From positions 59,565,578-59,629,577 of the forward strand of contig NC_079217.1 in assembly GCF_029633865.1 (NCBI RefSeq): DNA of 64,000 nucleotides, read 5' to 3'. The notes below the pieces were generated by a model. That model did not search any database and was not told the origin of the DNA. It worked only from the letters and a program-made list of their open reading frames with translations. A program made the translations under genes and the position numbers. How positions within the stretch are numbered: position 1 is the stretch's first letter; every line of letters begins with the position of its first letter. Below, piece after piece: positions 1-64,000 of the stretch. This DNA is from Lampris incognitus. Taxonomy: Eukaryota; Chordata; Actinopteri; Lampriformes; Lampridae.

Positions 1-2548
1 TGGGAGACGAACTGGGGCCCTCGGTCCGAGACGATGTCCAGGGGAAGGCTGTGGAGACGGAACACGTGGCTCGTCAGGAGGTCCGCCGTCTCAGAAGCCG
101 ATGGGAGTCTGGGGAGGGCCACCAGGTGCACTCCCTTACTGAAGCGGTCCACCACTGTCAGGATCACAGTGTTACCCTGGGAGGGAGGCAGTCGGGGGAC
201 AAAATCCAACGCCACATGGGACCAGGGCCAGCTTGGAGTTGGGAGGGGCTGCAGCAGACCCGCGGGTGCCTGGTGAGAGGCCTTGCTGCGAGCACAGACG
301 GAGCAGGCCCCTACGAAGTCCCTGACGTCGTTCCTCATGGTGGGCCACCAGAAACGCCGAGCCAGAAAGGTGAAGGTGCGGTGGACACCCGGGTGGCAAG
401 CAAACTGACTGGCATGGCCCCACTGGAGAACCCGGGGCCGGACTGCGTCCGGGACGAATAGGCGGCATGGAGGGACGTGGCTCGGGGCGGGATGGGAGCG
501 CAACGCCTGCCTGACCACGGTCTCGATGCCCCAGGTAACCACGCCAACCACCCTGGCCTCAGGAAGGATGGAGCCGGCTCCTCTGTAGCTGGCTCCCTCC
601 TCGGGTGTTGTCGGGACAGGGAGTCTGCCTTCGTGTTGCGGGACCCGGGGCGATAAGTCAGCGTGAAGTCAAACCGACTGAGGAAGCTGGCCCACCGTGC
701 CTGCCGACCATTGAGGCGCTTGGTTGCCCGGATGAATGTCAAGTTCTTATGATCCGTCCAGATGGTGAACGGCTGTTCCGCCCCCTCCAGCCAATGGCGC
801 CACTCCTCCAGAGCAGCCACCACTGCCAGCAGCTCCCAGTTCCCGACATCGTAGTTCTCCTCGGCGGGGAGGAACCGGCGAGAGAAGAAGGCGCATGGAT
901 GGACTTTCTGGTCAGATGCTGACCGCTGGGAGAGGACAGCCCCCAACCCGGTGTCCGAAGCATCCACCTCTACGATGAACTGCCTCTTGGGGTCGGGATG
1001 GAGCAGGACCGGGGTGCTGGTGAACCTCTCCTTGAAGGACTGGAATGCAGAGCGGGCAGCCGGGGACTAGATGAACGGCTGGGAGGGGGAGGTCAGCCTG
1101 GGAAGAGGTTCTGCCACACAGCTGTAGTTCCGGATGAACCTCCGATAGAAGTTCGCAAACCCGAGGAAGCTCTGTAATTCCTTCCGTGATGTGGGATCGG
1201 GCCAATCCACCACAGCCTGGATCTTGCGGGAGTCGGCTCGGGTCTGTCCCCTCTCAACGACGAAGCCCAGGTAGTCAACGGAAGGGGAATGGAACCGGCA
1301 CTTCTCTGCCTTGACGAAGAGCCGGTTCCGGAGGAGACGTTCGAGTACCCGGCGGACATGCTGGACATGTTCCTCAAGGGTCCTGGAGAAGATGAGGATG
1401 TCATCGAGGTACACCACCACAAACTCGTCGAGCATGTCGCGGAGAATGTCATTCATGAGAGCCTGGAATACTGCCGGGGCGTTGGTGAGGCCGAACGGCA
1501 TGACCAGGTACTCATAATGACCCCGGGGCGTCTTAAAGGCTGTCTTCCACTCGTCCCCCTTCCGGATCCGGACCAGATGATAGGCACACCGGAGGTCCAG
1601 CTTAGTGAAGACTGTAGCCTGGGTGAGGGGCTCAAGGGTGGAACTCATGAGAGGAAGGGGGTACTTGTTTTTGACGGTTATCTCATTGAGTTGGCGATAG
1701 TCAATGCAGGGTCGGAGGCCCCCGTCCTTCTTCTTCACGAAAAAAAATCCAGCTGCCACCTGGGAGGACGAGGGCCGAATGAGCCCTGCTGCCAAGGACT
1801 CGGAGATGTACTCGTCCATCGCAGCTTTCTCGGGGATGGTCAGACTGTACAGATGGCTGCTGGGAAGGGGTGCCCCAGAGTGGAGGTTGATAGCACAGTC
1901 ATAAGGCCGATGAGGAGGAAGAGATTGGGCCCAGGTCTTGCTGAAAACCTCACCTAACTCATGGTACTCAGGGGGAACAGAGGAGAGGTCGGGAGGCGGG
2001 GTACTAGGGGCACGTCGGGGGGATGGGGCGGGAGCAGCCTGGAGACATTGGGCATGACAGGAGGAGCTCCACTCCATGATGGTACCGGAGGCCCAGGCGA
2101 TGTGTGGCTCATGCTGCATGAACCAGGGGCGCCCTAGGATCACAGGGACTAACGGGGACTGGATGATGTAGAACCGAAGTCTCTCCACATGGTTACCTGC
2201 TATGGTGAGAGAGACAGGGTGGGTGCGTTGGGTGACGCTGGCCAGGCAGCGCTCGTCCAGCACGAAGGCCTCCATGGGCTTCTCCAGCGTCTCTAGTGGG
2301 ATGTTAGCCTGGGCAGCAAACTCCGAGTCCAGGAAACACTCATCAGCCCCCGAGTCGAGGAGTGCACCCACCGTGAGCCGCTGGTCAGCCCAGGCCAGGG
2401 TAACGCTAACTAGATGGTTCTGTGGGGCAGGACGGCGGGAACAGGAAAGGCGGCTCACTAGGATCTCCCGGGGCCCCAGTGAGCCTAGTCTTTTGGCCAA
2501 GTGGGGCAGCCGCTGATCAGATGTCCCTTCTGGCCACAGTAGAGGCAT
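1..2548 (-). pseudogene. pol: Pol polyprotein (PR-RT-RNaseH-IN), broken, sushi-type gypsy element
   Basis: Protease is marked by [11 protein letters not shown] (about 2385-2355). Reverse transcriptase carries the catalytic [11 protein letters not shown] (about 1410-1380). RNase H begins with [13 protein letters not shown] near 965 and has a conserved WTDHKNL segment. Integrase sequence, including a VSDRGPQF block, reaches base 1. The frame stops at a TAG at about 1067-1069, where relatives have a tryptophan (apparent TGG to TAG). It resumes in the same frame, then shifts near 560-600 so that the integrase part reads in another frame. The copy cannot encode a full enzyme. Confidence 0.85.
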
Positions 2549-3603
2549 TGACCTGCCTTGAACCGGGCCTCCCGTTCGGCGGGACTAAGGCGCGTGCGCC
2601 CCAGCTGCATAGGTTCCTCCCCCGTCGTGGTCTGGGGCGCGGGGGGAGAAACGGCCACAGGGAAAGTGGGGCGAACAGGAGTAGGGATCCTGTTAGGAGT
2701 GCTGGACGACTGGGGAATGGACGGGGATCCACGCAGGGCTCGCTCGCGCCTCCTCTCCCGGAGGCGTCCGTCGATGCGGATGGCGAGCTTGATCAGGTCC
2801 TCGAGGGAGGTGGGCTCCTCCCGGGTGGCTAGCTGGTCCTTGACAGCCTCGCTGAGACCTCTCCGGAAGGTGACCCGAAGTGACCGGTCGTTCCAGCCGC
2901 TTTCAGCTGCGGCCAGCCTGAACTCCACCGAGTAGTCTGTGACACTGCCACTGCCCTGCTGGATACTGCTCAGCCGAGCACCAGGGTCCTGGCCACCGAC
3001 TGGATGGTGGAAAACCTTCCGTAGTTCCGCCTCAAAGGCCTCGTAGGTGAGGCAGAAACTGGCCTTCATGGACCAGGAAGCAATGGCCCACTGAGCTGCT
3101 CGGCCTGTGAGCAGGTTGGTCACGTAAGCGACCCGGGCAGCATCAGACGTGAACATGCTGGGTTGGTGCAGGAAGACCAGCTCACACTGCATGATGAACG
3201 TGGCACAGGTCTCAAAGTCGCCATCAAACGGTCGTGGGCTGGAGAGGCAGGGCTCCCGGGGAACTGGGTTGAGCCCCACAGGGTTAACCGGGGCAGCGGG
3301 CCCAGGGGGTGGGTTACCCACGACTCCAGGGGCAGGCTGGCCCGGCGGCTGGATGGTGAGAGCCGCCGTGATGGTTTGCAACTGCCGCAGGATCTCTGCT
3401 TGTTGGCTCGCCAACGCCGCCTGCTGCCTCGTTAGGTTACCCACACAGGCCTGGAGGGGCGGGACCCGAGTCTGAAGATCTCTCACCGTGGCGGAGGCCG
3501 CCTCTAGCTGCTGGGTGTGGGAGTTAGTCAGGCGGATCAGTTCGATGAGGGCCGCTCGAAGCGGGCTGGCCGGTACGCTCTCCGTGTCGGCTGGGGTCGT
3601 CAT
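2485..3603 (-). CDS. gag: Gag polyprotein, sushi-type gypsy element
   Basis: 372 codons with no internal stop, starting at an ATG 13 bases after the LTR. The N-terminal 90 residues are polar and helical-looking, followed by a proline-rich linker. The capsid region follows (about residues 120-280, with the segment around [14 protein letters not shown]), then an Arg-rich stretch and one CCHC zinc knuckle ([14 protein letters not shown]) near residue 355. Gag would form the particle shell and bind element RNA. The last 64 bases overlap pol, which lies in the -1 frame. The overlap holds CCAAAAG just before the gag stop, where an AAA codon could slip, but I see no canonical X-XXY-YYZ heptamer. Confidence 0.85.
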
Positions 3604-3616
3604 GGTCAGTTGGTAC
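3604..3616 (-). other. Putative self-primed minus-strand primer binding site
   Basis: Only 13 bases separate the LTR end from the gag ATG, and they do not start with the TGG expected for a tRNA primer. The segment ACCAACTGAC (3614-3605) is complementary at 9 of 10 positions to GTCAGTTCGT inside the LTR (minus strand, 3907-3898). The Tf1/sushi group is known to self-prime by folding the mRNA 5' end onto such a site. Whether the transcript starts near 3907 is inferred. Confidence 0.45.
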
Positions 3617-4010
3617 TGTTAGGGTTTGTGGAAGACCCCAAGCGCACGACACCAGACAGAGAAGGGGTTAGCCGAAAACTGGCGTACTTTATTCAAACAT
3701 AGGAAGGCAATGAGCGACAAGGAAAAAACGGAAAGTCCAAGGGGGGGAAAAACTCGCAGGTAATCCAAACGGGAACACGGCAGGATACTTCCACGGGGAA
3801 ACTTTGCAAGGGAAAAACATGAACCAAGGGCTGGGATGAGTTCGTAGAGAAAAGGACCGTGGGAGGAGAGTGGCCGCTACTGCGGGGAGGTTACAACACG
3901 AACTGACAACGGACACGTGGGAGGTCACCAAACTTAAGCCCAGCCCTGATGACTAAGCCCGGCCCTGACGAGCCGATTGGCTGCCGGCGCGGGGTGAGCG
4001 AGCCATAACA
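3617..4010 (-). repeat. 5' LTR of the sushi-type element
   Basis: 394 bp. On the minus strand it begins TGTTATGGCTCGC and ends CCCTAACA, so TGTTA and TAACA form short terminal inverted repeats. AATAAA lies in a segment reading GTTTGAATAAAGTACG near 3690, a likely polyadenylation signal in R. It abuts the gag leader directly. Only this LTR is visible, so divergence cannot be measured. Confidence 0.85.
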
Positions 4011-4100
4011 GTTGGTTGATTGGTTAATTGGTTGGTTGATTGGTTGGTTAGTTTGGTTGGTTGATTGGTTAATTGGTTGGTTGGTTTGATTGGTTGGTTA
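4011..4100 (+). repeat. GGTT/GATT-rich simple tandem repeat
   Basis: Imperfect 4-mer and 8-mer repeats of TTGGTTGA and TTGGTTAA type begin immediately at the LTR end. The sushi-type element therefore inserted at the edge of, or inside, a pre-existing simple repeat, which obscures any target duplication. Confidence 0.8.
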
Positions 4101-4193
4101 TCAGTGGTTCCAAGAGCACACGAGATTTGGGGTGGGGTAGGGTATAGATAATGGGTGGATGGATGGAAATCCTTCACATGGCATTCATACTCT

Positions 4194-4295
<102 letters not shown>

Positions 4296-4314
4296 TACAA
4301 CAGGCTTTTGGAAT

Positions 4315-5008
4315 ATATGTTCCCCCCTGACTGTGCTGCTGGTCAGCACAGTCATGAACATTACCATAAGCCGATGTGAGAGAGGCCTTTAGTTGCTTAG
4401 AAGTTACCCTGGGTTCCTTTGTGACCTGGCCGAATATTACACGCCTTGCTCTTGGAGTGATCTTTGATGGTCGGCCACTCCTGGGGAGGGTAACAACTGT
4501 CTTGAATTTCCTCCATTTTTACACAGTCTGTCTGACTGGGGATTGGCAGAGTCCAAACTCTTTAGAGATGGTTCTGTAACCTTTTCCAGCCTGATGAGCA
4601 TCAACAACGCTTTTGCTGAGGTCCTCAGAAATCTCCTTTGTTCTTGCCATGATACACTTCCACAAACGTGTGTTGTGAAGATCAGACTTTGATAGACCCC
4701 TGTTCTTTAAACAGGGCGCCCACTCACACCTGATTGTCATCCCATTGAATGAAAACACCTGACTCACCTTCAAATTATCTGCTAATCCTAGAGGTTCACA
4801 TGCTTTTGCCACTCACAGATATGTCATATTGGATCATTTTCCTCAATAAATAAATGACCAAGTACAATATTTTTGTCTCATTTGTTTAATTGTGTTACTC
4901 TTCATCTACTTTTAGCACTTGTGTGAAAATCTGATGATGTTTTAGGTCATATTTATGCAGAAATATAGAAAATTCTAAAGGGTTCACAAACTTCCAAGCC
5001 TCACTGGA
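4315..5008 (-). mobile_element. Tc1-like DNA transposon fragment with broken transposase
   Basis: On the minus strand, the 3' side (5008-4652) is a Tc1-type untranslated end rich in TTTAGAATTTTCTA-like sequence. An ATG near 4651 then starts a transposase N-terminus (MARTKEISEDLSKSVVDAHQ). The paired helix-turn-helix region is recognisable, but a stop codon replaces a conserved tyrosine right after QSPVRQTV. Coding similarity continues (KWRKFKT, LPRSGRPSKIT) to about 4340, where the element ends without the DDE catalytic domain or the second inverted repeat. It is a dead fragment. Confidence 0.8.
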
Positions 5009-5105
5009 GGCCTACCTGTTGTGCACTTACACTTTCCAGCACTTTTGACATGAACTCTAAAGATTTAGTATTTGTCTGTTATACTGGCACTGGGGACTAT
5101 AGGCA

Positions 5106-5430
5106 CAGTCCATTCGCCGTGTCTGGGTGTGAAGCCGGATGTGGGTATGTGTCCAGGTCGCTGCACTAGCGCCTCCTCTGGTTGGTCGGGCGCCTGTCGG
5201 GTGGGAGAGGGAACTGGGGGTAATAGCGTGATCCTCCTATGCGCTACACCCCCCAAGCGAATCTCGTCACTGTCAGATGAAAAGAAGTGACTGGTGACTC
5301 CACATGTATCGGAGGAGGCATGTGGTAGTCTGCTCTTCAGCCCTCCCGGATTGGCAGAGGGGTTGGAGCAGAGACCGGGATAGCTCAGAAGTACAATTGG
5401 GGGGAAAAGGGGGGGAAATTAAAAAAAAAA
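5106..5430 (+). mobile_element. tRNA-derived SINE copy A, 5' truncated
   Basis: Contains the family body: AAGCCGGATGTGGGTATGTG, then CGCTGCACTAGCGCCTCCTC, GAATAGCGTGATCCTCC-like and ACTCCACATGTATCGGAGG. It ends in an A-rich tail after ACAATTGGGG. The tRNA-like head seen in copies B and D is missing. This is the same family as the copies near 12.85, 15.9, 19.75, 22.75, 59.6, 60.86 and 62.07 kb. Confidence 0.85.
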
Positions 5431-5439
5431 CATACAAAA

Positions 5440-6765
5440 ACTGACTTACTATTACCTCCCTGCCTGTGAGTTGTGCACTTTGGTTCTCACCTGTCAGTTT
5501 CCCCCAGGAAATGTGATATTACGATCTGTCCAAACATGAATACAGCCGACTCGGATTCCCACCTGAATAGGCCGCTGGAGCATACCAGAGCCCTTTCACA
5601 CCATTAGCCTCCATAGAGGAGGCACTGCAGTCTGCCTGTCCAAAACCGATTCCAGCCCCAAACCCATTCCTGGGAGGTCCTCGTAGCATCAGCCAGACTC
5701 CCAGGCTTTATGGCAGGATGCAAGTCTGCCTGTCCCCAGCTGGTTCCAGCCCCAAACTCGTTCTGGGGAACCTGCCTGGCCCTGGGAGGTCCCCATAGCG
5801 TCAGCCAGACTCCCAGGCTTCATGGCAGGAATCCCAGTGGTTCAACAGGTCGTGCTGAAACCAGACAAGTCTGTTCCAGAGCCCGTCCTGTCTGCAACTG
5901 TTAGCCTCCAGAACCACTGCATCCGAGCCCCAGTCTGCTAGCAAGCCCTGTGCCACAGACTTTCTGCTGCCCAGTACTGCAGTCTCCACTATCCAACGCC
6001 ACTACTGAGGTTCAGCCTGTTTCCAGGAGAAAGCGTGTTCACAGGCAGAGGCCACCAACAGTCTCCACTGCCCAGCACCACTATGGAGGGCCAGCCTGTC
6101 CCCTAGCCGTCGGCCACCTCTGCCGTCGTCCTCCCATTATGCGGCTCCAGAGGATTCAGAGGGAGGATGGTCACACGCAACCCTGAGTGACGGCTGATGA
6201 TGACAAGGTCAGCTCCCCTCTTCCAGCATCCCCTGCAGTCACACTTCCTGTGTCTCCAGTGGTCCAGCTTCCTGTTTTCAACAGCTGAGTTTTCTGTGTC
6301 TCCACTCCCGGTCTTCAATGACCCCGCCCCTATGACTCCAGAGGTCCAAGTCCCAGCTTCCTGTGGGGTCACTGAGCTCATATACTTCTCTTCTCATATA
6401 CTCTCCTCTGGTGTCCTTGTTTTCTTGCCAGATCACCTTGTGTGTGTACAGCATTCTCTAGTTCACGTTCTGCCTGTCTACCCAATTTTGGAGTCTTTGC
6501 CTGTTTTCTGGACCTTGTTTCTATTGCCTGCCCTCATCAGATCTGTTCGCCTATTTGGACTGAAAACCCGGTTACCAGAGCTTGTGCTTTGGATCTGTTT
6601 TTGCTTGTCTGCCTGCCTTGTGTATCTGGTCGCCTGTTCGGACTGATTCCTTGTGTACTGACCCCTGCCTATTATTGATCATTAAACTGACTTAGTTTCC
6701 TCCCTGTCTGTGAGTTGTGCACTTGGGTTCTCATCTGTCAGTTTCCCCCCTGGGAAACATAACAA
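5440..6765 (+). mobile_element. Decayed LTR retroelement remnant with paired LTR-end repeats
   Basis: A block of about 60 bp (CTGTGAGTTGTGCACTTKGG ... CTGTCAGTTTCCCCC) occurs at about 5458-5510 and again at about 6698-6753. The second copy is preceded by ATTAAA and ends GGGAAACATAACA, like the R-U5 end of an LTR. After the first copy comes CGATCTGTCCAAACATGAAT, like a gag leader with an ATG. The interior (5540-6650) is CCAGC-rich and full of stops, with no recognisable enzyme domain. Probably a gag-containing, pol-deleted old element. Confidence 0.5.
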
Positions 6766-7452
6766 AGTAAAAAGTTTCCAGTCATCTATTCAACTCAACG
6801 TTTTTACCCTTTTTTCAGCTCGTCATTTTGTGAATGGGTTTGAAGAGATCGGTTAAGACTGTCTGGTGCTAATAATGCGGACACCTCAGTCATATTATTT
6901 ACTAGCCAAATAAGAGTTTACACAATAAATATCACAACACATGAGACAACAAAGGGTCGACAAACACACTTTTCAAGAATTCTATGCTCACTCCAGCGTA
7001 ACTCAGTTAGGAAGTTTTCTCATTTTTAGAGATAATTAAAAATGAGCAGTTTATCAGCTACTGTATGGCAGAGTTTTGTGGCCTTCAATCAAGACGTTTG
7101 TTTTGTGTGTCATGTGTTCATGCTTAAACTGTGAATTCTATAAGAATCCCACATTAGCAAGACTGAGAAGCTATCCTTCCATTTAACTCACTGTTGACAA
7201 GTGCAACCGCTGCACACAAACTATGAAAGTCAAGGGGCTTGTATGCAACTGCTTAACACTGGACATCTCATGAGTAGTGAAATAAATAAACACAGCTGGG
7301 TGGTCAGTTGAAATACTTTATGTAGCCATAGCAATAAGAGCATTATAAAATTATGCAATTTGTGTGTGAGTGTCTTGACTACAAAATATTTCTCATTTTA
7401 TGATAATTAACTGGCTCATTGAGAAGGGTTGGAGTTTGTCGTCCTGATTCAT
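6766..7452. other. Downstream flank and presumed 3' UTR of INTS4; no gene seen
   Basis: AT-rich sequence with no coding signature or recognised repeat. The INTS4 3' UTR must start at 7452 and run leftward, but I found no AATAAA on the minus strand within about 200 bases of the stop, so its end is not placed. Confidence 0.4.
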
Positions 7453-7643
7453 TCAGCGTCGGGCAGGTTTGGGCATGATATACACCTTGACAGGTTTGCT
7501 GAAGGGGATGGTTCCTTCAGTGGCGGCCTCTGGTGGTGGAAGGCTATCAGTGCTGTCACTCCAGCCAGGTTTAGAGGATGAGGAGAGGGAAGAGGAAGAG
7601 GAGCTATAGGCCAGGAGGAGGCGCAACTCAATCTGGCATGGCT
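7453..7643 (-). CDS. ints4: INTS4 exon 24 (residues 913-975 and stop)
   Basis: Acceptor CCTCCCCAG. Encodes [20 protein letters not shown], a Ser-rich loop longer than in human, and the conserved [18 protein letters not shown] before the stop at 7453-7455. Confidence 0.96.
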
Positions 7644-7948
7644 CTGGGGAGGAGGGAGAGCGTATCAGTGAAGACAGTAACAATAAAGAGCAATGAGAGA
7701 CGAGTTTGGTGCAGGAACGTGACTGAAAAATGAGCAAAAACCAAAGTTTTAAGGACGTTGGTAACAAAAAAGGTAAAGAGAAGAGCTGTGTGTGTGTGTG
7801 TATTATGTATGTGTGTTACCTGTCCATGCACTGTGTGACATGTAGACCTGTGTGATGAGTCTATGTCTATGGGGTCCAGGCTTCCTGAAGTCTGCAGGTT
7901 TGGGCTGAATCACATGGGACTGTCCATCTGGATACAGCACCTGGAGGT

Positions 7949-8012
<64 letters not shown>

Positions 8013-10959
8013 GAAACAGAGAAAAATACAATGTTAGCTGAAGCTTATACCAAGAGTGGGTTAAGAAACAAGTTGATGAGCTGGTCTTCTTGCTTAAGGA
8101 CACTTAGACAGGGCACGTGGCTGTCAATTGACCAGTGACAGCTAGATTTACAATTTACAATTTCACTTAGCACATGCTTTTATCCAAAGAGACATACATC
8201 TGAGAGCTAATACAACCCAAACAAGGATCTAGACAGGCGGCAACAAAGCAAGCAAGTGTAAAAAAAAATTAGGTTCAAGACTGCTGGAATAGGCTCCAAA
8301 TCCCTGTGACTCTGAGAGCAGGATAAGTGGTTCAGATAATGGATGGATGGATGTAATTTACTAATAACTTCCAAACAAACTATTTGTTCCCCAGCATCAT
8401 TTAAAGAGATTACTCTGACACCAACAACCAGCATCTACATGACAAGTACAGCCTGACAAGAACTTCTATAGGATTTGAGCATTAATATCAAGCTTGGCCA
8501 CCATGTTAAGTGCACCTCATGTCTGAATAAAGTTCCCAGATTGACCCACCTGTACTTTAACAGTGTTCTGGGGGTCCTGGACGTGCTCCAGTGTGGCATC
8601 GAGGTCCAGCGCCACCACCAGGCCGGAGGTGAACCTAAGCGGGTTGTCTGATTCCCCCGTTGGCTCTATTATGGTGGCCGTCGCGCGATGGATCTGTCAA
8701 CAAATAGGACACGAAATTTAGCAGAATGCATGCTGAACAGGGTTAACCCCTTCCTTTGTGCTCACTACGTACCCTAATGAGGGTTTATACCCCCACCCCA
8801 AGTATGTGTGTTATATTACCCCGGCACCAACTTTCTGCTTTTAAATCACATCTTAAAACTATAGGCTTGTTTCTCCTGATGTTTAATTTGATCTCTTATT
8901 TGTTTTGTTGCTTCTATTTCTCATCACATCTTTTGTTTATTCGACACATTTTTGTTCTCCATTATATTCTTTTCATTTTACTCCATGAAGCACTTTGTGC
9001 TACATGCTTGAGAGGTGCTACAGAAATAAATGTATTACTTCGGCAAGGCAAATGGGACACATGGCTCACGTGGGTTTTAAGGACAACACCGTCACTTGAG
9101 GAACCCTAACCTTGACCAGATCAGTCGCCCCACTGGGTATTCTGTTCAAACCCACCAACCTGCTCAGGCAGTTTGAGCTGCAGGAAGCCGCTCTGTCTCA
9201 GGGTGGTCTGGAGGATCTTCACTAGCTCCATGGGCTTACAGGAGGACAGCCGGGGCATCAGCTCCAACAGTTTCTCCACAAAGCTGTCCTGTAGGTGGGG
9301 CATCTCTGTGAAGAATAGCCTGGGGGGGCATGAAACAGTTTTTAGATGGGGGCATCCTGGAGGTTCAAATAGTGTGTGCTTGTGTCAGTTTAGGTTGGAG
9401 CACAGCATAGTTTGCTTCACGCCTCGAACCTACATTTCCTGTCCATCTTCACTGTCCTGGCTCATAAAGACAAAAGACATCCAAAAAAAGCTATCGTAAG
9501 AAGAGGAACAGGCCTTGGTTAAGTGTGGTTATCCTAACTGGCCATCTGTCAAAGCCAGGAAGACGCCCAAACAGTGCACCAGCCTATTGAAGAGAACAGA
9601 AGGACAACAGCTGTCTAAGCGTAAACCAGTAGTGATTCCGTATGCGGCAGGAGTGTCGGGACAGTTGAGACGTGCAATTTCCAAACACCATGTCTCAGTT
9701 GCTTTCAACCCCCAAAACACACTGTGCCAGAAATTGGTCCACCCCAAGGATTGAGTCCCCCGGCACGAACAGAGCAATATAGTGTATGCTGTGAAGTGCC
9801 AGGAGGGTTGCCATGACATGTACATCAGGGAAACTAAACAGATGCTGGCCAAGTGGATGACACAACACAGGAGAGCCAACACATCAGGCCAGGACTCCAC
9901 AGTCTACACCCTCTACAGACCAGTGGCCACGCCTTCAAAGATGAGGATGTGCACATCCTTGATGGGGAGGAACGTTGGTTTGAACAAGGAGTCAAAGAAG
10001 CCATCTATGATAAGAGGGAACGACCATCCCTGAACCAAGGGGTGGGGGTCCTAAGAGTACATCAGTCACCATCTTACAATGCTGTGATTGGAACTATTCC
10101 CCAAACCTCTGTGAATAGTACACATGGCCATTGAAACTCTAGTTAATGGTCATGGCAATTTTCATATGAAACTGACCATAGGTTTGGGTTGTTATGCCGC
10201 TGCATTGTTTATAAGGGTGGGGATACCTGCAGTCACTGTATTGTTTATAAGGGTGGGGATACCTGCGGTCAGTTGAGACCGAAGAGGTCACTTAGATGAG
10301 TGATGAAACGTTTCTCTCAATAAACGTTGTGTCTGGATGAACTGATTCAACTTTCTGTGATATCTAAGAAGAGTAACGTTATGGATGCTGGCCTGAGAGC
10401 TAGAGCTGACGACCCCATTCTACAGATTTAGTGTGAATGTGCCCCCAGTAAAAGAGCAGCATCTTCACAAACCCACTGTAAAAAAAAAGACTCATGACAG
10501 CAGGCTGGCTGAATATCCATTCCAGCACAAATGGTTTATCTGTTCACTGTAGACATGAGAGAGAGAATATTGACTGAGGAAGACAGAAAGAGAAGAGAGA
10601 GAGGGGGAGAGAGAGACAAGGAAATGAAGGAGTTGGAAAGGGATTGAGGGAGGATGGTCCACAGAGCAGACAGAGATGGAGAGAGAGATTACCTCTGAAA
10701 GGATTCAACTTCCTGCAGAAATTTTTCACAGCTAATGATCAGAGGGTCCATCCTAAAAAAGCACAGACAGACAGACAGAGACAGAGAAGGATAAGTTGAT
10801 CACACAAGACAAGTTCAACTACAATAAATTCTAGTCACTATAAGAATACTGGCTGTTTTCTAGTCACAGGTAGCAAATGTTTAAATTGCTATGTGTGGTC
10901 ATCTGTATTATTCTTTGGGTCTGTGTTTGGTGCTCTGTGTGTGTGTGTGCAGGTGTTAG

Positions 10960-11012
<53 letters not shown>

Positions 11013-11410
11013 ATATATATATATATATATAAACCCTGGGATAGGCTCCAGCATCCCGCAACCCTACATAGCATACACGATAAGCGGTTTGGATAATGGA
11101 TGGATATATAGTATATACAGAAATATATACCAACCCTCGTTTCGTGCGTGCAGTGAGGATCAGCTGCAAAGCCTTGGCCTGGAGTCGTATGTGGTGTATT
11201 GTGGCCACCTGTCTGTTCTCCAGCCCACTGTACATGAACTCTAACTTGTATGTTTCCTCAAGAATCTACACACACATGCAATTGCACAAACCAAAGGAAT
11301 TAAATTAATGCTGCATCAACAAACACACAATACAGTTAAGACACAATTATGATCACAGAGAGAGACACACACACAGACAGTGTCATCCACAACTTGAGGA
11401 ATTTTATCAT

Positions 11411-11459
<49 letters not shown>

Positions 11460-11862
11460 TACTGACCTGGTGAGCTGCAGCTGTTGCCGTGGCGTTCTGC
11501 TTCAGGCAAAGAGGGACGGCCATGTTCCACAACTTCTCTTGCAGGGCCTGAAAGTTTATGTAAAGAAAAATATAATTTTGTAGATCATCAATATAAATAA
11601 ATCAGCAATTAATATCGCAAAGCTACCTAAGTTGTTTTCATTCAGATAATTTATGCTGACCTGTCTGCAGCTGTCTATATGCATATGCATGCATAACATG
11701 TGCAGGTTGAGACGGCATTTTGATTAAACTAACTCACAACAACCACAAACAAGACATTTCCATCAACACTTCTCCAAGCTTACACTATTCTTGTTTTCAT
11801 TGTAGGGCTCGTGTCTTTAGAGCCCGACAGTCCATCAACTGAATATATGTGATCTGTTCTAT

Positions 11863-11911
<49 letters not shown>

Positions 11912-12571
11912 GCCACAGATCTCATCTCATCTCATCTCATCTCATCTCATCATCAGCCGCTTCTCCGGGGTTGGGTTGCGGTGGCAGCAAGCTAAGTAGG
12001 GCACCCAGACATCCCTCTCCACAGCAAGCCCTCCAGCTCCTCCTGGGGGATCCCAAGGTGTTCCCAGGCCAGATTGGACATGTAGTCCCTTCAGCGAGTT
12101 CTGGGTCTACCCCGGGGTCTCCTCCCAGTTGGACGTGCCCAGAAAACCTCCAAAGGAAGGCGTCCAGGAAGCATCCTAATCAGATGCCCAAGCCACCTCA
12201 ACTGGCTCCTTTCGAGGAGAAGGAGCAGCGGCTATACTCCAAGCTCCCTCCGGATGTCCGAGCTCCTCACCCTATCTCTAAGGCTGAGCCCAGACACCCT
12301 ACGGAGGAAACTCATTTCAGCCACTTGTATCTGCGATCTCGACCTTTCGGTCACTACTCATAAGCCATAGATAATACTAAGAATACCAAGCAAATACATG
12401 ATGTGGAAGCCCAGACCAGATGATTTAGTCTAACATCTATGTTCACCTACAAAACACGTTACAGCTATGAGGTGGGAAAAAAAACAGCTTTGAAACAGCA
12501 GGTCTACTAAAACTGTGATTAGTTTTGGGTGGCTTCAGGGCTGACACACCCATCACATATGCATGCGCGTG

Positions 12572-12606
<35 letters not shown>

Positions 12607-14702
12607 TCAGGAGCAGGAGCTGACAGTGGAGATATGTGGCACAAAAGTCAGCCGCTCCAGCCAACTCAGTCTGTAGCTCGCCCAGCCTCTGCAGGTCTCT
12701 AAGAGAGAGGGAAAGGGAGAATGAGACATAACTAGATACACAGTGAAAGAGAGGGAGAGAATGTGTGTGTGGGGGGGGGGGGGGACAGACAGAGAGAGAG
12801 GGACAAAGAATGAGAATGGAAAGAGAGAAAAAGAAAAAGAGTGTCTGTGGAGGGTGGGGGGTCTATTCCGTTGCCTACCAACACGGGGATCGCTGGTTCG
12901 AATCCCCGTGTTACCTCCGGCCTGGTCGGGCATCCCTACAGACACAACTGGCCATGTCTGCAGGTGGGAAGCCGGATGTGGGTATGTGTCCTGGTCGCTG
13001 CACTAGTGCCTCCTCTGGTCGGTCGGGGCACCTGTTCGGGGGGGGGGGGGGCTGGGGAGGAATAGCGTGATCCTCCCATGCGCTACGTCCCCCTGGTGGA
13101 ACTCCTCCCTGTCAGGTGAAAAGAAGTGGCTGGCAACTCCACATGTATCGGAGGAGGCATGTGGATCGGCAGAGGCAGTGGAGCAGAAATCGGGACGGCT
13201 CGGAAGAATGGGGTAATTGGCCGGATACAATTGGAGAGAAAAGGGGAGGGGGGGAATCCACACAAAAACAAAAGAAGAAAAGAGCAACAAAGAAAGAGAG
13301 AGGGCAGAGAGGGAGAGTAAATAACTTTTTATCCACAGCTCAACATATGTAAAACCTCCCCTCAGTGGAAGCTGGAATACCTGCCACGACAGGTGATGTG
13401 ATCAACTACCTGGCAGAACAGAAAACCAGCACTACTGGGGGTCCCTTAGGACCTGGTTGAGAACCACTGGTTTTAAGCAGGCTGTCTCAGGTGTGACAGA
13501 GAACTTACAAAGAAAAAGATTAGACAAGCCATTTCAGGTTCAACAGAGAGCTATGGTGGGGAGTTTCCAGGTTTGGTGATGTGAACCGTAACCAGGCTTC
13601 AGCTTGGACTCAGACTGCTTTGTACATGTTTACATAATACATTCACAACTAGGATCACGATATTTTCTTTATGACGAGTAAATTTTAACATGTTGGGAAC
13701 TACTTGATGTGTGTGTGTGTGTGTGAGATAAATGCTTGCTTGGTGTGCCTGTGTGTACCGTATGGTGAAGTCAAGCAGGTCTTGGGCCCCCGGTGCTTCC
13801 AAGTTCTGGATTGTGCTGACCCTGTTAAGACTCTGCTGCAGGAATAGCTGAGCCGACTCCACCGAACCAGAACCAGCCCCAGAATCCACTGGATCTAACC
13901 CATACACCTGCTTCCTGCCTGGCAACTACAGGAGGAAGGGAGAGAGAGTGACAGAGAAGAGAAGAGTAAGAGAGTAAGAGAACAGAGTAAGCGTAAGAGA
14001 GTAAGAGAGAAGAGAGTAAGAGAGAATAGTAAGAGAGAAGAGTAAGACAGTAAGAGAAAAGAGTAAGACAGAAGAGAGTAAGAGTAAGAGAGACCAGAGT
14101 AAGAGAAGACCAAGAGTAAGAGAGAAAGCTAAGAGTAAGAGTAAGAGAGAAGAGTGAGAGAGTAAGTGTGAGTAAGAGAGAAGAGAGTAAGTGTAAGAGA
14201 GTAAGAGAGAAGAGTAAAAGAGTAAGAGAGAAGCGAGTAAGTGTAAGAGAGAAGAGTAAGAGAGCAAGAGGTAAGAGTAAGAGAGTAAGAGAGAAAAGAA
14301 TAAGCCAGAAGAGTAAGAGAGAAGAGAGTAAGAGAGTAAGAGAGAAGAGTAAGAGAGAAAAGAGTAAGAGAGTAAGAGCATGAGAGACAAGTAAGAGAGT
14401 AAAAGAGTAAGAGAGAAGAGTAAGAGAGTAAGAGAGAGAAGAGAGAAGAGTAAGAGAGTAAAAGAGTAAGAGAGTAAGAGAGAGAAGAGAAGGGAGAGAG
14501 AGAGACATGAATGTGTCTTGGATGTGAACAAAACCAAGCATGTCCGTGTGAGTGAGAGGGACACTGTTTATTTTTCTACAGAAAAGTCAGACGGGCTGAA
14601 AGAGAACGTGACTGTATGCGAGAGAGAAAGCAACAAGAAGAAAGTGCATGAAAGTGTGTGTCTGTATGAAAGAGTGAAAGACCGGGAAACAAAACAGATG
14701 GA

Positions 14703-14742
<40 letters not shown>

Positions 14743-15516
14743 TTCTACCCTGAGCGGGGGCACCAGGTGCGACAGGCTGTCTCGGAGGTAGGCATAGTGT
14801 CTGAAGGTGTGGTCGGAGAAGAGGGCCGGCATGGTGGGACACGACTTGGCGGCATTGAACACCAACACCAACACTGCGATGTCTGGGGCAACCGTCGTCA
14901 AGGACACACACACAGGCGGTTTGAGCAGCGCCAGCTGGCTAACAGACCACATACACATCTCCCATCTTACAAAGACTACAAAACTAGCGACAAACCAAGC
15001 CAATCAAAAATTATTTCTCAAAAGCTATTAAAATCTCCTGTATACTGACAGATGGTACAGAATGGGCAGGTGGAATTTAGTGAGGGGAGGGACACTGATT
15101 TGACTGACAGCCAATCACAGCCAGGAATGTTTTAGACTTAAGTGGACACCAATATGCTATTGGCTAGTTTCAGTTTGCTGGTAGAAGATCCCTCGTCTTC
15201 TCTCAGTCTCGATCATTCATGTGACCTACAGCCGCAAGTGCAGGATGACATCACCAAAAAATGATTGTATTTTCAGGAAAAAAACTCTCATAAACACAAT
15301 AAAATGTTTGGGGTTTTTTTTTGTGAATTTCTAGAATGTAGTGTTAAACAGATGTAAATGAAGCGCAGCTGAACCTTTAAAGGATGACACTAGTTTAGTC
15401 GTGCATCTCTACACCTTACAGCCAAGCAGCTCAAGCCGAGCAGCTACCATAACCTTTGCTCAGTTGACTAAAAACTACAATTATCAGTGATCACAACTCG
15501 ACTGTGGAATGTTGCG

Positions 15517-15548
<32 letters not shown>

Positions 15549-17012
15549 GGCTGGGTCATCCATGTCAGGTTCTGGTGTATCAAAGTAGGGGTGTGTGCTG
15601 AGCAGCTCAGGGACCAGTGGCAACACCAGGGTCGGGTGACGTGAGCCCAGGAACTTCAGACACCTTGAGAAAAACCACACAACTGCTAATCAGTCCTTTA
15701 CCCATCCATCTATTCACGCATTCATCCACTCATTCATTCAGTCATCCGCTCATTCATTATAAATGTTCACATAAGCCATTAGGGTCATGGGGGCCTGGAG
15801 TCTATCCCAGCATGCATCACATCAGAAGGCACTCACAGGACCATCACAAGACAGATACATACACACCATTCGCACCCATCGACTATTTACAGTCTCCAAT
15901 TACCTTTCACTTTTTGTTTTTGGCTTTCCCCCCCCCCTCTTTTCCTCCCCAATTGTACTTGGCCAATTACCCTACTTTCCGAGCCATCGCAGCTCCACCC
16001 CCCTCTGCCGATCCGGGGAGGGCAACAGACCACCACATGCCTCCTCCGGTACATGTGGAGTCGCCAGATGCTTCTTTTCACCTGGCAGTGAGAAGTTTCA
16101 CCAGGGGGACGTAGCATGTGGGAGGATCACGCTATTCCCCCCAGTTCCCCCTTCCCCCTGAACAGGCGCCCCGACCGACCAGAGGAGGCGCTAGTGCAGC
16201 GAACAGGACGAAAATGTGTGACGCCTGGGAGATTTAAAAAAAGAAGGGTTTCCTGAGTGTGACGTCACGTCCTGCCCATTCGTTTGGCAGGAATGACTGA
16301 TTGATAATTGGTCACCGCCGGTGGGCACAAAAGTGAGGGAACTGTATGGCACACTCGGTGGAAGGAACAGCGTTTTTCTACACACCTCTCTCTCCACTAA
16401 AAACAAGATTTGAACACCATCTACAACAAACAGGACTGGCTGCTCACGGGAGCTGGGATTGCATGCTTCGGACCACCGAGAGGAGACGTCCTCGCGGGGG
16501 GTCCCGAACCGGCTCACGGCTGCAGTGACGGTAAGCATAGCTGCCAGTTTACTCGCCTCTGTTTTCATAACAGCTCTGTGTTCGGTTTTCTCTCTATTTA
16601 GGTCACGTAGTGCTACTGCAGCGGCAAGCTCCGGTTGCGGGCTTGTCGCGGCTGTACCACAACAAATGCCATCACTTTTCCAAAGAAAAGTCCTACCCAA
16701 TGGAATGAACGACTACAAAGACGCTCATGGACATTCATGAATGCAACTAGTTCAAATTTTAAAATAGTTTTGTTGCTAGTTAAGTTACAATGGCCAACGA
16801 TATTCATAACTGACAAGTTGGTTTGACAGTTTGAACTTTAAATATTGAAACAAAATTCATTTGAGCGGCAACAAAACATCTAACAAACACGCACACAAAC
16901 ACACCCAGCCGCATAAGACACACAAATACACGAGGTAAGATTGATTGCTATGAATGGTTACCATGTCCGATGTAGAGCAGAGCTGACACACTCAAACCTA
17001 CCAAATAAGCCT

Positions 17013-17058
<46 letters not shown>

Positions 17059-17798
17059 CAATAAACACAAACAGATAAAGCGTGAGACCTACTTCCATAC
17101 GGAGTTGCGGTCGGTAGGGTATTTGTTGAGGTTCTTCAGCAGCTCCAGTAAGGCCAGCTGGATACACTCCTTAGTGGAGACGTTGGTGTAACACAGTAAC
17201 TCATGGAGTGCCTCCCTGATGTCACGGGATGAGTCCTGAACACACACACACACACACACAGTCAGAGGCGTGTTTGTGAGTATACCGGTTTTAACTCTGC
17301 TCATCGGGTCTAGAAGTTCGATCAAGTTAAAAAGAAGAATGGATGTTGTCCGCCCAATGGCTGCTGGGATAGGCTCCAGCATCCCGCGACCCTGATTAGG
17401 ATAAGCGGCTTGGAAAATGGATGGATGGATGAATGCTGCGAGGATATAAAATCTTTCTTTACTCTCACAAGGGAAGAAAACACATTCGCAAACAGACACA
17501 CACAATAAGAATACATTAATTTATTTATTTTTTCAAACACACAGGTGGGCACATACTCCATTTTATTTCGCTCTCTCTCGCTCACTCGCTCTCTCATCTA
17601 CACACACACACACACATACACTCATATGTGCGCTCTCCTCTTAATTCCAGTTTGTCTATTGCACAAGAAAAGCTGCCTGTGCAACACACACAGGAAGAAA
17701 CAAAGGGACAGAGTTTGAAAATCTGCTTCTTAAAAGTCTGTACTGTACCTCCCAAAATGTTTATACCCCTGTTATGTGTGTGTGTGTGGGTGGGTCTA

Positions 17799-17833
<35 letters not shown>

Positions 17834-20411
17834 ACAGACGGGTGACAACTTGAAGGAAAAACCAACATAAAGTGTCTTAGTAAGGTGCTGGTCCACCACA
17901 AGCCTCCAGAACATCTTCAATGCTCCTTGTCATAGATTCTAGAAGTCTCTGAACTCTACTGGAGGGATGGACACCATTCTTCCAACAGTATATTCTCTCA
18001 TCTGGTGTTTCAATGGTGGTGGTGGTGGTGGTGGAAACTGCTGTCTAACACGTCAGTACAAAATCTCCCATAGGTGTTCAGTTGGGTTGAGATCTGGTGA
18101 CTGAAGGCCATAGCATATGATTTAACATCATTTACCTTCTAAACAAACCATGCGGTGACCCCTCGTGTCCTGTAGATGGGGGCATTGTCATCCTGGGAGA
18201 GACCACTCCCACCAGGATAGAAATGTCTCATCATAGGATGAAGGTGATCACTCAGAATAGCTTTGTATTGAGCCCCCGGACCCCCTCACTGTAGAGGTCA
18301 AGCATTCAGGTTTCATCACCCGTCTGTGTGTCTCTATGTGTGTGTACCTCCAGCACAGCCAGCACGGTGTCGAGCTGATCTTCTCGAAGCGTGATGTGGG
18401 TGGAGATCTCCCTCAGCACGTGGATGGACTGCAGTCTGACCTCCTCGATCTCGTCATTGAACATGTCCACCAGGAAGTCCAGGCACTTTTCCGCAAAGCT
18501 GGGAGAGGAGCGCGCCAACAGGCACAGAGCCTCCACCGCCGCGATGCGCACCTCTGATGGTAGGGGGAGAACCAGGACGATATTAGTGACTGTTCTATGC
18601 ATGCTCCACCCTCGTTGTGTACCACCGAACAACCAGCGGTCAGTGTCACTGTGACTTAACACGCTTACTGTGTTCACATTCACACAACGGTGAATATCTC
18701 ATCACGGCACTAACAATATGTTAGTCCAACATTTGCAGAACAGGTTTTCATCTTCTGTATTTTTCTATCGCTTGAATTATTAATCCTTTATCTTCACCCT
18801 TTACTTTTACCCGAACCTTTATCTGTACACTTGAGTTATATTTTCACCTTCAGATTTCTTTCTTTTTCATACTGAGAAACTGCGAGTCAACATTATATTG
18901 CACTGTTGTAAATGTCAAAACTTAAAATAAGAAAATTAACAGTTATATTACAAAACAATGCCACAAAGAACATATAAGACAATAGACTATAGGGGAATAT
19001 ATAGAAAGAAAGGAAAAAACAGGGTTATATCATCATAGTGGAAAACAAACAGAACTATAACACGACAAAAATAGACCATAGGGTTAAGATAAAAGTTGGA
19101 AGGTCTAGGATGAAAAGGAGAGGAGCACTGAAAAAAAACTTACATTCTCAAGATGTGACTACTACTACTACTACTACTACTTTCGGCTGCTCCCGTTAAG
19201 GGTCGCCACAGCAGATCATCCGTTTCCATCTCTTCCTGTCCTCTGCATCTTCCTCTGTCACACCAGCGCACCTGCATGTCCTCCCTCACCACACCCATAA
19301 ACCTCCTCTTTGGCCTTCCTCTTCTCCTCTTCCCTGGCAGCTCCATATTCAGCATCCTTCTCCCAGTATACCCAGCATCTCTCCTCCACACATGTCCAAG
19401 CCATCTCAATCTTGCCTCTCTTGCTTTGTCTCCAAGTCCAACCTGAGCTGTCCCTCTAATATACTCGTTCCTAATCCTGTCCTTCTTCATCACTCCCGAT
19501 GAAAATCTTATCATCTTCAACTCTGCCACCTCCAGCTCCACCTCCTGTCTTTTCGTCAGTGCCGCTGTCTCCAAACAATATAACATAGCTGGTCTCACAA
19601 CCATCTTGTAAACCTTCCCTTTAACTCTTGCTGGTACCCTTCTGTCACAAATCACTCCTCACACTCTTCTCCACCCACTCCACCCTGCCTGCACTCTCTT
19701 CTTCACCTCTCTTCTGCACTCCCCGTTACTTTGGACAGTTGACCTCAAGTATTTACTCGCCAATTGTATTCAGCCAATTACCCCACTCTTCTGAGCCTTC
19801 CCAGTCGCTGCTCCACCCCCTCTGCCAATCCAGGGAGGGCTGCCGACTACCACATACCTCCACCGATACATGTGGAGTCGCCAGCCGCTTCTTTTCACCT
19901 GACAGTGAGGAGTTTCACCAGGAGGACATAGCACTTGGGAGGATCAAGCTATTCCCCCCAGTTCCCCCTCCCCCCTGAACAGGCACCCCGACTGACCAGA
20001 GGAGGCGCTCGTGCAGCAACCAGGACACATACCCACATCCAGCTTCCCCACCCACAGACACGGCCAATTGTGTCTGTAGGGACGCCCGACCAAGCCAGAG
20101 GTAACACGGGGATTTGATCCAGCGATCTCCATATTGGTAGGCATCGGAATAGACTGCTATGCTACCTGGATACCCAGACAACGTTGTCTTAACCGTGTGG
20201 CAAGAAACAGCTTGTCAGAGACAGGTTTCAGTAATCAGTCTCCATCATCCATGATATACGTAGAGCACTGGTACCTGTGAAGAAAAGTCACTTCCACACT
20301 TAATTTTCCCCGATTTGACTTAGTAAGTCTTAGTAGCTTATTTAGTCACTGTTGGCTGAGCCATACCAAGCACATTTCTGATCACAGCACAGCACAGCAC
20401 AGCACAGCAAA

Positions 20412-20502
<91 letters not shown>

Positions 20503-20693
20503 CTGTCTCATACCATACATCTCGTCCTCCAGGCCGTGTACAAAGGCCCCACAGGCCCCAGAGGCGATGAGGTTGACCGCATTAGTGTCCACCCTCTCTT
20601 TGGGAGCGTCATCTGCCCACTTCCTGCCTGAGGAGAACTCTCCGGAAGCGTAGAGCTCCTTTGCCCGCTCATGGGCCGTGCGCTTCCTCTATG

Positions 20694-20785
<92 letters not shown>

Positions 20786-22277
20786 AGGAGGGCGGCTTAG
20801 AAGGGAATAATTGTACACATTTACTACTAGTATTACTTTCGCCCATCGGCCCCTTTCCCTCACAGCAAGACGATGGTGTAGTACTCTTCATCAGTACAAT
20901 TCTTTGTAGCTCTCCTTCCTAAATTGTTTCTTTTATATTAGTAGTTAGCCATCCTTTGTTCCATTTTACCATTATTCTTTCAAAAAATACAATGGTTTGT
21001 CGACTATTTGATTGTTCAACTAGTGGGTAGGTCATCTCTGTGGGAATCACTTACAGTCATCTCTGTAAGTGGGAAGATGGCGACGCGAATTCACTTTTGC
21101 AGCGGCCTCACCCAGCACTGGTGTGGGAAGACAGCAACATGAACTTGCGTTTGCGGTGGCCTCGCCCAGTGCTGTCCATGTGGTGTCTTTGTCCATGTCT
21201 GCATCTAGGTTTGTTTTGTCTTGATTTGATGGCTGGGAGGGCTGGTGCTGGATCGGCTGGGAGAGCTTCGTCTGTTGTGTCCTGTGGGCCCAGGGACTGT
21301 GGCCCTGACCAGAGTTGTTCCCGAGGAGGTAACAACAGGGGCGGTCTGATGGGACGTGGAAGCGGGACAGGCAAAGCTAACTGCTAGCCCATGCAGACCA
21401 GCAGTTCCGATAACACTGAGGGCGGTCTGGCAGCGGCCTCGCCTAGCGTTGACTGTGTTTTTGGTGTTGTTGTTTTAAGTGCGGGGAGGTGTGTCAAAGG
21501 TGTCTGGCTGGAAGAGCTGGCATTGGATCAGCTGGGGGAGCCTGGTCTGCTGCATCCGGTGGGCCCAGGGTCCACGGCCCTGACCAGAGCTGTGCCCAAG
21601 CAGGAAACACCGAGGGAAGTCTGACAGGACGCGGAAGCAGGACAGGCTAAGCTAACTGCTAGCCCATGCAGACCAGCAGTTCCGACAGTCATCCTGACTG
21701 GCATTCGTTCTCCTGGACAGTGGAATTGTTGGACTGTGTTGCACTGAGTGGACTGTGTTGTTAACTGTTTGTGTGGTTTGTTTTTTTTTCTGCTTCAATC
21801 TCTCTTGTTTTTTGTATGTTTTTGGTGGTGTAGTTTTTGGGAACTTTGGATGTGTGTTTTTATCGCCCACCTGCTGTGGGCTGGGGGAAACGGAATTTTG
21901 TTTCTTTTGTGTATGCAAGTATATGAAAGAAACGACCTTAAATTGTTCCCAATTCCTGATCTGGCATGAGGGCTGTTAAGAGACTCACCCTGAGATCGGA
22001 CATCAGCTTCTTATCCAGGGTCTGTTCCAGAAAGTGAGGACTGACCTGCAGCATGGAACCCTGGAAACACAAGCATGGGAACAAATAAAATACAAAACCA
22101 CTGTGTGTACAAACCATTACCAAAGGCTCAGAAATACGGAAAAAGTAGTATGTGAGCCGTTGTGAAGAGTGACTGCAAACTCGTTGGTTTTGTTTGTGTG
22201 GGTTTTTTGAATTTTTTTTTTTTTAGTTACATGTCTGGATGCAAATAGACAGCCATAGATGGTATGCACGCATGAAC

Positions 22278-22334
<57 letters not shown>

Positions 22335-24918
22335 CTAAGGTCCTCTCACCAGAGTTTTGGCTGCCTGCACCCTGACCATCCAGGAACCATCGCTGACCAT
22401 GTGACTAATCTTCCCAAACGAGTCATCAACCAGACGGATCTCCTCATTAGACGACGGGATGGGCACAATGCTGATTGGACAGAAGCAACATGGAGCCAGA
22501 AATCAGAGGCAGACACAGGAAACAGTTTACATTGTAACAAGAATGTGAGAGTTTCTAGTTGGAGTTTATTGTTCCCTTGGAGGAAATGATGTTTTTTCCA
22601 CCAATAAAAAAGTGCTTTATAGCCATGAATTAAAACAGTACTCACTACCAACGAGTATATAATACCTCTCTCCCAAGAAGAATTTTGAATGCACAAGTTA
22701 GAGGGTCAACTACCCTCTCTAATAGTAAACACAAAGATGTTATTACTGGACGTCAGTTTTTTTTTTCTCCCAAATTGTACTTTGCCAATTACCCCACTCT
22801 TCCAAGCCGTCCCGGTTGCTGCTCAACCCCCTCTGCCGATCCGGAGAGGGCTGCAGACTACCACACGCCTCTTCTGATACATGTGTAGTCGCCAGCCACT
22901 TCTTTTCACCTGACAGTGACGAGTTTCGCCAGGGGGACCCCAGTTCCCCCTCCCCTTGAACAGGCGCCCTGACCGACCAGAGGAGGCACTAGTGCAGCGA
23001 CCAGGACACACACCCACATCCGGCTTCCCACCCGCAGACATGGCCAATTGTGTCTGTAGGGAAGCTGGAGGTAAAACGGGGACTTGAACTGGTGATCCCC
23101 GTATTAGTAGGCAACGGAATAGACCGTCATGCCACCCGGACGCACATCAATGATTTTTAAAGGTAGTGACACTGGTTTGAAAATGGAACCACCGTGGCAT
23201 GTCTACGTACAGATCATTTAAAACATGGACGCTTGATCTACTGTTGTACTCGCTGGGAGTCCCTCTGGTTAAAACAAGGTTTTACAGTACACGCTTGCTC
23301 GTGTAGCCGTCTCCTCACCTCTCCGGGTACAGCTGGCTCAGCACCCAAACCATTTGCACTGCAGCAGAACGCACCTGCTCGTAGTCATCGGACAACAATC
23401 TGCAGGCCTACACTCGCAAGGATGCAAGAGTATACACAAATCAATCACACACACACACACATACATACATAAAAGCACACACAATCACATAAAAACGTTT
23501 AAATCAATCTTATGCTAATTTCCTCAAATTAGAATACAGACGAGCCTTTAATATTTACCATTCGCTTCCATTTTTATTCCTCTTGTGCGGAGTCACTCAT
23601 TTCAAATGGTGACTATCTCATTTTGGAACGATACACATCTGACATACAAGTCTTTGGTAATTCACTGACTTTAATTTCGGTCCTTACACATTACCCATGA
23701 AAGTACACAGGACGGGAGTACTGAGATTACCTGCTCATAGATGATCTGTTGGATCTTCATCCCTCTCTCATGTAACTGCAGCTGAAAGCCAGAGACGGAA
23801 GTAAATAATTAAAAATACAAGGCATCATCGTCAACATCTCCTACAGAGTTCTTTTATAAATGTGGACCTATGATTCAGTTTTTTTGTCTTTACACTGTTT
23901 TTTTCCTGGTGGCTGCTGCCTGATTCAATTTACCTACAGTATTCATAAAATCTATTACTATGTCTTACATGGATGTAAAAATCAGCGATAAGCTTCACCG
24001 CAAAAAATGAAAGTAAAAGGAGGATTGATAAGAGTACATCTGTCGCCATCTTACAATAGTGTGATTGCACCCCCCCCCAATCCTCTGTGAATAGTACACA
24101 TGGCCATTGTAAATCTAGTTAAGGGTCACAGCAATTTGCATATGAAACCAATCATTATTTTCGGTCATTATATCACTGTATTGTTTATAAGGGTGGATGA
24201 GTGATGAAATATTACTCTCACTAAACGGGTCCAGATGAAGTGATTCTACTTTCCGTGAGTGCATTCTTAAGCTAACAACACTGTGCGTAGGGTGAGTGGG
24301 GTAAAGCGGTGGGTGGTGTCTTACCATGGCCTTTATGGCTGCTGTCCGGACCCTGGGGTCCTGGTCACCAAAGTAGTCACTGATGACACTCTGAACATCC
24401 CGCCCACCTACTGGCATGCCATGACATCACACAGCATTAACAACACATAATAGCACAGTCAGTAATAATTAGAAGCAAATTAGATTATACATCAGTGTTG
24501 AGACTTTTCTGATAGAAAAGGAAGTCAAAATGTTATTTTACAAATCTATGACTTCAAAGATGTATTTAAAACATGTTTCAAATCCAGTAAGAAAAAGATC
24601 AAAGCAACATTGCTGCCAACATTAAAATGCAATCCTTAAGATTTACAAGTAAACAAACATCATTTTTGATATTTTCTATACTGGTTTACTTATGAAAATA
24701 GCTAATCCACAAATGAATGACCTGGAAACTTTTGATCCTGGTCACTGCCTCTGTAATTCACTCTTCATTTCTATTCCACAATATCATTTCCACACACCTG
24801 TGGATGAAATCCCTCCCTCGCCATCTTTCATCAACGGTGTGTCTACGGTGCCCAGACACCCCAAGAGATGGAGGCACTTGATCCTAACCCCAAAATGTGT
24901 ATCTGATAGATGCTGAGA

Positions 24919-25003
<85 letters not shown>

Positions 25004-28000
25004 TAGGAGAAAATTTCACAAATTTGGTGATTTTCATAGAATCTGTGTGTGGTGTGGATTTGGTGTGTGTTTTTCCCCTCCCTACATGCTATGTCTACAT
25101 GTTTAATGTTGTATTGCTGTAAAGCCCCTTGAGGCAAATTTGTAATTTGTGATATTGGGTTATACAAATAAAATTGACTTGACTTGTTTTCATCTTTGTC
25201 TACATGTTTAATGTCCACATCTTCTCCGTGGATTGTCACCTTATCGTGGTGGAGAAGCTTGTGTGGTCCTGAGATCCCGAGAGCAATGCCGTCTGGAGTT
25301 ACGCTCCTGGTAGGGTCACCCATGGCGGTAAGGTCAAGGGGGAGGTCCCTGACAAAGAGCAATCCAACCAAGACCTCAACGGTGGAACAGGCGGAGGATG
25401 ATGGCTGACTTTAGGGAAGAATAACAATGGCTGGGAAGGCGGATGAAGGCTGCAGAAGAAATGGGCCCCCAGTCGTCTTGGACTTCGTGCCACTGGATCC
25501 TGACCCAGATCAGTCAAGGACCGTGTGGTCACTGTCTGTGTAACAGACTCCCCATTATAAACAAAGTCAGGCACAGGCATCCTCCATTAAGAGAATCCAC
25601 CCTAACATCCCAGATTAAGCCCTATAGCAAACAACAAGTGGTGATGGGGGCAGGATTGTGAGTTCCAGAAGCCTCTAGTCATGAGCCAGCACATCAGGGG
25701 GTGGGTGCTAGATTCAATCGCTGGGCTCTTGGAACGAGGTAGAAAGAGCCCTTCAGTAGTTGCACCCATGACCGAGCAGCCCTCTTTAGGATCCACTCTG
25801 CTCACCCCACCTAGGGAAGGAGTTAGAAAAGGTGCCCTAAAAGTAGCCTGCCTCAAACCTCCTGACTAGATTACTGTGTCCAGAGGGATAACCACATGTG
25901 GTCAAAAACACAGAAACACGAACTTTGGGGCCTGGAATGTGCACACACTGATGGATAGTGTAACCAGTGAAAGACCAGAGAGGAGAACTGCAATCATAAC
26001 TACAGAACTGAAGAGATGCTGGACTGACATAGCTGCCCTTTATGAAACCCAACGGGCAGACGAAGGACAACTGAAGGAGGCTAAGGGTGGCAATACTTTC
26101 TTCTGGAAAAGAAAAGCTGCCGATAAGCCCAGGATCCATGGTGTTGGATTTGCCATCAGGAACCAGATCATCAGTCACCTGTCTGAACTTCTTGTGGGGA
26201 TCAGTGAGCATCTCATGATCATCCGTCTGGTGCTTGCCAACAACCAGATGGCATCAGTTGTGAGTGCCTATGCCCCTACTTGAGACTCTGAAGAGGAAGT
26301 AAGACACCTTCTACACCTGCTTAGACAAGACACTGTCAAGAATCCCCAAGGGGGATAAGATTATTCTCCTTGGAGACTTCAACGCCAGGGTTGGCTGGGA
26401 TCAAGACCTCTGGAACGGCACTATAAGAAAGGAAGGCATCAGGAACATCAACTCCAATGGAGTTCTGCTTCCTAGCGAATGTATTCAGTATGACCTCACC
26501 ATCACTAACACCCTGTTTCACCAGAAAAACAAATTTAAGGCATCTTGGAGATACCCCCGCTCCAAACGGTGTCATCTCCTTGACTATGTCATTGTATGAA
26601 CCAGGGACCACTGTGCGGTGAACGTCACGGAGGCCATGATTGATGCAGATGACTACTGGAAAGATCATTGTCTCATTTGCTCCACAATGTCCATTAATGT
26701 CAAGAGGAAGAGGAGGGTTCAACAAAGCCTGGATGAAACTGCCACCCAGCAACAACTTCAGGCCTCTCTTGGGGAAACCCTCCAACAGTAATATCCCGAT
26801 GACATTGAGAGGAATTGGAGCCTGCTCAAATCCACCATCCTCGACCCCTACAAAACCACCCTTGGGTACAAGTCCAGAAAACACCAGGATTGGTTTGGTA
26901 AGAATGACACAGAGATAGAACAGCTCATCTCCAAGAAAAGGAAAGCCTTTCATGCCTGGCAAAATGATGTAATCTGCAAGGCTAAAAGAATGGCTCATTC
27001 CAGAGCCATGACAGACATCCAGAGACGGGTGAGGGAGCTTAAGAACTCTTGGTAGAAATAAAATGTTCTGGAAAGCCAGCGACTGGCAGACTCGGGTGAC
27101 ACCAGAGACTTTTTCAGCGCTGCTAAGGCCATCTATGGTCAAGCAACCGCAGCTTAAACCCCCTGTGCTCAAAGGATGGGCAGGAGCTGCTGAAGAACAA
27201 GACCATTAACGCCCGATCGAAGGAGTACTTCCTGGAACTCCTCAACTGCAACAGCACAGCTGAACTAGACATTGCCAGCCATATTCCCCAGAGTTCTATG
27301 AGAGAAGACATTGAGGAACCTCCCACCATGACAGAGGTTCAAGATGCCATAAGGAGCCTTAAGAACGACAAGGCCACTGGTCCAGATGGGATCCCAGCTG
27401 AGATCTTAAAGGAAGGTGGACCAGATCTACTGTACCACATCCACGCCCTCTTCCTCAAGGTCTGGGAAAAAGAAAAACTTCTCTCAGAGCTCAGGGATGC
27501 TCGAATAGTGGCCATATTCAAGAAAGGGGACAAGGTGGAATGTGGAAACTACAGTGGCATCTCACTCCTGTCAACAACAGGCACAGTCCTCACTCATGTC
27601 CTTGCAAACCAACTGCTAGCACTGGCTGAGGAAGTATTCCCAGAATCTCAATATAGCTTCTGCCCATCCAGAGGTACAGCAGACATGATATTTACAGCAC
27701 GGCAACTTCAGGCAAAATGCTGTGAACAAAGGCAGCCTTTGTACATGGCTTTCATAGACCTGACAAAGGCTTTTCACTCAGTAGACTGCCAGGCTATATG
27801 GAGCATACTATCAACTTATGGCTGCCCTGACAAATACATCAGAGTATTAAGGCTTCTAGATGATGGCATGTCAGTCACAGTGCTAAGCAACAGCAGCTCT
27901 GAGTTAGAGCCCTTCACTTTGGAAACGGGGTCGAACAGGGATGTATCATCGCACCCATCCTGTTTGCCATCTTTATTGCTGCCATATGCCACCTCATTGG

Positions 28001-29199
28001 CGAACAGCTGCCACAGGGGATCCCAATCCTATACAGAACTGACGGCAGGCTCTTCAACCATAATAGGTTCAAGGCCAAGAGCAAAGTCTGCAACACCACC
28101 ATCATGGAGCTTCAGTATGCAGATGACAATGTCATTGCATCACACTCAGCAGAAGGCCTCCAGGACATTCTGAATGTCTTTGCCAAGGCATACAGAGCCC
28201 AGGGTCTACCATTAAACATCAAGGCCCAGGTCCTATATCAACCTCCACCCAACCAGCCATCTACCCAGCCTACCATAAAAGTGGACAACAAAATTATTGA
28301 AAAGGTTGCTTACTTCCCCTACCTCAGCAGCCTTCTCTCCTCAAAAGTTGACATCGACTCTGAGGTCAACCATCGCCTGCATTGTGCCAGTGGCACTTAC
28401 GCCAGACTCAGGAAGAGTCTTTGAAGAGTGAGACCTAAAGGCCCAAGCAAAACTCCTGGTCTACAGAGCTATTGCTCTCCCCATCCTGCTGTATGGCGCA
28501 GAGCCATGGACCATCTACAGCAGGCTCCTGAGAGCCCTGGAACAATACCATCAAAGATCTTTACGAAAGATCCTGTGGATCAGCTAGAAGGACAGACGCA
28601 CCAACATCAGCATTCTGGAAGAAGCCAACATGACTAGCATCACCACCACAATAATGCAGCACCAACTCCGATTGTCAGGCCATGTCATCCACATGTCCAA
28701 TACACGTCTCCCAAAACAGATCCTGTACTCCCAGCTGAAGAAAGGTCAGCGAGCTCCCAGCGGGCAAAATAAATATTTCAAGGACAATATCAAGACCAGA
28801 CCGAAGAAATTCAACATCACATTGAGCAACAGGGTACATATTACACTGGATAGGCACTCCTGGAAGAAATCCGTGCAGGAAGGAGCTGCATGTCATGAAA
28901 CGGAACTCTACTGTGTCGCAGAGAAAAAGAGACAGCACTTCAAGGAGACAGAGAATAAGGCTCAACCACCACCACCAAGAACCACCACTTTTCCTTGTCC
29001 ACACTGCACCAAAGTATGTGGATTACGGACTGGCTTCTACAAACATCTGAAGACCCACAAGCAGACAAACCAACGGAGAGGACAGTCATACTCGTTTCGA
29101 GTGACTGATGATGATGATGATGATGACTATGATTTCTGTAAAAATTGTTTAATGTGCAATATCCATGCGAGTGGTCAGTTTAACTATAGTATAATGCAG

Positions 29200-29238
<39 letters not shown>

Positions 29239-31627
29239 TTCCTCATTTTGTCCTAGCATTGCAAGTGATATCCTGTCCAATTCATGTCCTGTATCACACA
29301 AAATGTGTCAACAATGTCAACTGCTAGTATGTGTGAGTGTGGGCTTCACCTTGCAGGCCACTTCTCGAAGTCTCTGTCTGACTGTGAGATTCTCAGGAAG
29401 CTGTGTGCTAATAACCAGCAGAGTCTCCAGCAACTGGGCCAGAACCTGGTGAGACTCTGCGAACCAACAGACAGACCATAGAACACACCACAAATCCACA
29501 CAGAACAGACATAGGACAAACACACAAAAAATAAATAGACCATGAGGACAAATACCAGAAAGAACTTTACTTTCTAAGCAGATGTTCCTTTCCAGAGCTG
29601 GTATTGAAGAAAAATCAGCAAATCAACTAATCTAAAAAAATCCTGGTAACACTGAATTGTGTCACCGGTGGCTAGATGCATTGACTTAATGATGACTGCA
29701 GATAATGTTGATGAATAGTTTTATTAGCTAATGTATCTTTACGGACACATGTTGCTTAAAGTGCCAGATAAAAACACTAATATCTAAAGATATCTATTCA
29801 TACACTATTGATCAACTAACCTACTGTGCAATACTGAGTGTCTGTGTTATATAAATGCCTGTTGTAAAGTTGTCTTATTTGAGTATTTTTAGACTATCTT
29901 ACTCTCATTGTTGAGTGTGTTGATGGCATCATCAATGATGCAGTCTGGGTTGAAGCCTTGGGTTTTAGACAGCAAGCCCAGCAGAGAGGCAATCTTCAGC
30001 CTTACCGAGTTATCAGTCTCCTGGTGGAGGAACAAGACAGCCAGTCAGATTATTGTCAGAGTGAAGCTTTCTCTTCTGCACGTTTCCAAATTTCCATCTT
30101 TTTCTTCATGTTTTTGCGGCGCATAATGTAAACTGTGCTTAAAAGGCAAGTAAATTAAAGTTCATCATCAGTATATTTCCCTTTAGTGAATTAGATTTAG
30201 CAGTAATATTAGCACTATGCTAAGTTTCAAGGAAGCAAATCTGAAGTGGACTCTGAAGCTTTTGATCAAAACAACAATGAATTAGTTGATAATTCAGACA
30301 TGTGGGAGATAATATGTTTTTGATGCTTTCCGTTGTTCCTTGCCTTGTAGTAGTGCTCCAGCAGGATGCGGACCACACCCTCCACGCTCTCTGCCTCCAC
30401 AGGCTTACGAGCAAACTGCAGCAGATATTGAAGGGCGTCGGTGGGGTTGGTGGCCTTGCACAGGTCGATGTGTAGCGCCGCAGATTTACTGGGCTTGGAC
30501 AGGCGGAGCTTCTTCACCGAGGCTTCTTCATGGGGAATCTGTAAACATACAACGGGTTGAAGTGATAAGCAAACATGGACATTTATTCCAGTACCTTCCT
30601 CCCCTTGTTCATGACAACCCTCCTTGACATTCCTCCAGCCTTTTAGCTCTGACTTGATGGATCTGTTTATAATTTTGAAAACTTGAAGGAAACAAGAATG
30701 TCACAGCTATGATAATATTATCATAAGCATTAAGAAGAACCAGCAAAAGAACAAAGACACATTTTTGAAACGTCCTTAACAATCAAGTCAAACAAAAGAC
30801 ACAAAGACAAAGTCACATAGGAATAAGACATAAACAAAGACAAAAGCAGTAAATGTGATGGGAGTACGAACTCTGGTGGGTGTAATGGGCTGTAGCTCAA
30901 GCTTTTGCACTCCATACTATTGGTTGGAATAGTAGTTTGGCGACTACAGAATTTTAAGCATCTGTGCACATGCCCTGACAAAAAGAGGGTAATAATAAAA
31001 GAAGAAATAAAACATCTGCCCAGCTGTTCTCAGAAGGTAGACGTTTCTCTCATCTCTGGTTTGTGAGCCTACCTCATTTGGGACTTGAACCCAGTTCGTT
31101 GTCTTTGGGAAGCAAACGACATCAGCTCTTACGATGACAATATACCTTCGTAAGTCAGCGTTAAGTTAACGATTTAGACTGAGATAGTTGACTGCTGGGG
31201 TAGGCCCCAGCATCCCCACGACCCTGGGAGCAGGACAAGCGGTATGGCTAATGGATGGATGGACGTTAGCGTGCTCAGGTGTTGTAGTACATTATTATGG
31301 ACACAACCAGGTAGTTCTAGTATAAGCCACAAAGCTAAAGCGTCATCTTACATTTTAATGCTACGCTAATTATCATTCAATAAAGAAGGTTGGCTTTCAA
31401 ATGCTGGGTCGGACAGAGGGGCCAAAAAAACCCCTCTCTGTTGTCAAGGACGGAAGCTAACTAGCAAAGCTAGGTTAGCTTCCAAGCAAATGCTTTTATA
31501 ATCGTTTGCAAAAGTATAATATATATCTGTAAGGGACCATAAGGGTACAATAGTCAGGGCACCACGTTCTCACCTGAACAACTTTGGAGAACTCCTCGTA
31601 CACTCGCTTTTTTAAATGTGCTGCCAT
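7453..31627 (-). CDS. ints4: Integrator complex subunit 4, complete 24-exon coding region
   Basis: INTS4 is a nuclear scaffold of the Integrator complex. With INTS9 and INTS11 it forms the RNA cleavage module that processes snRNA 3' ends and terminates paused RNA polymerase II. I joined 24 coding exons by splice sites and phase. Together they give 975 codons with no stop, against about 963 residues in human. Signature segments include [18 protein letters not shown] at the start, [14 protein letters not shown] and [20 protein letters not shown] in the HEAT-repeat half, [20 protein letters not shown] in the middle and [18 protein letters not shown] at the end. All introns are GT-AG except intron 2 (GC-AG). 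The gene is probably functional. Its introns carry most of the transposons between 8 and 29 kb. Confidence 0.96.
7820..7940 (-). CDS. ints4: INTS4 exon 23 (residues 873-913)
   Basis: Acceptor CACCTCCAG just after a (CA)n run, donor G/GTAACA. Encodes [20 protein letters not shown] through VYMSHSAWT. Confidence 0.95.
7949..8010. repeat. (TG)n microsatellite in INTS4 intron 23
   Basis: About 30 TG units next to the exon 23 acceptor, on the intron side. Confidence 0.95.
8270..8354 (+). repeat. L2-like LINE 3'-end repeat with (ATGG)n tail, copy 1
   Basis: Pattern GGAATAGGCTCC ... CCTGTGACTCTGAGAGCAGG ... ATAATGGATGGATGG, a common fish retroposon end. The same pattern recurs near 11.03, 17.35 and 31.2 kb. 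Confidence 0.6.
8550..8693 (-). CDS. ints4: INTS4 exon 22 (residues 825-872)
   Basis: Acceptor GTTGACAG, donor CAG/GTGGGT. Encodes [20 protein letters not shown] through [10 protein letters not shown]. Confidence 0.95.
8694..9159. other. INTS4 intron 21; AT-rich, possible retroposon tail
   Basis: About 8930-9035 ends in GAAGCACTTTGTGC ... GCTACAGAAATAAATGTATT, like the 3' end of a fish retroposon. Nothing else is recognised. Confidence 0.35.
9160..9319 (-). CDS. ints4: INTS4 exon 21 (residues 771-824)
   Basis: Acceptor CCCCCCAG, donor CAG/GTTGGT. Encodes [20 protein letters not shown] through LKLPEQ. A later AG exists but only the first keeps phase with exon 20. Confidence 0.93.
9500..10370 (+). 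mobile_element. Penelope-like element 3' part with GIY-YIG endonuclease remnant
   Basis: Reading the plus strand near 9620-10080 gives a degraded C-terminal segment of a Penelope protein. It shows [14 protein letters not shown], a break near 9755, then a GIY-YIG-type core ([20 protein letters not shown], where YIGET has become YIRET) and [20 protein letters not shown]-like sequence after another frame change. The 3' UTR (10080-10370) holds two tandem copies of TTGTTTATAAGGGTGGGGAT. It ends with ATGAAACGTTTCTCTCAATA. It is 5'-truncated and dead, and antisense to INTS4 in intron 20. Confidence 0.8.
10371..10692. other. INTS4 intron 20 remainder, purine-rich patch
   Basis: 10550-10690 is GAGAGA-rich on the plus strand; no gene or named repeat. 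Confidence 0.4.
10693..10752 (-). CDS. ints4: INTS4 exon 20 (residues 751-771)
   Basis: Sixty bases, acceptor TTTTTAG, donor AG/GTAATC. Encodes [19 protein letters not shown]. Confidence 0.92.
10961..11030. repeat. Compound (GT)n-(ATGT)n-(AT)n microsatellite
   Basis: About 20 GT units, then ATGT units, then ATATAT in INTS4 intron 19. Confidence 0.95.
11030..11108 (+). repeat. L2-like LINE 3'-end repeat, copy 2
   Basis: GGGATAGGCTCCAGCATCCC ... GATAAGCGGTTTGGATAATGG directly after the compound microsatellite and just before exon 19. Confidence 0.6.
11135..11265 (-). CDS. ints4: INTS4 exon 19 (residues 708-751)
   Basis: Acceptor TGTGTAG, donor GG/GTTGGT, a weak donor. Encodes [20 protein letters not shown] through LTARTKRG. 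The donor is fixed by phase with exon 20. Confidence 0.92.
11413..11459. repeat. (GT)n microsatellite at INTS4 exon 18 donor side
   Basis: About 22 GT units beginning about 8 bases beyond the exon 18 donor. Confidence 0.95.
11467..11547 (-). CDS. ints4: INTS4 exon 18 (residues 681-707)
   Basis: Acceptor CTTTCAG, donor CAG/GTCAGT. Encodes [20 protein letters not shown] and ATAAAHQ. Confidence 0.94.
11862..11950. repeat. (AC)n and (CATCT)n microsatellites
   Basis: About 22 AC units, then TAAGCCACAGAT, then CATCT units. The pentamer repeat is the tail of the adjacent minus-strand LINE fragment. Confidence 0.9.
11925..12362 (-). mobile_element. Non-LTR retrotransposon 3' fragment (C-terminal coding end, GAGAT tail)
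   Basis: On the minus strand the sequence translates, with breaks, to the C-terminal region common in fish LINEs. It includes [19 protein letters not shown]-like and GRPRTRWRD-like blocks, followed by a (GAGAT)n tail at 11925-11950. It is severely 5'-truncated. On the plus strand it gives a meaningless proline-rich frame. Confidence 0.65.
12575..12604. repeat. (AC)n microsatellite supplying the INTS4 exon 17 donor
   Basis: On the minus strand, exon 17 is followed at once by GTGTGTGTGT; the first GT is the splice donor. Confidence 0.9.
12605..12698 (-). CDS. ints4: INTS4 exon 17 (residues 649-680)
   Basis: Acceptor CTCTTAG, donor AAG/GTGTGT, where the donor is the first unit of a (GT)n microsatellite. 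Encodes [20 protein letters not shown] and [11 protein letters not shown]. Confidence 0.94.
12849..13260 (+). mobile_element. tRNA-derived SINE copy B, full length
   Basis: Includes the tRNA-like head with B-box GGTTCGAATCC (12894-12906 region), the body with AAGCCGGATGTGGGTATGTG and the 3' end GATACAATTGGAGAGAAAAG. A G-rich stretch at 13039-13054 shows slippage. It lies in INTS4 intron 16, antisense. Confidence 0.85.
13759..13925 (-). CDS. ints4: INTS4 exon 16 (residues 594-649)
   Basis: Acceptor CCTGTAG immediately downstream of a pyrimidine-rich repeat of about 580 bases; donor CG/GTACAC. Encodes [20 protein letters not shown] through [10 protein letters not shown]. Confidence 0.94.
13930..14507 (+). 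repeat. Purine-rich GTAAGAGA/GAGTAAGA tandem repeat, about 580 bp
   Basis: Degenerate 5-, 8- and 10-base units of AGTAAGAGAGA type, almost pure purine plus T on this strand. On the INTS4 strand it is a long CTCTTACTCT tract ending at the exon 16 acceptor. Long Leu/Ser-rich frames on the minus strand are artefacts of the repeat. Confidence 0.95.
14704..14740. repeat. (TG)n microsatellite at INTS4 exon 15 donor side
   Basis: About 18 TG units within 12 bases of the exon 15 donor. Confidence 0.95.
14749..14882 (-). CDS. ints4: INTS4 exon 15 (residues 549-593)
   Basis: Acceptor GCCCCAG, donor AGG/GTAGAA. Encodes [20 protein letters not shown] through LSHLVPPLR. Confidence 0.95.
15548..15663 (-). 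CDS. ints4: INTS4 exon 14 (residues 510-549)
   Basis: Acceptor TTCTCAAG, donor T/GTATCC. Encodes [20 protein letters not shown] through PDMDDPA. Confidence 0.94.
15925..16208 (-). mobile_element. tRNA-derived SINE copy C, 5' truncated
   Basis: Same body as the other copies, reversed: TCCTCCGGTACATGTGGAG, GAGGATCACGCTATTCCCCC and GAGGAGGCGCTAGTGCAGCG. It ends abruptly at 16208 with no tRNA head. It lies in INTS4 intron 13. Confidence 0.85.
16209..16860 (+). other. Unassigned block in INTS4 intron 13 with CRE-like site and exon-like structure
   Basis: Contains TGTGACGTCACGTCC near 16258-16272 (a full CRE palindrome TGACGTCA). A block ending CAGTGACG is followed by GTAAGCATAG (about 16530). 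About 70 bases later comes CTCTCTATTTAG then GTCACG (about 16602), which looks like a small GT-AG intron on the plus strand. No conserved protein is recognised. It may be a retroelement 5' region or an antisense noncoding transcript start. Confidence 0.3.
17013..17056. repeat. (AC)n microsatellite
   Basis: About 20 AC units in INTS4 intron 13, close to the exon 13 donor. Confidence 0.95.
17093..17235 (-). CDS. ints4: INTS4 exon 13 (residues 463-510)
   Basis: Acceptor GTTCAG, donor AA/GTAGGT. Encodes [20 protein letters not shown] through YPTDRNSVW. Confidence 0.95.
17349..17432 (+). repeat. L2-like LINE 3'-end repeat, copy 3
   Basis: GCTGCTGGGATAGGCTCCAG ... GATAAGCGGCTTGG ... ATGGATGGATGGATGAATG in INTS4 intron 12. 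Confidence 0.6.
17880..18295 (-). pseudogene. Tc1-type transposase C-terminal remnant
   Basis: On the minus strand the sequence gives a degraded DDE transposase C-terminus: [18 protein letters not shown], then [14 protein letters not shown] with a catalytic-type Asp, a shifted HMLWPS segment and a C-terminal [11 protein letters not shown]-like end. Several stops and frame changes are present, and no inverted repeats are seen. Confidence 0.7.
18348..18553 (-). CDS. ints4: INTS4 exon 12 (residues 394-462)
   Basis: Acceptor CCATCAG, donor GAG/GTACAC. Encodes [20 protein letters not shown] through [11 protein letters not shown]. Confidence 0.96.
18684..19146. other. INTS4 intron 11 unique-looking AT-rich sequence
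   Basis: No repeat or coding signature recognised. Confidence 0.4.
19147..19750 (-). mobile_element. RTE-type LINE 3' fragment with (TAG)n tail
   Basis: The minus strand has a 171-codon open frame (19655-19140). It matches the C-terminal region of RTE reverse transcriptases: [40 protein letters not shown] and [13 protein letters not shown] (TAG)n tail at 19158-19180 marks the 3' end. It is 5'-truncated by or into SINE copy D. Confidence 0.8.
19751..20177 (-). mobile_element. tRNA-derived SINE copy D, nearly full length
   Basis: Complete body plus tRNA-like head (plus-strand ATTTGATCCAGCGATCTCC is the altered B-box region, about 20111-20129). It abuts the RTE fragment end. In INTS4 intron 11. 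Confidence 0.85.
20413..20499. repeat. (AC)n microsatellite, about 43 units, preceded by (CAGCA)n
   Basis: Long CA run about 15 bases from the INTS4 exon 11 donor, with five CAGCA units at 20385-20410. Confidence 0.97.
20514..20688 (-). CDS. ints4: INTS4 exon 11 (residues 336-394)
   Basis: Acceptor CACATAG just after a (CT)n tract, donor G/GTATGA. Encodes [20 protein letters not shown] through [10 protein letters not shown]. Confidence 0.95.
20696..20790. repeat. (GA)n microsatellite at INTS4 exon 11 acceptor
   Basis: About 40 GA units; on the INTS4 strand a CT tract ending about 8 bases before the acceptor AG. Confidence 0.97.
21035..21960 (+). mobile_element. L1-derived mini-element: tandem 5' monomers joined to an L1 3' end
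   Basis: Two related units (about 21125-21395 and 21420-21685) share GGCCTCGCC, GGGCCCAGG, CGGCCCTGACCAGAGCTGT-like sequence and TAGCCCATGCAGACCAGCAG. This looks like tandem promoter monomers in the 5' UTR of a fish L1. They are followed almost directly by GCTGTGGGCTGGGGGAAACG and a tail like GTATGCAAGTATATGAAAG, which resembles fish L1 3' UTRs. No ORF1 or ORF2 lies between. Probably a non-autonomous or internally deleted L1, in INTS4 intron 10, antisense. Confidence 0.55.
21989..22060 (-). CDS. ints4: INTS4 exon 10 (residues 312-335)
   Basis: Acceptor GTTTCCAG, donor AGG/GTGAGT. Encodes [20 protein letters not shown] and SDLR. Confidence 0.95.
22279..22331. repeat. (TG)n microsatellite
   Basis: About 26 TG units close to the INTS4 exon 9 donor. 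Confidence 0.97.
22350..22470 (-). CDS. ints4: INTS4 exon 9 (residues 271-311)
   Basis: Acceptor CCAATCAG, donor CTG/GTGAGA. Encodes [20 protein letters not shown] through [10 protein letters not shown] (GT)n run starts about 20 bases past the donor. Confidence 0.95.
22755..23143 (-). mobile_element. tRNA-derived SINE copy E with internal deletion
   Basis: Body and tRNA-like head are present, but about 40 bases are missing at 22937 (CAGGGGGAC joins CCCCAGTTCCC directly). It starts with a T-rich end at 22755. In INTS4 intron 8. Confidence 0.85.
23319..23407 (-). CDS. ints4: INTS4 exon 8 (residues 242-271)
   Basis: Acceptor GTGTAG, donor AG/GTGAGG. Encodes [19 protein letters not shown] and [10 protein letters not shown]. 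Confidence 0.95.
23731..23781 (-). CDS. ints4: INTS4 exon 7 (residues 225-241)
   Basis: A 51-base exon, acceptor CTTTCAG, donor CAG/GTAATC. Encodes [17 protein letters not shown]. Confidence 0.93.
24036..24250 (+). mobile_element. Penelope-like element 3' UTR fragment
   Basis: Parallels the 9.5-10.4 kb element's end: ACATCWGTCRCCATCTTACA, AATAGTACACATGGCCATTG, TTGTTTATAAGGGTGG and GATGAGTGATGAAA. No coding part. Confidence 0.7.
24325..24407 (-). CDS. ints4: INTS4 exon 6 (residues 197-224)
   Basis: Acceptor CCAGTAG, donor ATG/GTAAGA. Encodes [20 protein letters not shown] and TAAIKAM, one of the best conserved INTS4 segments. Confidence 0.95.
24798..24912 (-). CDS. ints4: INTS4 exon 5 (residues 159-197)
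   Basis: Acceptor TTTGTCTCAG directly downstream of a long (CT)n tract; donor G/GTGTGT. Encodes [21 protein letters not shown] second AG ten bases into the exon would lose HLS and break the phase, so the upstream AG is chosen. Confidence 0.9.
24916..25004. repeat. (GA)n microsatellite at INTS4 exon 5 acceptor
   Basis: About 42 GA units; on the INTS4 strand an uninterrupted CT tract running into TTTGTCTCAG. Confidence 0.97.
25075..25190 (+). repeat. Short retroposon 3' tail
   Basis: GTAAAGCCCCTTGAGGCAAA, then GATATTGGGTTATACAAATA and AAATTGACTTGACTTG, a widespread fish repeat end. The class is not assigned. Confidence 0.5.
25876..26640 (+). pseudogene. LINE endonuclease (EEP) domain, broken
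   Basis: [30 protein letters not shown] and [11 protein letters not shown] mark the endonuclease N-terminal half, ending at a TGA near 26283. After a shift come [16 protein letters not shown]-like and LLDYVIV-like blocks up to about 26600. Confidence 0.75.
27298..28440 (+). pseudogene. LINE reverse transcriptase, broken
   Basis: Opens with [20 protein letters not shown]. It has [18 protein letters not shown] (usually YRGISLL), [18 protein letters not shown] and [14 protein letters not shown], then shifts frame near 27930. The catalytic block appears in another frame as [14 protein letters not shown] (28104-28150). Stops follow at 28424. Confidence 0.8.
28630..29128 (+). pseudogene. LINE C-terminal region with C2H2 zinc finger
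   Basis: [20 protein letters not shown] resembles the LINE C-terminal LRWxGHV block. [20 protein letters not shown] followed by KTH is a C2H2 finger. The Asp run after it is the (GAT)n tail being read. Confidence 0.7.
29204..29236. repeat. (GT)n microsatellite
   Basis: About 16 GT units between the LINE tail and INTS4 exon 4. Confidence 0.95.
29350..29456 (-). CDS. ints4: INTS4 exon 4 (residues 123-158)
   Basis: Acceptor TTCGCAG, donor AAG/GTGAAG. Encodes (K)[17 protein letters not shown] through LREVACK. Confidence 0.95.
29903..30020 (-). CDS. ints4: INTS4 exon 3 (residues 84-123)
   Basis: Acceptor CCACCAG, donor A/GTAAGA. Encodes [18 protein letters not shown] through [10 protein letters not shown]. 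Confidence 0.95.
30344..30538 (-). CDS. ints4: INTS4 exon 2 (residues 19-83), GC donor
   Basis: Acceptor TTTACAG, phase 0 at both ends. Encodes [19 protein letters not shown] through RILLEHYYK. The donor reads AAG/GCAAGG. No GT lies nearby, and residue alignment requires the exon to end here. Confidence 0.93.
30539..31573. other. INTS4 intron 1, including L2-like repeat copy 4 (31190-31264)
   Basis: Mostly unrecognised AT-rich sequence. 31190-31264 has GCTGGGGTAGGCCCCAGCAT ... GGACAAGCGG ... AATGGATGGATGG, matching copies 1-3. Confidence 0.5.
31574..31627 (-). CDS. ints4: INTS4 exon 1 (residues 1-18)
   Basis: Starts at the ATG at 31627, encodes [18 protein letters not shown] and ends CAG before GTGAGA. 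The start matches the vertebrate INTS4 N-terminus almost exactly. Confidence 0.95.
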
Positions 31628-31864
31628 GATTGAAGCGGCGAAGCACGGCGCAGGTAAATAAACGCGATTGTCCCTAGCGAGTTGCCGTCGCTATGGCAAC
31701 CACGAAATACGCGATTCGTGTTTCTGTCTTCATTTCTTGCTTTATAGCGTCTGTGTCTTCGTCCGCAACTGTATAAGAATGTGTAATAAAGAAGGCAAAC
31801 AAAATCTTATTATTATTCGTCGTCTCCTTCTTCGTCGTCGTCTTCCTCTACTTTTTTCACTTTT
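31628..31864 (-). promoter_or_regulatory. INTS4 5' flank, presumed TATA-less promoter
   Basis: GC-richer than its surroundings near the ATG. An inverted motif at 31681-31700 has half-sites GTTGCC and GGCAAC, resembling RFX X-box halves, but the 8-base spacing is wider than the 0-3 of the usual consensus. No TATA box is seen. Beyond 31865 the sequence is an L1/Tx1-type fragment, so the promoter is probably compact. Confidence 0.35.
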
Positions 31865-33150
31865 TATTAATCAGAATAAGTACATTTCAAATAATACAAC
31901 GTGCAATGAACAGATGTACAATAATACAATAAGCAGCAGGATACATAGAAACCAAAGCGTAATCCAAAAGGGGAAAAAAATAAAAGGTTGTGTAAAATGA
32001 AATAGTTTAAACTGGGGGGGGGGGGCTCAGTACAGTATTTTGAGGAAGACAAATAGTTTGACAAATGTTTCAAGTTTTGATGGCTTTGCAGTGTTTACTA
32101 AACTTGAGAGTATCTAAATATTGGTCAGAAATGGCTTTGAAAATAAAGAAGTTGGGTTTACGGGCAGAATATTTGCTGGTAGGGAGCTGGTACGGATATG
32201 ATATTTACCAAAAATTAAAAGAAGATTAATCATTTGTAAAAACTGGACATTATCAAGGTCATCTTTAGTTACTCCGAACAAGACAGGCTCCATTTTCACA
32301 TTGAAGTTAGGGATTTTCCTGTGTATAAAGTTATTAACATCAGCCCAGAAGACACCGCTATATGTACATTCCCAGAAAAAAATGAGTTAAAGATTCATTC
32401 TCATTTCTACAAAAGCTACAGCTAACATCAGTATCAATCCTATATCTAGAAAAGTAGGTCTTAACAGGGTAGCAACGATGCGTTATTTTGAATGACACTC
32501 CCTTAAATTTGTTAGTTAACAAGTATTTTTTTGAGAGAAGCCATGACCATTTCCACTGTTGTCAAATGTGTTATTCCAAAAGAAAACAGCAGAGGGAGTA
32601 GTAACTGTTTCCCTGAGAATAATATTACTTACGCGCTGGTCAGTAGCTTTGACACTCAGTAAAGGACATTCAGCATCAATATAAATGTTAACTGGGTCTA
32701 AGGAAGGAATTACACAAACATCTCCTTTGGGCGCAGACGATAATAACATTTTGGCTCGAGAGGGGATTGCATCAAACACAATAGCGTAATCCTTTGGACT
32801 GACAGGAAAATTATACATGTTAAGGAATTTTTCATATGTGAGTAGATGGCCTGCTGAGTTGAATAGTTGACTAATTAAAAGTATTCCTCTGTCAAACCAC
32901 CTCTTATTGAATAGAGTCTTATTATTGTTCTACATAAAATATCTATGAGGAGAAAAGTTATGCTTATACATTAATGACCAGCTTAAGAGCATTTGTTTAT
33001 GAAAAGTTGAAAGTTTCAGTGGAATCTTGGAAATATCATAGTTGCATCTTAACAAAAAGGGTAGACCACCAACAGAATTAAAAACATAGGATGGTATAAA
33101 ATTCCAGATTGAGGATGGATTGTTGAGCTGGGCTTTGATTCAGCGCCAGT
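31865..33150 (-). mobile_element. L1/Tx1-type LINE fragment, 5' truncated
   Basis: On the minus strand, broken frames give the C-terminal half of a fish L1/Tx1-like ORF2: LLSWSLMYKHNFSPHRYF near 33000, then FLNMYNFPVSPKDYAIVFDA (32840-32770), a CSFC...LTHFFWECTYSGVFW block (32400-32360) and MEPVLFGVTKDDLDN. It ends in a UTR near 31865. It sits less than 250 bases beyond the INTS4 start. Confidence 0.7.
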
Positions 33151-33463
33151 AATGAGAGACGACATCAGTGAATCACACAACGCAGATGGTAACGTGCGGC
33201 AGCAGCCATTTAGTTGAAACAGGAAGAACAACAGAGCCTGCGACACAGGCCGACCGGAAGGGAGGCTTGGTAACTATAGCAACCACAACCAATACTGGCG
33301 TCACCCCTTCTTTCCCAAAAGAAAGACCCCCCCCTACACACAGTACAACAATAACACCACAGAACACCAGGCAACATCACAGCTCAGGCTATATAACTAG
33401 ACCTGTAAGGTAAAACAAAACATTATCACCAGCACACACAAACAACTGGCCTAAAGTTCAAAG
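33151..33463. other. Unassigned spacer left of the CsRn1-like element
   Basis: CA-rich with a C-run at 33328; no feature recognised. Confidence 0.4.
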
Positions 33464-33644
33464 TGTGGAGTTAGAAAACAACGAGACAGGAGACGTGAGA
33501 GTAGACGTAGTCGAGGTAGTTTACTAGCTCCAACTTTGCATGTCATACGTTCGACAACGACACTGAACTGTGTACCGGAAGCGGAAGTGCATTATCTGAC
33601 CTCTTAGGTGAATGTCTCTAGTTATATAGATGTGGGTCACCACA
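33464..33644 (-). repeat. 3' LTR of the CsRn1-like element
   Basis: 181 bp, nearly identical to the 5' LTR except for the missing 31 bases and a few substitutions (TTTGC for TTCGC, CTGTG for CTCTG). Confidence 0.9.
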
Positions 33645-33753
33645 CAGGCCCCCCCAGAATTCACCTACACAAAACAATGCAAAACAGCAAAAGCGCAAGT
33701 CATGAACATAAAAATAGACTCTACAACAGAACAGTCAATGACATAGTGCAAAG

Positions 33754-36700
33754 TCACGGGGAAAACAAGTGACGAGTCGGGGGGCGGACCCTGCGGCCAT
33801 AACGGCTGCGCTTCACAGGAGGGGAAACAGATGGGGCCGAAACCCGGGCCATAGGCGGGGCCGAAGCAGGAACAGAGGCAGGTGCCGGGGCCGACTTAGG
33901 AGGGCGTCCCCGCCGCGGGGGTAGGGTCAATTGCATTGGCTCCCCAATGTCCAAGTGAGCGGGCTTGAGATAGTCTATAGCGACCCGCTCCGGCCTGCCC
34001 CCCATGTCCACCACAAAGTTCTTATCCCCCGCCTCCAGGACGTGGAAGGGCCCGTCGTATGGGGGCTGCAGCGGGGACCGATGGCTGTCGTGCCTAATGA
34101 AGACGTACCTCGCCGATGGCAGATCCTTGGGGATGTAGGACCGGGGGAAGCAGTGTTGAGACATCGGAACGGGAGCGAAGGCACCAGCAGCGCTCCGGGA
34201 CGCACTGAGGTGAGAGGCGGCCGACCAGGGAGCCATAGCATCCGGAAGAAACTCCCCCGGAACTCGCAGGGGCTGGACATACACCAGCTCAGCGGAGGAG
34301 GTCTGGAGGTCTTCCTTCGGGGCCGAACGCAGGCCGAGCATGACCCACGGGAGCCGGTCCATCCAGTCGCAGCCAGTGAGGCTTGCCCGCAGAGCGGCTT
34401 TCATGTCCCGATGGAACCGCTCACAAAGTCCGTTGCTCTGTGGGTTGTACGCCGTAGTGCGGTGGATCTTCATCCCCAGGTGCTCAGCGACCGCCGTCCA
34501 GAGCTCCGAGGTAAACTGGGAGCCCCGGTCGCTCATGATGTCACCCGGCGTGCTGAAACGGGCCACCCAGCAGCCGATGAACGCCCGTGCTACCTCTGCT
34601 GCCGTCGTGGAGGACAAGGGAATAGCCTCTGGCCACCTGGTGGCCCTGTCCACAATAGTGAGGAGGAACGTATAACCACGGGAGGGGGGCAGGGGACCCA
34701 CCAGGTCAACATTGACGTGGTCAAACCGCCTCTCTGGAACCACAAACGGCGGGGCCTTGGTATGGCGGTGCACCTTGGCGCGTTGGCACGCCACACACGA
34801 GCCGGCCCAGGCTCTAACATCCTTACGGAGCCCAGGCCAAACAAACTTGACGCTCACCAGCTTGGTCGAGGCCTTCACTCCCGGGTGGGAAAGGCCGTGG
34901 ATGGTGTCGAAAACTCGGCGCCGCCAGGAAGTAGGCACCAGGGGGCGCGGTTGACCGCTGGAGATGTCACAGAGGAGGGTGGTGTTGGCCGCGTCGAACG
35001 TCACGTCCTCCAGCCGTAGCGCCGTAGGGGTCGACCGGTAGTCTTGAACGGTCGCGTCCTTGGCTTGGTCCGCTGCCATAGCGGCGTAGTCGAGTCCCAA
35101 GTGAACGGCGTTAACAACCGCCCGTGAAAGGCAGTCGGCGACGAAGTTATCTTTGCCCGACACGTTTTGTATGTCCGTGGTAAACTCGGAAACCGCCGCG
35201 AAATGGCGCTGCTGACGCCCAGACCACGGTTCTGAGGTTTTGGCCATACAGAACGTCAGCGGTTTGTGGTCCACGAAAGCGGTGAACTGTCGGCCCTCCA
35301 ATAGGAACCTAAAGTGTCTGGTTGCGAGGAAGAGACCCAGTAGTTCCCTATCAAAGGTGCTGTATTTGCGCTCGCTCTCACGGAGTTGTTTACTGAAGAA
35401 CGCCAACGGCTGCCAGCCCCCCCCCACCCACTGCTCACACACGGCCCCCACGGCGTAGTCGGAGGCATCCGTTGTAAGGGCTATGGGGGCGGCAGGCGAC
35501 AGGTGAGCTAGCAGTGCAGCGTTGGCCAGCGCGGTCTTGGCGGCCACAAAAGCCTCGTCCATCCCCGAAGACCAGTCCAGCTCGTCCTTAGACTTCTTAC
35601 CCCGCAGGGCCTCATACAGGGGACGCATGATGTGGGCGGCACGGGACAGGAAACGGTTATAAAAGTTCACCATGCCCAGGAATTCCTGCAGCGACTGTAC
35701 AGTGCGGGGGCGGGGGAACATGGTGACAGCCTCAACCCTGGCAGGGAGGGGAACGGCCCCCTGTGGAGTGATGTGGTGCCCGAGGAAGGTGATGGACGAC
35801 TCCCCGAACTGACACTTAGCTGGGTTGATGATGAGGCCGTGTTCGCTGAGCCTGTCAAACAGCTGTCTGAGGTGCGTCATGTGTTCCTCCGCCGACGCGC
35901 TGGCCACGAGGATGTCGTCTAAGTACACAAACAAAAATGGCATGTCGCGGAGCACAGAATCCATAAGGCGCTGAAACGTCTGCGCCGCCCCTTTAAGGCC
36001 GAAAGGCATACGTAAATACTCAAAGAGCCCAAAGGGTGTGATGACAGCCGTTTTTGGGACATCCAGTGGGTGGACCGGCACTTGGTGATACCCCCGCACT
36101 AAGTCGATTTTGGAATAGATGGCAGCGCCCGCCAGGTGGGTAGAGAAATCTTGTATGTGCGGTATGGGGTACCGGTCGGGGGTCGTGGCATTGTTTAGGC
36201 GACGGTAGTTCCCGCACGGGCGCCATCCCCCGTTGGCCTTAGTAACCATGTGAAGAGGGGAAGCCCACGGGCTGTCAGAACGGCGGACAATGCCGAGGCG
36301 CTCCATAGTCGAAAACTCCTCCCTGGCTATTGCGAGCTTGGCCGGGTCGAGGCGTCGGGCCCGGGCGTAAACTGGGGGGCCCACTGTGGTGATATGATGT
36401 TCCACGCCGTGCTTGGCCACCGCCGAGGAGAAGGTGGGTGTGGTGAGCTCGGGGAAATTTGCGAGCAGGCGTTGGTATGGATCCCCGGTGGAGAGTGTGT
36501 TAGCGAGGCACAGCGCTCCAGCGCCCCCAAGCGTGCAGGGGTATGACGCAAAAGAGACGGCATCAATCACGCGACAGTTTTTAACATCCACCAGCAGGTT
36601 GAAAGCACAGAGGAAATCCGCACCTAGGAGCGGGGTGGATACAGCAGCCATCACAAAGTCCCAGCCGAAACGTCGGCCGCCAAAACACACGTCCACATGT

Positions 36701-36948
36701 CTGATACCGTATGTCCGAATGGACGTGCCGTTGGCGGCGTCCATCTGGGGGCCGTGACTGTCGGTCATCGTGTCCACAGCTTGTGCTGGTAGTATGCTGC
36801 GTTGAGCGCCAGAGTCAACCAGCAGCCGTCGGCCCGACAAGGAGTCTCTGATGAACAACAGCTTGCAGTCACGGCCGGCGCCCATAGCCGTTAACAAGCG
36901 CCGGCCTTGGCGTTTCCCTGAACCCTGTAACTGCAGGGTTTGCGACAC
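33754..36948 (-). CDS. pol: Pol of the CsRn1-like element (PR-RT-RNaseH-IN), intact frame
   Basis: 1064 codons without a stop. Protease: [12 protein letters not shown] (about residue 40). [22 protein letters not shown] and the catalytic [12 protein letters not shown] (about residue 345). RNase [19 protein letters not shown] and later FVDHKPLTF. Integrase: a zinc-binding HHCC region ending CVACQRAK, then D,D,E positions in [26 protein letters not shown] and [20 protein letters not shown]. The tail is Pro/Arg-rich. It could still be active. A long plus-strand frame opposite it is a shadow. Confidence 0.92.
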
Positions 36949-37640
36949 CGTTTTGCTTTTGCCCCAAACCTGGCATGGTAATAACAGAGCCCGTCGTCAG
37001 GTTGGCGGCGGGCTGTCACCGCAGCCGCGGTGTCCATATAGTCGTACTCAGGTGGTGGTGGGGCGGTCTGGTGGGGTAGCAGGGCATGCACAAACTGTTG
37101 CCGGTTGGCCAGGAAAACCCTGTCTGCTTCAGCAGCCAGAGAACGGTAGTCCTTGGAGGCGGCGAGAGGAGAACTGGCCAGTGCTGTGCGTACAGGTGCG
37201 GGGAGCTGCCTCAGAAAAATGTGTGTGAAAAGAAAGGCCGGATCAGCCGATCCCAGCACAGACAGCATTTTTTCCATTAACTCAGACGGTTTGCCGTCGC
37301 CGAGGCCATTCGGGGACAGTAAACGGTCTGCCTTCTCCAGCTCCGACAGTTCAAATAGTTTCAGGAAGAATGTCTTTATAGCATCGTACTTGCCAGCAGC
37401 TGGCGGAGCTTCCAACAGTGTCATTGCTCGCGCCGTTGTCGATGCGTCTAACGCCGCCACTACGTAGAAGTACTGCGTTGCATCCTGCGTTATCCCTCTC
37501 AGCTGGAACTGGGCTTCCACATGTTGAAACCACGGCCGTGGATTATGCTGCCAAAAGTCGGGTAGCTTCACAGTAGCGGTGTAAATGCTAGCGTTAGCAA
37601 TAGCCATGTTGTTAGCACCGGCGTCGTCGTTGTCAGACAT
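36891..37640 (-). CDS. gag: Gag of the CsRn1-like element
   Basis: 249 codons from an ATG 37 bases after the LTR. The capsid-like region begins [20 protein letters not shown]. The C-terminus holds a CHCC-type motif, [18 protein letters not shown], in place of the CCHC knuckle. It overlaps pol by 58 bases, with pol in the -1 frame. No internal stop. Confidence 0.85.
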
Positions 37641-37659
37641 ACTGGTATTAGTAGTTCGA

Positions 37660-37677
37660 TCACGTCGGGGTCACCAA
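37660..37677 (-). other. tRNA-Trp primer binding site
   Basis: Directly after the 5' LTR the minus strand reads TTGGTGACCCCGACGTGA. Its complement fits the remembered 3' end of vertebrate tRNA-Trp (TCACGTCGGGGTCACCA). Confidence 0.8.
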
Positions 37678-37889
37678 TGTGGAGTTAGAAAACAACGAGA
37701 CAGGAGACGTGAGAGTAGACGTAGTCGAGGTAGTTTACTAGCTCCAACTTCGCATGTCATACGTTCGACAACGACACTGAACTCTGTACCGGAAGCGGAA
37801 GTGCATTATCTGACCCCTCACCTCTTCCCTTAAAGGTACACTGTCCTCTTAGGTGAATGTCTCTAGTTATATAGATGTGGGTCACCACA
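37678..37889 (-). repeat. 5' LTR of the CsRn1-like element
   Basis: 212 bp, TGTGGTGACCCACATC ... TTCTAACTCCACA on the minus strand. Contains a 31-base segment (around CACCTCTTCCCTTAAAGG) absent from the other LTR. Confidence 0.9.
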
Positions 37890-38019
37890 ATAATGACATA
37901 AAATAAAATGTAGTAAACACAAATAACAGCACACAGACAGGATTTGGTGATATTTCATACTCAAACAAAATAAAATAAAAACATTAATTTTAACCTGGTT
38001 ACACCTGCATCACAGCATC
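37890..38019. other. AT-rich spacer between two related gypsy elements
   Basis: Short A-rich sequence; no feature. Confidence 0.5.
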
Positions 38020-38119
38020 CTCTACTTTGAGGCCGGTACGCGTTGACCTAAGGGCAAGGACGTCCGGGTCGCTGGGCTGGTCGTCAGCCATAGCGGAGAA
38101 ATCCACGCCGAGGTGCCCC

Positions 38120-39012
38120 CTTCAAGCCAAAAGGCATGCGCATGAACTCAAAAAGCCCAAACGGGGTGATCACTGCGGTCTTGGGCACGTCCTCTGCGCG
38201 CACGGGAACCTGATGATAGCCGCGCACCAGGTCCACTTTAGAGAAAATAGTGGTACCTGCCAGGCGTATGGACAAGTCCTGTATGTGTGGGATGGGATAG
38301 CGGTCATTGGCGGTGACGTTGTTCAGGCGGCGAAAGTCGCCGCAAGGCCACCACGCCCCATCCGCTTGGGCACCATGTGAAGCGGCGAGGCCCACGGGCT
38401 GTTGGAACGCCTCACTATACCCAGACGCTCCATGATGGCGAACTCCTCCTTAGCTATAGCCTATTTTACCGCGTCGAGGCGCCGCGCGCGCGCAAAAACC
38501 GGCGGTCCCAGAGTGGGAACGAAATGTTGTACCCCGTGTTTAGTAACCGCGGTGGAAAAGGCAGGTGTAGTCACCGATGGAAAATCCGCCAGCAAACGCT
38601 GAAAAACATCACCTGATGCTAAAAAGTTAGCGTGTGTTAACGGCCCGGCTCCCCCTGTCTCGCACGGAAAAGTGGCGAAAGACACAACATCAATTAAACG
38701 GCGGTTTGCAACATCAACCAGCAGACTATTAGCACACAGAAAATCCGCGCCGATAATAGGAACAGTAATGGAGGCGACTACAAAGTCCCACTCAAAATGG
38801 CGCCCGTGGAAGCAAACAGTCACCAACCTTGTGCCAAACGTCGCAATGGACGAACCGTTAGCTGCACTCAACTGTGGGTCGCCGCCTTCGGCTGACATGT
38901 CTGTGCAAGCTGGAGGGAGTAGGCTCTTTTGCGAGCCGGAGTCCACCAGAAACCGTCTTCCTGACATTGAGTCCTTAATGAAGAGCAGCTCACTACGTCC
39001 GCCAGCGCCCAC
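38120..39012 (-). pseudogene. pol: Protease and partial RT of the deleted gypsy element
   Basis: Protease FLVDSGSQKSLLPP opens the frame. It reads to about 38461, where a stop replaces a coding position (IAK to a stop near ALAIAK). RT resumes below with WWPCGDFRRLNNVTANDRYP and [15 protein letters not shown] and ends at the deletion after [10 protein letters not shown]. Confidence 0.8.
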
Positions 39013-39017
39013 AGCTG

Positions 39018-39776
39018 CTACTGAGCGCTGGCCCTGGAGTTTCCCGCCGCCTCAAACGTGCACGGAGGGACGCAGCGCCTCGCTTTGCCGCCGAACCGCT
39101 GGTGGAAGAAAAAGAGGCCGCTCCCGCGCCGTCTCCGGGCAGTCACTTCAGCCACCACTGCCGGGTCCGCGTCCTCCGACGTCGGCTGCAGAGGCTCCGA
39201 TGCTACACTCTGCACAGAGAACCGTCTGGTAGCCAGCAGCACCCGATCGACCTCCTCAGCCAAACCTCGGCAGTCACCAGCGGCCAGACACGGGGAGTTA
39301 GCCAAAGCCGCGCGCACAGGAGACGGGAGCTGGCGCAGGAAAACGTGCGGGAAAAGGAATCCACCTTCGTCCGAGCCTAGCAGCGACAGCATATTGTCCA
39401 TGAGATCCACAGCCGTCCCGTCGCCCAAACCGGATAGGGAAAGGATTCTATCTGCCCTCTCTGCGGCAGATAGGCTGTACCTCCGGAGCAGAAGATGTTT
39501 GAGGGCGACGTATTTACCATGTTGCGGGGGGGGGGCGCAACAGCTGCATGGCACGGCGTGTGGACTGCTGGTCCAGCGCAGCGACGACCAAATAGTATCT
39601 GGAGTCGTCCGCGGAGATTCTACGCAGGTGGAACAGCGCCTCGACATGCTGGAACCACGAGCCGGGTCGCTCTGCCAGAACTCTGGGAGCTTCACAGCCG
39701 CGGCGAGAACGGCCGGCTGTGAGAGTTGGGGCGGCGTGGCCGAAGTGGATTCACACTCCTCTTCTGTTCCAAACAT
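39018..39776 (-). pseudogene. gag: Gag of the deleted gypsy element with compensating frameshifts
   Basis: Begins at an ATG at 39776 (MFGTEEECESTSATPP). The capsid reads VKLPEFWQSDPAR, then goes out of frame between about 39660 and 39525, and returns at PPPQHGKYVALKHLLL. A run of nine G at 39526 may be one of the indels. The CHCC-type motif FFFHQRFGGKARRCVPPC is recognisable near the end, with its first Cys replaced. Confidence 0.75.
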
Positions 39777-39796
39777 GTTCAATTCGGGGTCACCAA

Positions 39797-39970
39797 TGTG
39801 GCAGGATGAGGAAAAACACAGGAGACGAAGGCGAGTTTGAACTTTATTCCTCATCTCCAAAACCAAACTGAAACAGGAACAACCCTGCACCAGCAAGCCC
39901 GGGAACGTAAACCACGCCCCCAGCTCACAGCCCTGCTGGGTGAGAGGCGTAGCCCCTAGTGTCCGCCACA
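39797..39970 (-). repeat. 5' LTR of the deleted gypsy element
   Basis: 174 bp; the minus strand starts TGTGGCGGACACTAGG and ends CATCCTGCCACA. Followed by TTGGTGACCCCGAATT, which keeps the first 12 bases of a Trp-type primer site. Confidence 0.8.
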
Positions 39971-40143
39971 ATGTTGCATTTTCATAATATAATAATTCAT
40001 TTTCATCTTGGTTATGTTATTCAAGTTATTATTTCAGATAACACAGATGACAGACACAGATGACAGGTTGTTACAGAGCGATTGTGCGTCGGTTGATTGG
40101 TAATGCCTTGGGGCTCCAGTAGGGGGAGATCGCGCTCTCCCTC

Positions 40144-40219
40144 ACTTAATACATGAGTGAAGTGAGACCAACAGCGTACTGTGATTTAATCTCCTTCCCT
40201 CTTACTCTGCCTATTTTAA
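40144..40219 (+). repeat. 76-bp direct repeat, copy 1
   Basis: ACTTAATACATGAGTGAAGT through CTGCCTATTTTAA, repeated 332 bases downstream with about 8 differences. Could be remnants of LTRs or a duplicated insertion. Confidence 0.7.
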
Positions 40220-40475
40220 AGTAATTACCTTACAGAATACAACATATATGTAGCGTTGTGTTAAATATAATTGTTCTCGTGCCATTAGCTGTTATTATGA
40301 ACAAAAGTCTATAAGTTTTGTATGTTTTTGTTGCGGAAAAGTTTAAGGCTAACTGTGTTACTTTACAAGCTAGCGGTGTTATTTTCTCGCTCGAGCATCA
40401 GACTGTTTGTGTGTATTGCTTGTATATGAGCCTGCCCGATGTGAATTCTGTAGTTGTACTTAATGTCATATTACA

Positions 40476-40551
40476 ACTTAATACATGAGTGAAGCGACAC
40501 CACCAGCGTGCTGTGATTTAATCTCCTCCCCTCTTACTCCGCCTATTTTAA
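40476..40551 (+). repeat. 76-bp direct repeat, copy 2
   Basis: Second copy, ending within a few bases of the left truncation of the next gypsy element (about 40554), so it may mark the breakpoint. Confidence 0.7.
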
Positions 40552-40553
40552 GG

Positions 40554-41410
40554 GCGCAACACCTGCAGCATCCAGTCTGCACAGCACTTCTGCCAACGTC
40601 TCCAGGTGTTGTTGGTCATTGCAGCCTGTCAGGAGGATATCATCTAAACACACTGCCACATTTAAAACCCCTGAAGCACTGATTCGATAGTTCGTTGGAA
40701 GATAGCTGGGCTGGACGACACTCCGAAAGGTAGGCGTGTGTATGTAAACAGCCCCTTGTGTGTGTTTATGGTCACCAGCTTCTTTGCTTCCTCATCTAAT
40801 GGAATTTGTAAGTATGCATGGCTCATGTCTTTGTGAATTTCTTTCCTCCTGCCAGATTTGCAAAGAGATCCCCCGTCTTTGGGATTGCATATTGCTCTAG
40901 CTTGGATACTCTATTCACTGTCAGTTTATAACCGCCATGTATGGGCACTTCGAATTCTGCATATTTGACTGGCTCAGTGATTTTCTCTTTTAACAGCCGG
41001 TCTAACTCTGCTTCAACCCTTGGTTTCATGGCATATGGCACAGGTCTTGGTTTGAAAAACCTTGGCGTCACCTCTTTGTCTACATGGATCTTAGCTGGGG
41101 GGCCCTTAAATGTACTGAGTTCCCCCTTGAACACATCCTCGTGTCTCGCCAGCACCTCCTGTAATGTCAACTGGTTTCCTTCCCCGACCTGATTTACTAC
41201 CATCTTCCAGTCTATGTTCAGGTCTTTTATCCAGCCCCTGCCTAACAGGTTTGGTCCTGTGGCTGAGACTACAATGACTGGAAGCTGTTGTGTGCCACCC
41301 CTGTGTTGTACAGTGACTCTGGCAGCCCCTAACACCTCTACTCTGGCTCCTGTGTAAGTTTTGAGCTTCAGGGAAAATGTCTCTAATTCTGGAACTTTTG
41401 CATTGTTGTC
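40554..41410 (-). pseudogene. pol: Protease and partial RT of the decayed gypsy element
   Basis: The protease core is shifted or lost. GPNLLGRGWIKDLNIDW and VFKGELSTFKGPPAKIHV mark the PR-RT linker, then FKPRPVPYAMKPRVEAELDR begins RT. Another shift near 40830 precedes DMSHAYLQIPLDEEAKKLVT and LPFGVSSSPAIFQR. The catalytic YLDD region is reached in a shifted frame at about 40650-40620. Confidence 0.8.
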
Positions 41411-42024
41411 CTATATATGACACTTTTCATTTGCAAAGCGACACTCACTTGCCGTGTGGTTTCCCCTGCATCTGTAACACTGCCGTCGTTGTTCGTCCCT
41501 GGAACTACGCATGTTTACTTTGTGCACACTGATCTGGGCTGAACCTTGCTTCCCGCGTCCATCAGCACTAATGTCTACACATTTCCCTTGCAACTCACTG
41601 ACATCCTTCTTTGCATTCTCAATGGCTCGAGCAAGGGTCAATGCTTTCTCAAAGGTAAGCTCAGTCTCGGATAATAATCTACGCTGGATGCGGTCATCAT
41701 TCACGCCACAGACCAGCCTATCCCTTAGCATTTGCGTCAGATTGTCCCCGTAATTGCAATCCTGAGCTAACTTGCGCAACACCGCAACATAGTCCATAAG
41801 TGACTCACCCTCGTGCTTGTTCCTTGAATTAAATTTAAACCGCTGCACGATCTCTGATGGCCTGGGGTTCAAATGCGCTTTCAGTAAGTCCACAATGTCC
41901 TGGAACGATTTTTCCTCTGGCAAGACCGGGCTGTGGAGATTTCTCGTCAGACTGTAAGTTTGGGCACCTATGGAACTGAGCAAAATTGACTTTTTGATGG
42001 CTCCATCGGTAATCTTATCAGCAA

Positions 42025-42159
42025 TGTAAACTACTAATAAGACACGTTAGCCCCTAGCTAACGGGTCTGACCCTTTAGCCGAGCGGTTGGTGATGTCGCC
42101 TTGTGGTGCAGTACACCTCGTATCGAATCCCGCACCGGGCAAGAAAATAACCGGTTACA
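42025..42159 (+). repeat. TRIM left terminal repeat with tRNA-like core
   Basis: 135 bp. TAGCCGAGCGG at 42077-42087 fits the pol III A-box, and TATCGAATCCCG at 42121-42132 is a near B-box. GCCGAGCGGT equals the D-arm of the tRNA-Leu sequence I remember. Differs from the right repeat at three or four positions. Confidence 0.7.
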
Positions 42160-42160
42160 T

Positions 42161-42180
42161 TGGTGGCAGCGGTGGGATCC
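42161..42180 (+). other. TRIM primer binding site for tRNA-Leu
   Basis: TGGTGGCAGCGGTGGGATCC begins one base after the left terminal repeat. Its complement matches the remembered 3' end of vertebrate tRNA-Leu (ATCCCACCGCTGCCA plus CCA). Downstream, AGTCTCTTCGGAG (42203-42215 region) equals the tRNA-Leu variable-arm sequence. Confidence 0.65.
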
Positions 42181-42262
42181 GGAAGTGCGCAGATCCTCAG
42201 AAGTCTCTTCGGAGCGCGGGTATAACAAAGCGCGAGGGCGCGCTTCCGGGGAGGGGGACGAC

Positions 42263-42398
42263 TGTAAACTACTAATAAGACACGTTAGCCCCTAGCTAAC
42301 GGGTCTGACCCTTTAGCCGAGCGGTTAGTGATGTCGCCTTGTGGTGCAGTACACGTCGTATCGAATCCCGCACCGGGCAAAAAAAATAACCGGTTACA
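42263..42398 (+). repeat. TRIM right terminal repeat
   Basis: 136 bp, nearly identical to the left repeat, preceded by a purine-rich tract. One extra base in the A-run before ATAACCGGTTACA. Confidence 0.7.
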
Positions 42399-42602
42399 GC
42401 AATAAAAATGTCCCAAGATCTCCACATATTCCTCCCATGACTGCGACTCACTCTCAAAAGCAGCGACCGTTCCCACCGTCGCCATGTCCCGTCTCAGGTA
42501 GCGGTAGCCACGCGCTAGCTAGCCAACTTCACTCGGTGCTAAAACGTCCAGGAACACCGAATATCCTTGTTTTTCCAGGATTCCGTTTACCTCGTCGCCA
42601 GA

Positions 42603-42781
42603 TGTAATAACCTCAAAGAATGAAATAGTGCGATCAAGGTAATGGGTAAACTAGGAATGTGTTTACTTTGGTAACCAGCAGACAAATACAGGGCATGATC
42701 TTACTCTTCGCTGGCCTAGTGTTCTGACTTCCTTACTAAGTAACACTGTGCGCCACCTAGTGGTTGAACTAGAATATAACA
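42603..42781 (-). repeat. 5' LTR of the decayed gypsy element
   Basis: 179 bp; the minus strand starts TGTTATATTCTAGTTC and ends GAGGTTATTACA (TG...CA). Only one copy is present. Confidence 0.65.
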
Positions 42782-43480
42782 ATATTAATCATAGCAGAAA
42801 CAGATTACTAACATATTGTTAGTAATTAAGTGGTCAAAATGAATAATTTTGGCGTCATTGGGCACCCTTGACGAATACGACGTTGAACCTCTTATTTACT
42901 GCAAAATCTGGCCACGGAGTTATGATGTACGAGTGAACTGGTTTGATGCACATTTCAGACTCAGTTTGTCTCTCACGTTTTGCGATGGCCCGATAATTGA
43001 TCTGCACCTGAACGATCAGCAATACAAAGTGCTGATGTGCCCTGTTGGGAGAGACTCCTCTTTGCACAACTGTTCCGAGTCAGCGGAGGTTAGCTTGTAG
43101 TTCTCAATCAGGTCCTCAGGTACCACCAGTACTGCTGTTTGTTTGTTTTTGTTTTTTTGTTTGTTTTTTGTTTGGTGTTTTTTTTACCCTTCCAGGTAAA
43201 TGGTAAATGTAATGATGTTCACCTGCTGTTCCAGGCCTAAACCACAGGTGCTTTAGCCTGAACCAAAGGTGCGCCACTCTGGAAGTGGCCACTAGGGGCG
43301 CTCAACGCACAGTATAAAATGGTGGGGGGGTCAATGGTCGAATTTCAATCATTCAATCAAGTTGCAATTTAAAAAAATTACAATTTTAGGCAACTATATT
43401 TGCTCATTTCTGTGAAGAATGTGTCAGAAATAGACAGACATGTCTTAACATGCAACTAGTTATGTGCAAAGTAAAGCGAT
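42782..43480. other. Unassigned sequence with T-rich stretch
   Basis: 43138-43195 is a run of TTTGT/TTTTTG. No gene or named repeat. Confidence 0.4.
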
Positions 43481-43539
43481 TTTAACATGATCTATGGCAT
43501 GTCTTGAATCATACTCAATAATCCAGGTAAGGAAATACC

Positions 43540-43600
43540 AGAAAGTTGCATCAGTTCATCTGGACACAACGTTTAGTGGGAGAAAGGTTCCGAGGAAGAG
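43540..43600 (-). repeat. Penelope-type 3'-end fragment, reversed
   Basis: The minus strand reads TTTCTCCCACTAAACGTTGT then GTCCAGATGAACTGATGCAA, matching the terminal part of the 9.5-10.4 kb element. Confidence 0.5.
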
Positions 43601-43739
43601 GCCATCCGTCTTCTTGGGCGAGCGTAGAAGATGCTTGCTTCTAACCCCAGGTTGCACAAAAGTGCACCAAATCGACCAGCGGTCATTGAGGCATTCCCAC
43701 CTGAAGACCCCCCCCCCCCAAGGATATTGGCAACTTAGA

Positions 43740-43950
43740 CATTTTTGCTGATGACCTGCCCATGTAATGCAGCCCTGGGTTGTCCTGGAATATGCACATG
43801 GACACCTTCATATTCCAGATTGCAGATGACCAGAAGCCCTTGACTCGCAGAGGGGTGTTGTCAACGGTAAATAGTATCTACGATCCCCCAGGGTTCCTCG
43901 CACCTGTCTCTGTTCACGGAAGGCTGATACTCGGAGAGCCTGGGCTCTAC
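43740..43950 (+). pseudogene. Pao/BEL retrotransposon pol fragment
   Basis: Plus strand encodes LSWNMHMDTFIFQIADDQKP then LTRRGVLSTVNSIYDPPGFL and APVSVHGRLI. This is the RT-RNase H linker block (TRRGVLSTxxSxYDPxGFxAP) typical of Pao/BEL elements. No flanking domains or LTRs. Confidence 0.75.
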
Positions 43951-44006
43951 ACTAACTTTTTGCATTGGTTGCACTGGTGCGCCTAACCTTTTTATTTAGG
44001 TGCACC

Positions 44007-44968
44007 TGTAACAGAGTTGAAAATGACCTCACTCAGATAAAGTGAATTCTTCCAAAATTTGTATTTTAACATGTTATTGTAATCCAATGCTTTTTGATGG
44101 TTTGTGTAAACCCCAGATGTTGTACCGCATTCACTAAGGTTAAATATGAGGCTGCGCGACTGTTTGTCTATTTACTTTCGCTTTGACACATTTTGGGCAT
44201 TTGCGCTATCCGTACCTTAGAGCTAGACCATCTCCGCTGGAGGTAAGCAGGCTTTGGGAGCGCTCCGTGAATAATTTGATATTTTAATAAATGAACACGT
44301 TTTTCTTTGCAAACTATGGGTTGGATATAAATGTATATAAGTTGTACTAACTAATGCTCTCGAAAAGTAACGATAGAAAGTGATTTGTAAGTGTTTTAAC
44401 CGAGTTAAAGTATAATTTTGGCGGCAACCACGCTGCGCTGTGCGTCATGGAGAGCATTGTTCTTATTGTGGTTTTTATGCTATTTTAGACTTGTATGCAG
44501 TCGCGTTGCAGCAGAAATCTTATGGATTGTTGTTTTATTTGTGAATGCAGGTACGTGATTTATGTATAATGTAAATGTGTAAGAACTTGGTTATGAATAT
44601 TGCAAGAGTCAAGAATTTCTATGTTAAAACTATACGATCACTCAGTGCGCTATGCCAGTGCTGTCTGTCCTTTTGTTTGGTTTGTTTTGTACTTTTGTTT
44701 ACACGGAGATTAATGAGTTGTGCATTTTGATTTCCATGTAAGTTTAGTATGCTATGCAACGCATGAGGTTAGCCAGGAGAAACATTGTTTGCTAGCTCAT
44801 GCACGAGACAGCTAGACCATCTCCGCTGGAGACTTGTATGCAGTCGCGTTGCAGCAGAAACCTCATGGATTGTTGTTTTATTTGTGAATGCAGGCAATAA
44901 AAGCCACTGTTAGGAACCCCTGGTCTGAATCTCTATCACGAACACCTGCACAAGTGAGGGTAGTTACA
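44007..44968 (+). repeat. 5' LTR (962 bp) with intron-containing block and spliced self-copy
   Basis: TGTAACAGAG ... TAGTTACA. Block 1: 22-base segment A (44221-44242), GT-AG intron-like sequence (44243-44488, GTAAGC ... CTATTTTAG), 62-base segment B (44489-44550), then GTACGTG. Block 2: A joined directly to B at 44810-44893, followed by AATAAA (44897). TATA-like GGATATAAATGTATATAAG lies at about 44320. Confidence 0.9.
44243..44488 (+). other. Intron-like segment inside the 5' LTR
   Basis: 246 bases beginning GTAAGC and ending TTTTTATGCTATTTTAG, exactly absent from the second A-B copy at 44810-44893. The right LTR has the same structure. Confidence 0.7.
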
Positions 44969-45351
44969 CTGGTGCCGTGACTTCTTCTGGATCAATTGGA
45001 TCAGCTCCGCAAGCAGATCGCCGAGGGAGCTGCGCTGCGCTGTCTTCCTGGAATGTGCAACGTGATTTTTCTGGTGATTCCGTATATGACCGCTAGGGGA
45101 CACTCTAACACTGCATTTAAGATATATCCATGGTAGTTTTGATACGAGGAAGTGTAACTACACTGTACATTGTCTAGCCATTTCTCTTTAATTTCAGTGT
45201 ACTATATTGCTATATTTAGAAATATTTTTCTCACATCACACTACAGTTTAGCATTCAGTATTTTTCAGGTGGTGTGACAGCAATTTTCTGCATTTGTCAT
45301 TTCTAGTTTTATTATTATTTCTTTTTCTAATTTTATGTTTCTAAAGGTATC
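44969..45351 (+). other. Primer site and untranslated leader of the young gypsy element
   Basis: Primer site TGGTGCCGTGAC at 44970-44981; I could not assign the tRNA. The rest is noncoding up to the gag ATG at 45352-45354. Confidence 0.6.
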
Positions 45352-46131
45352 ATGGCTGAGGGAAATAACAGTCAGGTCAATGGGTTTAAAGGCTTCTCCG
45401 TGAATAGGGGCAGGGGTGCTCCTTTTAATGGTCTGAATACTAACACATTGTCTAGTGGGTATGGAAGTGAGAGTGCAGGTGGTCTTCAAGAACATGTTAG
45501 TGATGTTTGGGACAGGGGGCATAGTGTGAGCCCGGGCTGGTCTCCTAGTGAACAGGTTTTGAGGGTGGATGCACAGACTTCTACTCCGGTGAATGATAGC
45601 ATTGCCATGCAACGCCTGACTGATATGGTAGGCCAACTGGGAGAGCAAATAGGTAACTCCATTGCAGCTAGACTTTTCTCTTCTGGACTTACTGATCGTA
45701 CTAATACACATGATACACCTTTGACTGACAAACCAGCGACTGTTCTGACTTCAGGCCCTACACAACATAACACAACGCCAGTAGTAGTTCATGTTAAGAC
45801 TGAACGTGAACCTGTGACTTTTAGGGGAAATAGTTCTGACAAGTACTCTGTTCAGGAATGGATAGCCATGACGAAAGCTCACCTTAGGAAACAGTCTTAC
45901 ACAACAGCTGAACAGGCGGATGAGATACAAGGAAGGCTTTTAGGAAAGGCAAGAGACATGGTCAAAGTAGCTCTGAGGAGTGATGACACACTTGATGTGA
46001 AGCAGAACCCAGATCTCATGTATGACATTCTAAAGCGATATTTCAGTCAGTCTTCATCATCACTTCCGTTGCAAGATTTTTACACCACACTGCCCAATCC
46101 AAAAGAAAATCCAGTCGACTACTGGATCTGA
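45352..46131 (+). pseudogene. gag: Gag N-terminal part, ended by an in-frame TGA
   Basis: Starts MAEGNNSQVNGFKGFSVNRG. The capsid segment includes VTFRGNSSDKYSVQEWIAMT and ends NPVDYWI before TGA at 46129-46131. The next frame continues in phase (LNKAADTADEGLHRQGRRME), so TGA probably replaced an arginine CGA. The stop lies within the capsid region, not at a gag-pol boundary. Confidence 0.85.
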
Positions 46132-49100
46132 CTAAACAAAGCAGCAGACACAGCTGATGAGGGACTGCACCGTCAGGGTAGGAGAATGGAGAACATAAGT
46201 GGAGAGGTGGCACAAATGTTCACGAAGCACTGCCCTGATCCGCAGCTTTCCTCAATTTTGAAATGCAAGCCTGTCAGTGAGTGGACCTCTAAAGACATCC
46301 AGCTCAGGATAGATGAATATCAAAGGGAATGGGGTGCGTCTGCAACATCTTACAGTGTCCCACAGCTGAAAAGTCACCCTGCAGCTGTGTTCGACAATGA
46401 TTCAAACACCTGCGCTCACTCTGATTCTCATCGGATGGACTCCCAGTCAACTTGTCCACCATGTTCTCATGCCACGTCTTTGTTTCAGACTCCCAGCTCC
46501 TGCTCAGACTCTGCATGTGTCCAGCAGAACGTCCAGCGACCACAGCATGTCCCGCCGCCACAGAATGCTCAGCAGCCTGATGATGGAGTCCTCGGCCGCA
46601 TGATGAGCATGCTTGAGAGAGTCTTGGCCAGGGTGGAGCCGCGCAATCCTGAGCGTAGCCAGAAACGCCCCAGCCCTTTCAGCGCACCGCCATGTAGAGT
46701 TTGTGGAGATGTTAATCACTCCACCTTGTTTCACTGCAAATCTGACCATCTCTGTTTCAAGTGTCTGGCCCCTGGTCACTCAAGGCAGCACTGTCCAACC
46801 CTAACTCAGCCCGGCTTCGGGAAACTAGCTGACCTGTATTCAGAGGGAGGCAATACAGGTCATAAAGAATCCTCCCACTCGCTAGACACCGATATTTTTG
46901 ATTCAACTTTTAATTTTGTCAATTTTTCTCAATTTCAGTCAACAAACGTTGTGTATCAAAACACTCAGACTGTGGGTGGCAGTGACAGCTTATTTTACGT
47001 ACCAGTGAAGGTGGGCAGCAAAGTGACTCTTGGGGGTATGCTAGATAGTGGCTCAATGGCATGTACAGTCAGTGATACTGCTATGCGTAACCTGCTCTCT
47101 GTTGGGGCAGTGTGTGAAGCAGAGAGATTCTCCACCAATGTGACTCTCATTGGTGTCGGTGGTCGACGAGTGCACCCGAAGTCAGCCTTTTACATTAACA
47201 TGGAAGTTAATGACTGCAAAATGATTGTGCCGATGATTGTAGTTGAAAGACAACATGATGACCTAATTATCGGAACCAATGTGATCAAACACATACTGTG
47301 TGAGTCAAAGAAGTGTAGTACGTACTGGACAGCAGTTTCTGCACCGTCCTCTACCGACACTGAAACCGAACATTTTCTCTCCATGCTAGCTGGCTTGCAT
47401 AGATGGGGCGCTGGTGAAATGCCTGACAAGATAGGCACAGTACGTTGCAACTCGGCCACTTGCCTTCAACCCGGCTGTGAATACCTTCTGTGGGGAAAGC
47501 TGCCAAAACTCACACATGTGTCTCCTGGTAGTGCGGTGATGACAGAGCCTACGTCAGCACGATCTGCACCCAAAGGACTGATGGTCGCCAGAGTTGTCAC
47601 ACCCCTGTGGGCAGATGGATGGGTTCCCTTGAAAGTGATGAATGTCTCTGAAAAGCCTTTGTTTTTGAGACGTAACGCTAAGCTTGCTGACCTGGTACCC
47701 TGTGTCGCTTTGGAAGATTTAGACCTAGTCAGTGGTCATCAGAGCGCTTCCACCATGCCTGCTACTCCTGTCTGTCCTGATGCAAGATGTGCTGGGGAGA
47801 ATCTAGAGTCCATTGGCCTGAGTGAGCTGGACATCAGCCTGTGTGATGCGTCATCGGACTGTAAAGACAAGTTGTCCAAACTTATTGTTCACTACCAGGA
47901 TGTCTTCTCACGCAACCACCTTGACTGCGGCAAAGCAGAAGAGTTTGTCCACAGAATCCACTTGATTGACCAAAAGCCATTCAGACTTCCTTTCAGACGT
48001 GTGCCACCGAGCCAGTATCAAAACCTACGTCAGGTCTTAAGTGAAATGGAAGAAAAAGAGATCATTCGAAAGTCAACAAGCGAGTATGCCTCACCATTAG
48101 TCCTTATCTGGAAGAAGAATGGTGATTTGCGTGTGTGTACTGACTTCAGGTGGCTGAACAACAGGACTTTGAAGGACGCTCACCCTCTGCCACATCAGGC
48201 CGATTGCTTGGCAGCACTTGGTGGCAATTCATTGTTCAGCACAATGGACTTGACTTCAGGATTTTATAACATGCCCTTACATGAGGATGACAGGAAGTAT
48301 TCAGCGTTCACTACACCTATGGGGCTTTACGAATACAACAGGCTGCCACAGGGGCTCTGTAACAGTCCAGGGAGTTTCATGAGAATGATGACTTCCATTT
48401 TTGGTGATCAAAATTATCTAAGTCTGTTGTGCTATTTAGAGGATATTTTGATTTTTGCTCCTGATGAAAGTTCTGCCCTTGCACGTCTTGAAATGGTGTT
48501 CAAAAGACTCCGTGCCCACAACTTGAAATTGGCACCTAAGAAATGCTACTTTTTGAGGAAGTCTGTCAAATTCCTTGGCCATATTGTTGACGAGCATGGA
48601 GTTTCGACTGACCCAGGCAAAGTTGAGAGCATAAGCAGTATGACTGTGACTGACTTGATGGACGCGGATGGAGTGACACCATCTGAGAAACGTGTGCGAT
48701 CTTTTCTTGGCATGCTAAATTTTTATCAGCACTTCATCCCAGGATACTCAGCCCTTGCGAAGCCCCTGTTCTCACTGCTGGCTGGTCAGAAACAGAAGAA
48801 AGGCCGAAAACCTAGGTGTGCTGTAGTGAGCCGCAGACTAAAATCAACCGACTGGACTACTGACCATGATAGGGCATTTGCTGAACTCAAACAGGCCCTC
48901 ATAGATTCCGTTGTTTTGGCCCACCCAGACTTTAGTCAACCGTTTTTGCTGTCTACGGACGCCTCGTTGGATGGCCTTGGGGCCGTTTTATCTCAAGTGC
49001 GTGAAGGTGACTCAGTGGCTAGACCAATTGCATTTGCTAGCAAGTCCTTAACTCGGTCACAGAAGAACTATCCAGCCCATCGATTAGCGTTTCTTGCACT

Positions 49101-51150
49101 GAAGTGGTCAGTTTGTGACAAGTTTAGCCACTGGTTGAAAGGCCATGACTTTACTGTGTGGACTGACAATAATCCATTGACTCATATTATGACTAAACTT
49201 AAACTTGACTGTTGTGAGCAGCGATGGGTGTCAAAATTAGCCAGTTACAATTTTGACATCAAATATGTGCCAGGCCCAAGAAATATTGTTGCTGACGCTC
49301 TCAGCCGTGTCCCTTTTTGCAAAAGTGTCGGTCGCAGACTGGTCAGTGAACCACTTCATGACCTCACCAGAGAAGCTGCTGTTTTGTCTGACACGGCTAT
49401 TCAACAGACCTTCAGAGAGTCAACCAACCAGCCTGTAATGGCAGAGAAGCAAACACGTCTTGTAGCCACAAATACCCAGTCCCTTCCTATGTCAGCTCAG
49501 TCTTTATCCACACAGGAAGTCTCTGCTGTTATCCAGTCACACACTGAATGGGCCTCTGGAGCAAAGACGCGTGCGACAGCCCTTGTGCGTCACCTACCCC
49601 AGCTCATTCCTGACGGTTTGCCCAGCCTGCCTGCCTTTACTGCTGGAGATCTCCGTGATGCACAATCTAGAGATAGTACGTTGTCTCGCATTCGTTTTTT
49701 TGTTGAGAGGTCTCGGAGACCATCCAGACGGGAAAGAGCACAGGAGTCGAGTCAAGTCCTGAGGCTGCTGAAACACTGGGAAAAGTTTGTTCTGAGTGAT
49801 GACGTCTTGTACAGAGTGTCACGTGATCAAATTTCAAAGACAAGACGCCATCAGTTTGTTGTTCCTGATTGTCTGAAGACTAAAGTCTTGAAAGGAGTGC
49901 ATGACAGTGCAGGTCATCAAGGTCAGTCAAGAACCCTGAGCATTGCCAGACAGAGATTTTTTTGGCTGCACATGGACAGAGATGTGAGAGAATACGTTCG
50001 TCATTGTCAGCGTTGTATAGTGAGCAAAATGGCCGAGCCAGTAGGAAGAGCTCCTCTTGAAAGTATTGTCACTTCCAGACCACTGCAACTTGTATGCATT
50101 GATTTCTGGTCAGCTGAAGATTCGCACAACAAATCTGTGGATGTTTTAGTAATTACCGACCATTTTACCAGACTGGCTCAGGCCTTTGCCTGCAGGGATC
50201 AATCAGCCAAACAAGTAGCGAAAGTCCTCTGGGAGAAGTATTTCTGCGTCTATGGATTCCCTGAGAGGATCCACAGTGACCAGGGTCCAAGCTTTGAAAG
50301 CGAGTTGATCGCTGAACTTCTACAGTTATCTGGTGTGCGAAAGTCCCATACTACTCCATACCACCCGATGGGAAATGGCAGCATCGAACGTTTTAATCGA
50401 ACGCTGGGCAATATGATCAGAGCTCTTCCCTCAGAATCAAAGCAAGACTGGCCCAGATGTTTACAAACTCTCACATTCATGTACAATTGCACTGCCCATG
50501 AGACAACAGGATATGCACCATTTTACCTGATGTTTGGAAGGGTGCCCCGTCTTCCAGTAGATATCCTGTTTGGAAACATCTTGACTGACCCTGATGTGAC
50601 CGACTTTGGCAGGTATGTCACGAAGCTGTCTGAGGACCTTAAGGAAGCCATGCTAATTGCTCAAGAGCATGTGACAAAGGAACAGAACAGACAGGCAAGA
50701 CTGTATAACAGGAAAGCGAAAGGACCGACAATTGAAATTGGAGACCGAGTGCTTGTGGCTAATAAGAAAGAGAGGGGAAAGAGAAAAGTTGCTGACCGAT
50801 GGGAGTCTATTGTTTACACTGTGACTGAGCTGAATCCCCAAACGCACACATATAAGATACAGGACACTGTCACAGGGCGTGAGCGGACTGTCCATCGTAA
50901 TCTACTTATGCTGGTGAATTTTCTTCCTATTCAAGATGTGCCACAGTCTTCTCAGTCTGGTCTCTCAATGTCCTCCGTCCAGTCCTCCGTCTCTGTCCAT
51001 TCCATGGCCTCAGGTCAAGCTACGTCAGAGCACACTCAGACTCAAGTGTCCGTTCAGCAGGATGAGACTCAATGTGGAGTTGATGATGTGCACAGTCTTG
51101 TGAGCGTCCCTGAACCTGAAAATTACTCAGATATCCTGCCTGCGTCTTAG
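46132..51150 (+). CDS. pol: Gag C-terminus and Pol (PR-RT-RNaseH-IN) of the young gypsy element
   Basis: More than 1650 codons open after the gag TGA. A Cys/His-rich nucleocapsid region (CRVCGDVNHSTLFHC and CFKCLAPGHSRQHC) lies near 46690-46800. Protease: GMLDSGSMACTVSD (47036). RT: WKKNGDLRVCTDFRWLNN, FSTMDLTSGFYNMPLHEDDR, but the catalytic block reads LLCYLEDILIF (48427-48460), with Glu where YxDD has its first Asp. RNase [17 protein letters not shown]. Integrase: HQGQSRTLSIARQRFFW with CQRCIVSK, then VCIDFWSAED, RIHSDQGPSFE and NGSIERFNRTLGN. A GPY-like C-terminal region follows. Confidence 0.9.
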   Translation, partial: LNKAADTADEGLHRQGRRMENISGEVAQMFTKHCPDPQLSSILKCKPVSEWTSKDIQLRIDEYQREWGASATSYSVPQLKSHPAAVFDNDSNTCAHSDSHRMDSQSTCPPCSHATSLFQTPSSCSDSACVQQNVQRPQHVPPPQNAQQPDDGVLGRMMSMLERVLARVEPRNPERSQKRPSPFSAPPCRVCGDVNHSTLFHCKSDHLCFKCLAPGHSRQHCPTLTQPGFGKLADLYSEGGNTGHKESSHSLDTDIFDSTFNFVNFSQFQSTNVVYQNTQTVGGSDSLFYVPVKVGSKVTLGGMLDSGSMACTVSDTAMRNLLSVGAVCEAERFSTNVTLIGVGGRRVHPKSAFYINMEVNDCKMIVPMIVVERQHDDLIIGTNVIKHILCESKKCSTYWTAVSAPSSTDTETEHFLSMLAGLHRWGAGEMPDKIGTVRCNSATCLQPGCEYLLWGKLPKLTHVSPGSAVMTEPTSARSAPKGLMVARVVTPLWADGWVPLKVMNVSEKPLFLRRNAKLADLVPCVALEDLDLVSGHQSASTMPATPVCPDARCAGENLESIGLSELDISLCDASSDCKDKLSKLIVHYQDVFSRNHLDCGKAEEFVHRIHLIDQKPFRLPFRRVPPSQYQNLRQVLSEMEEKEIIRKSTSEYASPLVLIWKKNGDLRVCTDFRWLNNRTLKDAHPLPHQADCLAALGGNSLFSTMDLTSGFYNMPLHEDDRKYSAFTTPMGLYEYNRLPQGLCNSPGSFMRMMTSIFGDQNYLSLLCYLEDILIFAPDESSALARLEMVFKRLRAHNLKLAPKKCYFLRKSVKFLGHIVDEHGVSTDPGKVESISSMTVTDLMDADGVTPSEKRVRSFLGMLNFYQHFIPGYSALAKPLFSLLAGQKQKKGRKPRCAVVSRRLKSTDWTTDHDRAFAELKQALIDSVVLAHPDFSQPFLLSTDASLDGLGAVLSQVREGDSVARPIAFASKSLTRSQKNYPAHRLAFLALKWSVCDKFSHWLKGHDFTVWTDNNPLTHIMTKLKLDCCEQRWVSKLASYNFDIKYVPGPRNIVADALSRVPFCKSVGRRLVSEPLHDLTREAAVLSDTAIQQTFRESTNQPVMAEKQTRLVATNTQSLPMSAQSLSTQEVSAVIQSHTEWASGAKTRATALVRHLPQLIPDGLPSLPAFTAGDLRDAQSRDSTLSRIRFFVERSRRPSRRERAQESSQVLRLLKHWEKFVLSDDVLYRVSRDQISKTRRHQFVVPDCLKTKVLKGVHDSAGHQGQSRTLSIARQRFFWLHMDRDVREYVRHCQRCIVSKMAEPVGRAPLESIVTSRPLQLVCIDFWSAEDSHNKSVDVLVITDHFTRLAQAFACRDQSAKQVAKVLWEKYFCVYGFPERIHSDQGPSFESELIAELLQLSGVRKSHTTPYHPMGNGSIERFNRTLGNMIRALPSESKQDWPRCLQTLTFMYNCTAHETTGYAPFYLMFGRVPRLPVDILFGNILTDPDVTDFGRYVTKLSEDLKEAMLIAQEHVTKEQNRQARLYNRKAKGPTIEIGDRVLVANKKERGKRKVADRWESIVYTVTELNPQTHTYKIQDTVTGRERTVHRNLLMLVNFLPIQDVPQSSQSGLSMSSVQSSVSVHSMASGQATSEHTQTQVSVQQDETQCGVDDVHSLVSVPEPENYSDILPAS

Positions 51151-51579
51151 GAGAGAACCAGAGAATGAGTCAGTCACCTGAACAACACCCCAAGTCAACA
51201 GTCTCCTGAAGGAGGTGCTAGGGAGCCTTCTGCTGACTTTACTAACGACGTGTTGACTGACAAGGTCCCAGATTCACACTCGGAACTCTCTCACGCCTCA
51301 CTCACTGATGACACTGTTGATAGGGATGACACCTCGACTGTTAGTGGCCATCACACAGTTTTGTCTACAGTTACTTCTGACTCTGTAAGTGACGCTGCAC
51401 ATACTGTTGCACCCACTGAACTGCCTGAGTCTGCACCACACCGCACTACACGTCTGGGTTGTGTCGTTCGACCAGTTAACAGGCTCCTTTACACGATAGC
51501 TGGACGAGATGTCACTAGACGACTGCGGCAGAATGTTCAGACTGTATGCAGCGCTGTAGTTCAAGCTCTTAGGGCATAA
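51151..51579 (+). pseudogene. C-terminal extension of Pol beyond two stops
   Basis: In frame with pol but separated by TAG (51148) and TGA (about 51166). The open part from 51250 is Ser/Thr/Asp-rich and ends HRTTRLGCVVRPVNRLLYT through VVQALRA. In relatives such Arg-rich tails follow integrase, so the true protein may have ended here. Confidence 0.5.
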
Positions 51580-51878
51580 GTCTCTTTGTTTTTTCTTTTT
51601 TTGCAGATCTTTCTAATGTCCTTAGAAGTGCGGTACTAGGTGAACACTTATACCTACTTCTATGTGTATTGACAGTTTTTAGGCAAGTGTAGAATGTGTA
51701 AGGCATTCTATAACTGGTGGTTGGTTGGAGAGTTTTTGACGTCGCTCTCTGTCCACCACATCCTTAAAGGATACTTATAGAGTCGGTCTTCTTGTGTATA
51801 GTCCCATGACACCAGATGAATCATAGCTATAGTTTGCGAACATGTGTATAATTTTGTCCAGAATTCAGTGGGGGTGGG

Positions 51879-52840
51879 TGTAACAGAGTTGAAAATGACC
51901 TCACTCAGATAAAGTGAATTCTCCCAAAATTTGTATTTTAGCATGTTATTGTAATCCAATGCTTTTTGATGGTTTGTGTAAACCCCAGATGTTGTACCGC
52001 ATTCACTAAGGTTAAATATGAGGCTGCGCGACTGTTTGTCTATTTACTTTCGCTTTGACACATTTTGGGCATTTGCGCTATCCGTACCTTAGAGCTAGAC
52101 CATCTCCGCTGGAGGTAAGCAGGCTTTGGGAGCGCTCCGTGAATAATTTGATATTTTAATAAATGAACACGTTTTTCTTTGCAAACTATGGGTTGGATAT
52201 AAATGTATATAAGTTGTACTAACTAATGCTCTCGAAAAGTAACGATAGAAAGTGATTTGTAAGTGTTTTAACCGAGTTAAAGTATAATTTTGGCGGCAAC
52301 CACGCTGCGCTGTGCGTCATGGAGAGCATTGTTCTTATTGTGGTTTTTATGCTATTTTAGACTTGTATGCAGTCGCGTTGCAGCAGAAATCTCATGGATT
52401 GTTGTTTTATTTGTGAATGCAGGTACGTGGTTTATGTATAATGTAAATGTGTAAGAACTTGGTTATGAATATTGCAAGAGTCAAGAATTTCTATGTTAAA
52501 ACTATACGATCACTCAGTGCGCTATGCCAGTGCTGTCTGTCCTTTTGTTTGGTTTGTTTTGTACTTTTGTTTACACGGAGATTAATGAGTTGTGCATTTT
52601 GATTTCCATGTAAGTTTAGTATGCTATGCAACGCATGAGGTTAGCCAGGAGAAACATTGTTTGCTAGCTCATGCACGAGACAGCTAGACCATCTCCGCTG
52701 GAGACTTGTATGCAGTCGCGTTGCAGCAGAAACCTCATGGATTGTTGTTTTATTTGTGAATGCAGGCAATAAAAGCCACTGTTAGGAACCCCTGGTCTGA
52801 ATCTCTATCACGAACACCTGCACAAGTGAGGGTAGTTACA
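51879..52840 (+). repeat. 3' LTR (962 bp) of the young gypsy element
   Basis: Same length and layout as the 5' LTR. Differences noted: TTCTCCC for TTCTTCC, TTTAGC for TTTAAC, AATCTCATGG for AATCTTATGG, ACGTGGTTT for ACGTGATTT. Intron-like part at about 52115-52360, spliced copy at about 52682-52765. Confidence 0.92.
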
Positions 52841-53143
52841 CACACACATTTTTCATTGCGTCGCCTTTAACACCAAAAGGTCTCCTTTTTATCGCTCTTC
52901 TGTCATGTAATGTGAATGATTTTTTAAAACAATAAGGTGTAGAAAAAGCTTGTCTTTATTTTAAACACAATATATAAAGAATATATATGAAGAATATATA
53001 AAGAAAAATAAAGTGTTTAAAGTGCTACACTGAGCTTAAATTGAACATTTAAAACATTTAAACATTTCCAAATGAAAGTGTTGGTGCTTTTAATGAAACA
53101 ACTTTCAATGGCTCTACCTCTCTTCATTTGCACTCGTTTTGTC
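52841..53143. other. Flank right of the gypsy element; no gene
   Basis: Starts with CACACACA and is AT-rich with TATATAAAGAA repeats near 52972-53005. Nothing recognised. Confidence 0.4.
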
Positions 53144-53151
53144 GCGTAGAC

Positions 53152-53370
53152 CAGCGTTTCTCCACCTCTCCTCCTGGAGGACCACTTGTCCTGCATGGTT
53201 TAGACCTCTCCCTGCTCCAACACAGCTGGTTTAAATGATCAGTGTTGTTATGAGGCAGCTTCGGGAGCTCATAACGAGTTGATCATGTGAATCAGCTGTG
53301 TTGGAGCAGGGAGAGATCTAAACCATGCAGGACAAGTGCTCCTCCAGGAGGAGAGCTTTGAGAAACGCTG
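53152..53370. mobile_element. hAT-type MITE with 8-bp target duplication
   Basis: 219 bp, near-palindromic. The ends are CAGCGTTTCT and AGAAACGCTG, and both arms contain ATGGTTTAGAYCTCTCCCTG and CTCCAACACAGCTG. It is flanked on both sides by GCGTAGAC (53144-53151 and 53371-53378). The CAGNG end and 8-bp duplication are hAT hallmarks. No coding capacity. Confidence 0.9.
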
Positions 53371-53689
53371 GCGTAGACCTATAGGCTGTTATTCTCCCCT
53401 TCAAGCTCTCTGGCGCTCAGCCTGCTCAGGTCGCTCGCATTTTTTGAACTGACACTACTTAGAGCAGTGAAAAGGACCACAGCCAATCAGAGGCGAGGAC
53501 CCGCCCGAGCTCCGTCTCTTATTGGTTTAGACCACGATACCGTCAGGAGAACACAGAGATGCTGCGCGTGCGAAAGAGATTTCAGTGTTCCCCCGAGCAG
53601 CATCGGGAGCACCAGCGCCACCTGTCATTTTTTTTAAGTCGCACTCTTAAAAATGTTGGTCGCACTCTCGAGCCCATGATATGGGCTGT

Positions 53690-53763
53690 ACGGTGTATAC
53701 TGGGTGTGTACTGGGTGTATACTGGGTGTGTACTGGGTGTATACTGGGTGTATACTGGGTGTA
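53690..53763. repeat. 11-bp minisatellite GTGTRTACTGG, about six copies
   Basis: Alternating TGTATACTGGG and TGTGTACTGGG units. Confidence 0.9.
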
Positions 53764-54781
53764 ATAATGAACAGTACTCATCAGTTGGTTCAGAAAATAA
53801 GCCATGACATGACACATGCTGCCATTTTTAAATCCTGGGTGCAGCTTCAGGAAAGTCTTACACCTGTTTAAATGATGATGTAACTTCCTGATCTTCTCCA
53901 GGGTGTGATGGGTTGTGTTTTAGAACAGGGCTCTTCATATTTGGTTGGCTCCCACTGGGGTGTTTAGTGTTTTCAGGGGGCACATTGCCCCTCCTGAGTC
54001 AACCGTGCACGTGCGCAACTCACATCTATGTGTGAGTCAGATCGGGCAGCAATAGTGTCAGAACCAAACCATCAGGTCCAGGTCCAGCAGGTCTTCCTCA
54101 TCCCTGAGGGACAGTCTGTTGCACAGCCAGCAGTAACGCAGAACCATTTCATTTCATGTGCTTTATTTTGAACATGTAACAAAAACAACAACACAGAAAA
54201 CACAAAAAGGATATAAACAAAATAATATTCAAGTGAAATGAATAAACCTGTGCAACAAAATCAATAAATAAATGATCATAAACAACACAAATTAAATATA
54301 ACATGTTCACAAAGGAGTAGGAGGAAGTATAAACTTATTTAAGCCTACCCTTTCTGCACTACCCATCAATTAATTCATCATATTTATCTTATATACAGTT
54401 TATAAACAAGTGTCCATCAGACAAATAACAGTAAATGAAAGGCTAATGGCAGCCGGGACAAATGAGTTGTTGAGTCTATTGGTCCTGCGTGTTGGCAGGT
54501 TGTATCTGTGGCCAGACGGAAGCAACTTGAAGCCCTTGGACAGGGGGAGGCCAGGATGAGCCAGGACTGACTGGACATTCTGACATACAGCGTCCTGCGT
54601 CCAGCTGTCTCAGTGCAGGTATGTCAGAGGACGTCCTCACAGGAAGAAGACTCAGGAGCTCTGATGAGAGTGCTGACACCGAGCACGTCTAGCTTCAACA
54701 TTCATATGACTATTTAACATTTATATGTAGGCTCAATATTTACATTTAACATTTATACATTTATGTTACATGTCTGTTGGG
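53764..54781. other. Region downstream of the HIPK-like gene; retroposon-like, no clear gene
   Basis: 54150-54350 (CTTTATTTTGAACATGTAAC ... CTTATTTAAGCCTACCC) resembles a dispersed fish repeat. On the minus strand AATAAA at about 54161-54166 could be the polyadenylation signal of the HIPK-like gene, about 620 bases past its stop. 54440-54680 contains degraded coding-like text of unknown origin. Confidence 0.35.
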
Positions 54782-56525
54782 TTAGAGGAGTGTGCAGCAT
54801 GGAGGACAGGCCGAGGGGCGACGGAGAGGGGATGAAAGTGAGGAGGGGGAAGGAGGAGTAAGAATATTAGTTTTTGTTGGTGGGGATATCAATGTGCTCT
54901 GTTTCATCTTGTCCTCTTTGTTTTGCTCCTCTGCTTTCTCCTCCTTCCCCTCTCCCTCATCTTTTCCTTTCCCCTTCCTACTTATCCAACTCTTTCTCCA
55001 TCTTCCTCTCCCTCCCCATCCTCCTTTTCTTTTGCTTTCTCTTTTCAGCCCTTCATTGTTTTCTCCCCCAATTTTGTCTCTACATCCTGCTCCCTCACTT
55101 CTCTTCTGCTCCCCTCCACCATTTTCTCTTCTGTCTCCCTTCTCTTCAACTTCTTCTCTTTGGATGAGCCCCTCTTTGTCACCGTCCCCAGTGTGTCCCT
55201 TATCTTCATCACTTTCTCTTTCGATGTTCCCTTCCTCTACACCATCTTCTCTTTTGATGTTCTCTTCCTCTTTAACATCTCCTCCTGAGATGTCACCCTC
55301 CTCTTTATCATCTCCTCCTTCAATGTCACCCTCCTCTTTATCATCTCCTCCTTCGATGTCACCCTCCTCTTTATCATGTCCTCCTTCAATGTCACCCTCC
55401 TCTTTATCATGTCCTCCTTCAATGTCACCCTCCAATTTATCATCAACTCCTTCAATGTCAACCTCCTCTTTATCATCTCCTCCTTCAATGTCACCATCCA
55501 ATTTATTATCAACTCCTTCAATGTCACCCTCCAATTTATCATCTCCTCCTTCAATGTCACCCTCCAATTTATCATCAACTCCTTCGATGTCACCTTCCTC
55601 TTTATCATCTCCTCCTTCGATGTCACCCTCCTTTTTATCCTCTCCTCCTTCGATGTCACCCTCCTTTTTATCCTCTCCTCCTTCAATGTCACCCACAAAT
55701 TTATCATCTCCTCCTTCAATGTCACCCTCCAATTTATCATCAACTCCTTCGATGTCACCTTCCTCTTTATCATCTCCTCCTTCGATATCACCCTCCTCTT
55801 TATCATCTCCTCCTTCGATGTCACCCTCCAATTTATCATCAACTTCTTCGATGTCACCTTCCTCTTTATCATCTCCTCCTTCGATGTCACCCTCCTCTTT
55901 ATCATCTCCTCCTTTGACGTCACCCTCCAATTTATCATCAAGTCCTTTGACGTCACCGTCCTCTTTATCATCTCCTTCAACGTCACCCTCCAATTTATCA
56001 TCAACTTCTTCGATGTCACCTTCCTCTTTATCATCTCCTCCTTCGATGTCACCCTCCTCTTTATCATCTCCTCCTTTGACGTCACCCTCCAATTTATCAT
56101 CAAGTCCTTTGACGTCACCGTCCTCTTTATCATCTCCTTCAATGTCACCCTCCAATTTATCATCAACTTCTTCGATGTCACTCTCCTCTTTATCATCTCC
56201 TCCTTCGATATCATCCGCCTCTTCATCATCTCCTTTGATGTCACCTTCCAATTTATCATCAACTCCTTTGATGTCACCCTCCTCTTTATCATCTCCTCCT
56301 TCGATGTCACCCTCCTCTTTATCATCTCCTCCTTCGATGTCACCCTCCAATTTATCATCAGTTCCTTCGATGTCACCCTCCTCTTTATCATCTCCTCCTC
56401 CATTAGCATCTGTGAGGGAGGTCATGGGGTTCTGGTCTTGCTGGCTGCAGGTTTCATTGATCTCAGACCCCCAAGACGACTCCGAGAGTGGGCAGATGGA
56501 CATGATGTCAAAGGAGTCCATCACG
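54782..56525 (-). CDS. HIPK-like exon 8: acidic repeat tail
   Basis: Acceptor GTATCCAG. Starts YVMDSFDIMSICPLSESSWG, a post-kinase segment. The repeat array follows (about 56400-55270), then a less regular Glu/Lys-rich stretch, a basic patch (GRWRKSWISRKGKGKDEG), a Pro/Ser-rich end and CCTLL before the stop. Net charge of the array is strongly negative and it should be disordered. The open frames on the opposite strand come from the repeat composition. Confidence 0.85.
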
Positions 56526-57570
56526 CTGGATACAAAACAAATAATGTATCAATCAATAAATGAATCAACTGGTGAATAAATCAGTGAATGAATCAATGAA
56601 TCCACATCAATATGTCTTTATGAATTAAACACCTTGAAGGATCAATCCTTTCTGGTCTAACTTTTATAGTTTTTGCCATTTTGCATATCAGTTATGATAT
56701 TTTAATCACCGGCTTCATTTTTGTGATTTTGGACACGGAACCACAGCGAGACGCAGCTTTAAAACAGCCACTTATGGTACAACTGAACACAAGCTTGAAC
56801 CCGCCCTTTAAGCTAAAAAACAAAAAACAAAAGAAGACCTAGTGCCCGAGTTACACTGTGTTCATGATTTCCCATTATCTATGACTTTTAATTTGCACTG
56901 GCAGCGTGGTTAGTTGATGGTTACTGCTACCTAGGGTATTTAAATAGGCTGGTCATTCCTGAAAGCCCGGAGACTGGCGACACTCAAGAAACACATCGTA
57001 GGAGATGTCGGACAAGGCAGGAACATAAAATAAATTCTGACATGCTAGACTTTATGTCGGGGTGTCGTGGAGCATCCAGACGCCACGTTGCTGTTCTTCC
57101 ATCATGTCACACTACACGGGGTCAAGACCCCCGTTCGTCGTTCCCAATGTTCATAATCAGGCCTGATGCTGAAACCGTGCCGGCAACGACAGAGTCGTGT
57201 CAAAATCGGGCTGAATTCGTGTAGTCTGGTCCCGGCCATCAGATGAGTGGTGACACGTTTCTCCTACTAACTTTGTGTCCAGAATAACTGACGCAACTTT
57301 CTGGGATCTCGGGGTAGTTTTAACTTCTGAATATGTGGTGAGATAACTGGGTTTAACTGGACTTTTAAAACATGTCTGACGCTCATATTTACTTGCCCCA
57401 TAAGACGCTGTTGTAAAGCTGAGGCCAGCGGTGGCCCCGTGTTCAAAACCTTGACAATGTGACAACGAAGTTGGTGAGAAAAATATCACAACTGATATGC
57501 ACGATGGAAAACTAGAGAAATAAGACCCATGTTATAAAAGAAATAGAATTAGCATTTAAAATGGACATGT

Positions 57571-57604
<34 letters not shown>

Positions 57605-60227
57605 TCACTCACTAGGAGCTGTGGTGGTAGCCCATAGCGAGGTGGGTCATGCTGAGGAAGCGATGTCTCAGAGCTTGGCTGGGGGTGATTCTCTTGGCAG
57701 CATCCAGGTTGAGCATTCTCTTGAGCAGATCAACAAATGCCCGGATGTCTTCCTCCTCGTGCTCGTCTGCCCCCTCAGGTCTGCACTGGATTTAGAGACC
57801 ACACAAACCACAAGTCAGTCAAGTCAAAAGAAAATGCCTGGCTCATGTTAAAGGAGCAAAGTGACGGTTCTCAACTGAGTCATCACTTGTAGAATAAACC
57901 GGTACCAGCGGTACCACTTACCTCCAACAGGACATCAAGGGAGCCCAACCTAAACCTGCTGGGGCACCTGGGCGATTTCCCTGTGTCCCGGAAGTACTCC
58001 CATGGCAGCTAAAAGAAATAAACATGCGACAAGTCTTTGAAAGCTTTTCAACAGTTTCACTTGTTACTTATCTAATGTGTTTTCTGAGCGGCTGAAGCAG
58101 GAAGTTGTTATGATGCACTACCTTGAGCCTCCAGGTTTGATGTTTTGAGTCCCTGGTGAATAAACACCTCGTCCTCAAACCAGCATCCAACAAGTGATCT
58201 GCTGGCATGCCTTGTGTCGCCACAATGGCTCTCATCTGGAGAGACAACGCAACATCACGTTAACCCACCTTCAGCTTCAACAATGGGTTGTGAGATTCTG
58301 TCTGTGTGATGAAGCAGCTGGTGAGGGACATCAGGTGACTTACCATGTCAAATTCTTTCCAAGAAGGGTAGAGGTTTCTTCCCAAGAACATCGCTGCCAT
58401 TACACAGCCAAGGGACCACATGTCTATTGCCTCTGAGATGGGGAGGCCCAAGACAACTTCTGGTGCCCTAAAGGTGGGGAGACAAGGACCAAAGACAGCA
58501 AACATTACCAAGGACCCACAAAACAAAATCACACATTTGTAGATGAATTCCCCCATCACCCCCACCTGTAATAAAAGACGGTGTAGGGAAGAGTGAAACT
58601 GCTTTTCCTAAGCTTGATATAGTTCTGTTTTCTCCATTTGTGTATCCGCTGTATGTCTTAACATGATTTTGTGATTGTGGTGTGCTGTCTTGGCCAGGTC
58701 TCCCTCAAAAAAATAGATTTTCAATCTCGAGAGACCTTCCTAGTCAAATAAGGTTAAATAAATAAATGAACAAAAATCAGTACTAAATGTGCTCACCAGC
58801 TGAGAATGATCAGCTCTAACATTTCTCCTCATCAGTATGGGAGAATAGCACAACTGTAGCTTCTGGTTTCCAGCAGAACTGCAGACACACTGCTGGACAG
58901 TTCAGGTCTCAGTACTACTCACCTGTAACCAATAGGCTGAAGGATGCTGCCACGCTGAACCTCAGAGGAGCGAACAGCCAGACCAAAATCAATCAGCTTC
59001 ACCCTGAACGGCTGATTGACTTGGTCCACCAGCATGATGTTGTCTAGTTTCAGGTCTGTGTGAATCAGCCCGATGCTCTTCAGAGCTTTGAAGGCGGTGG
59101 CCAGCTGGAGACGGAGAGGCAGAAATAAGAGATGACTCTCCACACTCACACATTGGCAGAGTTTTGAATGTTGGGCACCGTGTCATATTCTGTCATTCAT
59201 TTTCCTAGTAGATTCAAGGTGTGCAAGACGAACAACCCGAGAGTTTAACGTGTCACTGTACCTGTACTGTGATGGGACGAATCTCATTCAGAGACAGAGG
59301 TCTAAAGTGCGTCTGTCTCATGTAGTCGAGGAGACTCATGTGTAGCTGTTCAAACACCAGACACGTGAGTCCGCGATAGAAAAAGCCTTCATGGAAGCGG
59401 ACGATGTTATGAGTGTCTGGATCAAGACTGCTGACTACTTTCAGCATGGCCAGCTGTGGATACACAAGTTAGAGAGGTTCATACAAAGCACTTATACCAA
59501 ATATAAATACTTATACCAGCTGTTCACCTCATACATTTTGATGAGACAGGTTTTTTTTGTTTGTTTTGACATTTTTCCTTCTTTTGCTCCCTGGTTGTAT
59601 TTGGCCGATTACCCCACACTTCCCGAGCCGTCCCCGTCACTGCTCCGCCCCCTCTGCCAATCCGGGGAGGGCTGCAGACTACCACATGCCCCCTCCAATA
59701 CATGTGGAGTCGCCAGCCGGTTCTTTTCACCTGGCAGTAGCCCCGACCGACCAGAGGATGCGCTAGTGCAGTGACCAGGACACATACCCACATCCGGCTT
59801 CCCACCTGCAGACACGGCCCGTTGTGTCTGTAGGGACGCCCGACCAAGCCGGAGGTAACACGGGGATTCGAAGCGGCGATCCCCGTGTTAGTAGGCAACG
59901 GAATAGACCACTACGCCACCCGGCGCCCCTGAGACTAAATATTTTAGCAACAAAAACAGACGTTAAAACAACGTTTTAGTCAGCCTGCTCATTATTTTGT
60001 AGGCTGCAGTCTTTACCTCCTTCTCAGCCTCCACAGCATACTTGCTCTTAGTTTTTAGGATCTTAACAGCCACGGTCTCTTTTGTGGGTAGTTTGAGACA
60101 CTGGGCCACTTGTCCAAAGCAGCCCTCTCCTAGGAAGCTCTGCAGCAGGTAGTAGGAAGTACTGCTGGGCAGAACATAATACTGAAATTCCTTCACGTCT
60201 GAGCTGGATTTCTCTGATGAAACTCAT
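54782..60227 (-). CDS. HIPK-like protein kinase with long acidic repeat tail
   Basis: Eight exons: 60227-60017, 59453-59262, 59104-58923, 58467-58344, 58235-58122, 58008-57922, 57785-57613, 56525-54782. All introns are GT-AG and the phases agree. Together they give about 940 residues. The kinase has the Gly loop (LGEGCFGQV), VAVK lysine, HTDLKLDN catalytic loop, DFGLA and GYRAPEVV, as in homeodomain-interacting protein kinases, which are nuclear Ser/Thr/Tyr kinases. Fish genomes carry many short HIPK-like genes of this type. The last exon adds about 580 residues, mostly GDIEGGDDKEE-type repeats. The ATG at 60227 is one base out of frame with the kinase, so start integrity is uncertain. Confidence 0.85.
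55270..56400 (-). repeat. 33-bp tandem repeat array encoding 11-residue acidic units
   Basis: About 34 units of EGDIEGGDDKE type with variants (VDDKL, EVDDKL, DVKGLDDKL). A higher-order block of five units (54 residues, 162 bp) is duplicated: the segment starting CCTTTGACGTCACCCTCC occurs at 55911 and 56073 on the plus strand. All unit changes keep the frame. Confidence 0.93.
56526..57612. other. Intron 7 of the HIPK-like gene with Penelope-type end and (AC)n
   Basis: 57235-57305 (CATCAGATGAGTGGTGACAC, GTTTCTCCTACTAACTTTGT) resembles the Penelope-like 3' end. 57576-57601 is (AC)13. The rest is unrecognised. Confidence 0.45.
57613..57785 (-). CDS. HIPK-like exon 7: end of kinase domain
   Basis: Acceptor AAATCCAG, donor TA/GTGAGT. 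Encodes CRPEGADEHEEEDIRAFVDL, LKRMLNLDAAKRITPSQALR and HRFLSMTHLAMGYHHSS. Read through, the genomic sequence would give TAG at once; splicing instead gives TAC and continues into exon 8. Confidence 0.88.
57922..58008 (-). CDS. HIPK-like exon 6
   Basis: Acceptor TTCTTTTAG, donor GAG/GTAAGT. Encodes LPWEYFRDTGKSPRCPSRFR and LGSLDVLLE. Confidence 0.85.
58122..58235 (-). CDS. HIPK-like exon 5
   Basis: Acceptor TCTCCAG, donor AAG/GTAGTG. Encodes MRAIVATQGMPADHLLDAGL and RTRCLFTRDSKHQTWRLK, the HIPK C-lobe segment after helix F. Confidence 0.88.
58344..58467 (-). CDS. HIPK-like exon 4: APE motif and helix F
   Basis: Acceptor CCTTTAG, donor ATG/GTAAGT. Encodes (R)APEVVLGLPISEAIDMWSLG and CVMAAMFLGRNLYPSWKEFD. 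Confidence 0.92.
58923..59104 (-). CDS. HIPK-like exon 3: catalytic loop and DFG
   Basis: Acceptor CGTCTCCAG, donor AG/GTGAGT. Encodes LATAFKALKSIGLIHTDLKL, DNIMLVDQVNQPFRVKLIDF and GLAVRSS. Confidence 0.92.
59262..59453 (-). CDS. HIPK-like exon 2: kinase N-lobe
   Basis: Acceptor ATCCACAG, donor CAG/GTACAG. Encodes LAMLKVVSSLDPDTHNIVRF then HEGFFYRGLTCLVFEQLHMS and LNEIRPITVQ. Confidence 0.9.
59580..59930 (-). mobile_element. tRNA-derived SINE copy F with internal deletion
   Basis: In intron 1 of the HIPK-like gene. It has the tRNA-like head (TTCGAAGCGGCGATCCCCGT on the plus strand) and body, but lacks about 80 bases where CACCTGGCAGTAG joins CCCCGACCGACC. Confidence 0.85.
60017..60227 (-). 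CDS. HIPK-like exon 1: start region, Gly loop and catalytic Lys
   Basis: Kinase frame KEFQYYVLPSSTSYYLLQSF then LGEGCFGQVAQCLKLPTKET and VAVKILKTK; donor GAG/GTAAAG. The only upstream ATG (60227-60225) enters a different frame. One extra T in AGTTTCATC would explain it. In the kinase frame a TGA precedes the coding text, so without an indel or an upstream exon there is no start. Confidence 0.75.
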
Positions 60228-60323
60228 TCTGGTTTCATAAATCAAACAATCTGCAGTTTACACGTTATACGTCTTCACTCGTTCACCTCCACATGCGAAA
60301 TGGTCAGTTTCCACATGAGCCGG

Positions 60324-60332
60324 CTTTATATA
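60324..60332 (-). promoter_or_regulatory. TATA box of the HIPK-like gene
   Basis: The minus strand reads CCTATATAAAGCC about 97 bases upstream of the ATG at 60227, at a distance suitable for a short 5' UTR. Confidence 0.65.
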
Positions 60333-60577
60333 GGCTGTCTCACTAATTCTAGAATCCATCCATCAAAAGAATTCCGGAACCTGTCAGCAAGAAAATACAA
60401 CCAGGGACCAATAATGCAGATATATGAAATGAACAACTATTGACAATGAGCTGCTAAATTATTTAATAATTGCTGCTCATATTGTTTGTTTGTTTGTTTT
60501 GTTGTGGTTTTTTTTGTTTTTTTGTTGTTTTGGTTCAGTTTTTCTGACATTAAAACATAATATTTCACCACAATGAT

Positions 60578-60738
<161 letters not shown>

Positions 60739-60857
60739 CCTAATTGTCCTTACTTAATGAATTTTGTTACCACACAGTCTGTGCAGCCAAATACAAGTTC
60801 ATCACATCAGAAAACAAGTTTATCTTCATACTTACACATACAGTATGTGTATTGGGG

Positions 60858-60912
60858 GGGGGGGATTTTGTCCTTCTTTTTCTCCCTAATTGTATTTGGC
60901 CGATTATCTAAT
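60858..60912 (-). repeat. SINE copy H, 3'-end fragment
   Basis: CCCTAATTGTATTTGGCCGA preceded by T- and G-rich sequence equals the reversed 3' end of the SINE family. Confidence 0.6.
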
Positions 60913-60931
60913 TTATCTTTGGTCAGTTATC

Positions 60932-61022
60932 TAACTGTATCTAACTATGGACGTATGTATTATGTATACAGTATGTCACATACTGTATACATAATACATA
61001 CGTCCATAGTTAGATACAGTTA
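60932..61022. repeat. Perfect 44-bp inverted repeat with 3-base loop
   Basis: Left arm 60932-60975, loop TCA, right arm 60979-61022. The arms are complementary over all 44 positions and AT-rich. Confidence 0.93.
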
Positions 61023-61055
61023 CACAGCTGTTACACACAACAGATGTGTAACTGT

Positions 61056-61127
61056 ATTAATGGCCATGCACAGTTATATGTTGTATGTTGTGTGTAACAC
61101 AACATGTAACTGTGCATGGCCATTAAT
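61056..61127. repeat. 28-bp inverted repeat with one mismatch
   Basis: Arms 61056-61083 and 61100-61127 (ATTAATGGCCATGCACAGTT...), loop 16 bases that itself can fold (ATGTTGTG/CACAACAT). Confidence 0.9.
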
Positions 61128-61136
61128 GAGACACAT

Positions 61137-61433
61137 GGACGAGCGTTGTCACCGGGGTACTTTATTTAAAGCTGCTGTGGCAAAGGGGACAGAACTTCAG
61201 TCAAAGCAGGCTTTTTCCCCCCAGGATGTCGGCCTTTATCTGCTAGCAGATGGGAGGAATGTGAAGAACGGGTTGAGGGGCATCAACAGCTCACGCTGCA
61301 TCAACAGCAGCATCCCATCCCAGATACCAAGTTACAGCAGCCACCCTGCCTACCTTGTTATACAGCAAGAGCTCTACAGCCACCACACAGAGACGCACCC
61401 ACAAGAACGGCCTGACGCCAAAAACTACTCCTG

Positions 61434-61436
<3 letters not shown>
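61137..61436. other. Unassigned sequence
   Basis: CAGC-rich, with short direct repeats of CATCAACAGC. Open on the plus strand but with no recognisable protein. Confidence 0.35.
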
Positions 61437-61509
<73 letters not shown>

Positions 61510-61526
61510 ACTCACTCACTCACTCA
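61437..61526. repeat. (TC)n followed by (ACTC)n microsatellite
   Basis: About 33 TC units then ACTC units. Confidence 0.97.
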
Positions 61527-62064
61527 CACACAGACACGCACACGTTTCCTAATTTTGTTGGATAAATGTTTCAAATCCACAATTTCTTTGGGTCCAAGTC
61601 GTGTCTCCTCCTCTAAACATCAAGCATGGGAAACAGAAAAGGGAATTCTTAAGCTCCACTTGCCGTTAGCCAGTTCTTTCGTTGAAACCAAGTAACACAA
61701 ACTTAGATTTTGTCATTTGCCCTTTTGTGTTATTTGGACATCGTTTGGACGCTGTTACACCAGTCTTTTCGCTTTCAATTTTTCCTCTAAAGACACTGAA
61801 GAAAATGGATGATAAATTAAATATCCACCTCCTTCATGCTAACACTCACACACATGCACAGAATAGTCAACAAACTTTCACCTGCACCTACCAGCAATCG
61901 GGTGAAACGTTTCAAGTTGTACACATCAAGTTACGTCCACAATTATGAGGACTCATCCTCATAACATGCCATTGTCAATAGCACGCGCCAACAAACAGGA
62001 AATTGGTATGACCGCTGCAGTACAAACCGGAAGTCAGTGGACTACAGCTATGCACAGAGCCTAG
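61527..62064. other. No gene seen
   Basis: AT-rich, mixed sequence without recognised features. Confidence 0.4.
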
Positions 62065-62370
62065 TGGGAAGCCGGATGTGGGTATGTGTCCTGGTCGCTG
62101 CACTAGCGCCTCCTCTGGTCGATCGAGGATCCTGTTCGGGGGGAAGGGGAAACTGGGGGGAATAGCGTGATCCTCTCACACGCTACGTCCCCCTGGTGAA
62201 ACTCCTCACTGTCAGGTGAAAAGAAGCGGCTGGCGACTCCACATGTATCGGAGGAGGCAAGTGGTAGTCTGCAGCCCTCCCCGGATCGGCAGAGGGGGTG
62301 GAGCAGAAGAGTGGGGTAATTGACTGGATACAATTTCGGAGAAAAAGGGGGGGGAAATCCAAAAAAATAA
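62065..62370 (+). mobile_element. tRNA-derived SINE copy G, 5' truncated
   Basis: Body from GGAAGCCGGATGTGGGTATG to the A-rich tail after ACAATTTCGGAGAAAAAG. Confidence 0.85.
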
Positions 62371-62439
62371 AATCCCCAAGTAAGGCGAAAGAGAAAGCTT
62401 ATGCTCAGACTATGGAAATACTACAATCCCATTTCTCCC

Positions 62440-64000
62440 TGTAACCCACTGTGATATCTGAAAGATATGGCTTTCACAAAAGAAATCAAGTGGAGAGGAG
62501 ACAACAGCACAGTATATCGCAGATCTGAAAAAATAAACTGTCAGAGCACTGTGAGTTTTGAGCTTATCTGCAGGATGCATTGAGGGACAGGTTGGTCTGC
62601 GGCCTCAACACCAAGTATATACAGAAGAGACTACTAAAAGAAGCTGCCCTTACCTACCAGAAAGCGGTGGAAATCGCCATCTCTATAGAGACGGTGGCAA
62701 GGGAGTCCCAGCCGCTTTCCAGCTCCATGAAGGTGAATGCCACATCCCTCATCAACTCCAGGGAGGACATGCACCCGGAGTGGTAGTTCAAATCATACTG
62801 AAAGTGACTGCTTCTACAAAGATCAGATCTGCCACCGCCCTGATAAGAAAGGCCACCTTTCACGCACATGCAAAGAGAGAAGCAGGGAAATAAAGCAGCA
62901 AACACAGTGAGGGAGAAAAAGGAAAAGGAAGGAAAATTCAAAGACAGGTTAATAAGCTGGACACTAGTGCTGAGCCGAGTGACACTGATACGACACTCAG
63001 ACGCTGAATTAGCCCTGAACATGGTAGATGTAGCTAATGATGGGATGTGGAGAAGAAATGTCATACAGCGGGACAATCCAGCCTCTTCTGCAATCTGGGT
63101 CAGGCCAGAAATAGAGGGGCAAACAGCAGAGATGGATCTAGACACTGGGGCAGCAGTCTCCCTTATTTCAGAGAAGCTGAAAGTGCCTACAACAGCTCTT
63201 GGTGATTTCCCCAGTTCAGTGAATGGGCCAACCCCATCGTGCCAATCACAAAGAAAAAGGGGGTGTGTGCATCTGCAGGGATTTTAAAGTAACCATCAAC
63301 CCCATCCTCTGTGCTGAACATTATCCCATCCCCCAGATAGAGGACTTGTTTGCTTCTTTAGCGGGGCACTAGGGTTTCAGCAAACTTGATCTCTCAGGTG
63401 CCAGTCCGGGAGAGCTCCCACAAATACCTCACCATCACAACATACAAGGGAATGTTCCGTTACAACCGGCTGCCTTTAGGAATAACGTCAGCGCCCTCTG
63501 TCTTCCAGCGAGTCATGACCAAGTTGTTCAGGGGATCCTCAATGTGCACTCTTTTCTGGATCACGCCCTAGTAACTGAATGTGATGACACTGATCACCTG
63601 AAAAACAGTGCTGAGTCGCTTGGAGAAACTTGACCTCTGGGTGCAGCATGAAAAGTGTGAGTTTTTAAAAAGCTCACTGGAATACCTGGGACATATCGAT
63701 GCCACAGGCCTCCACAAATCCCCAGAGGCCCCTGCCCCAATGAATGTAAGCCAGTGCCGCTCTTTTCTGGGATTAATAAACTATTATGGCAGATTTGTTC
63801 CAAACATGGCAACAAAACTCAGCCCCTTGCAAGCATTGCTACACAAGGGGGCACAATGGAAATGGTCTCTGGAGTGCGAAAAAGTGTTCTGTATGGCAAA
63901 AGAACAGCTCCTCTCAGAGAGAGTACTGACTCATTATGATCCCCAACTGCAGATCAGACTAGCATGTGATGCCTCGCCTTATGGCATGGGCATGGTGTTT
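62440..64000 (+). mobile_element. Broken gypsy retrotransposon (gag-PR-RT), cut by right window edge
   Basis: Plus strand: gag text LRDRLVCGLNTKYIQKRLLK (62575-62640), a degraded zinc knuckle, protease MDLDTGAAVSLISEKL (63131-63180), then RT pieces in several frames. These include YPIPQIEDLFASLAG, YKGMFRYNRLPLGITSAPSV (63440-63500), HEKCEFLKSSLEYLGH (63640-63690) and RSFLGLINYYGRFVPNMATK (63760). RNase H begins at the edge with LACDASPYGMGMVF. The catalytic YxDD region is altered (63530-63570). The gag resembles that of the 40.5-42.8 kb element. Confidence 0.8.
63386..64000 (+). pseudogene. pol: RT/RNase H portion of the right-edge gypsy element
   Basis: At least four frame changes and stops separate the recognisable blocks between 63240 and the edge. 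Nothing is translatable as a whole. Confidence 0.8.

Follow-up and report, generated by a model that had tools for sequence, protein, structure and literature searches.

A Helenus-like TRIM, its probable gypsy helper and the plus-strand products that one genome appears to preserve

How is a non-coding element of 374 bp copied and moved, and how much of the answer can be read from the genome in which it sits? The element lies at 42025-42398 of the window, by which we mean the whole 64,000-nucleotide stretch of DNA that was analysed. We argue that it is a TRIM of the Helenus type (a TRIMp3), mobilised by gypsy, primed by tRNA-Leu and carrying what we infer to be a pol III promoter, and we give this reading as a whole a probability of roughly 0.85.

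In the window, the TRIM is an inserted unit of 374 bp bounded by GCAA on both sides; the two TG...CA direct repeats of 135 and 136 bp, the 103-base interior and the GCAA duplication described in an earlier note on this DNA are all borne out:

42021..42024, no strand: left copy of the target-site duplication, GCAA, 4 bp
42025..42159, plus strand: 5' LTR, 135 bp, TG...CA, borders alike in 53 full-element rows (end base changed in a few)
42076..42087, plus strand: A-box-like TAGCCGAGCGGT in the 5' LTR, 11/12 against the consensus
42120..42130, plus strand: B-box-like GTATCGAATCC in the 5' LTR, 9/11, alternative acceptor in some palindromic insertions
42160..42262, plus strand: interior, 103 bp, non-coding
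42161..42178, plus strand: primer binding site, 18/18 nt complementary to tRNA-Leu(AAG) plus CCA
42179..42249, plus strand: CCGGAAGTGCGC ... GCGCGCTTCCGG, outer stem of the predicted interior fold
42202..42214, plus strand: 13-nt tRNA-Leu variable-arm word, with a template switch at the same word in L129
42248..42262, plus strand: polypurine tract region GGGGAGGGGGACGAC, assigned by position and composition
42263..42398, plus strand: 3' LTR, 136 bp
42314..42325, plus strand: A-box-like site in the 3' LTR
42358..42368, plus strand: B-box-like site in the 3' LTR
42399..42402, no strand: right copy of the target-site duplication, GCAA
41411..42001, minus strand: gag-like frame belonging to an older gypsy element, the target of the TRIM insertion, no Pfam family

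A pair similar to the outer stem is also present in the interior of a related family (fam2), and the fold of the TRIM did not go beyond composition when compared with shuffles (z -0.38 for the interior, -1.12 for the LTR). The earlier note had placed the element inside a gypsy gag: on the minus strand, a single gag-like frame can be read on both sides of the TRIM, but Pfam gave 0 families for the 196-aa gag-like piece beside it, and the label “gag” is therefore a reading by eye. Elsewhere in the window, 1.6 kb from the TRIM, lies a gypsy element (44007-52178). Its repeats, of 300 bp each, are 99% alike, and its pol-like frame, of 1654 aa, has RVT_1, RNase H and rve. A helper within the window was considered and rejected, since a search there for another primer site, of one type or the other, found none.

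The window's own genome (1.48 Gb) was searched for further copies, and what is integrated there is the same 374-bp LTR retroelement unit with 4-bp duplications. The search gave at least 42 matches to the unit (40 of 1,219 candidates scored), and the normal junction of LTR, primer site and interior recurs at 2,581 places with up to 3 mismatches (control 0). Among the loci read, 37 of 53 full-element rows carry exact 4-bp duplications, for which the chance probability is about 1e-76; six of the 16 rows without one are array units or run on into another primer site, and L071, also among the 16, has a duplication of 5 bp. Among single LTRs, 10 of 26 rows (9 distinct) have a 4-bp duplication, like that of solo LTRs, and several of the remaining rows are LTRs that are cut, palindromic or part of an array. 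Within an element, 5' and 3' LTR diverge by a median of 4.4%. Where duplications are exact, their third base is A in 31/37 full TRIMs, 8/9 solo LTRs and 8/9 gypsy-LTR insertions, a target bias that the TRIM and the gypsy have in common. At L086, L092 and L100, three or more LTRs share interiors in tandem arrays, as reported for LTR-11_DR.

Might each repeat simply be a tRNA-derived SINE, two copies of which happen to lie side by side? There are A and B boxes in each, and some single copies do exist. But the TG...CA borders are constant, the 103-bp interior holds a primer site and a polypurine tract, one 4-bp duplication surrounds the whole pair in those 37 rows, there are 2,581 junctions of like kind, and the duplications round single copies resemble those of solo LTRs (10/26 rows, 9 distinct). 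A tRNA-derived SINE is marked by duplications of variable length and by lacking LTRs, a primer site and a polypurine tract, and the element was found to differ on each point. Since borders and duplications are constant across the copies read, we reject the SINE pair, which we hold to be extremely improbable. The earlier note had named a free SINE inserted twice, or boundaries that vary between copies, as what would refute it; neither a free SINE nor varying borders appeared among the loci read.

What primes the element? Its primer site, and the antisense tracts found beside that site in integrated copies, are those of tRNA-Leu. The site at 42161-42178 matches, at 18/18 nt, the 3' end plus CCA of L126, a tRNA-Leu(AAG) gene in this genome, which upholds the complementarity that the earlier note had proposed; the match ends one base short of tRNA position 58 (its last base is position 59), and within the window it is the sole match at up to 3 mismatches, with 0.04 expected. 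The interior also contains a 13-nt word, AGTCTCTTCGGAG (42202-42214), that matches the variable arm of human tRNA-Leu, and a word that long arose in 6 of 20,000 interior shuffles, which makes chance unlikely. It is the variable-arm sequence of the earlier note, though both tRNA-Leu genes read (L126 and L127) lack the exact word, which is present in the tRNA fragment L128.

Antisense tRNA-Leu runs on past the primer site at seven places, five of which were read (all but C6:3619588 and C135:55572). The L119 tract stops at canonical position 38, immediately before G37; in L130, it reaches one base beyond that endpoint, within homology; in L109, it ends after 26 nt; in L129, it stops at the variable-arm word and gives way to TRIM interior in reverse complement; and in L026, it makes up the loop between two inverted LTRs. 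(Antisense tRNA-Leu 3' halves with no recognisable LTR alongside were seen at L128 and L131.) We presume that the tRNA-Leu of the source genome bears m1A58 and m1G37. For HIV-1, the available part of PMC13191261 describes m1A58 as the major stop of plus-strand strong-stop DNA and 37 as a minor one. Judged from the antisense tracts that adjoin the primer site, priming of the TRIM by tRNA-Leu is strongly supported.

Which element, then, is the helper? We met a gypsy LTR by reading 20 of the 145 places at which the usual C after the primer site is missing. Nine of these were ordinary TRIM or fam3 interiors with a changed base or other small change (L106, L107, L111, L112, L115, L117, L118, L121, L124), three were B-box palindromes (L108, L113, L114), and the others, in pairs, were a gypsy leader (L116, L125), a gypsy LTR ahead of a TRIM interior (L110, L120), tRNA read-through (L109, L119) and unrelated sequence past the primer site (L122, L123). 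The gypsy LTR (255 bp in two copies measured) has AATAAA and ends in CTCGGTTACA, after which comes the TRIM's own primer site; the two elements share the LTR end GGTTACA and all 18 nt of the primer site. RVT_1, RNase H, H2C2 and rve domains were found in one gypsy copy, L139, which is broken and was read in pieces only.

This gypsy LTR stands ahead of its own leader at 71 places (control 0) and ahead of the TRIM interior at 202 (reversed-pattern control 0). Twelve of the 202 were read, picked from listed plus-strand places without mismatch, and 10 of them are hybrids joined at the primer site, running from gypsy 5' LTR through primer site, TRIM interior and TRIM 3' LTR to flank; of the other two, L141 is cut short within the TRIM LTR, and L149 proved to be a palindrome of the gypsy, with an exact duplication. 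Duplications are exact in eight of the ten hybrids and one base off in two (L143, L148). Two further places with a gypsy LTR and a TRIM interior, L137 and L136 (both on the reverse strand), proved to be composites and not clean hybrids: L137 reads gypsy LTR, primer site, TRIM interior, TRIM LTR, second primer site, gypsy leader, and L136 is alike but has other sequence instead of the leader, so that in these the tRNA-like LTR sits within the gypsy leader. The reverse hybrid, a TRIM LTR ahead of a gypsy leader, occurs at 10 places, at least six of which lie 192-239 bp from a hybrid place (compared with 100 of the 202 places listed) and are therefore parts of composite gypsy elements of the L137 kind. 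In one composite gypsy copy, a transposase-like frame (L138:3-1484, minus strand), as read by eye, interrupts pol.

A single hybrid element that had multiplied, with no strand transfer at each place, would have two points in its favour: 202 places are many, and composite gypsy elements with TRIM sequence in the leader do exist (the six or more places just described). Against it, the ten hybrids read have different flanks and all end past the TRIM LTR, and an RNA with a gypsy R at one end and a TRIM R at the other should fail in the first strand transfer, so that such hybrids should not copy themselves. We consider one multiplied hybrid rather improbable. Intermolecular plus-strand transfer is the simplest reading of the gypsy/TRIM hybrids, their excess in one direction would fit completion of the TRIM's short minus strand first, and the gypsy family that shares LTR end and primer site is the probable helper of the TRIM.

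The second class of aberrant insertion is palindromic, with U3 facing outward at both ends. An exact 4-bp duplication spans 9 of the 11 TRIM palindromes that lie outside arrays and have both outer ends read, and all are U3-outward: CAAC at L108+L134, GTAG at L114, TTAG at L132, CAAG at L133, TGTG at C14:31688403, ATAC at L016, CACA at L018, TATG at L024 and TAAT at L026. The two without an exact duplication are L113+L135 (ATAC vs ATTA) and L129 (AAAC vs CAAC). Could these be two separate insertions, head to head? Neighbouring opposite elements with unmatched flanks can indeed be found, at L010, L014 and L100. Separate insertions would not be expected to share one exact duplication in 9/11 U3-outward cases and in none of the three U5-outward rows (2 loci), and we think this explanation very unlikely. 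Rows that are U3-outward number at least 15 among those listed, seven with an exact duplication and the other eight being neighbours or inner ends.

Where does the strand turn back? At 13 places, with up to 3 mismatches, the primer site is joined directly to the B box of the LTR in reverse complement (GGGAT followed by TCGATACGG; control 0). Five of them were read through (L108, L113, L114, L132, L133) and eight at their presumed ends only. Among the eight, C14 is confirmed as a palindrome with both ends, C5 continues into a reverse gypsy LTR, C13:3287920 and C13:30743967 lie in arrays, C2:145344053 has only a fam2-type reverse end, and C24, C9:3486093 and C135 (3/13) are unconfirmed as palindromes from the pieces fetched. 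Four palindromes also turned up among 30 loci picked by LTR similarity alone (L009-L038), and in these the switch points vary (the B box in L016, a nearby 5-nt word in L018, the tRNA-Leu loop in L026, another junction in L024), which makes the B box a recurrent acceptor but one route among several. Fold-back of plus-strand strong-stop DNA at its 3' end would explain the U3-outward orientation: this DNA begins with the U3 terminus at its 5' end, and its last bases, ...GTGGGAT, can pair with the ATCCC of the B box.

Besides acting as a promoter, the tRNA mimicry of the LTR may have a second effect: the 3' end of strong-stop DNA, being a copy of the primer's T arm, would fold back on its own LTR, or land on another plus strand, prime itself and give palindromic cDNA with U3 at both ends, which integrase would insert; our opinion on this is evenly balanced. 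If it is true, inverted insertions able to form hairpins would be an inherent by-product of every retroelement with a tRNA-type LTR promoter, and pairs of hybrid 5' and 3' LTRs would serve as a general genomic assay of which helper moves which TRIM. Among the papers listed by literature searches, none was evidently about palindromic TRIMs or about B-box strand transfer, which does not show that there is none.

How tRNA-like is the LTR itself? Scored against the A- and B-box consensus, A box TAGCCGAGCGGT (11/12) and B box GTATCGAATCC (9/11) have a start-to-start spacing of 44, and scores and spacing together were reached by 0/1000 shuffles of the 5' LTR and 3/1000 of the 3' LTR, in keeping with the A box and near B box seen earlier. 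The same spacing, with A>=10 and B>=8, is found in 50 of 53 5' LTRs (43 or 45 in the other three). The Helenus box A pattern, TRGCY...YGG, fits the TRIM; its box B has GTATC vs the conserved Helenus GGTTC, at spacing 44. The earlier note went further and heard in the LTRs an echo of tRNA-Leu in particular, which the analysis does not support. In local alignment, the LTR scored 11.0 with tRNA-Leu (32/300 shuffles as good), 11.0 with Thr (13/300) and 11.5 with both tRNA-Ser and tRNA-Asp (6/300 each), with Val and Glu also among the reference sequences. With a score no higher than that of Ser, Asp or Thr, tRNA-Leu is rejected as the source of the LTR, and of the phrase “primed by the tRNA it mimics,” the antisense tracts bear out the priming and the alignment gives no support to the mimicry. 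Rfam and ARAGORN called no tRNA in the LTR, and a tRNA or 5S gene within it is rejected for want of a match to either. On alignment, then, the LTR is generically and weakly tRNA-like, not Leu-like.

Two further LTR families have the same core round both boxes and different outer parts. The fam2 TRIM (L030:3-406; L065:2520-2860; L031:2684-3042, reverse), with an LTR of ~152 bp, has a near-perfect B box, GGTTCGCGTCC, better than that of the window's family (fam1), and a stronger alignment (0/300 shuffles as good, vs tRNA-Asp); its primer site presumably fits tRNA-Leu(CAA). The fam3 family (L106, L113+L135, L038:2781-2905) has, in L106 and L113, a tRNA-Leu primer site identical to that of fam1; its core in L038 is a single LTR whose boxes were matched by 34/1000 shuffles and are not clearly beyond chance.

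Does this core act as a promoter, or is the element an ordinary TRIM transcribed by pol II, in which the boxes are decayed remnants or chance? The imperfect B box and the weak tRNA alignment would suit the latter, as would conservation that in the boxes (A 0.988, B 0.986) barely exceeds that of the rest of the LTR (0.974 for the whole 5' LTR, 0.988 for the stretch past the B box), although conservation of the boxes is uninformative on function because the copies are near-identical. It is harder to square with box scores and spacing held in 50/53 5' LTRs, with a core common to two families of differing outer parts (one of them with the near-perfect box) and with a sense strand lacking TTTT in 53/53 TRIM copies, where the gypsy LTR has four. 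We judge transcription by pol II doubtful, though a serious contender. The kept core, the boxes and the missing TTTT fit a pol III promoter and do not prove one; against it, the element has no pol III terminator that would account for the 3' end of the TRIM RNA.

Put together, the life of such an element might run as follows. The tRNA-like LTR would recruit RNA polymerase III to make a short RNA, which gypsy Gag would package alongside gypsy RNA. Gypsy reverse transcriptase would then make the minus strand from tRNA-Leu and the plus strand from the polypurine tract; plus-strand strong-stop DNA would end at m1A58 of the primer and transfer to the primer site complementary to it. The product would then be inserted by integrase supplied in trans by the gypsy. 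Each aberrant class could be a departure from this scheme. Gypsy strong-stop DNA (LTR plus primer site) may anneal to the primer-site complement on a TRIM minus strand in the same particle, and transfer to that other molecule would yield a gypsy/TRIM hybrid; a 3' end returning to a plus strand, partly at the tRNA-like B box, would yield palindromes, possibly by fold-back priming; and read-through of m1A58 would leave antisense tRNA-Leu in the insertion.

How does this compare with what is known? Helenus, in the available part of the 2024 description by Kojima (PMC10886601), which gives the term TRIMp3, comprises animal TRIMs with tRNA-like LTRs and 4-bp duplications, primed in vertebrates by tRNA-His, -Leu or -Lys, with mobilisation by gypsy proposed and with no complementarity found between the tRNA-like LTR sequence and the element's own primer site; its zebrafish member LTR-11_DR has thousands of copies and tandem arrays. 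The window's TRIM shares with Helenus, so described, a short non-coding LTR structure below 1000 bp (here 374 bp), a primer site and polypurine tract, 4-bp duplications (37/53 exact), a tRNA-Leu primer (18/18), tandem arrays, thousands of copies and gypsy mobilisation, which is here inferred from hybrids with 8/10 exact duplications. The likeness is less clear in the LTR sequence, where box A fits but box B departs from the conserved Helenus form and the tRNA alignment of this family is weak. It differs in that the available text of PMC10886601 names no fish helper, where hybrids here support gypsy, and mentions no palindromes, tRNA read-through copies or gypsy/TRIM hybrids. We file the element as Helenus-like, the comparison with LTR-11_DR being one of described features and not of sequence. 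The earlier note's idea of a tRNA-based animal counterpart to Cassandra is right in so far as the LTR of this TRIM resembles a tRNA-type promoter, but such elements were already published in 2024, as Helenus (PMC10886601). Ajax, a nemertean TRIM, follows the TRIMp3 logic with a tRNA-Leu primer but, in the same partial source, is 5S-derived and has 5-bp duplications (PMC10886601).

Cassandra, the plant TRIM, likewise has an LTR that resembles a pol III promoter but carries 5S rRNA sequence, which the LTR here does not match (no 5S match at E<=1). In rice, Dasheng and RIRE2 form a non-autonomous/autonomous pair for which hybrid elements are reportedly evidence. For Wilma with Sabrina and WHAM, in wheat, the partner was likewise inferred from a shared primer site and shared LTR termini, according to the available part of PMC9744471; unlike the wheat and rice pairs, ours joins a TRIMp3 to a gypsy, with the junction at a common primer site. 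The stop before m1A58 and the minor stop at 37 recall HIV-1, where, in the part of PMC13191261 at hand, these are biochemical products and not, as here, integrated genomic copies. The helper of a non-autonomous element is hard to determine without experimental data (PMC9744471, as available) and is usually assigned by similarity; here, integrated hybrid molecules indicate the probable helper of a TRIMp3, and plus-strand products of three sorts (normal, mis-transferred and over-extended) survive in one genome. This lets genome sequence show how a pol III-type TRIM is reverse-transcribed, by a test that can be repeated in any genome with Helenus. The kind of element has been known since 2024; what is probably new, beside Helenus and the other known systems, is the helper that we propose for it and its natural strand-transfer products.
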